From contig JAKAZZ010000003.1 of the NCBI GenBank assembly GCA_021826315.1, forward strand, positions 20,373-84,372: a DNA stretch of 64,000 nt. The letters are read 5' to 3'. Below the pieces are notes generated by a model. The model saw only the letters and a program-made list of their open reading frames with translations, searched no databases and was not told where the DNA came from. The translations under genes and the position numbers were made by a program. The stretch is from Actinomycetes bacterium (lineage in GTDB: Bacteria; Actinomycetota; Acidimicrobiia; Acidimicrobiales; Acidimicrobiaceae). The stretch's first letter is position 1. Each line of letters opens with the position of its first letter. Positions 1-64,000 of this stretch are shown one piece after another.

Positions 1-404
1 ATAACGCTTGCAAAACCTTCGGCGACTTGGTCGCTTCGCCGCCCTAACCATCGCGCTCTGACGATATCTCCTCCCACCGTCGATGGGAGGAAGTTGCTAG
101 CAAAAAGTCCAACTAATTGAAGTTTAAATAGATCGCTAAATTTATTTTTTACCTTGAGGGCGTTGAGTGCGCCGCTCCACCTAAAAGCGGAAAGTGCGAT
201 GCCAGCCAGGGTCGCTAGAAATGCGATCGTAAGAAGTCCAAAGCCTCGTTGTCCGATTTGTCCGATCCAACCTAGGTGAACTTTGGTCGCTATGGTGAAA
301 AAAGTAATAATTGTGACGACGATACGCAGGTAACTGAAGGCTTTATGGCGATCGAAGTTTTTTGTAGTACCTGCCCTGAAAGCACCAAAGTCTCTTTGCA
401 TCAT
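1..404 (-). CDS. Lysylphosphatidylglycerol synthase TM region / UPF0104-like flippase-family membrane protein, N-terminal part (truncated by window edge)
   Basis: Reverse-strand translation MMQRDFGAFRAGTTKNFDRHKAFSYLRIVVTIITFFTIATKVHLGWIGQIGQRGFGLLTIAFLATLAGIALSAFRWSGALNALKVKNKFSDLFKLQLVGLFASNFLPSTVGGDIVRARWL runs open to base 1; FASNFLPSTVGGDIVRA resembles the family signature. Absent from the ORF track because it is truncated. Confidence 0.75.
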   Translation of the reverse strand, partial: MMQRDFGAFRAGTTKNFDRHKAFSYLRIVVTIITFFTIATKVHLGWIGQIGQRGFGLLTIAFLATLAGIALSAFRWSGALNALKVKNKFSDLFKLQLVGLFASNFLPSTVGGDIVRARWLGRRSDQVAEGFASV

Positions 405-620
405 TTGGTTGTCCCTCGGGTTGGTGGTTTCTTGAGATCGTCCGTTCTTGTTAGCTTAGGAAAACTTTCTCAACTTACCATTATATTCCAACTTCAGCTA
501 GTGGAGTTTCGCGGTATCGATACGCGGGTATCTGATAGCTTTTTAGTCGATCAAAAAGTAAGGTCGTTAACCGAGTAGGTTCGACTGTGTATACAAGAAC
601 CACAAAGCAGCGGAGGATTT

Positions 621-2012
621 ATGGTCGACGCAGACGTTGTAGAGCGAGTTTTGCGCGCCGCTCTAGTAAGTGGAGGTGACTTCGCTGAAGTTTTTGTTGA
701 GGAGAAGGCTACCTTTTCCGCAGCACTCGACGATGGAAGTGTTGAGGAGCTATCGTCCGGCGTAGCTCGTGGCGCGGGTATTCGAGTTCGCTTTGGAGAT
801 ACAACTGGCTTCGCCCACACCGCCGACCTTAGTGAGCGAGGCCTCGTACGAGCTGCTGAGGCGGCTTCAGCTGTTGCGCGTCGCAGTTCGTCTCCGTTGG
901 CCACCGTTGCACTTACGTCGCGCTTAGTATCGCCTGTTGATGTCGATTCGATTTTGGGTAGTTCAATTTCTAAAGATCGAAAAGTTGAGTTGCTTTTACG
1001 CCTTGATGCCGCAGCTCGGTCCACAGGAGCCTCAATTCGACAAGTGGGTGCCTCATATGGTGACTCCTTTCGGCGGTTTCTCGTTGCGAACTCCAATGGA
1101 ACGTTCGTAGAGGAAGAGCAGATTAGGACTAGGGTTTCGGTCTCGACTGTGGCCGTTGGCGACACTGGCATGCAGGGAGGTTACGAGACGGTCGCTCGAA
1201 CTATGGGCTTCGAACTCTTGGACGAAGTTGACCTTGAGGAACTCGCCAGAACGGCTGCGAACCGCGCAATAACAAAACTTTCAGCTCGCCCAGCCCCAAG
1301 CGGAAAGCTACCCGTTGTTCTAAATGGACGGGGCGGCGGAGTTCTATTTCACGAAGCCTGTGGCCATGGACTTGAGGCGGACCATATCGCTAAAAATTCT
1401 TCGGTCTACACCGGTAAGGTCGGAGATCAGGTTGCATCGCCACTCGTGACACTGCTCGATGATGGAACTTTTGGCAGGGAGTGGGGAACTTACCGTTATG
1501 ACGATGAAGGTAATCCTGCCAAGAGCAACGTTTTGATAAAAGACGGAGTACTTGTCGACTACATGTGGGATCAAAGCCAATCTGATAGGGCCGCGAGAGG
1601 TTCAAGTGGAAATGGTAGAAGACAAAGTTATGCTCACCTACCGATGGTAAGGATGACAAATACATATCTGACCGCTGGTGAGTCGAACCCTGAAGAGATA
1701 ATTGCCGACACTCAGTACGGAATCTACATCGCTCAATTAGGTGGTGGCCAAGTAAACACCGCTACGGGAGATTTCGTCTTTGGAATGACAGAGGCGTATT
1801 TGATAGAAAATGGCGAGATAACGGCGCCTTTACGTGAGGCAAATCTCATCGGGAACGGGCCAGAGGTTCTACGTAATATAGACGCAGTGGCGGATGACTT
1901 TTCAATAGTTCCAGGTACCTGTGGTAAGGACGGGCAGAGCGTCCCTGTTGGTTGCGGGCAACCGACCCTGCGGATTACTGAGGTAACGATCGGTGGTACC
2001 GCGAATGGATGA
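621..2012 (+). CDS. tldD: TldD/PmbA family metallopeptidase (TldD-like)
   Basis: 463 aa; HEACGHGLEADHIAKNSS motif and C-terminal GNGPEVLRNIDAVADDFSIVPGTCGKDGQSVPVGCGQPTLRI typical of TldD. Confidence 0.9.
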   Translation: MVDADVVERVLRAALVSGGDFAEVFVEEKATFSAALDDGSVEELSSGVARGAGIRVRFGDTTGFAHTADLSERGLVRAAEAASAVARRSSSPLATVALTSRLVSPVDVDSILGSSISKDRKVELLLRLDAAARSTGASIRQVGASYGDSFRRFLVANSNGTFVEEEQIRTRVSVSTVAVGDTGMQGGYETVARTMGFELLDEVDLEELARTAANRAITKLSARPAPSGKLPVVLNGRGGGVLFHEACGHGLEADHIAKNSSVYTGKVGDQVASPLVTLLDDGTFGREWGTYRYDDEGNPAKSNVLIKDGVLVDYMWDQSQSDRAARGSSGNGRRQSYAHLPMVRMTNTYLTAGESNPEEIIADTQYGIYIAQLGGGQVNTATGDFVFGMTEAYLIENGEITAPLREANLIGNGPEVLRNIDAVADDFSIVPGTCGKDGQSVPVGCGQPTLRITEVTIGGTANG

Positions 2013-3351
2013 TCTAGTAAAGGCCGCCAAATTTATAACTTCCGCGATGGTCGAAGGCGAGGCGATGGAGGCCTTTATCCTCTCCGAGCGTGAAGTCGCG
2101 ATCCGTATTTATGAACTTGAGATAGAGTCATTGACCACCGCCGAGTCATCGGGTGTTGGTATCAGAGTCGTGCGCGACGGACGAACTGGCATCTCGTACG
2201 CAGGCACATTAGATCGCGATTCCATAGCTAAAGCGATCGAAGAGGCGAGAGACAACTCTCGCTTTGGGACTCCAGACGAGTTTGCAGGAGTCGCTGAACC
2301 TGATGGAGTCGAACCTCCAATGATGTCGTCGCAGTGGTCGCATGAACTTCTTACTACTCCAATGGAAAAAAAGATCGAATTGGCACGCGACCTAGAAAGG
2401 CTTACACGAAGATTCGATAAGCGAATTCGGTCGCTCAACTCGTCTAACTACGGTGAGAGTGCTTTTGCGAGTGCAATAATCAACAGCAATGGAATCGAAC
2501 GCTACAGCGAAGCGACCTACTGCTGGGCCTATGCTCACGCCCTCGCTGGCGAAGGCGATGAAAGCCAGAGTGGGTTTGGAATGAGTGCCGCAAAGAACTT
2601 CGCCGAGATAGACATTGAATTTGCTGCGAACGAGGCTGCATCAAAGGCGACTCGCATGCTAGGAGCGCGAAAGCCCAATTCAATGCGTACCATGGTGATC
2701 TTTGAGCCTGAAGTTTCCCGCTCATTTACCTCCATTGTCGCAGGAACACTGTCTGCTGAGAGGGTACAAAAAGGCAGAAGTCTCTTCGCCAATCGCATTG
2801 GAGAGGGTGTTGCTAGTACCAAGCTCACTCTGGTGGATGACCCAACCGACGAGCGGTTCTTCTCAGCGGTACCAATCGATGACGAAGGTCTCGCTTCTAG
2901 GCGTAACGTCATGATCGAAAATGGTGAGCTAAAAGGGTACTTCTACGACTCATACACCGGCCGTAAAGCTGGTGTACGGTCGACTGGCTCCGGTAATCGG
3001 GGCGGAATTGCTGGATCTAGCGCACCGGGACCACGAGGGTGTTACTTTGAGCCAGGAACGACAAGTCGTGAGGCCCTTATTGAATCCGTGGACTCGGCGA
3101 TTCTTATTCAATCGATCTCGGGCGTCCATTCGGGAGTAAATCCAATAAGTGGCGATTTCTCGGTAGGCGCCGAAGGAGTAGTCATTTCAAAGGGCGAACT
3201 CGGAGAGCCTATCAAGGAGTTCACGATCTCTTCAACGATTCAAAAGATGCTCGGTGACATTCATGAAGTTGCTTCCGACCTAACTTTCCGGCTTGGATCT
3301 GCAGCTGGAATGACATTAGCTATTCAAGACGTAAGCGTAAGTGGCAACTGA
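2005..3351 (+). CDS. TldD/PmbA family protein (TldE/PmbA-like)
   Basis: MDDLVKAAKFITSAM..; TldE-like C-terminus (SGVNPISGDFSVGAEGVVISKGELGEPIKEFTIS). ATG at 2005 overlaps the tldD stop; the ORF track extends to an upstream GTG at 1993. Confidence 0.85.
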   Translation: MDDLVKAAKFITSAMVEGEAMEAFILSEREVAIRIYELEIESLTTAESSGVGIRVVRDGRTGISYAGTLDRDSIAKAIEEARDNSRFGTPDEFAGVAEPDGVEPPMMSSQWSHELLTTPMEKKIELARDLERLTRRFDKRIRSLNSSNYGESAFASAIINSNGIERYSEATYCWAYAHALAGEGDESQSGFGMSAAKNFAEIDIEFAANEAASKATRMLGARKPNSMRTMVIFEPEVSRSFTSIVAGTLSAERVQKGRSLFANRIGEGVASTKLTLVDDPTDERFFSAVPIDDEGLASRRNVMIENGELKGYFYDSYTGRKAGVRSTGSGNRGGIAGSSAPGPRGCYFEPGTTSREALIESVDSAILIQSISGVHSGVNPISGDFSVGAEGVVISKGELGEPIKEFTISSTIQKMLGDIHEVASDLTFRLGSAAGMTLAIQDVSVSGN

Positions 3352-3360
3352 TTATTTCGC

Positions 3361-4023
3361 ATGAAGTTAGACCTCCACACTCACACGTATATGAGCGGTG
3401 ACTCAAGCACGACCTTTGATGAGTATATCGCTGCTCTTGCGCGTAGTGAAATGGACATCGTAGCAGTGACGGATCACTTACGGATCGACGGTGCTCTCCA
3501 ATTGAAACAAAGTCTTCCGGGCAAGGTGATAGTGGGTCAAGAGTTCCGATGTGACCTCGGAGAAGTCATTGGCTTATTTTTGACCGAATCTATACCGCCA
3601 CTCCTCTCTTTCGGCGATGCTGTGCAACGTATCAAGGATCAGGGGGGATTGGTGATGATTCCTCACCCCAACGACCTCGTGCGTGTCTCGATTAACCTCG
3701 AAGATGTTGAGACCTTTGCCTCTCAGGGGTTGATAGACATCATTGAAATTGGCAACTCTAAGTCAAAGCCCGATGGAGTCTGTGAAGGGGCCCTTCATTT
3801 CGCTGAGGTTTTTTCGATTGCAGCAGTTTCGAACTCTGATTCTCACGTTGAAGAGGCGATAGGATCTTCTTTTACCGAAACGACATCCGCGGTCGACTGT
3901 GGCGATCCAACGTCACTCTTGGAGGCGTTGAAGGGTTCATTTACCAAAATCTCATACTTTGATCCCCCGCGAAGGTGGAAAAGTAGGGTAGTGCCCTCTA
4001 GCACAAATTCTTCATTTAAGTGA
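3361..4023 (+). CDS. PHP domain-containing metal-dependent phosphoesterase
   Basis: MKLDLHTHTYMSGDSS, AVTDH, IPHPND and SNSDSH motifs. Confidence 0.82.
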   Translation: MKLDLHTHTYMSGDSSTTFDEYIAALARSEMDIVAVTDHLRIDGALQLKQSLPGKVIVGQEFRCDLGEVIGLFLTESIPPLLSFGDAVQRIKDQGGLVMIPHPNDLVRVSINLEDVETFASQGLIDIIEIGNSKSKPDGVCEGALHFAEVFSIAAVSNSDSHVEEAIGSSFTETTSAVDCGDPTSLLEALKGSFTKISYFDPPRRWKSRVVPSSTNSSFK

Positions 4024-4193
4024 GTTTGAGTTACATTTTTGTTTCTAAAGAACGATTTTAAGACAGTTCAGCGTTAGCGTTTTTAACGAACTGTGTTGCA
4101 CGGGTCGTTGGGTGTCATTTACGCTCAATGCGAGCTATGCAATTGCAGACCTCTTGAATTTGTGTAACAAAACGATATGAGTGAGGTAATGAC

Positions 4194-5426
4194 GTGGCAA
4201 AAGTAGTAATTGTAGGTGCGGGATTTGCCGGATTAGCGGCGATGAGTACCCTCTCAGATGCCGGAGTCGATGTGACATTGGTCGACCGTCACAACTTTGC
4301 GACTTTTCAACCACTTCTATATCAAGTCGCAACTGCGGGGCTCAATCCAGGAGACGTCGCTTTTCCAGTGCGAACCCTACTTAGAAAGCGTAAGGGAGTA
4401 ACTTTCAGGCAGGGCATCCTAAGCGGAATTGATTCGGCGGCCAATGAAATTGCCTTAGTTGATGGTGGTCGGATTCCTTACGACTACCTCATTCTTGCTA
4501 TGGGAGCTACAACCAATTTCTTTAATGTTCCTGGAGCAGAAGAGAATTGCCATGCGATCTACACCCTCGATGAGGCCCTAGCGGTTCGTAATAAGGTTTT
4601 CTCCCTCTTTGAGAGGGCAGCTTCTAGGGGTCCGCGCGATAATACCCTCACGACTGTTGTCATCGGCGGAGGAGCTACAGGCGTTGAAATGGCTGGGGCA
4701 CTTGCCGAATTGAAGCTTCGCGCTTTTCGCACTGACTATCCAGCGCTAGATCCTGCCCAAGCAAGAGTCATTCTTATTGAGGCCCAAGACCGTCTATTAG
4801 GAGCTTTTTCTCCGGAGCTTTCCAAGTATGCCTCGGCGGAACTCAAAGGCAGGGGAGTTGAAGTATATCTAAATACCGTAGTTGAAGGCGTTACTCCAGA
4901 AGGGGTGCAACTCAAGGGCGGCAATTTTATCGATTCGCACCTGGTCATTTGGAGTGCAGGCGTAGGGGTGTCAAAGCAATTTGCGGAGCTTGGTTTGCCC
5001 CAGCATCGAAATGGTCGTTTTGAAGTCGGTGGCGATCTAAGAGTAAAAGGTCACGACAACATCTTTGCAGTTGGCGACGTTGCCGGCGGCATCTTAAGCG
5101 AAGGACAGCTCTTGCCTCAGTTGGCACAACCGGCTATCCAGACTGGAAGTTGCGCCGCTGAAAGCATAAAGTCCCTTATCAGCGGTGGTGCTACTAAGAC
5201 CTTTCACTACAAAGATAAGGGGACTATGGCAACCATCGGGCGTAATGCTGCGGTGGCAGAATTGACTGGTGGAATGAAACTCACAGGCACGACGGCTTGG
5301 GTAGCTTGGCTTGCCTTGCACCTTATGACCCTTTTGGGAGTGCGCAATCGACTGTCAGTTCTGCTTAACTGGTCATGGCACTACATCTCCTGGGGTCGAG
5401 GACCTCGAGTAATCCTCGGAGGGTAA
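4194..5426 (+). CDS. ndh: Type II NADH dehydrogenase / NAD(P)/FAD-dependent oxidoreductase
   Basis: VVIVGAGFAGLAA, VVIGGGATGVEMAGALAEL, NIFAVGDVAG; C-terminal LLNWSWHYISWGRGPRVI typical of NDH-2. Confidence 0.9.
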   Translation: MAKVVIVGAGFAGLAAMSTLSDAGVDVTLVDRHNFATFQPLLYQVATAGLNPGDVAFPVRTLLRKRKGVTFRQGILSGIDSAANEIALVDGGRIPYDYLILAMGATTNFFNVPGAEENCHAIYTLDEALAVRNKVFSLFERAASRGPRDNTLTTVVIGGGATGVEMAGALAELKLRAFRTDYPALDPAQARVILIEAQDRLLGAFSPELSKYASAELKGRGVEVYLNTVVEGVTPEGVQLKGGNFIDSHLVIWSAGVGVSKQFAELGLPQHRNGRFEVGGDLRVKGHDNIFAVGDVAGGILSEGQLLPQLAQPAIQTGSCAAESIKSLISGGATKTFHYKDKGTMATIGRNAAVAELTGGMKLTGTTAWVAWLALHLMTLLGVRNRLSVLLNWSWHYISWGRGPRVILGG

Positions 5427-5427
5427 G

Positions 5428-5742
5428 TTAACCAGCGGCAGGCGTTGGAGTAGCGGCTGGGGTTGTCGATGCGGGGGCCTCAGTTGCAGGTTTAGCCGTT
5501 TCGCTTGGAGCAGCTGGAGCGGATTCTGCGGTTGTGCTCGTAGGCGTTACAGTCGACGTAGATGACGACCTCGAATCGGTTTTATAAAAGCCACTTCCCT
5601 TGAAGGTTATGCCTATATTTCCGAAGACCTTTCTTAGTTCGCCGCCGCATTTTTCGCATATGGTAAGAGGATCATCTGAGAAGCTCTGTTGTACCTCGAA
5701 GTTGTAAGAACACGACTTACATATGTACTCGTAACGAGGCAT
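5428..5742 (-). CDS. FmdB-family zinc ribbon protein with Ala/Pro/Thr-rich tail
   Basis: MPRYEYICKSCSYNFEVQQSFSDDPLTICEKCGGELRKVFGNIGITFKGSGFYKTD is an FmdB zinc ribbon; low-complexity C-terminus. Confidence 0.88.
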   Translation of the reverse strand: MPRYEYICKSCSYNFEVQQSFSDDPLTICEKCGGELRKVFGNIGITFKGSGFYKTDSRSSSTSTVTPTSTTAESAPAAPSETAKPATEAPASTTPAATPTPAAG

Positions 5743-5955
5743 GGTAACTCCTAGTTTTTAGCACTCAATACTTTCGACTGCTAATTTTACCACCGCTAAC
5801 GTTGAGAGTGTGCATGCGATTAGGTCAGTGGCAGTATGTCTGTGCCGCTAAATGAAAAAACTAATGATTTATTAATCCAAAGATTGGCTCAGCGATAGGA
5901 AATGAGTGTTGAATTGTAGTAACGAGTGTGGACTCAAGAGCCGGAGGTCTTTCAG

Positions 5956-6903
5956 GTGAATAAGGTAAGAAAAGCGGTCATACCTGCTGCTGGATTGGGT
6001 ACCCGATTTCTCCCCGCCACTAAAGCACAGCCGAAGGAGATGCTGCCGGTGGTCGATAAGCCGGCCATTCAATACGTTGTAGAAGAGGCTATCGCGGCAG
6101 GTCTTGACGACATCTTGATAGTCACCGGTAGGTCAAAAAGATCAATCGAAGACCACTTCGACAGGTCCTTTGAGTTGGAACACTATTTGATCAACGGAAA
6201 CAAAGAGGCAGAACTCGAAGAGATTCGAGCCATTAGCAGGCTTGCTGAGATACATTATGTTCGCCAAGGGGAACCTAAAGGCCTAGGTCATGCAGTGGCT
6301 GCGGCGAAGTCCCATGTTGGAAATGAGCCGTTCGTGGTACTGCTCGCCGATGACGTTGCAGTTTCGCACTCGACTCTACTTCCTGACATGCTAGATCAGT
6401 ATTACCGTAACGGTCGATCCGTGATTGCAGTACGTGAGGTCCCGCTGAGTGAAATTCACCTTTATGGATGTGTCGATCCCGAATACATCTCTCCCACTTT
6501 CGCGAGAGTTTCGCGGATCATTGAAAAGCCGTCGATTGGAGAGGCTCCTTCAAACTTGGCGGTAACCGGTCGATATATCTTTACTCCCGAGATATTTGAG
6601 GCTATTGAGAGGACGTCCGTCGGTAAAAACAGCGAGATTCAACTCACCGATGCCATCTCCCTACTTCTAGAAAAGCAAGCAATTTTTGCCTTGGTGACAA
6701 ATGAAGTTCGCTATGACATTGGTAACAAAATCGACTTTTTGAGAGCAACCGTAGAGACCGCTCTCAATCGAGAAGATCTTGGGGCAGTATTTCGTGAGGT
6801 TTTAGCCGAAATTGTTTTGGCCGATGAGCGTTTGGCCAAATTGTGTGCGACTGGGTTGCGTGAGGCAAGCGATGTCGATGGATTTACTCCACATTCGAGG
6901 TAG
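5956..6903 (+). CDS. galU: UTP--glucose-1-phosphate uridylyltransferase
   Basis: KAVIPAAGLGTRFLPATKAQPKEMLPVVDKPAIQYVVEEA; GTG at 5956 preceded by GGAGGT at 5943-5948. Confidence 0.95.
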   Translation: MNKVRKAVIPAAGLGTRFLPATKAQPKEMLPVVDKPAIQYVVEEAIAAGLDDILIVTGRSKRSIEDHFDRSFELEHYLINGNKEAELEEIRAISRLAEIHYVRQGEPKGLGHAVAAAKSHVGNEPFVVLLADDVAVSHSTLLPDMLDQYYRNGRSVIAVREVPLSEIHLYGCVDPEYISPTFARVSRIIEKPSIGEAPSNLAVTGRYIFTPEIFEAIERTSVGKNSEIQLTDAISLLLEKQAIFALVTNEVRYDIGNKIDFLRATVETALNREDLGAVFREVLAEIVLADERLAKLCATGLREASDVDGFTPHSR

Positions 6904-6954
6904 TTGAATATTTCGACTTCGCTACTTTGGCGAGATCGCTTAAGATCTAGATAT

Positions 6955-8181
6955 ATGATTTCTCTTTCTGAAGCTCAGGAGTTTGTCCTTTCAAAGGTCG
7001 AACGAAAGCGAGCCATAGCAACACCAATTGGTAAGGCACTCGGCCTAGTGGCCTCTGGTGATGTGGTCTCGAATATAAACATTCCTCCATTCGATAACAC
7101 GGCGGTCGATGGATTTGCTGTTGATTCGCACGCGCTCGATCTGATAACGCGAGATGGCGCTGTTACATTGACTGTCATAGGCACAGTCGCTGCTGGCGAC
7201 GGGGTCTCGAGAGAGATACCACAGGGGGGTACCTTTCGAATTATGACTGGCGCTAGAACGCCCTCTAATACCGCAGCGGTTGTAATGGTCGAAGACTCAG
7301 CTGAGGTCGAAGGAGACAAAGTTCGCCTTGAAGGGTCGCTCGCGTCTGGAAGTAATATCCGTCGAAGAGGATCTGACATTGGCGTAGGCGACGTCGTTGT
7401 TCCAGAAGGAACGATTCTGAACGCAAGCCACATCGGAACACTTGCTTCTATAGGTCTCGTAAGGGTTCCAGTTTTCCGCCGTCTTCGCGTTGGAGTTTTG
7501 TCCACCGGTGATGAGTTAAAAGATGGTGGCGAGGAGCTAATGGAGGGCCAGATTTATGACTCCAATCGCTATAGCCTCATAGCGGCGCTTTCACAGTCGG
7601 GCGTTGAAGTTGTGGATTTAGGGATCATCGGTGATGACGCAGATCTGATCAGAGAGGCATTAGCTAAGGCCGCGAACGAATTTGACGCTATTGCTACTTC
7701 GGGGGGAGTAAGCGTTGGTGACTTTGACTTTACCAAGGCGATCGTCCAAGAGCTCTCCCTGGGCAACGCTCGGTGGATGCAGATTGCAATAAGGCCGGCA
7801 AAGCCTTTCGCATTTGGAGTTCTAAATGGTGCCGCATTTTTTGGGCTGCCGGGCAACCCGGTCTCTGCATTGGTTAGCTTTGAACTGTTGATGAAGCCAG
7901 CGCTGGCAAAGATGGCGGGTAAATCCCGACAGATGCCTCAATTTATAGGTGCCGTAGCGCAATATAGTTATAAAAGATCGATAGATGGAAAGACTCACTA
8001 CATTCGAGGTGTTATAAGTATCAATGACGATCAGATGACGGTAACGCCATTGCCGAAGCAGTCGTCACACAACTTGAATGAAATGTCGCAATCGAACTGC
8101 CTTATTGAAGTTCCTGATTCGGAAGGGTTCGAAGCAGGCGAAACAGTGCGTGTTCTCCTGAACTCAAGTGTTTGGATGTAA
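6955..8181 (+). CDS. moeA: Molybdopterin molybdotransferase MoeA
   Basis: FDNTAVDGFAVD, RIMTGARTPSNTAAVVMVED, STGDELKDGGEEL, GLPGNPVSALVSFELL; ATG at 6955 likely (ORF track opens at TTG 6904). Confidence 0.92.
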   Translation: MISLSEAQEFVLSKVERKRAIATPIGKALGLVASGDVVSNINIPPFDNTAVDGFAVDSHALDLITRDGAVTLTVIGTVAAGDGVSREIPQGGTFRIMTGARTPSNTAAVVMVEDSAEVEGDKVRLEGSLASGSNIRRRGSDIGVGDVVVPEGTILNASHIGTLASIGLVRVPVFRRLRVGVLSTGDELKDGGEELMEGQIYDSNRYSLIAALSQSGVEVVDLGIIGDDADLIREALAKAANEFDAIATSGGVSVGDFDFTKAIVQELSLGNARWMQIAIRPAKPFAFGVLNGAAFFGLPGNPVSALVSFELLMKPALAKMAGKSRQMPQFIGAVAQYSYKRSIDGKTHYIRGVISINDDQMTVTPLPKQSSHNLNEMSQSNCLIEVPDSEGFEAGETVRVLLNSSVWM

Positions 8182-8222
8182 GCTTTAGGCGCCTCTGTTA
8201 CAGAAGCCATTGGATGGTCTTG

Positions 8223-9218
8223 ATGGAATTAGTAGACAATTATGGACGAAGAGTTCGCGATCTGCGAATCTCTATAACCGACAGGTGCAACTTTAGGTGT
8301 CAATATTGCATGCCCGCTGAGGGGATGCAATGGGTTCCGAGGGACGAGATACTGTCGTTCGAAGAGATCGAGAGATTAGCTCGCTTGGTAGTCGATCGGT
8401 ACGACTTTACCGGAATACGATTGACGGGCGGTGAACCGACGATGCGGTCGCAACTCGTACGGTTAGTCGAGAGGCTAGCGTCGATACGACGTCATAACGG
8501 CGAGGCTATCGACCTAGCAATGACCACGAATGGAGCGACTCTATCTCATCAAGCAAATGATCTAAAGGCTGCTGGCCTCGGACGACTGAATATTTCGCTC
8601 GATACCTTGAGTCGTGATCGTTTCGCTGAGATGACTCGGCGCGATCAATTTGACAAAGTGATTGAGGGAATTAGAGCTGCTCAAGCAGCGGGTTTTTCGA
8701 AGTTGAAGATTAACACAGTCGTCATGAGGGGTCATAATGACGGCGAGATTTTGGACTTCATTGAGTTTGGTAGAAAAAATCTTCTGAATATTAGGTTTAT
8801 TGAGTTCATGCCACTTGATGGCGATGACATTTGGAATAACGATCTTGTAGTTCCGTCTGATGAGATTGTGGATCAGATCTCCGCAAACTACGAGCTCGTC
8901 CAGATCGACAACGGATCTGATCCTGCTTCGAGGTACGTCTTTGCCGACATGGATTTGGAGTTTGGAGTAATTCCAACTGTGACCAAGCCGTTCTGCGAGT
9001 CCTGTGATCGAATCCGGTTGACGGCTGAAGGACAACTTCGAAATTGCCTCTTCTCGGTAGAAGAGTATGACCTAAGAAAGCTACTTCGTAATGAAGGTAG
9101 CGATGAAGAGATACTCGCCGTGATCGAACGAGCGGTCGGGGATAAATGGCGTGGCCACTCTATTGGAAACGTCAATTTTCTAAGACCTAAGAGAAGTATG
9201 AGCCAGATTGGCGGCTAA
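8223..9218 (+). CDS. moaA: GTP 3',8-cyclase MoaA (radical SAM)
   Basis: RVRDLRISITDRCNFRCQYCMP, RLTGGEP, FCESCDRIRLTAEGQLRNCLF. Confidence 0.94.
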   Translation: MELVDNYGRRVRDLRISITDRCNFRCQYCMPAEGMQWVPRDEILSFEEIERLARLVVDRYDFTGIRLTGGEPTMRSQLVRLVERLASIRRHNGEAIDLAMTTNGATLSHQANDLKAAGLGRLNISLDTLSRDRFAEMTRRDQFDKVIEGIRAAQAAGFSKLKINTVVMRGHNDGEILDFIEFGRKNLLNIRFIEFMPLDGDDIWNNDLVVPSDEIVDQISANYELVQIDNGSDPASRYVFADMDLEFGVIPTVTKPFCESCDRIRLTAEGQLRNCLFSVEEYDLRKLLRNEGSDEEILAVIERAVGDKWRGHSIGNVNFLRPKRSMSQIGG

Positions 9219-9235
9219 AGGTTACTTTTAGCCGC
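9211..9235 (+). terminator. Hairpin at the end of moaA
   Basis: 9-bp inverted repeat GCGGCTAAA / TTTAGCCGC at the moaA stop codon; weak T-tract. Confidence 0.5.
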
Positions 9236-9258
9236 ATTTATCATCTAGTGTTTAAGTT

Positions 9259-9765
9259 ATGTCTGATTCAGGATTAACACATCTAGATCCACTTGGTCGC
9301 GCCAGGATGGTTGACGTCACCCCTAAAGAGCCTACGCACCGTCGTGCCGTCGCTCGCTGCAGGGTTGTCATGAAACCTGAGACGACAGCCAAGGTGGCAA
9401 ATAACGCCATCAACAAGGGTGACGTGCTAGGTGCAGCACGAATCGCAGGAATCCAAGCAGCCAAGCGAACCTCAGATTTGATACCGCTGTGCCATCCACT
9501 TTTGGTCGGTTCAGTCTATGTCAACTTCCAAATCGGCGACGACTACGTAGATATAGAGGCGCAAGTCGAAACAGTTGACAGAACCGGCGTCGAGATGGAG
9601 GCGCTTACATGTTGCTCCGTTGCTGCGCTTACGATTTACGACATGTGTAAGTCAATCGATCGCACGATGACGGTCACCGATCTAGCCCTTTGGGAGAAAA
9701 TTGGTGGAAAATCGGGCGTTTGGAAGCGTCCCGGCCACGAGAATTTGGAAGAACCTCTCTTCTAA
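9259..9765 (+). CDS. moaC: Cyclic pyranopterin monophosphate synthase MoaC
   Basis: LTHLDPLGRARMVDVTPKEPTHRRAVARC, LIPLCHPL, GVEMEALTCCSVAALTIYDMCKSID. Confidence 0.95.
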   Translation: MSDSGLTHLDPLGRARMVDVTPKEPTHRRAVARCRVVMKPETTAKVANNAINKGDVLGAARIAGIQAAKRTSDLIPLCHPLLVGSVYVNFQIGDDYVDIEAQVETVDRTGVEMEALTCCSVAALTIYDMCKSIDRTMTVTDLALWEKIGGKSGVWKRPGHENLEEPLF

Positions 9766-9863
9766 GTGGGTCTATTGACCGTGAGAAACTAATCTTTAAG
9801 GCTGTGTAAAAGTGCACTGACTCGCGCTGCGGTCAATGCTTCTACTCCAAAAGAGGTTTTGTT

Positions 9864-10571
9864 TTGCCAAATGCCAAGGAAAAGTTAGGTTTAACGCTGC
9901 AGCGAATCGTTTGGTCGCGTCGAGCCACCTCTTGGGATGAGATGCAAAATCCAGGACTGCAACGAGTAGTTGACCTCCTTGTTGATCGAGTTGGAAGTCG
10001 TCCCGATTGCCTTGCGGTTGATCTAGGATGCGGTTCGGGCCAACTCTCCATACCCCTTGCAAAGCATGTTTCTAAGGTGATTGCTCTAGATATTGCACCG
10101 AAGATGATCGAGCTTTTGAAGGACAAATTGACTGTACTTGATGTAAAAAACATCGAGGCTGCCGTCGGCTCGGTGCAAGAGTACGGAATCACTAATGGTA
10201 CCGTTGACCTTTTGGTTTCAAATTACGTCCTCCACCATTTGAGTGACAAAGAAAAGAAGGCCTTCGCCTACGACGCATTCAGGTGGCTAAAGCCAGGTGG
10301 GGAACTTATCTTTGGCGACATGATGTTTGGTCGAGGCGGTACTCCAGAAGACCGAAAAGTGATTGCCGACAAGGTTAAACAGATGGCAAAGATGGGTTTT
10401 GGCGGTTACTGGAGAATCGTAAAAAACGGATTCCGGTACATGTTCCGATTCCAAGAGAAGCCGATTTCGCAGCAGGCGTGGACTGACCTTCTACGCGAAG
10501 CTGGATTCGTCGATATCGAGGTTGAACGGATTGTGGCGGAAGCCGGAATCATCAAAGCGCGTCGACCCTAG
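9864..10571 (+). CDS. Class I SAM-dependent methyltransferase
   Basis: AVDLGCGSGQLSIPLAKHVSKVIALDIAPKM and VSNYVLHHLSDKEK motifs. Confidence 0.85.
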   Translation: MPNAKEKLGLTLQRIVWSRRATSWDEMQNPGLQRVVDLLVDRVGSRPDCLAVDLGCGSGQLSIPLAKHVSKVIALDIAPKMIELLKDKLTVLDVKNIEAAVGSVQEYGITNGTVDLLVSNYVLHHLSDKEKKAFAYDAFRWLKPGGELIFGDMMFGRGGTPEDRKVIADKVKQMAKMGFGGYWRIVKNGFRYMFRFQEKPISQQAWTDLLREAGFVDIEVERIVAEAGIIKARRP

Positions 10572-10786
10572 GTTCAGGTAAACGTTAGTTAAACGAAGCG
10601 CAAAATTTTTGCCAAATAACTAATTCGAGAACTTAGTTTCCAGTTGCACACGTTAACTTATATTCGGCGAGGCTATCTGCCTTGGTATTTAACGATGTTC
10701 CCACGAGGCGACGCAGGACAAAAATAATATTGGGTCTATGACCGAGGAATGCTAGAGATTAGCTAACGGACAACGGAGGTGTAACG

Positions 10787-12136
10787 ATGAACAGAACGCA
10801 ACTACAGCCTTCTGAACGCCTAAATCGCCTTCGATTAGCCCGTGCGCGACGTGTCTTGGCAATCGCAGATATCCGCTCCTCTATCGTGCCACTGAGTGGC
10901 CTCATCGGGATAACGGTCAAAAATCAAATCGGTGGCGAGATAGGAAAAGTTGACGATATCGTAGCCCGATGGTCTGAAGTCGTCGACTACCCACCCCTTA
11001 CTGGCCTGGTTGTCCGAGTTGGTAGAAGACGAGCCTTCATAGACATCGACAAGGTGGAGATACTTGGGGCTAGCCAAATCACCCTTAGGTCTGCCAAGAT
11101 CGATCTTCGCGATTTTGTGAAGCGCGCAGGCGAAGTGATTTTAGGCAAAGAGGTGCTAGACCATCAACTCGTAGACGTTGAGGGCGTTCAAGTTATTCGC
11201 GCCTCAGAACTTTACGTTGCTCACGCTTTGGGCACATTAAGGCTAGTTGGCGTAGAAGTTGGCGTCTCGGCACTCTTACGTCGCCTGATGATGCGCCGCA
11301 TTAGAGCTCAAGCTAAACCAAAGCGTGTGATCGACTGGGGCGATGTCGCAGCCTTTGACGAGTCATCTGGTTCGGTGAAACTTCGAGCGTCGCGTTCAAG
11401 CGGCGGTATTCGCAGGTTGCGTCCCTATGAACTAGCGGAACTCCTCTCGGATTTGGATCGTAAGGAACGCGATGGCCTTATAGAGGCTCTCGGTGCCGAG
11501 GTTGTTGCCGATGCGATTGAGGAGATGGATAGCGAAGACATTGAAGTCATCATCAATCAAAGTGACCCAGAGGTAGCTGCCGATATCGTCGAAAATATGG
11601 AACCGGATGAGGCGGCTGAGGCGCTCCGCGACCTTGAAGACGAGAAGCGACAAGAGATCTTGGACTTGATGGACCCTGATAAAGCGGCTGACCTCGAGGA
11701 TTTGATCGATTACGAAGAGGATACGGCTGGCGGAATGATGACCACTTCGTTGATCGAAGTTTCGATGGACGAACCCATCGCGGACGTGATTAAAAACTTG
11801 CGGAAAAACGCGGAGCACCGCTCTGACATCGATGCAGTAGTCGTGATCGACGAAGATGGCAATTACATGGCTGACATTCCGCTCTTCGATCTACTGATCG
11901 CTGATGACGAAGATGCGGCAATATCGTCGCTCATACCTGACGACGATGACAATTCACAGACGGTCAATGTCGATGACGACGTCGACAGGATAGTCGAGGT
12001 TCTTACGTCGTCGCGAAGGTCGAGCGTTGTTGTTATAGAGGATGGAGTTCCCGTTGGCCGTATCTTGGCCGACGACGTTATAGACGCCATTATCCCAGAG
12101 GAGCGTCGCTTCCGCTTCCCAAGGCTCCTTTCGTAG
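10787..12136 (+). CDS. PRC-barrel / MgtE intracellular N domain / CBS domain protein
   Basis: N-terminal GEIGKVDDIVARW PRC-barrel-like segment; MgtE-N repeats (MEPDEAAEALRDLEDEKRQEILDLMDPDKAADLEDLIDYEEDTAGGMMTT); C-terminal CBS pair; no MgtE membrane domain seen. Confidence 0.85.
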   Translation: MNRTQLQPSERLNRLRLARARRVLAIADIRSSIVPLSGLIGITVKNQIGGEIGKVDDIVARWSEVVDYPPLTGLVVRVGRRRAFIDIDKVEILGASQITLRSAKIDLRDFVKRAGEVILGKEVLDHQLVDVEGVQVIRASELYVAHALGTLRLVGVEVGVSALLRRLMMRRIRAQAKPKRVIDWGDVAAFDESSGSVKLRASRSSGGIRRLRPYELAELLSDLDRKERDGLIEALGAEVVADAIEEMDSEDIEVIINQSDPEVAADIVENMEPDEAAEALRDLEDEKRQEILDLMDPDKAADLEDLIDYEEDTAGGMMTTSLIEVSMDEPIADVIKNLRKNAEHRSDIDAVVVIDEDGNYMADIPLFDLLIADDEDAAISSLIPDDDDNSQTVNVDDDVDRIVEVLTSSRRSSVVVIEDGVPVGRILADDVIDAIIPEERRFRFPRLLS

Positions 12137-12159
12137 ATTCTCTCACAGGTGGGATTGCA

Positions 12160-13434
12160 TTGAATTTAAATATCGCGTCAAAGGCCAAAGGGCTACGTCC
12201 AAAAAAATTTACGTTCCTTGCTTATCTTGCGGCTCTAGGGCCCGGCTTGATTGCTGCAAATGCAGGAAACGATGCGGGCGGCGTTATTACATATGCCTCG
12301 GCAGGATCACAATACGGGTATAAGCCCCTCTTCTTTATGGTTCTCGTCACAGTGGGACTTATCGTTGTCCAAGAGATGTCCGCTCGTCTCGGTACCTTCT
12401 CCGGAAAGGGGCTCGCATCCCTTATACGCGAAGAGTTTTCGATTCGCATGACAGCTTTAGCGATGACTGCTCTTACGGTCACAAACCTGGGTTTGGTCGT
12501 CTCGGAGTTTGCTGGGATTGGAGCGTCCTTCGGACTATTCGGAGTATCTCGATATATTTCGATTCCAATCGCGGCAGTTGCGATTTGGGCTCTTGTACTC
12601 CTTGGCTCTTACAAATATGCTGAGCGCATCTTTCTCATCCTCTCGCTAGCATTTTTCGCCTATCCAGTCGCCGCCATCATCTCTCACCCAAGCGTCTCAA
12701 CGGTCGCTTCGAATCTTGTGGTGCCGCACTTTATCTTCTCTAAGAGCTATATCTATCTGGCAGTTGGCCTGATAGGAACGACCATCTCCCCTTACATGCA
12801 GCTATATGCGGCGTCAGGTGTAGTGGACCGGGGCGTAAAGCCAGAAGAATACGCGCTGGAGCGATTTGATGCTGTTGGAGGTGCAATATTCGCCGACGTA
12901 ATTTCTATCTTTATGATTATTGCAACCGCTGCAGTCATAGGTGGAACTGGGCCCCTAGCCTCAGCGCATCAGGCTGCCTCCGCACTTAGGCCGGTTGCTG
13001 GAAGTTTCGACGTCTACCTCTTTGCGGCCGGCCTGTTAGGAGCTTCAGCGCTAGCAGCAGCCGTGGTTCCACTCTCAACTTCATATGCTTTAGCCGAAGC
13101 GATCGGCTACGAGCGGAGTATCTCTAGCTCATTTAGGGATGCCCCTGTCTTCGTTGGAATCTTTACGACGCAGATCGTCATCGGTGCAGGAATCGCACTC
13201 TTGCCATCAAACTTGATCACGTTCCTCGTCTTCGCGCAGGTCCTTCAGGGTCTTGTGACTCCTATCATTCTTGCTTTTATTCTCAAACTTGCAAATAAAC
13301 GTTCGATTTTGGGGGATCGAGCAAATACGCCTGCGTTTAGAACCGTCGCTACCATCGTGGTAGCGAGCATTTCAATACTTTCATTAGTATTGTTAGTTCA
13401 AAGCGTCTTGGGTTGGTTTCATATTGGCGGTTGA
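12160..13434 (+). CDS. NRAMP family divalent metal transporter
   Basis: FLAYLAALGPGLIAANAGNDAGGVITYASAGSQYGY and multiple TM segments; NRAMP-like TM1 and TM6 regions. Confidence 0.85.
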   Translation: MNLNIASKAKGLRPKKFTFLAYLAALGPGLIAANAGNDAGGVITYASAGSQYGYKPLFFMVLVTVGLIVVQEMSARLGTFSGKGLASLIREEFSIRMTALAMTALTVTNLGLVVSEFAGIGASFGLFGVSRYISIPIAAVAIWALVLLGSYKYAERIFLILSLAFFAYPVAAIISHPSVSTVASNLVVPHFIFSKSYIYLAVGLIGTTISPYMQLYAASGVVDRGVKPEEYALERFDAVGGAIFADVISIFMIIATAAVIGGTGPLASAHQAASALRPVAGSFDVYLFAAGLLGASALAAAVVPLSTSYALAEAIGYERSISSSFRDAPVFVGIFTTQIVIGAGIALLPSNLITFLVFAQVLQGLVTPIILAFILKLANKRSILGDRANTPAFRTVATIVVASISILSLVLLVQSVLGWFHIGG

Positions 13435-14716
13435 GGAAAAAAAGCTAAAGATTGCATTCTGTATCTACAGGGGAAACCCTTACTCGGGTGGGCAGGGCGT
13501 ATATACCAAGTACATGACGGCAGCCCTTGCTGCTAGGGGTCACGAGGTGACCATATTTTCCGGTCCTCCCTATCCTGAGTTAGACGATCGATGCGAACTT
13601 GTGAAGGTTGAATCTCTTGACGTCTACCGCGGCGGCGATTCAATTAGAGTTCCTCGCCTCTCGGAGGTTCGAAGTCTCGCCGACCTTTATGAGTTTTTAC
13701 TCACATTGTCTGGCAGCTTCTGCGAGCCAAAGGCCTTCGGCCTGCGCTTGAAGACGCACTTAATCCCTCGAATACATGAGTTCGACATCATCCATGACAA
13801 CCAGTCGCTCAACTCTACCTTGACGAAGGTGTCAAAGAGGTTGAAGCCGGTTGTAACAGCGATACATCACCCCATTACGGTGGATCGAAGGCTGGATCTA
13901 GCCTCTGCGAAAGGATTAGTTCGTCGTTTTGGAGTCTGGCGATGGTACGGATTTGTGAGGTCTCAGGTACGAGCTGCTCGTAAGGCGCAGCAGATCATTA
14001 CGGTCTCTGAGACTTCAAAGGTGGATGTTGTCAAAGAGATGGGTGCGCGTCCCGAGAATATCGAGGTGGTGCACGTAGGAGTTGACACGAAGATCTTTCA
14101 CCCCATTGAAGGAGCTACTCGTAGGAGCCATCGCATTGTTACAACCTCAAGTGCCGACGTTGTTCTCAAGGGGTTAATCTACTTGGCTAAGGCGGCGCTA
14201 ATTCTCAAGGAAGAGTTTCCTGACCTCGAAGTAAAGGTACTAGGTACTCCTCGTGGCGATAGTGAAGTCCATAGGTTTGTGTCGGAAAACGGCCTAGGCG
14301 AAATCTTCGACTTTGTTGGGCGAGTAACTCAAGATGAGATGGTCCGCTTATATTCAGAGTCAACTGTCGCAGTGGTACCAAGCATCTATGAAGGCTTTTC
14401 TTTCCCGTCAATCGAAGCGATGGCATGTGGAGTACCGCTGGTAGCGACCTACGGTGGAGCAATTCCTGAGGTCGTAGGCGTCGATGGCAGTTGTGCGATC
14501 CTGGTGCCCACTCGTGATGACGTTGCGCTCTCTGAAGCGATACGAACTCTCTTCAACGACGCAGAGTTAAGAAGTACACTCGCAGCTAATGGTCTCAGCC
14601 GAGTCTTTGAGAGATACACCTGGGACAGATGTGCTGAACAGGTTGAACGAATCTACGCCCGAATTTTGTCCGACCACGACGGCCGTGAAAACGACTACGA
14701 GGTAGTGAGGGATTAG
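13424..14716 (+). CDS. Glycosyltransferase family 4 protein
   Basis: YSGGQGVYTKYMTAALAARGHEVTIFSG; VVPSIYEGFSFPSIEAMACGVPLVATYGGAIPEVVG. Confidence 0.88.
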   Translation: MAVEEKKLKIAFCIYRGNPYSGGQGVYTKYMTAALAARGHEVTIFSGPPYPELDDRCELVKVESLDVYRGGDSIRVPRLSEVRSLADLYEFLLTLSGSFCEPKAFGLRLKTHLIPRIHEFDIIHDNQSLNSTLTKVSKRLKPVVTAIHHPITVDRRLDLASAKGLVRRFGVWRWYGFVRSQVRAARKAQQIITVSETSKVDVVKEMGARPENIEVVHVGVDTKIFHPIEGATRRSHRIVTTSSADVVLKGLIYLAKAALILKEEFPDLEVKVLGTPRGDSEVHRFVSENGLGEIFDFVGRVTQDEMVRLYSESTVAVVPSIYEGFSFPSIEAMACGVPLVATYGGAIPEVVGVDGSCAILVPTRDDVALSEAIRTLFNDAELRSTLAANGLSRVFERYTWDRCAEQVERIYARILSDHDGRENDYEVVRD

Positions 14717-14719
14717 TAA

Positions 14720-15460
14720 GTGATAACCTTTGATCTTGAACTCCTTGGAGACCTCCGTAGTGCCCGTGTGTTGGATCTCGGGGCCGGAGGAGGGCGTCAC
14801 TCGATCGCCGCACTCGAACGAGGCGCCGAAGTTGTTAGCTATGAAATCTCGCTCGACCTCCTTGTTGAGATCAAGGGAGCAATTGCCGGAGCGGAAGAGT
14901 ACCTGGGACTTGAAGGCGGCAATCTATTGGATCGGTCCAGCCAGGTTTTAGGTGATGGTCGACTTTTGCCATTCGGTGATGAGGTCTTTGACGTTGTTCT
15001 GGTGAGTGAAGTGCTCGAACACATCTTTGAAGACGTCGCGGTTATGGCTGAGGTACGGCGAGTTCTGAAGAGGGACGGCATTGCTGCGGCATCGGTCCCC
15101 CGTTACTTTGGTGAACTCGTTAATTGGCTCCTTTCAAAAGAGTATCATTCGGCCAAAGGGGGCCACATAAGAATCTATAGAAGGTCGCAGCTTCTGAGAA
15201 GGTTCAGTACCGCAGGTCTTAGCTTTGTTGTTTCCACCTACCATCACGGCCTGCATACACCTTATTGGTGGTTGAAGTCAGCAGTTGGTATCGAAAACAG
15301 TAGGAATAGGGTCGTCTCAAAGTACCACTCTAAATTGGTTGCAGTGATGATGGGTGAAGAGAAAAACCTAGAAAAGCTAGAGGCAAAATTATTGAACGGG
15401 CTCATGGGTAAGTCGTTCTCTGTGTATTTAAGGCGTGATGATGCAATTGCGACAAAGTAG
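14720..15460 (+). CDS. Class I SAM-dependent methyltransferase
   Basis: ARVLDLGAGGGRHSIAALERGAEVVSYEIS; LVSEVLEHIFEDVAVMAEVRRVLKRDG. Confidence 0.85.
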   Translation: MITFDLELLGDLRSARVLDLGAGGGRHSIAALERGAEVVSYEISLDLLVEIKGAIAGAEEYLGLEGGNLLDRSSQVLGDGRLLPFGDEVFDVVLVSEVLEHIFEDVAVMAEVRRVLKRDGIAAASVPRYFGELVNWLLSKEYHSAKGGHIRIYRRSQLLRRFSTAGLSFVVSTYHHGLHTPYWWLKSAVGIENSRNRVVSKYHSKLVAVMMGEEKNLEKLEAKLLNGLMGKSFSVYLRRDDAIATK

Positions 15461-16514
15461 CGACCTATCTGAATTTGACGCCTTTGCAAACTCTGATCTA
15501 ACCCTCTCTCAGTTGGAGATCGAGGCGAGTGCCATGTGGATGGAGTCTCTTCAGCTCGAATCCGGTCTCATTCCTTGGCACAGCGGTGGCCACATCGACC
15601 CTTGGAACCACATTGAATCAGTTGTAGCGCTTGCTATTGGCAATAGGGAATTTGCGGTAAGAAGAGCACTTGATGGACTTTTGAAACTTCAGAATAGAGA
15701 TGGGTCGTTTTGTCACTTTTACCTATATAACGGGGTGAAAGAGGCTGATCGCGATCCAAATGTAATCTGTTATCTCGGGGTTGGAATGTTAGCTATAGCA
15801 TCAATCTACGGCCTTGAATTTGTGAGTCCATACTCTCAAATGTTAATCGATGGCGTAAATTACGTCCTTTCGATTCAACGTAATGATGGGCTTCTGCCAG
15901 CATTAGTTACTCCAGATGGATCCGAAAAGGGTAGGCCTCTCAGGGCGGCTAACTGCTCGATTATGACCTCACTTGACGCGGCGATTGTCTATGGCGAAGC
16001 TGCGAACTTTAGTCCGTCGCTCCTACAATCTTGGCGTGACTGCCTCTTCCTGCTCAGGAATGCCTACATAGGCGCCGCTGATGAAAAGTTCGCAGCTACC
16101 GATGATTGGGCTATGGATTGGTACTATCCCGTCCTTGCGATGGCAGGAGTCGAAGGAGCTGACCTTCAAGAGCGATTTTCATCGGGTTTGGATCGATTCT
16201 TTGACAAAGGGCTCGGCATTCGCTGCAAGGCCTCTAACAGCTGGTATACGGCGGCAGAGACCGCGGAAGCTTCAATTGCGGCACTAATGATCGGCGACTT
16301 CGAACGGGCCAGAGAGATCTATGAGACGCTGAGTCGATTTCGAGCTCATAACGGAGGATATATGACGGGAATCGTAGAGCCTCAGGGCGTCACCTTTCCC
16401 CCGGCCGAGCAGTCAAGTTATACTACGGCCGCAGTTGTTATTGCCTCGTCGATGCTTGCTAGAGGTGTCCCCTTCTCTAACTTTACAGACGCCATTTGCA
16501 GTTTGGGACTCTAA
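15435..16514 (+). CDS. Prenyltransferase/squalene-cyclase-like alpha/alpha-toroid protein
   Basis: SGLIPWHSGGHIDPWNHIESVVALAIG, LLKLQNRDGSF, VLSIQRNDG repeats of toroid type; overlaps the preceding gene. Confidence 0.65.
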   Translation: MMMQLRQSSDLSEFDAFANSDLTLSQLEIEASAMWMESLQLESGLIPWHSGGHIDPWNHIESVVALAIGNREFAVRRALDGLLKLQNRDGSFCHFYLYNGVKEADRDPNVICYLGVGMLAIASIYGLEFVSPYSQMLIDGVNYVLSIQRNDGLLPALVTPDGSEKGRPLRAANCSIMTSLDAAIVYGEAANFSPSLLQSWRDCLFLLRNAYIGAADEKFAATDDWAMDWYYPVLAMAGVEGADLQERFSSGLDRFFDKGLGIRCKASNSWYTAAETAEASIAALMIGDFERAREIYETLSRFRAHNGGYMTGIVEPQGVTFPPAEQSSYTTAAVVIASSMLARGVPFSNFTDAICSLGL

Positions 16515-17161
16515 CGGCGCCGCAAAAAGTAGAGTGAACCTAAGTTCGAGGCGTGTGTGAATTGCTCGGATGCCACCGCTCTGGTGTAGATCTCAAATGG
16601 AGGCCTCCCACCCCTCGTAGGATCCTCAAAGACGTCGTGAATTGCCAAGATTCCTCCCCTGCGCACCAACGGAGCATATGCAAAGTAGTCGTTGAAGGCA
16701 ACCTCTTCTCCGTGGCCACCATCGATAAAGATGAAATCAGCGCGATCCCGTAGAAATATTGAGGCCACGGCCGTCGAAGCTGTTACTGGTGCGACGTAAG
16801 CGTCGAGATTGAGAGAGTGGATCAATGATCGAAAACGACTCAAAGTGCTAATGGTTTCTCGTTCGCGATCGTATAGCGCCTGATCGAAGCTCTCCCAAGC
16901 CGGTCCATTCTCTTCGCTTCCGAGGTGGTGGTCGATTGATGCAACTACTCCGGCTGTCTCTTTGGCGGCAACTCCTAGAAATGCTGTAGAGGTTCCACAG
17001 TATGAACCAACTTCGATGGCGTAACCCGACCCCTCGCTCATAGCGTTCCTTGCCTCTTCAAAGAGTTTGATACCTTCTTCAAATGTGAAGAAGCCTCTAT
17101 TTAGAGTCGAGATTTTCTCCAGCGTCGAAAGGACCGCCGGGGACAAAGTATTTGAGTTCAT
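16511..17161 (-). CDS. Class I SAM-dependent methyltransferase (Methyltransf_24-like)
   Basis: GYAIEVGSYCGTSTAFLG.. DFIFIDGGHGEEVAFNDYFAYAPLVRRGGILAIHDVFEDP. Confidence 0.75.
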   Translation of the reverse strand: MNSNTLSPAVLSTLEKISTLNRGFFTFEEGIKLFEEARNAMSEGSGYAIEVGSYCGTSTAFLGVAAKETAGVVASIDHHLGSEENGPAWESFDQALYDRERETISTLSRFRSLIHSLNLDAYVAPVTASTAVASIFLRDRADFIFIDGGHGEEVAFNDYFAYAPLVRRGGILAIHDVFEDPTRGGRPPFEIYTRAVASEQFTHASNLGSLYFLRRR

Positions 17162-17175
17162 CCTTGTAAATTACT

Positions 17176-18525
17176 TCACTGATCTAGATGTTGAACGAGT
17201 AATGGAAAAATTAGTGAAAATCCAGATCCTTGCTGGTAGGTTGATTCGACCTCGATATGGCCACCTATATTGAGGGATGCTCGCCGGGCAATTGCCAGAC
17301 CTAATCCACTACCTCCTCTTTCGCGATCTCTAGCCTCGTCGACGCGGTAAAGGCGCTCGAATATCTTTGTCAGTTCCTCATCTTTGATTCCGATCCCTTG
17401 GTCAATGACTGTAACTCGATACATGTCATCACTTTGCCTTCGCCCCGTTATTTTCACCGTTGATTTTTCATTCGAGTAGCGAATTGCATTTGTCATGAAA
17501 TTGTTAAGTACCATCTCGATGAGGCGTCGGTCTTGGTAGAGCTGCGCCTCATCTACATCGATCTCGATTTGTATAAGCTTTTCTCGCGCGGAGATGATGA
17601 ATCGTCCGTATAGAGATCTCGCCAACTCTGAGGAGCTGAAGTGCTCTTTGGAGACTGTGTCGAGGAATTCGAGGTGGTTCAGAGACCGGAGGTCGTCGAG
17701 GAGCAGTCTGATTCGCTTTGTCTCGGAGGAGATTAGCGACGAAGCCTCTTCAATCTCTTCTTCATCGTCGATTATTTGATCTGCGATCGCTATAGCTAGG
17801 CCACTTACCGCGCTGATTGGAGTCGCAATTTCGTGTGCAAGATCAGATAGGAAGCGTCTCTGCTCTTGGTCTCCCTCTTCGAGCGTCTTTGCCATCCTGT
17901 CAAAAGCTGATGCCAATCTTTCAAATTCAGGAGGTAAAGCGCTCTCAATTCTCGCACTAAGGTCACCGGCCTCGATGCGTGTTACGACTTTGGTGGTTGC
18001 CTCAACCGAGTTACCTATTTCACGTGCAATAATTGCGGTCGCCCAAAAGGCGCCTATGAGTACCCCGATGATAACGACTGCACTAATTGCTGTCAGTTCG
18101 GCGCTCACTGGCGTTGGATTAGCGTGAGGTGCGACTACTAGAACGCTATATTTGCCGTCGGGAGAAGTCTTGGTCGAAGTGACTTGGCCCGTTATCTTGC
18201 CTAGGTCCGAGGTGGCGTAGGTCCTTTTCCCGTTGGTATAGACAGCGACATAGAAACCCTTGGCCTCGTCGGTGGCGTTATCTATCGCTTGTTGTGATGC
18301 GTGGTTTTGTACCAGCTGAAGGACGGCGGTTGCAATTGCTTGTGAGGTCTGCTCGAGATCAGTTCTTTGACTTATGCGGGTCAATTGAGTCGCTAATGTG
18401 AACGAGACGACAATCCCTATTGCGCCCGTGAGAAAGAGTACTGAGAGGACCCTAGATCGGATCGACTTTACCCGCCGTCGAGGGGTTGGATTTTGGGTAT
18501 TTTCAGGCGTCAAGTCTGTAGCCAA
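17176..18525 (-). CDS. Two-component sensor histidine kinase (HAMP, HisKA, HATPase)
   Basis: FLSDLAHEIATPISAVSGLA H-box; NNFMTNAIRYSNE N-box; VIDQGIGIKDEEL; GGSGLGLAIAR. Confidence 0.92.
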   Translation of the reverse strand: MATDLTPENTQNPTPRRRVKSIRSRVLSVLFLTGAIGIVVSFTLATQLTRISQRTDLEQTSQAIATAVLQLVQNHASQQAIDNATDEAKGFYVAVYTNGKRTYATSDLGKITGQVTSTKTSPDGKYSVLVVAPHANPTPVSAELTAISAVVIIGVLIGAFWATAIIAREIGNSVEATTKVVTRIEAGDLSARIESALPPEFERLASAFDRMAKTLEEGDQEQRRFLSDLAHEIATPISAVSGLAIAIADQIIDDEEEIEEASSLISSETKRIRLLLDDLRSLNHLEFLDTVSKEHFSSSELARSLYGRFIISAREKLIQIEIDVDEAQLYQDRRLIEMVLNNFMTNAIRYSNEKSTVKITGRRQSDDMYRVTVIDQGIGIKDEELTKIFERLYRVDEARDRERGGSGLGLAIARRASLNIGGHIEVESTYQQGSGFSLIFPLLVQHLDQ

Positions 18526-19186
18526 CTCCCCTCAGGGACGTGATGGTGGCTGAATCGCCTAGCTTCTTTCGCAATGAAGCTACGTGGACATCGATTGTCT
18601 TTTCAGTTATGTAGGTAGTGCCCCATGCAGCCAAGAGCAGCGCTTCCCTAGTAAAGACTTTGCCGGGTGAAGATGCGAGTTTCAAAATTAGGTCGAATTC
18701 GCGACGCGAGAGGTCTACGTCCTTTCCCTCTACAATGCATCGCCTTGAATTTGGGTCGATGATTAGGCCCCCGCCAACGTTGATAATTGTATCTGTTGAA
18801 GTCTCGGAGAGGGCACCGCTCGCTCTTCGAAGATGAGCCCTCACCCTTGCTATTACTTCGGGTGCGGAAAATGGTTTGGTTATGTAGTCGTCAGCACCTA
18901 TCTCGAGGCCAGCTACCCGAGAGCTCTCCTCGCCTTTAGCCGTAACCATAATGAGTGGTATGTCGCTCTTGCGTCGAATGTTTTTAACGAGTTCAAAGCC
19001 ATCCATGCCTGGCATCATGACATCGAGTAGTGCAATGTCTACCTGCTGTCGTTCGAAGATGCTTAATGCCGCTTGGGCATCGCCGGCCTCTAGAACGTTG
19101 AAACCCTCTTTTTTCAAATAGCTCACTAGGATGCGACGCAGTGCCACCTCATCGTCTACGACTAGGACGGTTTGTCGATCTTCCAT
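18503..19186 (-). CDS. OmpR-family response regulator
   Basis: VLVVDDEVALRRIL receiver; LLDVMMPGMDGFEL; C-terminal winged helix TYITEKTIDVHVASLRKKLGDSATITSLRGVGYRL. Confidence 0.93.
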   Translation of the reverse strand: MEDRQTVLVVDDEVALRRILVSYLKKEGFNVLEAGDAQAALSIFERQQVDIALLDVMMPGMDGFELVKNIRRKSDIPLIMVTAKGEESSRVAGLEIGADDYITKPFSAPEVIARVRAHLRRASGALSETSTDTIINVGGGLIIDPNSRRCIVEGKDVDLSRREFDLILKLASSPGKVFTREALLLAAWGTTYITEKTIDVHVASLRKKLGDSATITSLRGVGYRLDA

Positions 19187-19318
19187 ATCTTCCTCCCTAT
19201 TGGGTGGGTCTGGTCACATCCCACTTCAGCTATCACTCTGAAAAGTTAATGGCCGCTACGTGCAGTGTTACCTGTCGTTGCGGCCATTTTACTAAACGTT
19301 TACCGTGAAGTGCCTTGT

Positions 19319-21859
19319 CTAGCCGATCGTTGAACGGATTCGATTGCTCAAGTTCTGATTTACCTCGAACCGTTCTTTGATTTGCGTCAATCTCTTCCCC
19401 GTTTCGGGAAGGATAATGCTGCTCAAAAAGTTTCGCACTTCTGACGAGCGGGCGCTAATCGAAGGGCCATAGAGAGCGGATATTCCCTCGAGCATCCTTG
19501 GTACGGCTGAGGCTGGATAGATCTCGAGAAGCTGGGCGTAATTCGACCTAATGAAGTCGAAGGTCGCCTCCCCTGCCGACGCCGAACCGAGCATCGATGA
19601 AAGCACAAACGGTGCATCTTGGCTACGGATTTCGCTTATTGCTAGCGAAAGGGTGCGGTCAATTAGCGAAGGATCTTTGAATTCGCCGAGCCCACTTAGG
19701 TAACGCTGTTCTTCTACCGGGTCCTGAGCATTTCTGTACTTGTCCAGAATGAATGCGTAATCTGCTTCATCGCCGTTGTATGCGACGATAGCGATGATCG
19801 AAGCAGCAAGTTCGGGATCGAGAGACTTCTCTTGTGACATATCGAGACGGAATTCGGAGTTCGCAAAGGAGATTACCTCTTGATCCTGCCCGATTGTTCC
19901 AAGGATGTCCAAAGCTCGTCGCCTTGAGGAGCTTTGAGACGCCGAGTCGCCATCTGAACTTTTAAATCCGAGGGTCTCGAGCACGGGACCAAATAGGTCG
20001 TGAGCTAGCTCCATTACCTTTTCCGTAGCTGAACCTGAAACTGCCTTGGCATACGTTCCGAGCGCACGAGCGATGATCGCGTCGATAGACGACTCGATTA
20101 TCCCTGCACCTCGATATGCCTTGGCTAGATCGAAGAATTCTTCGATCTCCATTTCATGGCTAAGGACAAAAGCGAAGGAGTCCGAGATCAGATTGAACGC
20201 CTCGATCTCTTCAAGGGACCCAAGATTTCGCTTTAGCTCGTCAAGGATCTCGGGCGAGTACTTGACGTGAAAGTAGCCATCGCCATGCGAATTTACAACT
20301 AGAGCTCTTTCGTTCGAAATCAGCTCGAACGACTCATCTTCAAGAAGGACCTTCTGGTCGACACTTCCTGAAAGCGATCTAATACCGACCGGTATTTTCC
20401 AATTAGAGCCGATGGATGATTCAAGTTCCCCTTGCTCGATGAAGCTAAATGGCCTCTGCGAAATTCTGTATCCATCTGTGACCTTTTCCACGGAAATTAC
20501 GGGAAGGCCGCCTTGAAAGACCCAAGAATCCATGATTGACCGTATCGGGGCATCTTCGGCCTCCTCGATTGCGTCCCAAAGATCCGTGGTTTCAGCGTTA
20601 GCGTATGAATACTTGCGAAGATAATTGGTTACTCCCGCTCTGAATTTTTCAATACCTATGTATCGCTCGAGCATACGGAGAACACTGCCACCCTTTTCGT
20701 AGGTGAGAAGGTCAAACATTCCTTGGCAATCACTTGGATGGCGAACTGGGAACTCTATCGGCCGTGTTGCATGAAGTGCATCGACATCTTGTGCTCGACC
20801 CTTCGAGATACCGAATGATACCCAACGCTTCCACTTTGGCTCGAAGGCATCACAGCACAATACCTCCATGTACGTTGCGAAGGCCTCATTCAACCAGATT
20901 CCGTTCCACCACTTCATCGTTGCTAGGTCCCCGAACCACATGTGGGCGATCTCGTGGGCGATTACGTCAACTGCACGTTCAAGTTCTGGTTGTGAGGCAG
21001 TCGTTTCGTCGATAACTACTAGAGGTTCTCGGAAGGTTATGGCACCTAGGTTTTCCATGGCTCCGGCAGCGAAGTCAGGAATGGCAATTAGGTCCATCTT
21101 GGTTCCGGGATATTCAATCCCAAAGAAGTCAGTGAAGAAGTTGAGCGAGTGTTCAGCGACCTTTAGCGCAAAGCTAGTCATATCGCCCCACCCGGGACGG
21201 TGTACAACGCGTATTGGCACGCCTCGAACTATTTTTGCCTCAGTCGCTTCGAGTTTTCCGACGACGAAAGCGACGAGATACGTCGACATCTTCATGGTCT
21301 CTTCGAAGACAACTAACTTCTTGCCATTGGCGAGATTTGTTGACGACACTTCAGAGCCATTTGAGATCGCGAGGTGGTCCGCCTCGACCTCGAGAGAGAC
21401 GTTAAAGGTTGCTTTGAATGCTGGCTCGTCGAAGCATGGGAAAGCTCTACGTGCATCCGTAGCTTCGAATTGAGTAGTGGCGATTGCGACCGTGTTGCCT
21501 TCCGCATCGCGATAGTGGCTCTTGTAGAACCCAGCCAGTTTGTCGTTTAGCACACCAGTAAATTCAATAATGATCTTTACCTCACCTGGCGTAAGCGGCG
21601 ATGAAGTGGTGATCTCTGCTATTTCGTTCGGTTCGTCGAGGATGTAGGTGGCCGCATTTAAGTTGTCCTTCTGGGACACTTCAACCTTTACGAACTCTAA
21701 TTCGGCGTAGTTGAGTCGAAAGGCGGATGTCGGAACTTCGAGTTGACAGTCGATCTCTACGCGCCCTTTGAACGAAGCCATCTCAATATCAGGGGCTAGG
21801 TAAAGGTTGTAATTCTGTGGTTTCAAATAGTCGTATAAGCGATATGGTTCTTGAGTCAC
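19319..21859 (-). CDS. pepN: M1 family metallopeptidase (aminopeptidase N)
   Basis: GAMENLGAITFRE and VIAHEIAHMWFGDLATMKWWNGIWLNEAFATYME. Confidence 0.95.
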   Translation of the reverse strand: MTQEPYRLYDYLKPQNYNLYLAPDIEMASFKGRVEIDCQLEVPTSAFRLNYAELEFVKVEVSQKDNLNAATYILDEPNEIAEITTSSPLTPGEVKIIIEFTGVLNDKLAGFYKSHYRDAEGNTVAIATTQFEATDARRAFPCFDEPAFKATFNVSLEVEADHLAISNGSEVSSTNLANGKKLVVFEETMKMSTYLVAFVVGKLEATEAKIVRGVPIRVVHRPGWGDMTSFALKVAEHSLNFFTDFFGIEYPGTKMDLIAIPDFAAGAMENLGAITFREPLVVIDETTASQPELERAVDVIAHEIAHMWFGDLATMKWWNGIWLNEAFATYMEVLCCDAFEPKWKRWVSFGISKGRAQDVDALHATRPIEFPVRHPSDCQGMFDLLTYEKGGSVLRMLERYIGIEKFRAGVTNYLRKYSYANAETTDLWDAIEEAEDAPIRSIMDSWVFQGGLPVISVEKVTDGYRISQRPFSFIEQGELESSIGSNWKIPVGIRSLSGSVDQKVLLEDESFELISNERALVVNSHGDGYFHVKYSPEILDELKRNLGSLEEIEAFNLISDSFAFVLSHEMEIEEFFDLAKAYRGAGIIESSIDAIIARALGTYAKAVSGSATEKVMELAHDLFGPVLETLGFKSSDGDSASQSSSRRRALDILGTIGQDQEVISFANSEFRLDMSQEKSLDPELAASIIAIVAYNGDEADYAFILDKYRNAQDPVEEQRYLSGLGEFKDPSLIDRTLSLAISEIRSQDAPFVLSSMLGSASAGEATFDFIRSNYAQLLEIYPASAVPRMLEGISALYGPSISARSSEVRNFLSSIILPETGKRLTQIKERFEVNQNLSNRIRSTIG

Positions 21860-22012
21860 CTACCCTACCGTAGTAGAAAATTCAGAATCGAGTGCACTAT
21901 CGAGACTCGTTCCTGAGGTGACGTTTCGTTCGTATTCACAATGCGAGTTGGGTTAAGTCCAACCGCCTAACTGTGACCCGATCGGTAAAATCGGACAGCA
22001 GATATACGTGAT

Positions 22013-23008
22013 TTGGAGAAGAATATGAAGATTTTCGGCATTGGACATGCAATTATGGACCTTTTCGTCGAGTCCAATGGTGAAACTCTTCGGGATTTGA
22101 ACATCGATGCTGGTTCAATGACTTTGATCAGCGAAGAAGAGTCCAGGAATCTATTGAATTTTTTTTCGCCTAATAGGTTCTCGTCGGGAGGCTCCGTAGG
22201 AAACACTCTCGCGGCCCTAGGAACTTTTGGAGTTCGCCCCACCTTCATGGGGGTTGTGGCGATGGATAGCTTTGGATCTGCCTATGTCGAGGATCTTACG
22301 AAGACCGGCGTTGTCTTCCAAGATGTATCGAGTTCTGAGCTTGCAGATTCGACGGGCCATTGCATTGTTGTCGTGACCGAAGATGGGCAAAGGACGATGT
22401 TTACCAACCTTGGATCATCGTCGATGTTCGATTCAAACGTAGACCTTGATGACGTCATGGGCGAGGTAGATGGACAGGAGAAGGTCGTCTACCTCGAGGG
22501 CTATTTGCTAGATTCACCTAGCGGAGATCGCCTCATTAGTGCTGTTCTTAGTAACGGACGTCCTGACTTAAGAGTTGCCCTGACGCTTTCAGACTTCTTT
22601 CTTGTAGATCGCCACCGCCAACGCATCTGGGAGATTATTAGAAGTGGCCGCGTGTCGGTGCTATTTGCGAACGAAGCTGAGATAGTTGGTCTGTGCAATG
22701 TTGACTCAGCGGAAGTCGGAGCGATGCTAGTTGCAGAGTTGGTCGAAGAGGTCGTCGTTACCCTTGGCGAAAAGGGAGCAATTGTAGCGTCGGTGGACGG
22801 AGTAGTTCGAACCCCTACAAAGGCCAGCCGTGTCGTGGATACGACCGGTGCGGGTGACCTCTTTGCCGCGGGGTATCTCTATGGCAAGTTCCAGGGGCGA
22901 GACCTAGCAACGTGTTGCCGCTTCGGAAACCTTTGCGCTGGAGAGATAATAACCCACTTTGGAGCGCGCCTCGAGAGCGATATTAGGTCGCAATTGGCTC
23001 AAGATTAG
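22013..23008 (+). CDS. PfkB-family sugar/nucleoside kinase (adenosine kinase-like)
   Basis: GGSVGNTLAALGTFG; DTTGAGDLFAAGYLYG. Confidence 0.88.
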   Translation: MEKNMKIFGIGHAIMDLFVESNGETLRDLNIDAGSMTLISEEESRNLLNFFSPNRFSSGGSVGNTLAALGTFGVRPTFMGVVAMDSFGSAYVEDLTKTGVVFQDVSSSELADSTGHCIVVVTEDGQRTMFTNLGSSSMFDSNVDLDDVMGEVDGQEKVVYLEGYLLDSPSGDRLISAVLSNGRPDLRVALTLSDFFLVDRHRQRIWEIIRSGRVSVLFANEAEIVGLCNVDSAEVGAMLVAELVEEVVVTLGEKGAIVASVDGVVRTPTKASRVVDTTGAGDLFAAGYLYGKFQGRDLATCCRFGNLCAGEIITHFGARLESDIRSQLAQD

Positions 23009-23017
23009 GCGATGAGC

Positions 23018-23395
23018 CTAGATCGCATCTCTGAAGTGCTCCTCGTACGCTTTGCTTAGTGAACGAAGCGCAGCCATAGCCTGATCCTTTGGAAAAAATA
23101 TGTGGGCGCCAGCAGCCATCGCTTCGTGGCGTATGGGTGCTGAGTTCGCAGTCGAAAATGCGACTAAGAGGATCCGCGGGCTATCCTTTGATATCTCACG
23201 GATGGCACTTATGCCGTCGATTACTGGCATTCGGAGATCAGTCATCGCGATATCTGGGTGCTCAGCGTTACAGATTGCGATCAGTTCAGCTCCGTTCCGA
23301 GCCGCTCCTACGACACTTAGGTCGGGGCAACCATCGATTGCATGCACTAAGGCTTCACGGTAGTCGTCTGAATCATCAGCTATAACTATGCGCAT
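23018..23395 (-). CDS. Stand-alone response regulator receiver domain
   Basis: MRIVIADDSDDYREALVHAIDGCPDLSVVGAARNG...DIAMTDLRMPVIDGISAI; no output domain. ORF track extends the start to 23449. Confidence 0.85.
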   Translation of the reverse strand: MRIVIADDSDDYREALVHAIDGCPDLSVVGAARNGAELIAICNAEHPDIAMTDLRMPVIDGISAIREISKDSPRILLVAFSTANSAPIRHEAMAAGAHIFFPKDQAMAALRSLSKAYEEHFRDAI

Positions 23396-23726
23396 AACCG
23401 TCTTGGCCTCATTACCTCTAACTTGAATCCCATCAAGTATTATCGACATTACTTGCGGGTATGTGACAATTGTTGTGACTTTTTAGTAGTAAAAAAATAC
23501 TACCTATCGAATATCAGGACTCTCAGGTATTACGTCTTCGAAGAACTTCACTTCAGTCAGTACCAACGAAAAGCGTATATGGGATTTTGACCATTTTCAA
23601 TTCGGCAATTCGTCTACCAACTCAGGTGCGTGGGTGACAAAGGAGCTAAAGACTTATTCCGGCGAGGTCGAACTTCATAGGGAAGGTAAAGGTCGAGGCT
23701 AAAGTCGACCCTAGTGAAGCGTTGAT

Positions 23727-24437
23727 ATGGATGTGGCAGATTTGCAGCAGGCAAAGTGTTCTGAAATCAGGGGAGGAAGTTGCGACCAGCAAGTTGGCTA
23801 CCCAGAATTTCTGTGTCCACTAGGCCATGGTCGCAACATCGATAACGCAGAGGTGCTCGAAAGAGTAACGGTTCATTGGGACGGATCGTCTGGAGAAGTG
23901 GATGTCGAGGCGATACTAAGGTCAGTCCTATCACCATACGTTGGTGAACAGCTAGTTTCAAAGCTCTTGGAACAGATTGAGTTGACCGCCGAGGTAATTC
24001 GTGAGATCGCTCAGGCTCCCAATCTCCCCTTCAAGCGATTTGGTGATTGCCTTAAATTTCGACAGATTCCACAGAGAGCGCTTGAGCTAATGGTCCATGA
24101 TATGTTGGCACTCCTAGAAGTAGACCCCTCATCGTCTTGGCTATCTGGTTTTTCTAAGAACGAAGTTCCACCTGCTCTGTGGGAGACGATAACTTCGAAT
24201 GACGCAGGGTGCGTTACGGGACCCGTTCCCAAATCTGCCCACGACGCTAACGTTGAGAAGCTCGTAGAGCTCTCGGGTGACCCCGTTTTCCATCACACCC
24301 TGATCGGTGAGATCTGTAGGAGATCGCTACCAAAGAGTTATGCGGACAGTGCACTTGCTCGTTTTCAGGCGAGCGAAGGAGTTGACAAGTGGGATCTTCA
24401 AGAGTCGATAGACCTAATCGAGGCGACCTACCAATAG
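23727..24437 (+). CDS. Hypothetical protein (236 aa)
   Basis: Long ORF between two signalling genes with acidic, helix-prone composition; no family recognised. Confidence 0.5.
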   Translation: MDVADLQQAKCSEIRGGSCDQQVGYPEFLCPLGHGRNIDNAEVLERVTVHWDGSSGEVDVEAILRSVLSPYVGEQLVSKLLEQIELTAEVIREIAQAPNLPFKRFGDCLKFRQIPQRALELMVHDMLALLEVDPSSSWLSGFSKNEVPPALWETITSNDAGCVTGPVPKSAHDANVEKLVELSGDPVFHHTLIGEICRRSLPKSYADSALARFQASEGVDKWDLQESIDLIEATYQ

Positions 24438-24467
24438 TTTCGTGCTACGCGGGAGTGAATTTGACTC

Positions 24468-26144
24468 TTAGTTAGAGAGAATCGGCCTCGAACCTCTGTT
24501 TGCGTCGCCTAGGAGGGGAATGGTCGCAGAAAAGAAGATGTAATGGCCATCACTCGCACTCATAGTCGTCAACATCCGAGTTATCTCTCGTGAACTGCTC
24601 TCCCATTTTGCCGCAGTAGAGGCACCCTCTTCTTGGAAGAGTGGCGACCATGGTGCGTCGCTCTTGAACATAGTTCGGTCTTTGATCTTTTCTCCTCGGA
24701 GATCAATGTTGCGAATTGTAAATTGACCTCCGATCGATTCGACAGAGTCAACCAACAGTGGAATCCCTAGGTGGCCTGCATTGCTGTGGCGGCGGATCGA
24801 CGACGACTTAAGGGAGTTTGCAATCTTGGATACCTCGTTGAAGTCCGCGTCATCAATCGGGTTGATCGATTCAACGAGCATCTCTATCTTTGATGCCTTG
24901 ACGTTCAGGTAGATCAGACCTCCATTTGCTCCCTTGAGCGCATTGGACGCTAGCTCCTGAACGCATCTAAACCCGAGCAACAACGTCGACTCTGAGTGCG
25001 AATCTCTACCCACTAATTCGTCGAGCTCAACGGCGGCGTGTATCTGCGTTTCCCCACCTAATTCGATCGATGCAATATGTTCGCGCACCGCTTGTTCAAA
25101 GTCCATACGAGCAAGTCCAGGTGGGTATAGAGTGGCGATCATATTCCTCATCCAATCGGTGGATTTGTCGATGAGAGCAACCACTGGATCGACGGGATCT
25201 AGGCGAGTTTCTCCTTGCGCAATTTGCAACCGTAATTTGGCGGCCGCTAGCAGTTGAAGTGGGTTGTCATGGATTGCCTCAGCTACTTCGCGCCGCTCTC
25301 GAAACTGAGAATTCAAAAGGGCCGTCTTGCGTTCAATGTCGGACTCTCGTAGGATTCCTTGGCGCATCGCCTCGATTGAAGCCGAGAGTGACTCCGTCTC
25401 GAGGGCACCCTTTACCGTTACGGGAGTGTTGAGACTTCCTCCAGCCACCAGGTTCGCACCGTCGCGAAGGCGCCTGATTGGCTCGACTATGAATCTGTAA
25501 AAGAGAATTCCTAAGGTTGCGATGACGACTAACGATGCGATCGCTGCGATAGCGACTGTGTTTTTCAGCTTTACCAACGCAGCGGTTGCGTCTCGCCGGA
25601 GGGCATCATCGGTGGTAAGGATCTGGTTGTTGAGATTCGTAATCTCCAGATTTAGGGTATTGAAGCTTGCTTGGTCAGCTTGGAGACTTGACTGAATTGC
25701 AGATGGAAGCGCCCCCTGCTCGAGCGATGGTACACTCTCGTGGAGTGAAGCCGATATCTCCCAATCTGAACCCGCTAACTGGACGTTCCGTAGGAGGGTT
25801 GCGAGCTTGGGATAGGTGCCAATCGAAGATGTAAGCACCTTATAGGCAGATTCAACCTGGCTAGTACCACTTACAAATGGTGCAAGGAAGCTAGTGTCGC
25901 CAGTTAGAACGTACCCTCTTAGGCCGGTCTCTTGGTTTAGGTACCCGATAAGAAGCTTCCCAATTGAGGTCTCCGCAGGGTGAAATATTCCGTTTGAGAC
26001 ATTTGATGTATTTACCTCATTGGCGATCGCTCCGTAGATAGCAATTGCGTCAACAATTGCGGTTAGCGAGAGAAATATCCCTGCGATTAGGAAGATCGCG
26101 GAAAATGACAACCTAGCCTTCGCGGATTTAATGCGCTTTTTCAT
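24468..26144 (-). CDS. CHASE3/HAMP sensor histidine kinase of HisKA_3 type with degenerate ATPase G1 box
   Basis: CHASE3-like LIGYLNQETGLRGYVLTGDTSFLAPF; TM; REVAEAIHDNPLQLLAAAKLRL; CVQELASNALKGANGG. Confidence 0.8.
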   Translation of the reverse strand: MKKRIKSAKARLSFSAIFLIAGIFLSLTAIVDAIAIYGAIANEVNTSNVSNGIFHPAETSIGKLLIGYLNQETGLRGYVLTGDTSFLAPFVSGTSQVESAYKVLTSSIGTYPKLATLLRNVQLAGSDWEISASLHESVPSLEQGALPSAIQSSLQADQASFNTLNLEITNLNNQILTTDDALRRDATAALVKLKNTVAIAAIASLVVIATLGILFYRFIVEPIRRLRDGANLVAGGSLNTPVTVKGALETESLSASIEAMRQGILRESDIERKTALLNSQFRERREVAEAIHDNPLQLLAAAKLRLQIAQGETRLDPVDPVVALIDKSTDWMRNMIATLYPPGLARMDFEQAVREHIASIELGGETQIHAAVELDELVGRDSHSESTLLLGFRCVQELASNALKGANGGLIYLNVKASKIEMLVESINPIDDADFNEVSKIANSLKSSSIRRHSNAGHLGIPLLVDSVESIGGQFTIRNIDLRGEKIKDRTMFKSDAPWSPLFQEEGASTAAKWESSSREITRMLTTMSASDGHYIFFSATIPLLGDANRGSRPILSN

Positions 26145-26430
26145 CTTGTCACCTCACTTCAAATAATAGGGGTTTGCGATATCGCAAGTCGTCTCGGTCG
26201 AGGTAACAACCAGTTAGGTCGAAGTCATCGAAGTTATATTCAAAATGACTATATTAACTTGAATTAGGGATAAATCCTAGCCATTGCTGATGTATAATTT
26301 TGAGTGTCTCGGATCTTTGCCGCAATTGGGGGAAGGCATAGGCTGGCTCGACAATTCAAACCTGTTGGGGGGTCATCGTTCATTTCCAAAAGTGGCACGT
26401 ATTCGTGTTGACAAATGTGCGCATTTGTAG

Positions 26431-27105
26431 TTGATTACTGTTATTGAGTCGGAGGCTCCGTTGTTGCCAGATGAACCTATCCGAGTTTTGATCGTGGAGG
26501 ACCATACTGTCTTCGCCGAGACGATGTCGATGGCGCTTTCGACTCAATCAGATATGCGGGTGGTGGGCGTTGCTAAAGACGGCAACGAGGCTGCTAACTA
26601 TATCTCGACCCGCGGTTGTGACGTTGTACTTATGGATATGAGGTTAGGTGACGACGAGGGGCTTGACGTGATAGAGCGCCTCCGAGCACTAGATGAAAAT
26701 ATTGCGATCTTGGTTCTAACGGCGGTAAGAGACGCGCGAAGCGCAGCCTTTGCCGTCTCTCATGGTGCCGCTGGATTTTTGACGAAGGATGTTCCGCTCC
26801 ACGATGTAATTCGCGGAATTCGCGATTCTGTGCGTGGTCGATCAGTGATGGAGCCGTCAATGGCCACGGAGGTCCTTTCGATCTTGTCCGGTCGCCGTCA
26901 GAGGGTTGGGGATAATCTGACCAAGCGAGAGATCGAAGTACTAAGGATGCTTGATGAAGGAAATTCGGCATCCGATATTTCGTCATCGCTCAACATATCA
27001 TTGAATACGGCGCGCAACCACATCGCTAGGATAATTTCAAAGCTTGAGTGCCACTCGATGCTCGAAGCCGTTTCGACCGCGCGTCGTGAAGGAATAATCG
27101 AGTAG
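26431..27105 (+). CDS. NarL/LuxR-family response regulator
   Basis: IRVLIVEDHTVFAETM receiver; LTKREIEVLRMLDEGNSASDISSSLNISLNTARNHIARIISKLECHSMLEAVSTARREGII HTH. Confidence 0.93.
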   Translation: MITVIESEAPLLPDEPIRVLIVEDHTVFAETMSMALSTQSDMRVVGVAKDGNEAANYISTRGCDVVLMDMRLGDDEGLDVIERLRALDENIAILVLTAVRDARSAAFAVSHGAAGFLTKDVPLHDVIRGIRDSVRGRSVMEPSMATEVLSILSGRRQRVGDNLTKREIEVLRMLDEGNSASDISSSLNISLNTARNHIARIISKLECHSMLEAVSTARREGIIE

Positions 27106-27141
27106 CGGATCTTTTTAGAACTAGACGATTGTGAGTTTCAG

Positions 27142-27987
27142 ATGAAAAATCCGTGGCTCGAACTCCGCTCCATGCACTATGCGCACCGTGGCGGAGCTTT
27201 GGAGGCGCCATCGTCTACCTTATTTGCAATGGACCGGTCCGTTGATCTTGGACTTCCTGGCCTCGAATTGGACCTCCATCGCACCCGAGACGGCGTGATC
27301 GTTGTCCTACACGACAACGAAGTTGACAGGACGACCTCTGGAGACGGTCGCGTCTCCGATCTTGACTTTGGTGAGATTGCCAGCCTTGACAACGCGTACT
27401 GGTTTGTGCCTGACTCGAATGAATATACCTCGGTTGGGAGGCCTCTATCTGACTATGCCTACCGCGGTATGTGGCCTCAAGATCGCCGATTTGGAGTTGC
27501 TACCTTTCGCGAGGTGCTTCAGCGCTATTCAAACACTATCGTAAATGTTGACATCAAGGCGCCACCTGCTAATACGGAGCCTTATGAGGCTCAAGTCGTA
27601 GAAGAGATAATTGCTGCAGGAGCTCAAGATCGAGTAATAGTTGCATCTTTTCGAGACTCCTCTCTCTTTGCGGTCAGGAAGTTGTCGTCGGAAATATATA
27701 CGTCGGCTGGGCCGGGCGAAATTTCGGAGTTTTACTTTGCTCTGATCAATGACTACAAGCAGGCCGTGACTTTAGCCAAAGCCTCACCCTACGTTGCTCT
27801 TCAAATTCCTCACTACTACGGCGAGATTGAATTGGCGACAGAAGAGTTCGTTGAGGCTGCGCACGAAGGCGGCAAAGCGGTGCACGTTTGGACGGTAAAT
27901 GAGCAAGAGGAGATGGAAGTTCTCATAGGTAGGGGTGTAGACGGCATAATAACTGATCGCCCTTCACTTCTAAAGAGTCTCATCTAG
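27142..27987 (+). CDS. Glycerophosphodiester phosphodiesterase
   Basis: AHRGGALEAPSSTLFAMDRSVDLGLPGLELDLHRTRDGVIVVLHDNEVDRTTSGDGRVSD. Confidence 0.92.
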   Translation: MKNPWLELRSMHYAHRGGALEAPSSTLFAMDRSVDLGLPGLELDLHRTRDGVIVVLHDNEVDRTTSGDGRVSDLDFGEIASLDNAYWFVPDSNEYTSVGRPLSDYAYRGMWPQDRRFGVATFREVLQRYSNTIVNVDIKAPPANTEPYEAQVVEEIIAAGAQDRVIVASFRDSSLFAVRKLSSEIYTSAGPGEISEFYFALINDYKQAVTLAKASPYVALQIPHYYGEIELATEEFVEAAHEGGKAVHVWTVNEQEEMEVLIGRGVDGIITDRPSLLKSLI

Positions 27988-28083
27988 CCTTTAGTTGGCC
28001 ATCGACTGTGGTACTTCGCCTTGAGGTAGAATGTGTATAGGCATCTTTGCCGTAATTTCATATCTACATTCACGGAGTATCTG

Positions 28084-29118
28084 TTGCGCATTTTGGTAGC
28101 GATGTCGGGTGGGGTCGACTCTTCTGTTGCCGCACTCCTTCTCAAAGGTGATGGCCACGACGTTGTAGGCGCAACCATGAAGTTGTGGGGCGGGGTTAGT
28201 GACTCTGGCTGCTGTTCGGTGGCAGATGTTGCGGATGCAAGAATGGTGGCTAATCGAATTGGAATCGAACACCACGTCTTCAACTTTACCGAGGAGTTCG
28301 AGGAAAAGGTAGTCTCCCATTACGTCGACTCTTATGCCGGGGGCTTGACCCCTAACCCATGTATTGAGTGCAATCGAAGCATAAAGTTTGATCTCTTCAT
28401 CGACCGCGCCCTGCGGTTGGGTTTTGATGCTGTTGCAACGGGCCACTATGCCAGGGTGGAGGCGGTCGGTGGTGAGCAAAGGCTGTTGAGGGGTATTGAT
28501 CCCCAAAAGGATCAGTCATACGTCATTTCGATGATTGGGCAGAGTCGACTTGCTCGTTTGATACTTCCTATCGGTGGTATGGAAAAGGACAAAGTTCGAC
28601 AGATTGCAAGTGATGCAAGTCTGATCGTTGCGCAAAAGCCCGACTCCCAAGACGTCTGTTTTATAGCCTCCACGACCTCTAGAGTTGAATTTCTTAGCAA
28701 GCGAACCACCCTGACTCCGGCAAAGGTAGTTGATAGCAGCAGTGGCGCACATCTCGGGGAGGTAGCTTCTCGAGAGGTCGTTACAATCGGCCAGAGGAAG
28801 GGCCTTGGAACCCTAGGTGATTCAACAAGGCGTTACGTTGTCGACGTTGATACTGAAAGCAATACTGTCGTGATGGGTCGCCTCGAAGAGACTTACACCG
28901 ATACCATTAGATTTGGCCAAGTCGCATTTATCGGTGAGGCTATAGAGATTGGTAGGGAAGTTGAAATCCAAACCTCTGCCCATGGCCGTGTTACGAGGGC
29001 GACCTTCTTGGGAGATCAAGTAGCGGTGGACGGAAAGGTCCGTAGAGTTGCGGCTGGACAAACCGTTGCATTTTACGATGGTAATTCCGTGCTCGGAAGC
29101 GCCGTTGTGACTCGATGA
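28084..29118 (+). CDS. mnmA: tRNA 2-thiouridine(34) synthase MnmA
   Basis: ILVAMSGGVDSSVAALLLKGDGHDVVGATMKLW; NPCIECNRSIKF; KPDSQDVCFI. TTG at 28084 proposed; ORF track opens at 28033. Confidence 0.93.
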   Translation: MRILVAMSGGVDSSVAALLLKGDGHDVVGATMKLWGGVSDSGCCSVADVADARMVANRIGIEHHVFNFTEEFEEKVVSHYVDSYAGGLTPNPCIECNRSIKFDLFIDRALRLGFDAVATGHYARVEAVGGEQRLLRGIDPQKDQSYVISMIGQSRLARLILPIGGMEKDKVRQIASDASLIVAQKPDSQDVCFIASTTSRVEFLSKRTTLTPAKVVDSSSGAHLGEVASREVVTIGQRKGLGTLGDSTRRYVVDVDTESNTVVMGRLEETYTDTIRFGQVAFIGEAIEIGREVEIQTSAHGRVTRATFLGDQVAVDGKVRRVAAGQTVAFYDGNSVLGSAVVTR

Positions 29119-29127
29119 GGGAGTTGA

Positions 29128-31212
<2,085 letters not shown>

Positions 31213-31302
31213 CGGATCGATACTTCAATCGAGTCGGTAGTTTCAATGTCAATCTAAACTCATAGCGATAAGCCCAGTTTGGTTGCAGATATTCAGTAGC
31301 AG

Positions 31303-33429
31303 GTGCATTTGAAGAGTCCGAACGAAAAGATAGGTTCTGTACTTTCAGATCGTTTCGTCCTTATCGATATTGTTGGAGCGGGTGGCTCTGGTGTGGTTTA
31401 CCTTGCCCGTGACATGACCCTCGGTCGTAAGGTGGCAATAAAGCTACTGCACGAGGGGCTGAGCAACTATGCCACCTTTGCACGGCAATTCCATGCCGAG
31501 GCTAAGGCCGCTGCCTCACTCAACCATCCAAGTATTGTTAGGGTCTTTGACTCTGGGCAGAATGACTCTTCGCCGTATTTAGTCTTTGAGTTTCTATCTG
31601 GAGGGACCCTCAGAGCCCTCCTAGACCGTGACATAACCCTAGATCACTCCCAAGCATCTGTCGTGGCCCATGACATAGCTGCTGCCCTTGCATATGCGCA
31701 TCAAAAGGGATATGTCCATAGGGATATAAAGCCCTCCAATCTTCTCTTTGATGAAGATGGTCGAATCAGGGTTGCTGACTTTGGCATTGCAAGGGCTCTA
31801 GCTGCAGCTGCTTGGACCGAACCGGTTGGGGCAGTTGTCGGGACTGCTCGCTATGCTGCTCCAGAACAGATCTTTGGTGAATCTTCCAACCGTGCAAGCG
31901 ACATCTATTCGTTTGCCTTAGTTGTGGCCGAGTCGGTGACTGGCGTACCGCCATTCTTGGCAGATACCACATATGCCTCTGCGATGGCGAGAACCCATGG
32001 TGACTTTGAAGTACCCGAGTCCCTAGGTCCGCTACGTCCAATATTGCGCGAGATGTCGCGACTTGATCCGAGCAAGCGCATGACTGCCTCCGAGGCTGAA
32101 GAGGCCTTCGGCGAACTTTCGCGACTGCTCCCCCGTCACGCGAAGGTCGCGGTAAGCCATTACGTTGCCTCTAACTCGGTATTGGATCCCCCTACGGTAA
32201 TTGCTCCGTTGATTTCCGATATCGATCTTAAAAGTATCGAAGTAGCTGCGCCAATCGGACAAGACATGGCAGCTAGCAAGGGGATTGATGAGGCTACGGG
32301 ACAAATTGAACAAGCTTCTCCAGTCAAGGTTGATGACGATAGGACAATCCATGGCTTCGAAGTCGTTGAAGTAGTTGCGGGAAACCGTAGTAATCGTCTC
32401 CCATACGACCAGGACGACTCCTTTGTTCCTTACGATCATGCTCACGAAGAACCACTTCTAGACAAAGAGGCAGTTGACGAAGGCGAGATCTTTGAACCAT
32501 CGATCGATGGTGACGTGGAAGGCGCAGAGGGTAAAGAGAGTAGAAGGGGCAGGCTGATCGGTATCTTAGTAGCCCTCCTACTCGTAGCGGGTGGTGCTGG
32601 CGCCTACGCGTTGACGCTGGTAAATCGTCCTCCAACTTTGTATGGCGCTCCGAATGTCGTCTCGCTTACGTTGGCTCAGGCGAAGAGTTCAATCTCTCGC
32701 AGCCAACTCTCCATGGGGTCGGTTTCATATAGAAGCGACCCTTCCATTCCAAGTGGCTCGGTCATCTCTGAACGTCCATTCCCGGGTGCAAAGTTGAAGC
32801 AACACTCGCAGATATCTTTAGTAGTTTCAACGGGTCCTGCGCCAGTAAATGTCCCCAATGTTGTCGGTGCTTCACTTGAGGGGGCTGACTATACCTTGGT
32901 TACGGCGGGCCTAAGTTCAAATGTTTCGACCCAATACTCTGAAACTGTACCAAATGGATTTGTAATTTCGCAGACCCCCTCTTCGGGAACGCTGAAGATC
33001 GGATCGGTGGTCACAATAGTGGAGTCGAAGGGACCTCAACCGAGAACTGTCCCGAACTTGATCGGAGATAGCCAAAGTGCAGCTGATAGTGCGCTTAGTG
33101 GGATCGGGTTAGTGGCATCGTCGTCGACTGCTTACTCGGATACTGTTGCATCTGGTCAAGTGATATCGCAATCGGTGGCAGCTGGAAACATGGTTGCCCG
33201 TGGTACAACGGTTACATTCGTCGTCTCCCTTGGCCCACATCTTGTTGTAGTTCCTGACCTGACTACCGCGTCGCTAAATCAAGCTAAGACGACACTGGCT
33301 GGAGTTGGTCTCACTATAGGCAATATCTATGGGCCAAACGGAAATGTCATTGTCATATTTCAAAATCCAGCTGCTGGAACTTCGGTGAAGTTCGGCTCCA
33401 GTGTTGACGTCTACACGATCGCCAAGTAA
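31303..33429 (+). CDS. Ser/Thr protein kinase with C-terminal PASTA repeats
   Basis: GAGGSGVVYLARD; VHRDIKPSNLLFDEDGRIRVADFGIARA; one TM; about four PASTA repeats. Confidence 0.94.
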   Translation: MHLKSPNEKIGSVLSDRFVLIDIVGAGGSGVVYLARDMTLGRKVAIKLLHEGLSNYATFARQFHAEAKAAASLNHPSIVRVFDSGQNDSSPYLVFEFLSGGTLRALLDRDITLDHSQASVVAHDIAAALAYAHQKGYVHRDIKPSNLLFDEDGRIRVADFGIARALAAAAWTEPVGAVVGTARYAAPEQIFGESSNRASDIYSFALVVAESVTGVPPFLADTTYASAMARTHGDFEVPESLGPLRPILREMSRLDPSKRMTASEAEEAFGELSRLLPRHAKVAVSHYVASNSVLDPPTVIAPLISDIDLKSIEVAAPIGQDMAASKGIDEATGQIEQASPVKVDDDRTIHGFEVVEVVAGNRSNRLPYDQDDSFVPYDHAHEEPLLDKEAVDEGEIFEPSIDGDVEGAEGKESRRGRLIGILVALLLVAGGAGAYALTLVNRPPTLYGAPNVVSLTLAQAKSSISRSQLSMGSVSYRSDPSIPSGSVISERPFPGAKLKQHSQISLVVSTGPAPVNVPNVVGASLEGADYTLVTAGLSSNVSTQYSETVPNGFVISQTPSSGTLKIGSVVTIVESKGPQPRTVPNLIGDSQSAADSALSGIGLVASSSTAYSDTVASGQVISQSVAAGNMVARGTTVTFVVSLGPHLVVVPDLTTASLNQAKTTLAGVGLTIGNIYGPNGNVIVIFQNPAAGTSVKFGSSVDVYTIAK

Positions 33430-33440
33430 AAAGAACCAGC

Positions 33441-33860
33441 CTAAGCCGTGATCTCTTTCAGGAGATCGATCATCACTTGAGGATTTGACTCGCCAGGTGC
33501 GAATTGGCCTTGAAGAGCTACCAGTTTAGTGAAGTCGCCCGTGACCTTGATCTTTCCTTGCATAAAGGCGCTCATTGCTACTTGTGCGTCCATCTCAACA
33601 AAGATTGCTTTGGCGGTGTTGTAGTCGATGCGAATCGTGATATCCGCATCTTCTAGCTGTCCCATCTCGATGTCGACAAATCCACTCGTCGTGTCGATGT
33701 AGGTAGCTAACTCTCCGCCTCCGAAGGGTACTTCCGTGACGATTTGGTTCATACGAATAGAAGTATCAGTCGCTGGTATTCCGTTGGTGTCGACGTATTC
33801 TTTGCGCAACTCGCGAACTTTATCGATCCACTCTGTTGATAAAAAAGGGTACTTGTCCAA
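33441..33860 (-). CDS. SCP2 sterol-binding domain protein
   Basis: ADITIRIDYNTAKAIFVEMDAQVAMSAFMQGKIKVTGDFTKLVALQGQF. Confidence 0.78.
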   Translation of the reverse strand: MDKYPFLSTEWIDKVRELRKEYVDTNGIPATDTSIRMNQIVTEVPFGGGELATYIDTTSGFVDIEMGQLEDADITIRIDYNTAKAIFVEMDAQVAMSAFMQGKIKVTGDFTKLVALQGQFAPGESNPQVMIDLLKEITA

Positions 33861-33925
33861 CTAAATCGCCTTCCTAATCTAGCTTTAGACTACCGTTCAA
33901 AATGGAAGTAGTTGCAGGCATAGTA

Positions 33926-33966
33926 GCAAATGATCCAAGGGCGAGACTCACCTTGAGATCATTTGC
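33926..33966. promoter_or_regulatory. Inverted repeat in the intergenic region between the divergent SCP2 and hydrolase genes
   Basis: GCAAATGATC (33926-33935) and GATCATTTGC (33957-33966) are perfect 10-bp arms with inner CAAGG/CCTTG; a further TCATTTGC lies at 34000-34007. Confidence 0.6.
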
Positions 33967-34048
33967 AAGCTCCGAGGGTGCAAAAGTTACCTTATGGAGT
34001 CATTTGCTGCTACGATTCGATTTAAGTCGCCAAATAAAAGGAGCAACA

Positions 34049-34807
34049 TTGAGTTTTTCGGCACCGACAGACCTGCGAAGTGAAGTGTCGTATATCGAGG
34101 GCACACGACCTTTCCCGATCCTCTTTATTCACGGATATACAGGTACGCCACAGACACTTTATCCTCAGTATCTCCGGGCAGCGGAAGAGGGATTTAGCTT
34201 TGAGGTCCCCCTTCTGCCAGGGCATGGAACCACAATCGAGGAGATGGTCGAGACTCGTTTTTCCGACTATGTCGAGAAGGTTAGCCAAGTTGCTGGTGAA
34301 CTCATCGCAAAGTACGGTTCAATCTTTGTGGTCGGAATTTCAATGGGTGGTGCGCTCTCTATTGACTTGGCCTTGAAGCGGCCAAGTCAAATACGAGCCA
34401 TGGTTCTAATCAATCCTCTTATTGCACCACCGGCACCATCATTTTTGGAGATGCTTGACCAGGGAATTGAATCTGGCGTTGAGATCTTTCCAGGAGTCGG
34501 ATCGGACATCAAAGATCCTGAAGTAAAGGAAGCATCGTATGGGGGATCACCCCTTCGCGCTGCAAAATCGATGTTTGCAGCGACCGTCGAACTCGCTCCA
34601 CAGGTTGAGAAGCTAGAGATGCCAATACTGCTCTTCAACTCAGTCGATGACCATGTAGTCTCTCCCGACTCCGGCGAGTTGCTTGTAGCGAAGTGTAAAA
34701 ATATCGAGCAGGTTATTCTGAAGAACTCGTTCCACGTCGCAACCTTGGACTTCGACAAAGAGGTCATTTCGGATGGGATGATCTCGTTTTTCGACTCTTT
34801 GCAGTAA
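34049..34807 (+). CDS. Alpha/beta hydrolase (carboxylesterase / monoacylglycerol lipase-like)
   Basis: ILFIHGYTGTPQTLYPQ; VVGISMGGALSIDLAL; VDDHVVSP. TTG at 34049 preceded by AAGGAG; the ORF-track start at 33902 falls in the inverted-repeat region. Confidence 0.8.
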   Translation: MSFSAPTDLRSEVSYIEGTRPFPILFIHGYTGTPQTLYPQYLRAAEEGFSFEVPLLPGHGTTIEEMVETRFSDYVEKVSQVAGELIAKYGSIFVVGISMGGALSIDLALKRPSQIRAMVLINPLIAPPAPSFLEMLDQGIESGVEIFPGVGSDIKDPEVKEASYGGSPLRAAKSMFAATVELAPQVEKLEMPILLFNSVDDHVVSPDSGELLVAKCKNIEQVILKNSFHVATLDFDKEVISDGMISFFDSLQ

Positions 34808-34859
34808 GACAGTACAAGCCCTGGCTTTGGTAAGTCGCTAGTTGAAATAGGCTATTGGC

Positions 34860-35162
34860 ATGTCCAACGACGATATTTCTATTGAAACAACGCGCCATAT
34901 TGCATATCTCGCGCGCCTCGCTCTCGACGAAAGTGAAGTGCGCGAATACGCAGGGCAACTTTCGGCGATCCTTGAGCACGCCGAGGATATTGCATCACTT
35001 GATTTAGATGGCGTAGCTCCAATGCGCCACACGCTCTCTGTCGTCAACATCATGCGTGACGACGAGGTGCGCCCTTCGCTCGACCGTGAGGAAGTTCTGG
35101 CATCAGCCCCAGATGCCCAAGCGTCGATGTTTTTGGTTCCAAAGATCGTAGGTGAAGAGTAA
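34860..35162 (+). CDS. gatC: Asp-tRNA(Asn)/Glu-tRNA(Gln) amidotransferase subunit GatC
   Basis: AYLARLALDESEVREYAGQLSAILEHAEDIASLDLDGVAPM; directly upstream of gatA. Confidence 0.93.
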   Translation: MSNDDISIETTRHIAYLARLALDESEVREYAGQLSAILEHAEDIASLDLDGVAPMRHTLSVVNIMRDDEVRPSLDREEVLASAPDAQASMFLVPKIVGEE

Positions 35163-36632
35163 GTGAGTGACGCACAGTTCGTCGAAATGAGTGCTGTCGA
35201 CATAGCGGCGGGAGTACGTTCGGGAGCGTTTAGCGCCGTGGAGGTTGTGACCGCACATCTCAAGCAGATTGAAAGTTACGACCATGAGGTCAAGGCTTTT
35301 GTAACGCAGATGAGCGATCGAGCCCTAGAGGCCGCGAGGGCGGTGGACGAAAAGAGGGCACGGGGTGAAGAACTCGGTGCCCTAGCAGGGGTCCCAGTCG
35401 CACTCAAGGACAATATGGCATATAGAGGAGTGGAAACTACCTGCTCATCCAAGATTCTTAGAGGCTGGATCCCCCCATACACTGCGACCGTTGTGGAGCG
35501 TCTTGAAGCCGCGGGAGCAATAGCTATCGGTAAGACAAACCTTGATGAGTTTGCGATGGGCTCGTCCACTGAAAACTCAGCTTTTTTCCCAACTCGAAAT
35601 CCAATTGATTTGAACCGCGTCCCCGGAGGATCCTCAGGCGGAAGCGCAGCTAGCGTTGCAGCTCGCTTTGCTCCGATTGCAATTGGCTCTGATACTGGTG
35701 GATCGATACGTCAGCCGGCGTCGCTCTGTGGAGTGGTTGGTGTTAAGCCAACTTATGGCTTGGTATCGCGCTATGGGCTTATCGCTTTTGCCTCTTCACT
35801 CGATCAAATCGGCCCCTTTGCTCGGAGCGTCGAAGACTCCTCGCTCGTCCTAGATGTCATATCTGGCCACGACGAGCGTGATTCGACCTCGTTATCTGGC
35901 CGTAGCTATGACCATCAAGCGAGCGACGGTGGCATCGAAGGGTTGAGGGTTGGTGTGATCACCGAGATGATGGATGGTCTATCGGATAGTGTCAACAAGG
36001 CTCTAGCTCAGGCCATTGAGTCACTTCGCTCGATGGGCGCTCTCGTAGATGAAGTTTCGGTTCCTGCGGCGAAGTTTGGCCTCACGGCTTACTACTTGAT
36101 AGCTCCAGCTGAAGCATCCTCCAACTTGGCCCGGTTTGACGGCGTACGCTACGGTCTACGGGTTGAAGGCAAGGATATGAACGAGACCTACGAATTGACT
36201 CGTGGTCAAGGTTTTGGCCCTGAGGTAAAGAGACGCATCATGCTCGGTACTTACGCACTTTCAGCGGGGTACTACGACGCTCTCTACGGAAAGGCCCAAA
36301 AGGTCCGCACGCTAATTGCAAACGACTTTGACGCAGCATATTCAAATTACGACGTTCTCATTTCGGCAACATCGCCAACGGTAGCCTTCGAATTCAATGC
36401 CAAGAGCGATCCTTTGTCGATGTATATGTCCGACGTTTGTACTATTCCTTCAAATTTGGCAGGCCACCCAGCCATGAGTGTTCCGTTCGCCGGTGACGAA
36501 GATGGTCTTCCCATTGGGATTCAAGTTCTTGCCCCTTCGTTTGGCGAGAGCGTAATGTTCAAAGTTGCCTCAGCGCTTGAGGCGGCGGCAAAGTATCGAG
36601 CGGTCCCACAGTGGGCTAGTACAGAAAAGTAG
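35163..36632 (+). CDS. gatA: Asp-tRNA(Asn)/Glu-tRNA(Gln) amidotransferase subunit GatA
   Basis: [53 protein letters not shown] amidase signature. Confidence 0.97.
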
Positions 36633-36643
36633 GGAGGTGTCAT

Positions 36644-38107
36644 ATGTCTTTGGAAGATAATTACTTAATTACAGTTGGCCTTGAGGTCCACACTGAGCTC
36701 AGGACCAAGACGAAGTTGTTTTGCGGCTGCGCTAATGAGTTTGGCGCCGAGCCAAATACGAATACGTGTCCCGTTTGCCTGGGACTACCAGGTTCTCTTC
36801 CCGTAGTTAACCGCAAGGCTGTTGAGTACGCGATGCGCATTGGCACCGCTCTAAATTGCGAAATCAAACACTCTGTGTTTCACCGCAAGAATTACTTCTA
36901 CCCTGATATGCCCAAGGACTACCAGGTGACTCAGTACGATGAACCGACTTGTATCAATGGCTACATTGAGTTGCCGATAACGGGCAAGGTCGTCAACATC
37001 GTTAGGGCGCACATAGAAGAAGATACCGGTAAGAGTACCCATATAGGAACCAGCGGAAGAATCACCGGCGCCGACTATTCGCTCGTTGACTACAACCGCT
37101 CTGGCATACCTTTAGTTGAGATCGTATCTGCGCCCGATATGGTGAGTGGCGAAGAGGCCCGTGAGTACGTCAGTGAGCTTCGCTCCATCCTTGTAGCAAC
37201 AGGAGCTACCGATGGGAAGATGGAAGAGGGTTCTCTTAGGGTTGACGCCAACGTGTCGGTGCGAAAAGTAGGAACCGACGAACTCGGAACGCGCTGCGAG
37301 ATTAAAAATTTGAACTCGTTGAGGTCTCTGGTTCGAGCGATAACCTATGAAGCCCGAAGGCAGATGGAGATCGTCGATGGCGGTGGCAAGGTAACCCAAG
37401 AGACTCGCCACTGGAATGAAGATCTCGGCCGGACATCTTCGCTTCGATCAAAAGAAGAGGCATACGATTACAGGTACTTCCCTGAGCCAGATCTATCTCC
37501 GCTTGACCCCTCCGTTGAAGAGATTGAGGCCATCAAGGCCAACTTGGGGGCCTTACCTCCAAAAAGGCGAGCAGCGTTGGTGGAGCTTGTTGGCGATTCC
37601 CCCTCTAAATCTGAGATTGAACAGATTCAAACTGTAATCAACTTTGATCTAGATGACTTGATTTTCGCAGGGATCGAAAAAGGGGTGCCCGCTAAGTTAT
37701 CCCTCGCCCGTTGTGCAAATGAGGTCGCGGGACTCATCACTGGTCTCGATGAATCGTACCTAGTTCCGAGCGAAAAACTCCTTGAGGTTCTCGTGAAAGA
37801 GTCGCTGGGTGAGTTGACCCCGACTCAGTCCAAGGCAGTCCTAGCGCGAGTTGTGGCGGACCGCGCCATTGATGTTGCTGCTTTGATTGCTGAGCTTGGG
37901 TTCGTTGCCTCCTCTAGTGACGAGATGGATTCGTTGGTAGGCGAGATCATCGCGGAGTCTCCAAGTGAATGGGAGCGCTACCTTAGTGGTGAAGACCAAC
38001 TAGCCGGTTTCTTTGTAGGAAAAGCAATGAAGAAGTCGGGCGGCAAGGCAAATGGTAAGTTGGTATCAAAGTCATTGAATGATCGACGTAGCCAAATTCA
38101 AGGGTAG
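36644..38107 (+). CDS. gatB: Asp-tRNA(Asn)/Glu-tRNA(Gln) amidotransferase subunit GatB
   Basis: VGLEVHTELRTKTKLFCGCANEFGAEPNTNTCPVCLGLPGSLPVVN. Confidence 0.97.
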   Translation: MSLEDNYLITVGLEVHTELRTKTKLFCGCANEFGAEPNTNTCPVCLGLPGSLPVVNRKAVEYAMRIGTALNCEIKHSVFHRKNYFYPDMPKDYQVTQYDEPTCINGYIELPITGKVVNIVRAHIEEDTGKSTHIGTSGRITGADYSLVDYNRSGIPLVEIVSAPDMVSGEEAREYVSELRSILVATGATDGKMEEGSLRVDANVSVRKVGTDELGTRCEIKNLNSLRSLVRAITYEARRQMEIVDGGGKVTQETRHWNEDLGRTSSLRSKEEAYDYRYFPEPDLSPLDPSVEEIEAIKANLGALPPKRRAALVELVGDSPSKSEIEQIQTVINFDLDDLIFAGIEKGVPAKLSLARCANEVAGLITGLDESYLVPSEKLLEVLVKESLGELTPTQSKAVLARVVADRAIDVAALIAELGFVASSSDEMDSLVGEIIAESPSEWERYLSGEDQLAGFFVGKAMKKSGGKANGKLVSKSLNDRRSQIQG

Positions 38108-38140
38108 TTTCGAAGATTATTTTTCAAAAAGGAGTTTCTC

Positions 38141-39820
38141 GTGTCTGATATGAAACCACGATCCGGCGACGTAACCGATGGTTTTCGTCGCGCACCAGCT
38201 AGGGCGATGCTCCGAGCGGTTGGAATGAACGATGGAGATTGGACCAAGTCTCAAATCGGTGTTGCCTCATCATGGAATGAAGTTACACCTTGCAATATGC
38301 CACTTGATGTCTTGGCCAAGAAGTCGAAAGAAGGCGTCTTCGCAAGTGGCGGCTTTCCTTTGATGTTCAACACGATCGCCGTCTCTGATGGAATTTCAAT
38401 GGGCCATGAGGGAATGCACGCGAGCTTGGTTTCGCGTGAAATAATCGCTGACAGCGTTGAGACCGTCATGCACGCTGAGCGCTTTGACGGACTAGTCGCC
38501 TTAGCGGGATGCGATAAGAGCCTTCCCGGCATGCTCATGGCAGCGGCTCGTCTTGATCTGCCGGCGGTGTTCCTCTACGGTGGTTCGATTATGCCAGGTA
38601 ATCACCGAGGAGAGGCCATTGACATCGTCTCTGTATTCGAGGCGGTAGGTGCACGCGCCGCAGGTACCCTCAGTGACGAGGAGTTGTCGTTGATTGAGCG
38701 TGAAGCCTGCCCGACAATCGGATCATGCGCTGGAATGTTCACTGCCAATACAATGGCCTCAGCCGCTGAAGCCCTGGGAATGGCGCTACCGGGATCATCG
38801 TCTGCACCAGCTGTTGATGTGCGACGAATGGATTACGCCTTCCAATCCGGCCAGGCCGTTATGAAGCTCCTTGAATTGGGTATTCGTCCACGTCAGATCT
38901 TGACCAAGGCTGCATTTGAAAATGCAATCGCAGTGGTTATGGCTCTCGGTGGTTCGACGAATGCCGTCTTGCACTTGCTCGCAATTGCTCATGAGGCCCA
39001 CGTTGAGTTAGACCTCGATGACTTCAATCGCGTAGCTGCCAGAACGCCTCATTTGGCAGATACCAAGCCCCACGGCAAGTATCACATGAGCGACGTAGAT
39101 CGAATCGGCGGAGTCCCTGTCGTTATGGCCCACCTGCTTGAGGCTGGACTTATCGATGGTGAGTGCATGACTGTAACTGGTAAAACCGTTGCGGAGAACC
39201 TAGCTATTATCAATCCTCCTAAGCCTGACGGTGATGTAATTCATCCACTTTCTGCTCCTATTCATGAGATAGGAGGGATTGCTGTATTGCGAGGCTCTCT
39301 CGCTCCTAAGGGTGCGGTTGTAAAGGTCGCGGGAATCGACCAGTACTCTTTCGATGGTACTGCCAGAGTCTTCGATGGCGAAGAGAAGGCGCTTGATGCC
39401 ATCTTGGCCGGTGAGATTCAGCCAAATACGGTTGTAGTTATTCGCTATGAGGGCCCTAAGGGTGGACCTGGCATGCGTGAGATGCTCGCGGTAACGGGTG
39501 CAATGAAGGGAGCAGGTCGCGGAAGTGACTGCGCACTCATCACCGACGGTCGTTTCTCCGGCGGTACACACGGATTTTCGATTGGCCACGTGGCGCCGGA
39601 AGCAGTCGATTTAGGACCTATCGCGGCGGTACGCGATGGTGACCGTATCACTATCGACGTTCGAGATAAGTCAATCGATCTTCGCGTTGATCCAGAAGAG
39701 ATCGCAAGGCGACTCTCCGAAGTCAAGACTCCGCCACCCCGTTATGGGTCTGGCGTTTTGGCAAAGTATGCGAAGTTGGTTCAAGGGGCAGAAATCGGCG
39801 CCGTTACGAATGCTTTTTAG
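38141..39820 (+). CDS. ilvD: Dihydroxy-acid dehydratase
   Basis: [64 protein letters not shown]. Confidence 0.97.
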
Positions 39821-39839
39821 TCTTCTATAAGGTTGGCGA

Positions 39840-39868
39840 TTGCAATAGCGGTCAAAGTCAATTATTGT
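39840..39868 (+). promoter_or_regulatory. Candidate promoter of the ilvB leader transcript
   Basis: TTGCAA (39840-39845), 17-bp spacer, TATTGT (39863-39868), 8 nt before the leader GTG at 39876. Confidence 0.4.
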
Positions 39869-39875
39869 TGAAGGT

Positions 39876-39923
39876 GTGAAAAGTTTTGTCTCGACCATTG
39901 TCGTAGTACTAGTAGTTATGTAG
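39876..39923 (+). CDS. Putative ilvBNC leader peptide MKSFVSTIVVVLVVM
   Basis: GTG AAA AGT TTT GTC TCG ACC ATT GTC GTA GTA CTA GTA GTT ATG TAG: 8 of 15 residues are Val/Ile/Leu; followed by two strong hairpins, the second with a U-tract, upstream of ilvB. Not in the ORF track. Confidence 0.75.
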   Translation: MKSFVSTIVVVLVVM

Positions 39924-39957
39924 CGCCTCGAGAGGCTTCTCTCGGGCGCGCTACACG

Positions 39958-39982
39958 AACCTCCCAAATGGGAGGTTTTTTT
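39958..39982 (+). terminator. Rho-independent attenuator terminator before ilvB
   Basis: AACCTCCC-AAAT-GGGAGGTT followed by a run of T. Confidence 0.85.
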
Positions 39983-40032
39983 GTATTTCACGACAATCGA
40001 AAAGCAATTGCAGTTGTTTAGGAGTGGCTCAC

Positions 40033-41754
40033 ATGAGGATTACAGGCGCGCAAGCATTAGTAAAAAGCCTCGAGATGCAGGGCGTGGATGTAGTTTTTGG
40101 ATTGCCCGGCGGTGCTATTTTGCCTGTCTACGATCCGATCATAGATTCACCGATTCGTCACATCTTGGTCAGGCACGAACAAGGTGCCGGTCACATGGCA
40201 GAAGGCTATGCGCAGGCTACCAACAAACCTGGAGTTGCGATAGTCACATCTGGTCCTGCCGCTACAAATATTGTGACGGCACTAGCTGATGCTTATATGG
40301 ACTCGATTCCGATAGTGGTAATTACTGGTCAGGTCGCGACGTCCTCGATTGGAACTGACGCATTCCAAGAGGCTGATACCACCGGCATCACCATGAGTAT
40401 CACTAAGCACAATTGGCTCATCAAGGATGCATCCGAGATACCTCAAGTTGTAAAAGAGGCCTTCCACGTCGCTACCACTGGACGTCCCGGTCCGGTTCTG
40501 ATCGATCTTCCGAAGGATGTGTCGAACCAGATGATGGACTGGTATTGGCCTGATAGCGTCGATCTTCCAGGGTATAAGCCCAATGTAAAGGGTCATCCAC
40601 GTTCAATATCAGCAGCTGCCAAGCTGATCAAGGAAGCCAAGAAGCCCGTCTTCTACATCGGTGGTGGCGTTATTCGATCCGGAGCATCTGCTGCCCTCAA
40701 GACTCTCGTCGAAAAGTGCAATATTCCAGTCGTGACCACTTTGATGGGTAGAGGGGCATTCCCCGACGATCACCCCCTATGCCTCGGAATGCCAGGTATG
40801 CATGGAACGTATACGGCTATCACGGCAATGCAAAAGTCTGACCTCTTGATTACCCTCGGTGCTCGCTTTGATGACCGTGTTACCGGGAAGGTCTCAGGAT
40901 TTGCTCCTGAAGCCAAAATTATCCACGTTGATATTGACCCAGCCGAGCTTGGAAAGGTCCGACGTGCTGATGTTCCGATAGTCGGGGACGTGAAACTCGT
41001 TATTGAAGAGTTGATTGAGGCCCTCGACAAGGGTGAGGCCGGGGAGTTGGACTACTCGATCACTCAAGAGTGGCACGATCAAGTAAAGAAGTGGCAAGAA
41101 GATTTCCCCCTCCGTTACGAGGAGGATCCAAAAGATGGTTCGCTCAAGCCACAGTATGTAGTTGAATGCCTTTCGAAACTTGCACCTGAGGGAACGATTT
41201 TGGCCTCGGGAGTTGGGCAACACCAGATGTGGGGCTCTCAATTTTGGCACTTCAACGATGCCAATACGTGGATTAATTCGGGTGGATTGGGGACTATGGG
41301 ATTTGCTATCCCTGCAGCAATCGGAGCCAAGGTAGGCCGTCCAGACAAGATGGTTTGGGCAGTTGATGGTGATGGGTGTTTCCAAATGACCGCTCAGGAG
41401 TTAGTTACAGCATCGGCTGAGCGCATCCCAGTCAAGATTGCGCTTCTGAACAACGCTTACCTTGGAATGGTTCGCCAATGGCAAGAGATGTTCTACGAGG
41501 AGCGATACTCTGAGGTCTACCTTTCACCTGATCTACCTGATTATGTGAAGTGGGCCGAGGCCATGGGATGTGTTGCATTTAGGGTAGAGACGCCAGAAGA
41601 TGTGATCCCTACGATTGAAAAGGCAAATCAGATAAATGACCGCTCGGTCGTAATTGAATTTAGGACCGACTGGCGCGAGAAGGTATTCCCAATGGTTCCA
41701 TCTGGAGCAACCAATGATGAAGTGGTCCTAGGACCGATGTTTGAGGGACGATAA
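40033..41754 (+). CDS. ilvB: Acetolactate synthase large subunit
   Basis: ThDP-enzyme motifs (VFGLPGGAILPVYD, RHEQGAGHMAEGYAQAT, GDGCFQMTAQEL). ATG at 40033 preceded by GGAG; ORF track opens at GTG 40024. Confidence 0.96.
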   Translation: MRITGAQALVKSLEMQGVDVVFGLPGGAILPVYDPIIDSPIRHILVRHEQGAGHMAEGYAQATNKPGVAIVTSGPAATNIVTALADAYMDSIPIVVITGQVATSSIGTDAFQEADTTGITMSITKHNWLIKDASEIPQVVKEAFHVATTGRPGPVLIDLPKDVSNQMMDWYWPDSVDLPGYKPNVKGHPRSISAAAKLIKEAKKPVFYIGGGVIRSGASAALKTLVEKCNIPVVTTLMGRGAFPDDHPLCLGMPGMHGTYTAITAMQKSDLLITLGARFDDRVTGKVSGFAPEAKIIHVDIDPAELGKVRRADVPIVGDVKLVIEELIEALDKGEAGELDYSITQEWHDQVKKWQEDFPLRYEEDPKDGSLKPQYVVECLSKLAPEGTILASGVGQHQMWGSQFWHFNDANTWINSGGLGTMGFAIPAAIGAKVGRPDKMVWAVDGDGCFQMTAQELVTASAERIPVKIALLNNAYLGMVRQWQEMFYEERYSEVYLSPDLPDYVKWAEAMGCVAFRVETPEDVIPTIEKANQINDRSVVIEFRTDWREKVFPMVPSGATNDEVVLGPMFEGR

Positions 41755-41756
41755 CA

Positions 41757-43368
<1,612 letters not shown>

Positions 43369-44940
43369 TTGAACTTTGAAACGACGGTGCGCTCTGTGGC
43401 GAAGGAGATCAACTCCGCACGCAGAGCGCACTTTTTTGACATAAATGACAGACTAACGGTTGTCGTAAAGGGCTACTTTATCGTTGCTATAGTTGGTATC
43501 ATCGTTGATTTGATAACGAACTCAAGCGTCTTGATAAAGATCGATAAGCCCTTTACCTCCTCTTTTATTCGTTACATACCCACCATTACGCTCCTTATAT
43601 TTACGGCTGCTTTGAGCGTCGGACTTTCAGCGGGTGCTAAGGGCGGGCCAATCACGGTATTTCGGTCGGAGATGCGCCTTGTATTTTTAGCAGGCACCGA
43701 CCATCCGGAACTTCTTCGTCGCAAATTTCTAAAGATCGTATTTTTGCGTAGCTATGTTTCGATATTGGTTGGCATAGTAATTGGTGCACTCCTCTACCAC
43801 CTCAATAATGGCTACAAGCTCCTTCCCGCGGTTTCAATGGCGATCGTGGCGTTTACTGCATCGAACATCTACATTGGTGCTTCGGTTGTCGGAAACCTGA
43901 CTCGGATTCGACCTGAACTCGTCTACCTGATTTCAATCGTCGCGGCTGTTGCTACGTACCTTTTTACAATTACGAGCAATGTAAGCGCCTTTGCCAATCT
44001 TGGCGGAATATCTCTTTATTCGGTTAGTAGCTACCCCTCTGAGGCGCTAATCATTCCGGTGATATCACTTATAGCTGTCGCCGCAGGGTTTTTTCTTGTC
44101 GCTCGTTTCGAACTCGAACCTATTGAGCGGCGATCTGAGCTGATCTCGAAGCTTCGCTTTGCTGTAGCACTTCGCGACATCAGGGGCGTAATATCTCTCT
44201 CTCGTGCACTTGGAGATGGTGGTTATACCCCGAGGCGCCTTCCTCGATATCTCATGAAGATTACGATGCGCCCAAAGAGAAGCCCGGTCTATCTCTCGCT
44301 TTCGAACTTCTACAACTGGAGACTAAGGCGATACATCCGCCTAGTGCTTACAGTTGGTATCGCGGTCTATGCGATAAATCTCTCGATATCGGGGGCTACC
44401 GTCGATGGTCTGATAGCTATGCCATTTGTCGTGTTGGCCGGATTAGAGATGAGTGACACGGTCGGTTCTTTGGTTGATCACCCTAATCAATTCATCAACT
44501 ATGCAGTTGAAGATGGTTGGTTGTTGTCGAGATCGATACTCTTCCCAGCAGCGGCCCTTCTGATTCTGGCGAGTGTAGTAAATGTGGTGATCTTTGAAGC
44601 CACAGGAATGGTAGCCCTTGAAGTATCGGCTCCAATAATTGCAGTCATGGCTATTTCTGCTACCTTTGCCGGCGGATTTGCACACTACCGAGGTTCAAAG
44701 GGTTCTTCGGTATCGATGATCGCGATGGTTCCCGAGGCTGCCGCATTTGCATACCTCGTTGACGCCTTACCGGTGATCTTTGCGAATAGCTGGATAATTG
44801 CAGTTATTAATACTAAGAGTGCAATCGCTCACCTTCAAGTTCCCTATAGCGAGGCGATCTCAACCTCTGCATTTTTACTGGTCGTCCCTCTGGCTATATG
44901 GGCATACATTTCCAACGGTCGCGTAGTGCGAGCAGAGTAG
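43369..44940 (+). CDS. Hypothetical polytopic membrane protein, likely ABC-2-type permease partner of the next gene
   Basis: Many hydrophobic segments; adjacent to an ABC ATPase. Confidence 0.6.
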   Translation: MNFETTVRSVAKEINSARRAHFFDINDRLTVVVKGYFIVAIVGIIVDLITNSSVLIKIDKPFTSSFIRYIPTITLLIFTAALSVGLSAGAKGGPITVFRSEMRLVFLAGTDHPELLRRKFLKIVFLRSYVSILVGIVIGALLYHLNNGYKLLPAVSMAIVAFTASNIYIGASVVGNLTRIRPELVYLISIVAAVATYLFTITSNVSAFANLGGISLYSVSSYPSEALIIPVISLIAVAAGFFLVARFELEPIERRSELISKLRFAVALRDIRGVISLSRALGDGGYTPRRLPRYLMKITMRPKRSPVYLSLSNFYNWRLRRYIRLVLTVGIAVYAINLSISGATVDGLIAMPFVVLAGLEMSDTVGSLVDHPNQFINYAVEDGWLLSRSILFPAAALLILASVVNVVIFEATGMVALEVSAPIIAVMAISATFAGGFAHYRGSKGSSVSMIAMVPEAAAFAYLVDALPVIFANSWIIAVINTKSAIAHLQVPYSEAISTSAFLLVVPLAIWAYISNGRVVRAE

Positions 44941-44955
44941 CAAGAAGGCTTAGAA

Positions 44956-45645
44956 ATGGCTAACGATTCAAAAAAAGGTACGTCGTCTGCGATCTCTGTA
45001 ACGGATGTTGTAAAGAAGTACGATGGTGGTGTAATCCTTGATAAGGTCTCTTTCAAGGTCTCTCAAGGCTCTATAACAGTTCTTGTGGGAAGCAATGGTG
45101 CTGGTAAATCGACGCTCATCAAAGCTATCTGCGGACTCGTAAAGCCCGATTCGGGAAATATCTTGCTCTTCGGTGCTAAAGCTGGCACAAGAGAAGCACG
45201 TATCGTAACCTCGGTTGCATTTGATGAACCGTCCCTCTACGCTGACCTTACAGTATTTGAGCACTTGACCTTCTCGGCAAGACTTTCGGGGCTTGAAGAT
45301 TCCGAAGAGCGACTCAACGAGCTTTTGGAGAAGTTCGAGATCGACTACCTCGCTGAAAGGCTACCAAGAGGATTTTCTAGGGGTCAACGTCAGAAGGTAG
45401 CACTTTCTATGGCGCTCGCAAGGTCGTTCAAGGTACTGCTTTTGGACGAGCCATACGTCGGCTTGGACAGTTCCGGCAAGACCGCTCTCGTGGATCTTTT
45501 GAAGGAGGCTCGATCTCAAAAGGTAGCTGTACTGATCGCTACCCACTCCCCCGAACTTGTCGCCATAGCTGACCAGATGATAACGCTTTCAAACGGAAAA
45601 GTAACCTATACCGGCGAGCCCAAGGTCGATCGTATTGAAAAGTAA
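44956..45645 (+). CDS. ABC transporter ATP-binding protein
   Basis: VLVGSNGAGKSTLIKAICGL Walker A; FSRGQRQKVALSMALARSFKVLLLDEPYVGLD. Confidence 0.93.
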   Translation: MANDSKKGTSSAISVTDVVKKYDGGVILDKVSFKVSQGSITVLVGSNGAGKSTLIKAICGLVKPDSGNILLFGAKAGTREARIVTSVAFDEPSLYADLTVFEHLTFSARLSGLEDSEERLNELLEKFEIDYLAERLPRGFSRGQRQKVALSMALARSFKVLLLDEPYVGLDSSGKTALVDLLKEARSQKVAVLIATHSPELVAIADQMITLSNGKVTYTGEPKVDRIEK

Positions 45646-45728
45646 TCCTTTTCTTTGCGGCTATTGCATTTAGTCGATCCCATTTTGACTTTGCAAGGGA
45701 GACAGTGCGAAGTAGTACCATCTAGTTT

Positions 45729-46382
45729 GTGAAGTTGAGCGAACGTCTTAAAGTAGTCACAGATGGTATCTCAAAGTGGTACGAAGGCAAGGTGCTTCCT
45801 CGGGCAATTGACGTAGTATGCGGGTCGGCAGCATTTGGGCGATTGCGAAGAGACCTCACCAAAGATCTTTCAGGAACGGTTCTTGAAGTTGGATTTGGAA
45901 GCGGCACAAATGCCGCCTTTATCACCGAAGCGGTTACCACTTACCTGGCAGTAGAGCCCTCGATAGAGGCACTCAGGCTAGGCGCCAACAAGCGCAATCT
46001 CCCATCTAAAGTCCTTCTTGTGGCTGGCGATGGTGTCGCATTGCCGATAGCATCTAGGTCTGTAGATTACATCATCTTTTCGTTCGTTCTCTGTTCTGTA
46101 GAGACTCCCGTAGCAATGGTCGCAGAGTGTCACCGTGTGCTCAAGACGGGTGGACGGTTGGCATTCATCGAACACGGTCGGTCGAACAGTAAAGGCATGG
46201 CAAAGGTCCAGGTCGCCCTTGATCCAATTGAAAGGGTAGTAGCGGGTAATTGCCGCCTGTCTAGAAGACCTTACGACTACGTGGGAGAAGACCTCTGGCT
46301 ATGTGAAGATAGCGGCGAGAGTTACTTAGGGGCCTCTTCTCCATGGAGCTTTATCTATCGCGCAAGGTATCAAAAACGGTAG
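45729..46382 (+). CDS. Class I SAM-dependent methyltransferase
   Basis: GTVLEVGFGSGTNAAFITEAVTTYLAVEPS; HRVLKTGGRLAFIEHG. Confidence 0.85.
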   Translation: MKLSERLKVVTDGISKWYEGKVLPRAIDVVCGSAAFGRLRRDLTKDLSGTVLEVGFGSGTNAAFITEAVTTYLAVEPSIEALRLGANKRNLPSKVLLVAGDGVALPIASRSVDYIIFSFVLCSVETPVAMVAECHRVLKTGGRLAFIEHGRSNSKGMAKVQVALDPIERVVAGNCRLSRRPYDYVGEDLWLCEDSGESYLGASSPWSFIYRARYQKR

Positions 46383-46415
46383 CAGAAGAGACCATTCGGA
46401 TGAATTCTGCTACCG
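46377..46415. terminator. Inverted repeat between convergent methyltransferase gene and leuA
   Basis: CGGTAGCAGAA (46377-46387) / TTCTGCTACCG (46405-46415), perfect 11-bp arms. Confidence 0.6.
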
Positions 46416-46453
46416 TAATACCGGCCTCACTTAGCCTCTAGTCCACGGTGCGG

Positions 46454-48010
46454 CTACGGGCCTACTTCGCTCTCACTACCCTCTGAATTGCGGCTGCGCC
46501 GGCGTTCAATTCGATTTATGGCATTTAGGTATGCGCGAGCGGAAGCCTCGACGACGTCGGTGGAGACACCCTTTCCTGAGGCTTTCGATCCATTTGACTC
46601 GAGTTGGATGACAACGTCGCCTAGGGCGTCTACGCCACCAGTGACCGACGAGACAGAGAAGCCGATGAGTGACGCCTCTATGTTGGTCGCCTTTTGAATG
46701 GCCTTTCCGGCCGCGTCAATCATTCCGTTACCCTCCGAACTCGCCTCGACCTTCCCGTCTGCAGTTGAAAGGACAACTCGCGCAGTTGGGGTACCAACCG
46801 TACCGCCGGTTACAGCAAGCTCTTCCAAGACGAAGGTGTCAGTAGTGAAGATTCCAAGTTCCTCCGCAACTATTGCTTCAAGGTCAGCTTCAGTGATATC
46901 GAGCTTTCGATCCGCCAATTCTTTGAAGCGTGCAAAGGCTGCAGTGAGGGCGTCGCCTTGAACTTTTATCCCCATCTTCTCTAAACTGTCGGAGAAGGCG
47001 TGGCGCCCTGAATGCTTTCCAAGGACGATCTGTGACGACTTTTGACCAACAGATTCAGCGTCGATGATCTCGTAAGTCTTCTTGTTGGCAAGTACTCCGT
47101 GTTGGTGAATCCCTGACTCGTGGGCGAATGCGTTTCGACCGACGACTGCCTTGTTGTACTGGAGGGGATATCCCGTCAGCCGTGACACAAGACGAGAGGT
47201 TCTTGCTATCTCTTCGGTCTTGATTTGAGTGTACATCCCGTTGAATTGGTCTGGCCGAATCTTGATCGCCATGACTACCTCTTCGAGTGCAGCATTTCCG
47301 GCTCTTTCGCCGAGGCCGTTCACGCAGACCTCGATCTGTCGTGCACCGGCTTGGGCACCCGCGAGGCTATTAGCTGTTGCTAGACCTAGGTCATTGTGGC
47401 AGTGTGTCGAGATGATGTAGTCGCCTGGCACATTCTTGCGAACATAGCTGATTAGAGCGCCAAAGTCCCATGGAATTCCATAGCCGACAGTATCTGGTAT
47501 GTTGAGGGTGTTTGCGCCTGACTCTACCGCTGCAGTCAGGACCTCGATCATAAAGTCGAGAGGTGTTCTAGTCGCATCTTGAGGTGAAAATTCAACGTCG
47601 CTGGTGTGTTCTTTGGCCCTCGCTACGCCAGATCGCGTAGCTTCAAGTACTTGAGCCGGAGTCATTCGGAGCATCGACTCCATGTGGACCGGAGATGTAG
47701 AGATAAAGACGTGGATACGGGCACGCGCAGCGTGACGCAGCGCGTCCCAGCACCGATCGACATCGGATAGATGGGTTCTAGAGAGGGCAGCTATTGTTGG
47801 GCCCTCTACCTTTCCAGCGATAAGAGATACCGCGTCGAAGTCTCCTGGGCTCGCAACTGGAAAGCCAGCTTCGATGTAGTCGACGTTTAGGCGGGCGAGT
47901 TGCTCAGCGATCTCTAGCTTTTCTGATGCATCAAGTGAGATTCCAGGGGATTGCTCGCCATCTCTCAACGTTGTGTCAAAAATTATGAGCTTCTCTGCTT
48001 CGCTTGTCAT
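46454..48010 (-). CDS. leuA: 2-isopropylmalate synthase
   Basis: IIFDTTLRDGEQSPGISLDASEKLEIAEQLARLNVDYIEAGFPVASPGD; HCHNDLGLATANSLAGAQAGARQIEVCVNGLGERAGNAALEE. Confidence 0.96.
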   Translation of the reverse strand: MTSEAEKLIIFDTTLRDGEQSPGISLDASEKLEIAEQLARLNVDYIEAGFPVASPGDFDAVSLIAGKVEGPTIAALSRTHLSDVDRCWDALRHAARARIHVFISTSPVHMESMLRMTPAQVLEATRSGVARAKEHTSDVEFSPQDATRTPLDFMIEVLTAAVESGANTLNIPDTVGYGIPWDFGALISYVRKNVPGDYIISTHCHNDLGLATANSLAGAQAGARQIEVCVNGLGERAGNAALEEVVMAIKIRPDQFNGMYTQIKTEEIARTSRLVSRLTGYPLQYNKAVVGRNAFAHESGIHQHGVLANKKTYEIIDAESVGQKSSQIVLGKHSGRHAFSDSLEKMGIKVQGDALTAAFARFKELADRKLDITEADLEAIVAEELGIFTTDTFVLEELAVTGGTVGTPTARVVLSTADGKVEASSEGNGMIDAAGKAIQKATNIEASLIGFSVSSVTGGVDALGDVVIQLESNGSKASGKGVSTDVVEASARAYLNAINRIERRRSRNSEGSESEVGP

Positions 48011-48070
48011 TCTGATGTCGCCTTTCGATTACAGATTTCCACTTGGTTGAAACTTTGCCGTAAATAAAAA

Positions 48071-48102
48071 AACCTCCGTGTTCAAAATTGAACGCAGAGG
48101 TT
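48071..48102 (-). terminator. Attenuator terminator before leuA
   Basis: Minus strand AACCTCTGCGTTCAA-TT-TTGAACACGGAGGTT followed by a T-run (A-run on plus at 48066-48072). Confidence 0.8.
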
Positions 48103-48128
48103 AGTGCGGTTCTCGGTGAGAGCCGCAC

Positions 48129-48170
48129 TCAAAGTAGGGATAGTAGTAGACCGAATTGATTTACAACCAT
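48129..48170 (-). CDS. Putative leuA leader peptide MVVNQFGLLLSLL
   Basis: Minus strand ATG GTT GTA AAT CAA TTC GGT CTA CTA CTA TCC CTA CTT TGA: 5 Leu codons in the last 6 sense codons; followed by a 12-bp stem hairpin and a terminator. Not in the ORF track. Confidence 0.82.
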   Translation of the reverse strand: MVVNQFGLLLSLL

Positions 48171-48181
48171 AGCTCTAGATG

Positions 48182-48209
48182 TTAGCGCAACTAACGTTAG
48201 TTGCGCTAA
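48182..48209. repeat. Perfect 28-bp palindrome TTAGCGCAACTAACGTTAGTTGCGCTAA
   Basis: Left arm TTAGCGCAACTAAC is the exact reverse complement of GTTAGTTGCGCTAA; lies between serA and the leuA leader. Confidence 0.95.
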
Positions 48210-48234
48210 TCGGTTCTACTTTTGCTCTAATTTA

Positions 48235-49800
48235 TTAGCAAGTGACAGCGCGCGCGTAGATAATTCCACTTGCGCTATTAATTGCGGAGAGGACCTCTTT
48301 TTCGACTTCGCGGTTTGTGCTAAGGATCATGAGCGCCGTGAGTCCGTCATTCGAAGGGCCAACAGCCATAGAAGATATTGAAAACCCGGCGTCTCCGAGG
48401 ATGGTGCCGATGAGACCAATTTTTCCTGGAGCGTCGTCGTTGCGAACGACGAGCATGTAGGTAGATGGTGGAATCTCAACTCGGTGACCGTCGACTTCTA
48501 CGATACGTGCCTCTTTCGTGGGCTCTGAAACAGTAGCACTAACCCTGTGCTTGGCGCTAGCAATCGAGAGCAGAGAGACGTAATCGTTCGCGTTGTCAGA
48601 GAAGGTTTCAACAACTTCGAGTCCCCTCTCTTTTGCTAGGGCGGGGGCATTGACGTACGAAACCGGTTCGTTCGTGCCCGCCCCAAAGATGCCTTTGAGG
48701 GTGGAGAGTTGGAGAAGTCGGGTGTCTCCACCGGCAAGGAGGCCTTGATATTCAATGGTTACCTTGGTCGGCATAGAGCCTTCGAGGGTCGCAAGGAACT
48801 TACCGAGGCTCTCTGCAAGTGGGAGGAAGGGCTTTACTGACTCTTGCACCTCTGCAGCGCTTACGTTTACTGCAAATGGTACAAAGTCTCCGGCGAGTGC
48901 CAACTTTAGCTGCTCGGCGATAGTAACGCCCGCCTTGTCCTGTGCCTCAGTCGTTGAAGCGCCAAGGTGCGGAGTGACTACGACATTTGAAAGCGTGAAG
49001 AGCGGAGAGTCTGTGCAAGGTTCGCTATTGAAGACGTCGAGAGCAGCTCCAGCGATCTTTCCGTTTGAGAGCGCCTCGTAGAGCGCCTCTTCGTCGACGA
49101 TACCGCCACGGGCTACATTGATGACGCGTGCCGTTGGCTTTGCGATTTCAAGCATCTCTTTGCCGATGATTCCAACGGTCTCTTTGCTCTTGGGAAGGTG
49201 GACGGTTATGAAGTCAGACCGTTGCATTAGCTCAGGAAGGGTGCAAAGCTCTACACCCATCTGCTTTGCTCTGTCGGCAGATACGAATGGGTCGTAAGCG
49301 ATCAGCTTCATGCCAAATGCGAGTGCACGTTGAGCAACTAGAGCTCCGATTCGACCTAATCCAACCACGCCCAAGGTCTTTCCGAAGAGCTCTACGCCCT
49401 CCCACTTGGACCTCTCCCACTTGCCATTTACGAGAGCGGAGTGTGCCTGAGGAACATTGCGAGCTTGCGCGAGGATAAGCGCGACTGTTAGCTCAGCGGC
49501 TGAAAGGATATTCGACTGGGGAGCGTTCACTACCATGACGCCATGGGCGGTTGCATACGCTACGTCGACGTTGTCAAGGCCAATTCCCGCTCTTCCAACT
49601 ACAAGAAGTTCATCCGCTTGGTCGAGGAGCTCTTTGGTGACCTTCGTTGCTGATCGAATGATCAATCCAGCGGCGCCTTTAATCTCTTCTGCTAACGCTT
49701 CCTTTGAAAGGTTGAGCTTTACATCGACGGTATGACCATCTTGCCTGAGTAGGTCGAGTCCGCTATCTGCAATCTCCTCTGTAACGAGAATCCGCGCCAT
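48235..49800 (-). CDS. serA: D-3-phosphoglycerate dehydrogenase
   Basis: LGVVGLGRIGALVAQRALAFGMKLIAYDPF; INVARGGIVDEEAL; C-terminal ACT domain. Confidence 0.96.
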   Translation of the reverse strand: MARILVTEEIADSGLDLLRQDGHTVDVKLNLSKEALAEEIKGAAGLIIRSATKVTKELLDQADELLVVGRAGIGLDNVDVAYATAHGVMVVNAPQSNILSAAELTVALILAQARNVPQAHSALVNGKWERSKWEGVELFGKTLGVVGLGRIGALVAQRALAFGMKLIAYDPFVSADRAKQMGVELCTLPELMQRSDFITVHLPKSKETVGIIGKEMLEIAKPTARVINVARGGIVDEEALYEALSNGKIAGAALDVFNSEPCTDSPLFTLSNVVVTPHLGASTTEAQDKAGVTIAEQLKLALAGDFVPFAVNVSAAEVQESVKPFLPLAESLGKFLATLEGSMPTKVTIEYQGLLAGGDTRLLQLSTLKGIFGAGTNEPVSYVNAPALAKERGLEVVETFSDNANDYVSLLSIASAKHRVSATVSEPTKEARIVEVDGHRVEIPPSTYMLVVRNDDAPGKIGLIGTILGDAGFSISSMAVGPSNDGLTALMILSTNREVEKEVLSAINSASGIIYARAVTC

Positions 49801-49908
49801 TTCACTCCTAACGTGAGACGATAAATTTTGTGAAAATCTACAAGAATATCTTGCAAGTTTTTTACAGGATCATCCTAGTAGCTAAGGTGATAAATCAAAT
49901 AATCCTGT

Positions 49909-49959
49909 GGGGTTTGCCCAAGTGGAGTATTCTCCGTCTGGGCTTTAATTAATAACCCC
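49909..49959 (-). promoter_or_regulatory. Structured element in the serA 5' region
   Basis: Three nested helices: GGGGTT/AACCCC (49909-49914/49954-49959), GCCCA/TGGGC (49916-49920/49939-49943), GGAG/CTCC (49924-49927/49932-49935). Confidence 0.5.
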
Positions 49960-50108
49960 ATTATGAGTAGAAGTTATTTCGATTGTGGGTATTTGCTGAA
50001 TTATCTTTGGCGAAATTTAAGGGGTATTTTTTTCAACTATATGGTGTAGTGAATTTTTATCTTTATTCGGTGAATTATTCTCTTGCGTTTTGATCGATGG
50101 CAAAAGTA

Positions 50109-50144
50109 ATGGGCCGCTTCAATGACTTGCATGAAGCGGCCCAT
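50109..50144 (-). terminator. Terminator-like hairpin downstream of the aminotransferase gene
   Basis: ATGGGCCGCTTCA (50109-50121) / TGAAGCGGCCCAT (50132-50144), perfect 13-bp arms just after the minus-strand stop. Confidence 0.75.
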
Positions 50145-50174
50145 CGCGTAGTCGTCGTTTTTGCGTTTCTGTAG

Positions 50175-51389
50175 TTACTCGCTAGATTCACTCACTAACT
50201 TTGCAATACGCGAGATTCCCTCTTCGAGGTCGGAATCTGACAAGGCGTAGGAGAATCTAAAGTAACCAGGCGTTCCAAATGCTTCACCTGGCACGACTGC
50301 GACCTTCGCTTGGTCAAGGACAACCTCAGCTAGTTGGGAAGTATTGGTTGGTCGAACTCCATTGAAGTCGCGCCCTAGGAGTGCGGTGACGTCAGGGTAG
50401 ACGTAGAAGGCACCCTTGGGGAGTGGGCAGGCTATACCGTCGATCTCATTTAGAAGTTTGGTAATGGTCTGTCGCCGACGATCGAAGGCGCTTCGCATTA
50501 CGGCAACGGCGCTTTGGTCTCCGTTTAGCGCCTCTATGGTTGCTCGTTGGGCAATATTTGAGACGTTTGAGGTCTGCTGTGACTGCAAGTTCGCAGCGGC
50601 AGCGATGACGTCCTTTGCGGCAACAATCCAACCAACGCGCCATCCTGTCATGGCATAGGTCTTGGCTACACCATTTACAACTATTACGTTTTCAAGGCCG
50701 CGGGGATCGTAATTTACGACAGAGTGTGCTATCTCACCGTCGTAGGTGAGGTGTTCATAGATCTCATCCGACATGATCCAAAGGTCATTATTCGCACAGT
50801 ATTCTGCGAAGTCCCGGGTTTCGTCTTCGTTGTAGACCGCGCCAGTGGGGTTGGACGGTGATACGAAGAGGGCCATTTTGGTTCGATCGGTCCTGTGCTT
50901 GTCCAAATCGGCGGGCGTTACCTTGAAGCCACTTTCTAGAGTGGATGGAACAAAGACGGGAACTCCACCAGCTAGCTTTACCGCTTCAGGGTAAGTCGTC
51001 CAGTAGGGCTCAGGAATCAATACTTCGTCACCTGGGTCTAGGACTGTAGCAAAGGCGTTGTAGATGGCGTGTTTTCCGCCATTGGTAACGACAGTGTTGG
51101 CTGCCGTGATGTCATATCCTGAATCGCGCTTCGTCTTAGCAGCAATCGCTTCTCTTAGTTCAGGAAGACCTGCGGCCGGAGTGTAGCGATGATTCTTAGG
51201 ATCTGCACACGCTTTTGCGGCGGCCTCTACGATGTTTGTTGGAGTTGGAAAGTCAGGCTCGCCAGCGCCGAAGCCGATGACGTCAACGCCGCTTGCCTTT
51301 AGCGCTTTAGCTTTAGCGTCAATCGCAAGCGTAGCTGACTCGGCAACGGATGAAATTCGGCGTGAGATTCTTGCTCTCTTCTCCGACAT
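50175..51389 (-). CDS. aspC: Pyridoxal phosphate-dependent aminotransferase (aspartate aminotransferase-like)
   Basis: [47 protein letters not shown]. Confidence 0.92.
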
Positions 51390-51418
51390 CTGATCGACCC
51401 CCTGAGGTGTGAATTTAT

Positions 51419-52549
51419 ATGAGCGATAGTACGGCTAATACTGATATCCTAATCCCAAGCGAACTGCTTCCCCGAGACGGTCGTTTTGGTTCTGGACCAT
51501 CTAAAGTACGAAAAGAGGCGGTAGATGCGCTAGTTGCGCGTTCAGCCGATTACCTCGGAACGTCACATAGGCAAAACACGGTCAAGTCCGTCGTAGGTGA
51601 GGTTAGAAGCGGACTCCGTCAGCTCTTTAGCATTCCTGAAGGATACGAAGTCGTTCTCGGTAATGGAGGTTCTACCTACTTTTGGGATACTGCGGTCTTC
51701 TCTTTGATAGCTAATAAGAGCCAGCACCTATCTTTTGGCGAATTCTCGGCAAAGTTTGCATCTTCTGCAAAGATGGCGCCATTCATTCAGGACCCAGAGG
51801 TGATCAAGGCAGAGCCCGGTAGTCGTCCCGAAGCCGTCGCAAACGACGAGATCGACCTATATGCCTTCACCCACAATGAGACCTCAACGGGTGTCTTTAT
51901 GGACATTATTCGACCTGCTGGGGCAAAGGGATTGGTTGCGGTAGATGCCACAAGCGCCGCCGCAGGCCTAACTGTCGAGGCGAGCCAATTTGACTGCTAC
52001 TACTTCGCTCCACAGAAGGCATTTGCATCTGATGGCGGTATTTGGTTCGCCCTTATGTCTCCTGCGGCGATTGAGAGGGTAAAAGAGATCAAAGCTAGCG
52101 GCCGTTACATCCCACCTGCTCTCGACCTCTCCATAGCACTAGATAATTCGGTCTTGAACCAGACCTACAACACTCCGGCTCTCGCAACGATCTTCTTGAT
52201 GAATGAGCAGATCAAGTGGATGAATGAAAATGGTGGTCTGCCATTTTCTACCGGTCGATCGGCTCAAAGCTCTGGCATCGTCTACAACTGGGCGATCGCG
52301 TCCGACTTCGCCACTCCATTCGTCAAGGACCCGGCGATGCGTTCCAACGTTGTAGCAACTATTGACTTCGATGACAATATCGACGCTGCAAGTATTGCCA
52401 AGGTACTTCGTAAGAATGGAATCGTTGACGTAGAGCCATACCGCAAGCTGGGACGAAATCAACTACGAATTGCGACCTTCCCAGCCGTCGATCCATCAGA
52501 CGTTGAAGCCCTCGTTGCGTCGATTGACTATGTGGTTTCAAAATTCTAA
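51419..52549 (+). CDS. serC: Phosphoserine transaminase
   Basis: [45 protein letters not shown]. Confidence 0.93.
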
Positions 52550-52560
52550 GTAAAGTTAAG

Positions 52561-52603
52561 GGCCCCAAAGCTGAACTGCTTTTACTCGGTTCGCTTTGGG
52601 GCC
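52561..52603 (+). repeat. Perfect 11-bp inverted repeat just after serC
   Basis: GGCCCCAAAGC (52561-52571) / GCTTTGGGGCC (52593-52603), no T-tract; overlaps the EamA-like reading frame. Confidence 0.85.
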
Positions 52604-53430
52604 TGTCCTACTATCTGATTGCCATCGGTCTTAGGGCCTTCTCCCCCGCGTGGGTGGTAGCTGGACGCCTCCTCTTTGCGACCATCACTTTGAAGGTTGT
52701 TATGAAGCGTCAAGGCATCACTGTGACTATCCCGCAGCGCAAGGCCCTATTTCGGGTGATGCCGTTACAGGCCCTAATTGCCAACACTCTTCCATTTTTA
52801 GCTATCTCTTTTGGCGAAACCAAGACCTCTGCAGCTACCGCTGGAATGTTGAACGCCTTGACCCCTATCGCTACATTCGTCATTGCACTAGCGACTAAAG
52901 ATAATGACCGTAGGAGTTGGTACAACTACGGAGGCCTCATCCTGGGTGTTGTGGGTGTTGCCCTTATCTTGCAGCCGTGGAATACGACAGGAAGTGGCGC
53001 CATTATCGGCGATATCGTCGTAGCGTTGGCTTCGCTATCTTATGCTCTCGGCTTCGTCTACACCAAGCGTTACGTAGTCAATGGGGACATACAGCCCCTA
53101 GCAGCTAGCTACTACCAAGTCTTGTTCGGGTTCTTGCTGTCGATACCAACCCTTTGGCTGGTATCTTTTCCTGCTCACTCAACTCGTACCTACGCAGCTG
53201 CAGTTGCTGCGATTGTAACCCTAGGCGTAGTCCAAACAGGATTTGCAACCCTCATGTACCACCGGATTAATAGAAGCCTCGGCCCTACGGCGTCAGCTTC
53301 GGTTACCTATATCGTTCCACTCGTTGCGGTGATCTCCTCGATCATTCTCCTCGGAGAGAGTGTAAATCTGCTCTTTGTTGTAGGTGGCTTAACGATTTTG
53401 ACCTCGGTCGTTGCCATTACCCGTAGGTAG
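52561..53430 (+). CDS. EamA/DMT family transporter, true start uncertain
   Basis: ORF track starts at GTG 52654, but the frame upstream reads KGPKAELLLLGSLWGLSYYLIAIGLRAFSPAW, a plausible first TM helix; the frame is open back to 52528. Two EamA-like repeats. Confidence 0.75.
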   Translation, partial: GPKAELLLLGSLWGLSYYLIAIGLRAFSPAWVVAGRLLFATITLKVVMKRQGITVTIPQRKALFRVMPLQALIANTLPFLAISFGETKTSAATAGMLNALTPIATFVIALATKDNDRRSWYNYGGLILGVVGVALILQPWNTTGSGAIIGDIVVALASLSYALGFVYTKRYVVNGDIQPLAASYYQVLFGFLLSIPTLWLVSFPAHSTRTYAAAVAAIVTLGVVQTGFATLMYHRINRSLGPTASASVTYIVPLVAVISSIILLGESVNLLFVVGGLTILTSVVAITRR

Positions 53431-53481
53431 GCGGACCGAGGTCAACTTAGAGATCAACTCGTAGCTAGTTAATAGGGTTAG

Positions 53482-54078
53482 TTAGCGAGACAGATTGGGA
53501 TAAAAGGCTGGACGATTCGCTTCAAAGGCGCTGATCTCTGCCTCTTTTGCGAGAGTTAAGCCGATGTCATCTAGCCCCTCTAGGAATCGATAACGGGTGA
53601 ATTCATTCAAAATGAACTTCGCTTCGAATCCAATAGACGGTGCAGCGACTGACAATGCTTCGATATCGACCGTGATCTCGAGTGTAGGATCGTCGATGAG
53701 TGCCTTTTGAAGGGTCTTGATCTCGTCTTCGCTCAACTTTACAGGAACTAGCCCCGCCTTGGTCGAGTTGTTGAAGAAGATATCGCCGAACCTGAAGGAG
53801 AGTACGGCGCGAAAGCCATAGTCCATGAGGGCCCAAACGGCGTGTTCCCTCGACGAACCGGTTCCGAAGTTTTCGCCGGCTACGAGAATTGTAGCCTTTG
53901 AATAGCGTTCGTCATTGAGAATAAACGATGGATCCTCTCGCCACTCCGAGAATAACCCCGCTCCAAATCCGGTCCTCTCGACCCGCTTTAGCCAGTCGGA
54001 TGGGATGATCTGATCGGTGTCGACGTCGCTTCGCTCTAGCGGAACTGCTTTTCCTGTAAATCTGATTGTTTTTTCCAT
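53482..54078 (-). CDS. leuD: 3-isopropylmalate dehydratase small subunit
   Basis: VPLERSDVDTDQIIPSDWLKRVERTGFG; GENFGTGSSREHAVWALMDYGFRAV. Confidence 0.96.
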   Translation of the reverse strand: MEKTIRFTGKAVPLERSDVDTDQIIPSDWLKRVERTGFGAGLFSEWREDPSFILNDERYSKATILVAGENFGTGSSREHAVWALMDYGFRAVLSFRFGDIFFNNSTKAGLVPVKLSEDEIKTLQKALIDDPTLEITVDIEALSVAAPSIGFEAKFILNEFTRYRFLEGLDDIGLTLAKEAEISAFEANRPAFYPNLSR

Positions 54079-54097
54079 TTTGAATCTTCCTCGACTA

Positions 54098-55501
54098 CTA
54101 CTTGAGATCCGCTGGTTCGGCTAGGTAGCCAACTATCGCAGTAGCTGCTGCCACTGCTGGGGAGACGAGGTGGGTTCTGCCACCTTTCCCTTGGCGTCCT
54201 TCGAAGTTGCGGTTCGAAGTTGATGCGGAACGTTCGCCTACTTTGAGTTGGTCGGGGTTCATACCAAGACACATCGAGCAACCGGCATTTCTCCACTCGA
54301 AGCCAGCTTCGATAAAGATCTTATCGAGACCGAGTTCCTCGGCCTCTTGCTTTACCAAGTGCGAACCAGGTACCACCATTGCCCGAATATTGTCGTGGAC
54401 TTTGCGCCCCTCTACTATCTCAGCTGCGACCTTTAGATCGCTGATACGAGAGTTGGTGCATGATCCGATAAATACGGTGTCAACCTTGACCTCTTTTAGG
54501 GATGTTCCGGCTTTTAGCCCCATGTAACGTAGGGCGCGTGCAGCGGCCTCGCGTTGGGCCGGTTCGCCGAAGCCTTCGGGGTCTGGCACGACACTAGCAA
54601 GTGGAGCAACCTGTGCTGGATTTGTTCCCCACGATACAAATGGGGATAGCTTGGTGGCGTCGATGTGAACTACCTTATCGAAGGCGGCATCTGGATCAGT
54701 TTCCAGAGTTTTCCAGTAGGCAATGGCCGCATCGAGTTCGTCTCCACTAGGTGCGAATGGACGTCCCTTGACGTAGTCAAAGGTCGTCTGATCTGGTGCT
54801 ATCAGACCAGCGCGTGCTCCTGCTTCGATCGACATGTTGCAGATGGTCATTCGCTCTTCCATCGAAAGTTTGCGAATAGCTTCTCCGCGATATTCGATGA
54901 CGTAACCAATGCCGCCACCGGTGCCAATCGTTCCGATGATCGCGAGAATGAGATCCTTTGCGCTAACTCCAGGAGGGAGTTCGCCGTCGACTTCGATAGC
55001 CATTGTCCCTGGCTTAGATTGCGGAAGCGTCTGCGTCGCTAGGACGTGCTCAACTTCGGAAGTCCCAATACCAAATGCGAGGGCGCCGAAGGCACCATGC
55101 GTAGCGGTATGGCTATCGCCGCAAACGATCGTCATCCCCGGGAGGGTCAAACCTTTTTCAGGGCCAATTACGTGGACGATGCCCTGGTTTATATCCCCCA
55201 TCTTGTACAGGGTTATACCAAACTCTTCACAGTTGCGGTTTAGAACTTCGAGTTGCTTGGCTGAGATTGGGTCAGCAACCGGCTTATCGATGTCGATCGT
55301 TGGTACGTTATGATCGGCGGTTGCAATCGTTAAGTCGGGACGGCGAGGCTTTCGACCTGCCATACGTAGACCGTCGAATGCCTGGGGGGATGTTACTTCA
55401 TGTACCAGGTGCAGATCTATGTAGAGCAGATCAGGACTATTCTGACCACTCGCAACTAGATGTGCATCCCAGATCTTTTCCGATAGGGTACGACCTGCCA
55501 T
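54098..55501 (-). CDS. leuC: 3-isopropylmalate dehydratase large subunit
   Basis: [62 protein letters not shown]. Confidence 0.97.
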
Positions 55502-55752
55502 TTGACCTTCCTATTTTGATTGGAACCTGCGGGCTATTAAATTAGTATCCACGGTTCGCGCCCAAGACGTTGGAAGCTGAAAGCACGAGTTATATCGTGA
55601 AGTGAAATCCTAAAAAATTCACCTCTTTGGCTCAACCGCCAACTTTTGGTTAGATAGAAAAGCATAGTAAACCTAGGTGCGCCTTGAGGCGAATCGGGGT
55701 TGTTCGGTGCATTGGGTTCATAATCGGTAAAGTTTCGGCTAACTTCTAACGC

Positions 55753-56217
55753 ATGAGTCAGACACTAACAAGACAAGCCTATGAGAGATTGGTCGCCGAA
55801 TTAGACGAGCTGACCACTAGAGGTCGTATCGATATAGCTCGTGTCATTGAAGAGGCTCGCGCACTCGGTGACCTTAGGGAAAATGGCGACTACCACGCCG
55901 CGAAAGATACGCAGGGCAAGATGGAGGCGCGGATTCGCCAGATCGAATCCATACTAAAAGATGCAATCGTGCTTGACGGCGCTGAGGTTCGTGACGATAT
56001 ATCCGTAGGATGCGTTATCACACTTCGTTACGTCGGGGATGAAGATACGGAGGAGTACTTCTTCGGATCTATCGAAGAGAAGCGTGAGGGGATGGGAACA
56101 CTTTCACCGTCGAGCCCGTTAGGTCAATCGATCGAAGGAAAAAAGGTGGGAGATATCGTCTCTTATCAAGCTCCTGGAGGCGAACTTCAAGTCGAAGTTG
56201 TAGCGATCGACCGTTAA
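55753..56217 (+). CDS. greA: Transcription elongation factor GreA
   Basis: ARALGDLRENGDYHAAKDTQGKMEARIRQIESILKDA; SPLGQSIEGKKVGDIVSYQAPGG. Confidence 0.95.
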   Translation: MSQTLTRQAYERLVAELDELTTRGRIDIARVIEEARALGDLRENGDYHAAKDTQGKMEARIRQIESILKDAIVLDGAEVRDDISVGCVITLRYVGDEDTEEYFFGSIEEKREGMGTLSPSSPLGQSIEGKKVGDIVSYQAPGGELQVEVVAIDR

Positions 56218-56263
56218 TGACGACGATTTGTCGCACTAACTAAAAAGTTGGACGTCCTAATAG

Positions 56264-56292
56264 TTGTACGCAAGGCCTTCGGATGCTAGGAT
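56264..56292 (+). promoter_or_regulatory. Candidate promoter of the leuB-ilvE-cimA leader transcript
   Basis: TTGTAC (56264-56269), 17-bp spacer, TAGGAT (56287-56292). Confidence 0.45.
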
Positions 56293-56331
56293 TAGACGAA
56301 ATTTGTTGTTAATAAACTCAGTGAGGGTTTG

Positions 56332-56370
56332 TTGAGCTCGATAATCGTATCGTTCGGAGTAGTGATTTAA
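56332..56370 (+). CDS. Putative leuB-ilvE-cimA leader peptide (M)SSIIVSFGVVI
   Basis: TTG AGC TCG ATA ATC GTA TCG TTC GGA GTA GTG ATT TAA preceded by GAGGG; 6 of 12 residues Ile/Val; followed by a 14-bp hairpin and a terminator. Not in the ORF track. Confidence 0.75.
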   Translation: MSSIIVSFGVVI

Positions 56371-56406
56371 AGAGCTTGTGGTTCACAAAGGTGGATCACA
56401 AGCTTT

Positions 56407-56438
56407 GACCGGCCACGTGAAAGTGGACGGTCTTTTTT
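56407..56438 (+). terminator. Attenuator terminator before leuB
   Basis: GACCGGCCAC-GTGAAA-GTGGACGGTC (one mismatch) followed by TTTTTT; preceded by hairpin AGCTTGTGGTTCAC-AAAG-GTGGATCACAAGCT (56373-56404). Confidence 0.85.
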
Positions 56439-56483
56439 ATTTCTAAAGAAAGACGATCGCTGTAAATCTGGGGGTTATAACTC

Positions 56484-57509
56484 GTGCATAAGATTGCACT
56501 AATTGGTGGAGACGGCATAGGTCCAGAAGTTGTGGACGAAGCGATGCGCGTGGTAGCTGCCACGAAAGTACCTTTTACAACTTCTTCTTACGATCTCGGA
56601 GCGGCAAGATACATCAAGGATAAAGTCGTACTTCCAGACGAGACACTTGCTGAGCTTCGTGGTTTCGACGCGATCATGCTCGGAGCTATTGGTCCGGCAA
56701 TTGGTTCCAAGGAAGTTCCATCAGGAATACTCGAGCGAGGCCTGCTATTGAAGCTGCGCTTCGAACTTGACTTGTATATCAATCACCGTCCATTCATAAC
56801 TCCACCCACTGGTAACGGTGGTCGTTTTGAAGATGTTGATTTTATCGTTATTCGCGAGAACACCGAAGGCACCTATGCGGGTGAGGGTGGGCTGTTGAGG
56901 CGAGGTACTCCTCACGAAATCGCTACCCAAGGTTCTGTAAATACAAGGTTCGGGGTTGAGCGTGCAATTAGGTATGCCTTTGAATTGGCAAATTCGCGTC
57001 TTCGTAAACACCTCACCTTGGTTCACAAGACAAATGTCCTTACCTTTTCGGGTGACCTATGGCAGCGCACCTTCGACGAGGTATCCAAGGAGTATCCAGA
57101 TGTTGCGACGGCATACAATCACGTCGACGCAGCTTGCATTTATATGGTTGACTCCCCGAGCCGTTACGACGTCGTAGTTACCGACAATCTCTTTGGAGAC
57201 ATCATCACGGATCTCGCAGGAGCAATCTCGGGCGGGATCGGCCATGCAGCTTCGGCGAACTTGAATCCAGCTCGTACCGGCCCTTCCTTGTTCGAACCAG
57301 TACACGGCGCCGCTCATGACATAGTTGGCACTGGAAAGGCAAATCCAATCGCAGCGATTCGATCAGCTGCGCTCATGCTCGATTTTCTAGGCGAAGGCAA
57401 AGCCGCCAAAGCCATCTTCGACGTTCTTGGTCAATACAGTCCAAATTCGACAATGACAACATCTGAAATTGGAAATGAAATAGCAGAAAGGGTAGCAAAT
57501 GCCAATTGA
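56484..57509 (+). CDS. leuB: 3-isopropylmalate dehydrogenase
   Basis: IALIGGDGIGPEVVDEAMRVV; VTDNLFGDIITDLAGAISGGIGHAASANLNP. Confidence 0.93.
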   Translation: MHKIALIGGDGIGPEVVDEAMRVVAATKVPFTTSSYDLGAARYIKDKVVLPDETLAELRGFDAIMLGAIGPAIGSKEVPSGILERGLLLKLRFELDLYINHRPFITPPTGNGGRFEDVDFIVIRENTEGTYAGEGGLLRRGTPHEIATQGSVNTRFGVERAIRYAFELANSRLRKHLTLVHKTNVLTFSGDLWQRTFDEVSKEYPDVATAYNHVDAACIYMVDSPSRYDVVVTDNLFGDIITDLAGAISGGIGHAASANLNPARTGPSLFEPVHGAAHDIVGTGKANPIAAIRSAALMLDFLGEGKAAKAIFDVLGQYSPNSTMTTSEIGNEIAERVANAN

Positions 57510-58422
57510 GAAGAGTGGTTATATTTGGATGAACGGTGAGATCAAAGCGTGGGATGAGGCAAACATTCACGTTCTGACTCACGGTCTTCACTACGGCTCT
57601 GGTGTCTTCGAAGGTATTCGCGCCTATAAAACCCCGACTGGAACTGCCGTCTTTCGTTTGGTAGATCACATCGACAGACTCTTCCAATCTGCGAAGATCT
57701 TTATGATCGATATTCCATTCACTCGTGACGAGCTTGTAGATGCAACCCTTGAACTGGTTAAGAAAAATGCCCTCGAAGAGTGCTACATTCGCCCTATTGT
57801 CTACCTCGGTTACGGCGAAATGGGGCTAAACCCTCTTGCTTGCAAGGCTGATGTATCTATAGCCGCATGGAAGTGGGGGACTTACCTTGGAGCCGAGGGA
57901 GTCGCTAAGGGTATCCGGCTGAAGATTAGCTCGTGGGTGCGTCACAACCCCAACTCGCTACCGCCAGCAGCTAAGGGTACTGGAATGTACATTAACTCAT
58001 CGCTTGCGAAGGTAGAGGCCGTCAAGGCTGGATACGACGAGGCGATCCTCCTCTCGCCACAGGGATATGTCTCTGAGTGCACAGGAGAGAATGTCTTCGT
58101 AGTACGCAAGGGCAAGGTCTACACACCTCCTACGTCCGCTGGTGCGCTTGAGGGAATTACTCAATCTACGGTGGGCGCCCTCGCAAATGACCTTGGTTAC
58201 GAGGTAGAGGTTGCTAACCTACTCCGCTCCGATCTGTACACCGCAGAAGAGATATTTGTCTGTGGTACCGCTGCTGAAGTAACTCCTGCGGTGTCGGTCG
58301 ACGATCGCATCGTCGGCGACGGCGTTCCAGGTGTCTTTACCAAGGCTATCCAAGCCGCCTACTTCAAGGCAGTTCATGGAGAGTCTGATGACCACAAGGA
58401 GTGGCTAGATTATGTCGGCTGA
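57499..58422 (+). CDS. ilvE: Branched-chain amino acid aminotransferase
   Basis: HGLHYGSGVFEGIRAYKT; GYDEAILLSPQGYVSECTGENVFVVRKGKVYTP. Confidence 0.95.
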   Translation: MPIEKSGYIWMNGEIKAWDEANIHVLTHGLHYGSGVFEGIRAYKTPTGTAVFRLVDHIDRLFQSAKIFMIDIPFTRDELVDATLELVKKNALEECYIRPIVYLGYGEMGLNPLACKADVSIAAWKWGTYLGAEGVAKGIRLKISSWVRHNPNSLPPAAKGTGMYINSSLAKVEAVKAGYDEAILLSPQGYVSECTGENVFVVRKGKVYTPPTSAGALEGITQSTVGALANDLGYEVEVANLLRSDLYTAEEIFVCGTAAEVTPAVSVDDRIVGDGVPGVFTKAIQAAYFKAVHGESDDHKEWLDYVG

Positions 58423-60001
58423 GATCGACTTTGCGTTACCTTCTAGTGTTGACATCTACGATACGACACTTCGAGATGGCTCACAACAAGAGGGTATCTC
58501 GCTTACAGTCGATGACAAGTTGAAAGTTGCAGAGCAGCTAGATCGCCTCGGGGTTCGTTTTATTGAAGGCGGATGGCCTGGGGCGAACCCCAAGGACATT
58601 GAGTTCTTTAGGAGGGCTCCCAAGGAGCTCTCCTTCAATGTTGCAACTTTGGTTGCATTTGGATCTACGATGAGGCCAGGGGCGGATCCGAGCAAAGACG
58701 AAACTCTTCGGAACATGCTTGACTCCGAGACTGAAGCAGTCTGCATGGTAGCCAAGTCCTGGGACTACCACGTCACTGAGGCTCTTCGAACCACCTTAGA
58801 TGAGGCTGTTCGCATGGCCGAGGAGTCGGTAAAGTACCTAGTCGAGAGGGGTAGGCGGGTATTTTTCGACGCCGAGCACTTCTTTGATGGATATCGAAAC
58901 AATCCAGAGTTTGCCCTTAGGGTTCTCAAAGCTGCGGAAAATGGTGGTGCATCGACCTTGGTCCTTTGCGATACCAACGGTGGAACCTTGCCACACCAAG
59001 TCTCAAAGATCGTCTCGACCGTAAAGTCGACGACGGATCTTCAGATCGGTGTTCACTTTCACAATGACTCCGGTTGCGCTACTGCAAATGCTCTTACCTC
59101 TGTTGAATTGGGAGCAACACACGTCCAGGGTTGTATCAACGGTTATGGTGAGCGGACGGGAAACACCGACCTCTCGGTGACTATCCCTAACCTTTCGCTC
59201 AAGATGGGTATCGATACGATCCCCCGCGAGCGGATCTCGCTTATCACTTCGGTATCTCGCCACGTAGCTGAAGTCATAAACATCGCTACTGATCCGCAAA
59301 AGCCCTACGTTGGCACTTCGGCTTTTACGCATAAAGCCGGTCTTCACGTGAGTGCAATAGCGCGTCGCAAGGATGCATATGAGCACATTGCTCCGGAGAC
59401 CGTTGGTAACGGAACCCGATTTGTAGTCTCCGAAATGGCCGGTCGATCAACCGTTGCCATCAAAGCCTCAGAGCTTGGGATCGAACTTGACAAGGACCAG
59501 ATCGCAACGGTCTTGGACCACTTGAAGGTACTCGAGCATCAGGGCTATCACTTTGAGACAGCCGATGGATCGCTTGAACTACTCCTTCGCAGGGCGACAG
59601 GCTGGGAACAGAAGTACTTTGAGGTCGAATCCTTCCGAGTCATCAACGATTGCCGTGCTGAAGGCGAGCCAAATACTGAGGCTACGGTGAAGCTTTGGGT
59701 AAATGGAACAAGGGTCGTCGACACTGCCGAAGGAAACGGTCCGGTCAATGCTCTTGACGGAGTTCTTCGCAAGGGATTGGCTCAGGATTACCCCACTCTT
59801 TCAGGCGTCCACCTCACAGACTTTAAAGTCCGTGTCCTCGATTCAACTAGCGGTACCGGGGCCAAAGTTAGAGTGCTGATTACCTCGAGCGACTCAAATG
59901 GCCAGTGGACGACAATTGGAGTATCATCGAATGTCATAGACGCCTCGTGGCAGGCGCTGCAAGACTCGATAGTCGTCGGACTTCTTCGCGCTGAAGCCTA
60001 G
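58412..60001 (+). CDS. cimA: Citramalate synthase
   Basis: VDIYDTTLRDGSQQEGISLTVDDKLKVAEQLDRLGVRFIEGGWPGANPKDIEFF; GVHFHNDSGCATANALTSVELGATHVQGCINGYGERTGNTDL. Confidence 0.93.
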   Translation: MSAEIDFALPSSVDIYDTTLRDGSQQEGISLTVDDKLKVAEQLDRLGVRFIEGGWPGANPKDIEFFRRAPKELSFNVATLVAFGSTMRPGADPSKDETLRNMLDSETEAVCMVAKSWDYHVTEALRTTLDEAVRMAEESVKYLVERGRRVFFDAEHFFDGYRNNPEFALRVLKAAENGGASTLVLCDTNGGTLPHQVSKIVSTVKSTTDLQIGVHFHNDSGCATANALTSVELGATHVQGCINGYGERTGNTDLSVTIPNLSLKMGIDTIPRERISLITSVSRHVAEVINIATDPQKPYVGTSAFTHKAGLHVSAIARRKDAYEHIAPETVGNGTRFVVSEMAGRSTVAIKASELGIELDKDQIATVLDHLKVLEHQGYHFETADGSLELLLRRATGWEQKYFEVESFRVINDCRAEGEPNTEATVKLWVNGTRVVDTAEGNGPVNALDGVLRKGLAQDYPTLSGVHLTDFKVRVLDSTSGTGAKVRVLITSSDSNGQWTTIGVSSNVIDASWQALQDSIVVGLLRAEA

Positions 60002-60063
60002 GGCGATCTTACCTTTTGATAAATGTGCAATTGTATAGGTGTGACCTTTGAAATGGGGAGAAT

Positions 60064-60567
60064 TTGACTCAGCCACCGTATGTTCCAGTGAGCAAGGGAT
60101 CGTCACTTCGTAAATTCGACTCTCTGTCACTGCCGAAATCTTGGAAGCTTAACCGTCCAGCTGAATTATCGGTAAATCGCCATAGCGCAGTGGAACAGGG
60201 AAAGCAGCTCGGTACTCCTGGTCCTGATAGTGGATTTGCAATGAAATTAGCAAGAGTAGCCCTTGAAGGCGTCACGGATAGTTCGGGATTAAGTGCGGCT
60301 GATATCAAGGCTGCTGTAGTTGCGGTAACCATTGCTCGTGCCTCTCTGTTTTCACGGGCACCAGTAATGAACGATGTCCGTTTTGCAATAGCTTCTTTGG
60401 CGATTGGATCTGAAAACCTTGGCACTCGCGAAGTTGAGGTTCGTAATCATTTGGTTCGAGGGATCTCGCACGACTATATGAAGGCTAGAGACTTGGTTGG
60501 TCGATATGGTGTCGAGACTCTCAAACAAGATTCCGATAAGGTAACGCCCCAAGCTATATTTTCTTAG
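60064..60567 (+). CDS. Hypothetical protein (MTQPPYVPV-type actinobacterial family)
   Basis: MTQPPYVPVSKGSSLRKFDSLSLPKSWKLNRPAEL..GTPGPDSGFAMKLAR; resembles a conserved uncharacterised actinobacterial family from memory. Confidence 0.7.
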   Translation: MTQPPYVPVSKGSSLRKFDSLSLPKSWKLNRPAELSVNRHSAVEQGKQLGTPGPDSGFAMKLARVALEGVTDSSGLSAADIKAAVVAVTIARASLFSRAPVMNDVRFAIASLAIGSENLGTREVEVRNHLVRGISHDYMKARDLVGRYGVETLKQDSDKVTPQAIFS

Positions 60568-61218
60568 TGTTTGAGGGTGAATAGCCCTCTGGTGTCTGCT
60601 TGCTTAGCGATCTATTAATGAGAGCGAGTATCGAAAGTTAGGCGCGGTCGGATTGACCACAGGAGTCGATACGTCGACGCCGAACAAATAGAGCGTTTTG
60701 TCGGTGAAACTCTCACTCCGCCGATCGACGCAGCTATTGCGAAAATCTAACAAAGATATAGAGATGTAACTGATTGGATGCACTGTGTATCGATCCAGAA
60801 ACCTCATTATGCGACTCGAAAGATGTTGCGGGCAATTTAGGTAAGCTCCACGAGCAACGAGCCGTAACACCACACTCTTTGGTTTTTTGCGTTCAACTAC
60901 TGGGGATATCAAAAGCTCGACGAGCTTCTCGTAAGGTGAGCGTAGGATCGATTAAAAACCGAGATAAATACACTGACACTTCGACCAACTCCCGTAAAGG
61001 TCACGTGCCTATGAGCCAGAGAGTCACGCTTTCACTCGTTCTGTTCGGAGGTTTTGAGTCGCGGATTGAATGGATTTCGGGAATGTGGAGGCTTTGGAGC
61101 GATCCAACATCTTCGAGACTCTAAAAAATGCTTGCAACGCTTATATTTCCTGTTGGACTCCCTCCTACCTTTATGTTTGCTGGCTCAGCCGGCGGAACTT
61201 CGACGTCTACTTCCGGAC

Positions 61219-61863
61219 TTATCGACCCCAATCACGAAAGCAAAGCTATCGCTTCGTGACTTTGATCATCAGGTTTCCAACAAGGCGGCCAATCACGTCA
61301 TTAGCCACAACACCGCCAGAGTTATAGTTGGTGACGTGAGGGGTATTGAGAAGGAGACCAAGTCCAAGCGGCGCATGGGCCGCCACTGTCGTCAACAACT
61401 GTCCCAGTGGTCGAGAGCTCGACAGGAACGCTACCTCAAAGACACGACCGGATTAGACCTAGATTTCTTGAACGAATCGGGTTCAACCAAGACCTGTCCA
61501 GCGTGCTTGACACGCAATCGACCATCAGGTCGACACTACCGATGCAAGAACACTATTTGTGGTTTTACTTGTCATCGAGACGCTGTAGGAGCGATCAATA
61601 TCCTCCAGAAGGCGTTATGCGGGGAATACACTCCAATTGGACCGGACATAAAAGTCCGAGTCACGTATCTCCGGGCTGTTGAGCGCTGGTCCCCTGATCA
61701 ACGTGAAGCACACCGCAAGGTGCAGTGCCGCAAGGCCAGAGCCCTGAGTAGTGCCCAGAACCGGGCCTTGTCTGAGGCAACTCAGATTAGCAAGCCGAAG
61801 CTAGCAAACTCATCCACCAGTACCGATTCATCGGTACCAGACCAGTTGGTCGTGGTGGCGTGA
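61219..61863 (+). pseudogene. TnpB/OrfB-like (IS200/IS605-type) RNA-guided nuclease, N-terminally truncated
   Basis: LSLRDFDHQVSNKAANHVISHNTARVIVGDVRGI (RuvC-II region); STKTCPACLTRNRPSGRHYRCKNTICGFTCHRDAVGAINI (zinc ribbon and RuvC-III). No RuvC-I-like segment upstream; ORF track ORF is 61054-61863. Confidence 0.8.
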
Positions 61864-61936
61864 CGGGAGCGATGCTTGGTAACCCCAACCAAACGGCGGA
61901 GCCAGAAGCCCCGTCCGTAAGGGCGGGGAGGTTCAC
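61820..61936 (+). ncRNA. Candidate omega-RNA scaffold / right end of the TnpB element
   Basis: Overlaps the tnpB 3' end; hairpin GTACCGAT-TC-ATCGGTAC (61820-61837) and terminal CCCCGTCC-GTAA-GGGCGGGG (61909-61928) followed by AGGTTCAC. Confidence 0.65.
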
Positions 61937-62568
61937 CTTTCGAGGCTCTATTGAATCTCTGGGGCATCCTATGAAATCCTTGAATTGACTACTAACTCAA
62001 GCAGATTAGTTCTCTGAAATCTGGATGCTAGATACGCCTCGTTGTCGACTTTCTTTTTGTGGCGAACAAATCGAAATAAGCGCCGTCGCCTTCCACGTAA
62101 TCGGCACCTACTTTTTTATTGGGGGATGCGCCTAATTGCGAATTTGACCCGACCCTCTAAATCTAGGAGAGAGGTAATTCAGGAAGTCAACGCCTTCCGA
62201 AGGCAGTTTAGAGTAAGTTGCTGGGGATGATTGAGCCAAATATTATTCAATTACGATCAAGCGCTCTCCGAATCCCATAACGCGCATGAACCCTGCCTAA
62301 GCGGATCTATTCCCAATTGAGCCAAAGCAGAACTCTTAGTTCTCACCCTTCGCTCACTTTTGTCGGTTTATCACTGTTGACATGAACGGAATAATATCCT
62401 CAAAGATTCAACTCCTGTTGCGAGGGAATGGGGTATAAGACCCCCTCGTACCCGGTCCATTTCGCCTGATAACCGCACGCCACTATAGCTTCTCATTGCT
62501 GGGAGTTCGAGCGGCAAGTGGGGCACTTGGCCCGGCTCGCTCAGTTATTAACAACGCCTGGTGGTTTG

Positions 62569-62799
62569 CTATCGAGGGGAATGCTTCCTTTGCCATCTCC
62601 GATCCGCGACGAAGATGCACAGCCCAGCAAATGACATAGGGATTACCAACAACACTAGCAATCTCTCGAACGAATCCCCCTTGGCGGAGGCCGTGGCCAG
62701 TACGCTCACATTTATTGTGAATGCGACTGCCAGAGCCGTGAAATTTCGCCTCTGTCGTACCCCCCACGACGAGCTACCAGACAACGGTTGTTCCTGCAT
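62569..62799 (-). CDS. Small membrane protein (about 76 aa, two predicted TM segments)
   Basis: MQEQPLSGSSSWGVRQRRNFTALAVAFTINVSVLATASAKGDSFERLLVLLVIPMSFAGLCIFVADRRWQRKHSPR; start overlaps the end of the upstream minus-strand gene. Confidence 0.5.
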   Translation of the reverse strand: MQEQPLSGSSSWGVRQRRNFTALAVAFTINVSVLATASAKGDSFERLLVLLVIPMSFAGLCIFVADRRWQRKHSPR

Positions 62800-63295
62800 A
62801 ACTAGAAGTGGTATCGTCCCACCATACGTAAATATAGGGGAACTGTCCATGTTGGATCAGCGTGATGACGGTATAGCCCGCCGCCCCGATAGCCCCGACG
62901 CATGCGGTTGCTCCTACCCCTGACCACCATAGGGTGCATCCAAGGGTAATCATGGCTCCGATTCCGGTCGCTCCTGCAGCCAAAATCGTTTCCTCTTCAG
63001 ATGGCGTGATCTCGATAATCGAATATGTGTCAGAACTTCCGCCACCACCTACAAGGAGATTAGGCGAGATGGCCAGACCCGACGTCGCGACAGTGCTTCG
63101 ATATTGGTAATAATAATTCTCACTCATAGGTGTGGGTTTTTTAGAAATTACACTCTTTCCAGAAAACACCGAAATATTCGCGCTTTGTGCAGACGCAGCG
63201 GTTGCACTAACGCCAATGGCTGCCGCACTAACAGCCAATGTTCCCAATCCAACTCCGATCCTTCCGGTTATTCTTCTAGTATCCACCGTGAACAT
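62774..63295 (-). CDS. Secreted hypothetical protein with Gly/Ala-rich hydrophobic C-terminal half
   Basis: N-terminal MFTVDTRRITGRIGVGLGTLAVSAAAIGVSATAASA-QS signal peptide; AGATGIGAMITLGCTLWWSGVGATACVGAIGAAGYTVITLI core. Confidence 0.65.
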   Translation of the reverse strand: MFTVDTRRITGRIGVGLGTLAVSAAAIGVSATAASAQSANISVFSGKSVISKKPTPMSENYYYQYRSTVATSGLAISPNLLVGGGGSSDTYSIIEITPSEEETILAAGATGIGAMITLGCTLWWSGVGATACVGAIGAAGYTVITLIQHGQFPYIYVWWDDTTSSYAGTTVVW

Positions 63296-63742
63296 CCCCT
63301 CTTACTTAATAGTTATCATGCTGACAGCGTTCGTCTATATGGCACGTTAAACGAGTTCGCCTATCGCGAATTAGTCTTTGATTTATTGATTCTGCCATAA
63401 ATCATCCCCATGGCCACCACCACATTCAAAGCCAATCTCCGTATTCATAGAACACTGGTTTTAACGTTAACGATTTATTTTGCGCGTCGCATCTGCTTAA
63501 AAGATGATTTTTGGCGATTTTTGGGCAATAATTCCTGGCGGATTATCCTCAAAAGATACCTAGGGTATGTCCTATCTCGCATGCAAAATATGTTGAAATA
63601 GACTGCCGAACTACATAGTCATTGGATCTAAAAGCAGGCAAATTGACTATTCCGATTCCCTGAACCACTAGTTGCAGAATCGTGCTACCACCATACCGGA
63701 GCCTCTGGACCACCTTTGTTGCCCTTCGAACCTAGTTTTAAA

Positions 63743-63774
63743 TTGGCTTCTTGGCTTCTTGGCTTATTGGCGAT
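63743..63774. repeat. Short tandem repeat (TTGGCTTC)n, degenerate
   Basis: TTGGCTTC TTGGCTTC TTGGCTTA TTGGCGAT. Confidence 0.7.
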
Positions 63775-63847
63775 TTGGGTTGAAGACTAACTAGGAGATT
63801 CAGGTAAGTATTTGTAAATTTATTGGCTCTATTGACCTTCATGTGGA

Positions 63848-64000
63848 TCAACTCGCCCTCTCATAGGGAAGTTTGAGATCAATTGGTCCACAAGAAAGCA
63901 TCACCAAAGCTAGAGTCGCCTCAGCAGAATGAAGTCCATAGCATCTAGCAATGATCGATCGTATCTTGGTGTTCAAACCTTCAACTCGTCCGTTGGAAAC
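63848..64000 (-). mobile_element. C-terminus of an ISL3-family transposase (truncated by window edge)
   Basis: Reverse strand VSNGRVEGLNTKIRSIIARCYGLHSAEATLALVMLSCGPIDLKLPYERAS*, matching the ISL3 consensus (NGrvEGlNtkIR..rraYGfHs.ea..alvML). Not in the ORF track. Confidence 0.85.

Follow-up and report, generated by a model that had tools for sequence, protein, structure and literature searches.

The genes leuB, ilvE and cimA lie on the plus strand of the window, i.e. the whole stretch of 64,000 nucleotides analysed here, and are preceded by a leader region (56264-56483). This region is situated between leuB and the co-oriented greA, which ends at position 56217, 114 bp 5' of the leader. The identities of the three genes were assigned with NCBIfam models, and all three scored over the respective cut-off (Table 1). 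A preliminary description of this DNA had taken them for an operon making leucine, isoleucine and valine intermediates; the genes were confirmed as named, but the mixed function was not the best reading. CimA, LeuCD and LeuB together convert pyruvate and acetyl-CoA to 2-oxobutyrate, the precursor of isoleucine. In the genome to which the window belongs (assembly 90% complete), no protein exceeded the cut-off set for a biosynthetic threonine deaminase (full-length IlvA), and the regulatory domain of threonine dehydratase was absent; within the genus, this domain was detected only in Acidithrix ferrooxidans. The genome may encode a short threonine dehydratase devoid of the regulatory domain, or the gene may be missing from the assembly. 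Given that no recognisable biosynthetic IlvA is present, the best reading of leuB-ilvE-cimA is that of an isoleucine operon which, together with leuCD, would serve the citramalate route. An open reading frame at 61054-61863 (plus strand) is possibly a transposon remnant; by eye, its C-terminal part (CPACLTRNRPSGRHYRCKNTICGFTCHRDAVGAINI) resembles the zinc-finger end of TnpB/IS200-IS605 OrfB.

Table 1. Coordinates of the leuB leader, the downstream genes and the related leaders in the window.
Feature	Position	Strand	Basis or remark
Candidate promoter TTGTAC-N17-TAGGAT	56264..56292	+	Seen in the sequence; similar hexamers in the two closest relatives
Candidate Shine-Dalgarno (GAGGG region) of the leuB leader	56323..56328	+	Sequence; kept in two relatives
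Leader peptide ORF (M)SSIIVSFGVVI	56332..56370	+	TTG start, 12 codons, stop TAA 56368-56370; frame conserved over 94 distinct leaders
Switch hairpin A:A' (putative)	56371..56406	+	16 bp, loop of 4; fold, covariation, spacing
Intrinsic terminator T:T' with T6 (predicted)	56407..56438	+	No gap to hairpin A:A'; stem paired in 34 of 34 aligned relatives
leuB, 3-isopropylmalate dehydrogenase	56484..57509	+	NF002898, 465.6 bits (cut-off 393)
ilvE, branched-chain aminotransferase	57499..58422	+	NF005146/TIGR01122, over cut-off
cimA, citramalate synthase	58412..60001	+	TIGR00977, 681 bits (cut-off 450)
Paralogous element before ilvB: leader VKSFVSTIVVVLVVM with stop, hairpin, terminator	39876..39983	+	Covariance model R1, 28.1 bits, E 5e-6
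leuA leader layout: leader MVVNQFGLLLSLL with stop (48170-48129), hairpin, abutting terminator	48065..48170 (end approximate)	-	Sequence

The TTG-start reading frame of 12 codons with GAGGG upstream, as first described, was found in place, and its last control codons, GTA GTG ATT, stand immediately 5' of the stop codon. The hairpin and the terminator with its T6 run reported earlier are likewise both present, but the hairpin comprises 16 bp in the minimum-energy fold (arms 56371-56386 and 56391-56406) and not 14. Its first base is the one next to the leader stop codon and lies 6 nt 3' of the position where the last Ile codon begins. The terminator arms (56407-56416 and 56423-56432) contain one internal mismatch, and the T run occupies 56433-56438. 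Overall, the leader folds 5.8 standard deviations below dinucleotide shuffles. The promoter proposed earlier is readable, and by eye its counterpart in the two closest relatives is TTGAAG or TTGAAT before TAAGAT; it was, however, not flagged by the consensus scan. Because simple consensus scans of the window flagged neither promoter nor terminator, the case for the leuB element is built on conservation and comparison. Conservation extends to the sequence of the terminator, which is specific to the operon, being ACCGnCCAC...GTGGnCGGT before leuB and GACCTCCC...GGGAGGTC before ilvB; no reason for such conservation of the terminator arms (56407-56432 in the window) was found.

For comparison, leuB was located in 60 relatives, the DNA upstream was read, and 34 elements were aligned to build covariance model R1. 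Compensatory changes were observed in 12 of the 19 pairs, both stems covary, and none of 500 shuffles reached the observed covariation score. Standard pairs occupied 96.4% of the cells; for shuffles this share was 84.4%, and sliding gave no more than 49%. The preliminary description had proposed a search for the same leader before leuB or cimA in related genomes and would have taken its absence from homologous loci as a strike against the idea; a search with the model retrieved the element from 142 of 248 genomes of the order (106 had no match) and from 182 of 394 genomes of the class Acidimicrobiia. A phylum-wide sample of 247 genomes yielded only three matches outside the class, all weak. 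The nearest named relative carrying the element is Acidithrix ferrooxidans, and the other matches belong mostly to Acidimicrobiaceae, Ilumatobacteraceae and related groups. Three genera of the organism's own family retain leuB without the element (nine loci), which indicates that it was lost or replaced there. Within the literature available for searching, no description of a leuB or cimA leader, nor of an attenuator in Acidimicrobiia, was found.

Placement of the element was inspected in 90 cases: 72 were situated before leuB, 17 before ilvB and one before cimA. In six Acidimicrobiia MAG records of Ilumatobacteraceae type, the element lies between ilvE and cimA. Two Actinomadura genomes and one Streptosporangium genome each contain a single match, which directly precedes cimA. 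The element thus accompanies the citramalate gene or the operon to which this gene belongs. By eye, the leaders in the six MAG records terminate in stretches like AIIIIR or AITIIC, i.e. with Ile and without Val.

Codon usage was determined for 94 distinct leuB-type leaders, with leuB, ilvB and ilvE of the same loci serving as reference. In frame, the last six codons were 36% Ile, 23% Val and 3% Leu, as opposed to no more than 2% Ile and 1% Val when the same stretch was read in the other two frames. Ile occupied codon -2, the second-last sense codon, in 88 leaders. A citramalate route to isoleucine leads one to expect Ile codons as sensor and explains the near-absence of Leu codons. Val was encoded by GTA in 65% of cases (3.4% in the neighbouring genes) and Ile by ATT in 51% (9.7% in the neighbouring genes). 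As GTA (26%) and ATT (36%) are not rare in the genome studied here, as checked within the window, an argument from codon rarity is valid for the GC-rich relatives only. Control codons that are read by sensitive tRNA isoacceptors are a known design principle (PMC1183508). The 17 ilvB leaders mostly end in Leu-Val-Val-Ile/Val-Thr.

In 59 of the 94 leuB leaders a -10-like hexamer precedes a possible start codon by 4-10 nt; TTGAC was present upstream in 45 leaders where 4.3 were expected. Translation of a leaderless RNA is therefore probable in many relatives and has been reported for other leader peptides of Actinobacteria (PMC8079986). The window differs from these relatives in that its leuB leader has a candidate Shine-Dalgarno sequence.

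The distance between control codons and hairpin was then compared within the leuB set. Counted downstream from the first base of the stop codon, the hairpin begins at a distance of 0-2 nt where the last Ile is codon -2, and mostly at 4 nt where it is codon -1. Most leaders of both groups thereby share a distance of 6-8 nt between the last Ile codon and the hairpin, although the codon -1 group is largely one clade and does not stand for many independent events. The median gap between hairpin and terminator is 2 nt. Counted from the first base of the P-site codon, a stem-loop at a distance of 11-12 nt is located at the mRNA entry of the ribosome and slows A-site binding (PMC7282821); a distance of 7-8 nt past the A-site codon corresponds to 10-11 nt by that count.

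Taken together, the leuB leader is predicted to attenuate transcription of leuB-ilvE-cimA in a ribosome-mediated manner, in response to the supply of charged tRNA-Ile (and tRNA-Val), a reading to which we assign a probability of roughly three in four. Both hallmarks of ribosome-mediated attenuators were found, namely a reading frame with codons for the product of the operon (94 leaders) and a predicted intrinsic terminator with a conserved stem ahead of the first gene. A leader-peptide attenuator tuned to Ile and Val, as put forward in the preliminary description, fits all comparative evidence. The comparison shows the leader with its control codons, the two hairpins with their spacing, the linked genes and the absence of an antiterminator pairing.

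In the proposed mechanism, a ribosome would translate the short reading frame as the leader emerges from RNA polymerase. If Ile or Val were in short supply, the ribosome would wait on one of the last control codons, and hairpin A:A', which starts just ahead of its mRNA entry, would stay folded. Folded against the terminator stem, A:A' would hinder closure of the lowest terminator pairs in the exit channel of the polymerase and allow readthrough. A ribosome that finishes translation would, at the stop codon, reach into or cover the 5' arm and presumably melt the hairpin. Starvation is thus predicted to cause readthrough at the leuB leader. Hairpin A:A' and the terminator share no bases, so the energy model offers no ground for their mutual exclusion and the steric step is one that we infer; that the abutting hairpin physically blocks the terminator is possible, at somewhat less than even odds. 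It is conceivable, and put forward more tentatively, that the branched-chain attenuators of Actinobacteria form a distinct class in which the fate of the terminator is set by the intactness of an abutting, independent hairpin located 6-8 nt past the last control codon, with the mRNA entry acting as sensor. If so, an untranslated leader would permit expression, opposite to what holds for E. coli trp.

The opposite outcome for an untranslated leader is predicted if hairpin A:A' assists termination, as in tandem hairpins, and is opened by a ribosome waiting on the last Ile codon, so that termination decreases. Such an arrangement would need no antiterminator, the hairpin does adjoin the terminator, and 4-6 bp would be opened if the ribosome footprint extended 12-13 nt beyond the A site. 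Adjacent hairpin clusters have also been proposed to act as terminators and to aid termination (PMC8355165). The spacing of 6-8 nt, however, puts the hairpin at the mRNA entry and not inside it. Moreover, the reading frame of mycobacterial ilvB leaders extends into the 5' arm and has its stop codon in the loop, so that the finishing ribosome would open the hairpin most, which gives the wrong sign. We consider assisted termination unlikely.

The classical trp-type scheme, in which the 3' arm of the hairpin (region 2) pairs with the 5' arm of the terminator (region 3) when the ribosome stalls, shares with the leuB leader the leader peptide, the two hairpins and the terminator of enteric attenuators, and a weak, short alternative pairing does exist in the window. 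In 100 leuB elements, however, these two arms folded less well than their shuffles (-4.2 versus -6.0 kcal/mol; no element with p<0.05). With the ribosome on codon -5, codon -2 or the stop codon, the terminator arm paired upstream with 1.1, 1.9 and 5.2 of its 10.6 bases, respectively, as compared with 4.2-4.4 in shuffles. The same test recovered the antiterminators of E. coli trp (5 of 8 bases), leu (6 of 10) and thr (7-10 of 10), with more stable folds. An antiterminator excluding the terminator via its 5' arm was thus not found in the leuB element, and a trp-type switch appears improbable. Pairing of region 1 with region 4 was also considered and rejected, its energies of about -4 to -13 kcal/mol being no better than those of shuffled arms (mean p 0.39). 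Neither terminator arm paired with the leader coding region or the downstream RNA above the level of shuffles.

Two further explanations can be dealt with briefly. That hairpin and terminator merely form the 3' end of greA, with a short reading frame arisen by chance, is suggested by the co-oriented greA just upstream in the window, but in most relatives greA is divergent or located elsewhere while the element stays with leuB or cimA, and the leader frame and its Ile codon are conserved; synteny leads us to reject this explanation, as the element is not lost where greA is not co-oriented. Direct sensing of Ile by a T-box or another riboswitch would suit a position before an amino-acid operon, and actinobacterial ileS genes do carry T-boxes (PMC1262725), yet no Rfam family, T-box included, reached its gathering score within the window, and conservation is confined to stems and reading frame, without an unpaired core, so that this too is very remote.

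The leuB attenuator had been counted as the third in this stretch, and both others were located, one before ilvB and one before leuA (Table 1). In all three, hairpin and terminator abut (gaps of 0, 1 and 0 nt for leuB, ilvB and leuA, respectively). The hairpin of the ilvB leader includes the stop codon, and its terminator reads ACCTCCC...GGGAGGT; relatives, too, conserve this core ahead of ilvB, and it resembles the anti-Shine-Dalgarno sequence. The leuA leader, with the codons CTA CTA CTA ... CTA CTT, is a leucine version of the layout seen before leuB.

Among known systems, the actinobacterial ilvB leaders (PMC13236596, PMC1262725), including the Corynebacterium ilvB-II motif (PMC10272879), resemble the leuB element in their short uORF rich in branched-chain codons, their terminator and their GTA/ATT control codons, and paralogues of the leuB element precede ilvB in the same genomes. 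Control codons for branched-chain amino acids directly before a terminator-abutting hairpin are common to both; in its position, however, the copy studied here differs, as it precedes leuB while the paralogue precedes ilvB. It serves leuB-ilvE-cimA (or cimA) and senses Ile and Val without Leu. In ilvB leaders of Mycolicibacterium, Nocardia and Gordonia (four loci), the hairpin was found 7 nt after the last control codon with a gap of 0-1 nt to the terminator; the Mycolicibacterium leaders, folded here, thus match the leuB element in spacing and abutment. The uORF of the leuB element ends at the base of the hairpin, whereas that of mycobacterial leaders ends in the loop. M. tuberculosis ilvB1 is induced upon AHAS inhibition, and changing LVVI to AAAA abolishes the response (PMC13236596); induction upon limitation has the same sign as proposed for the leuB leader. 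The published model of ilvB1 invokes two mutually exclusive structures (PMC13236596). With the ribosome at the last control codon, no upstream pairing of the terminator arm was found in mycobacterial-type ilvB leaders, and the same abutting hairpins lacking a partner for the terminator arm in the four loci call that model into question.

Enteric trp, leu and thr attenuators share with the leuB element a leader peptide with codons for the end product beside an intrinsic terminator, but differ in having the antiterminator pairing to the terminator 5' arm. The LEU element before actinobacterial leuA (PMC1262725) also involves a branched-chain leader peptide; by its description it is a pseudoknot whose base stem covers the leuA Shine-Dalgarno sequence, whereas the leuB element has a terminator with a T run and lies before leuB.

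By these comparative data, the leuB element is well explained as an isoleucine-tuned addition to the leader attenuators of branched-chain amino acid synthesis in Actinobacteria. It would place a widespread, isoleucine-tuned control on the threonine-independent (citramalate) route to isoleucine. Separate leaders exist in the same cluster, that of leuA with Leu codons and that of ilvB with Val, Leu and Ile codons, and every operon apparently responds to its own amino acid products. The leuB and the mycobacterial ilvB1 leaders pose a common question, namely how hairpins that do not compete for bases switch transcription.
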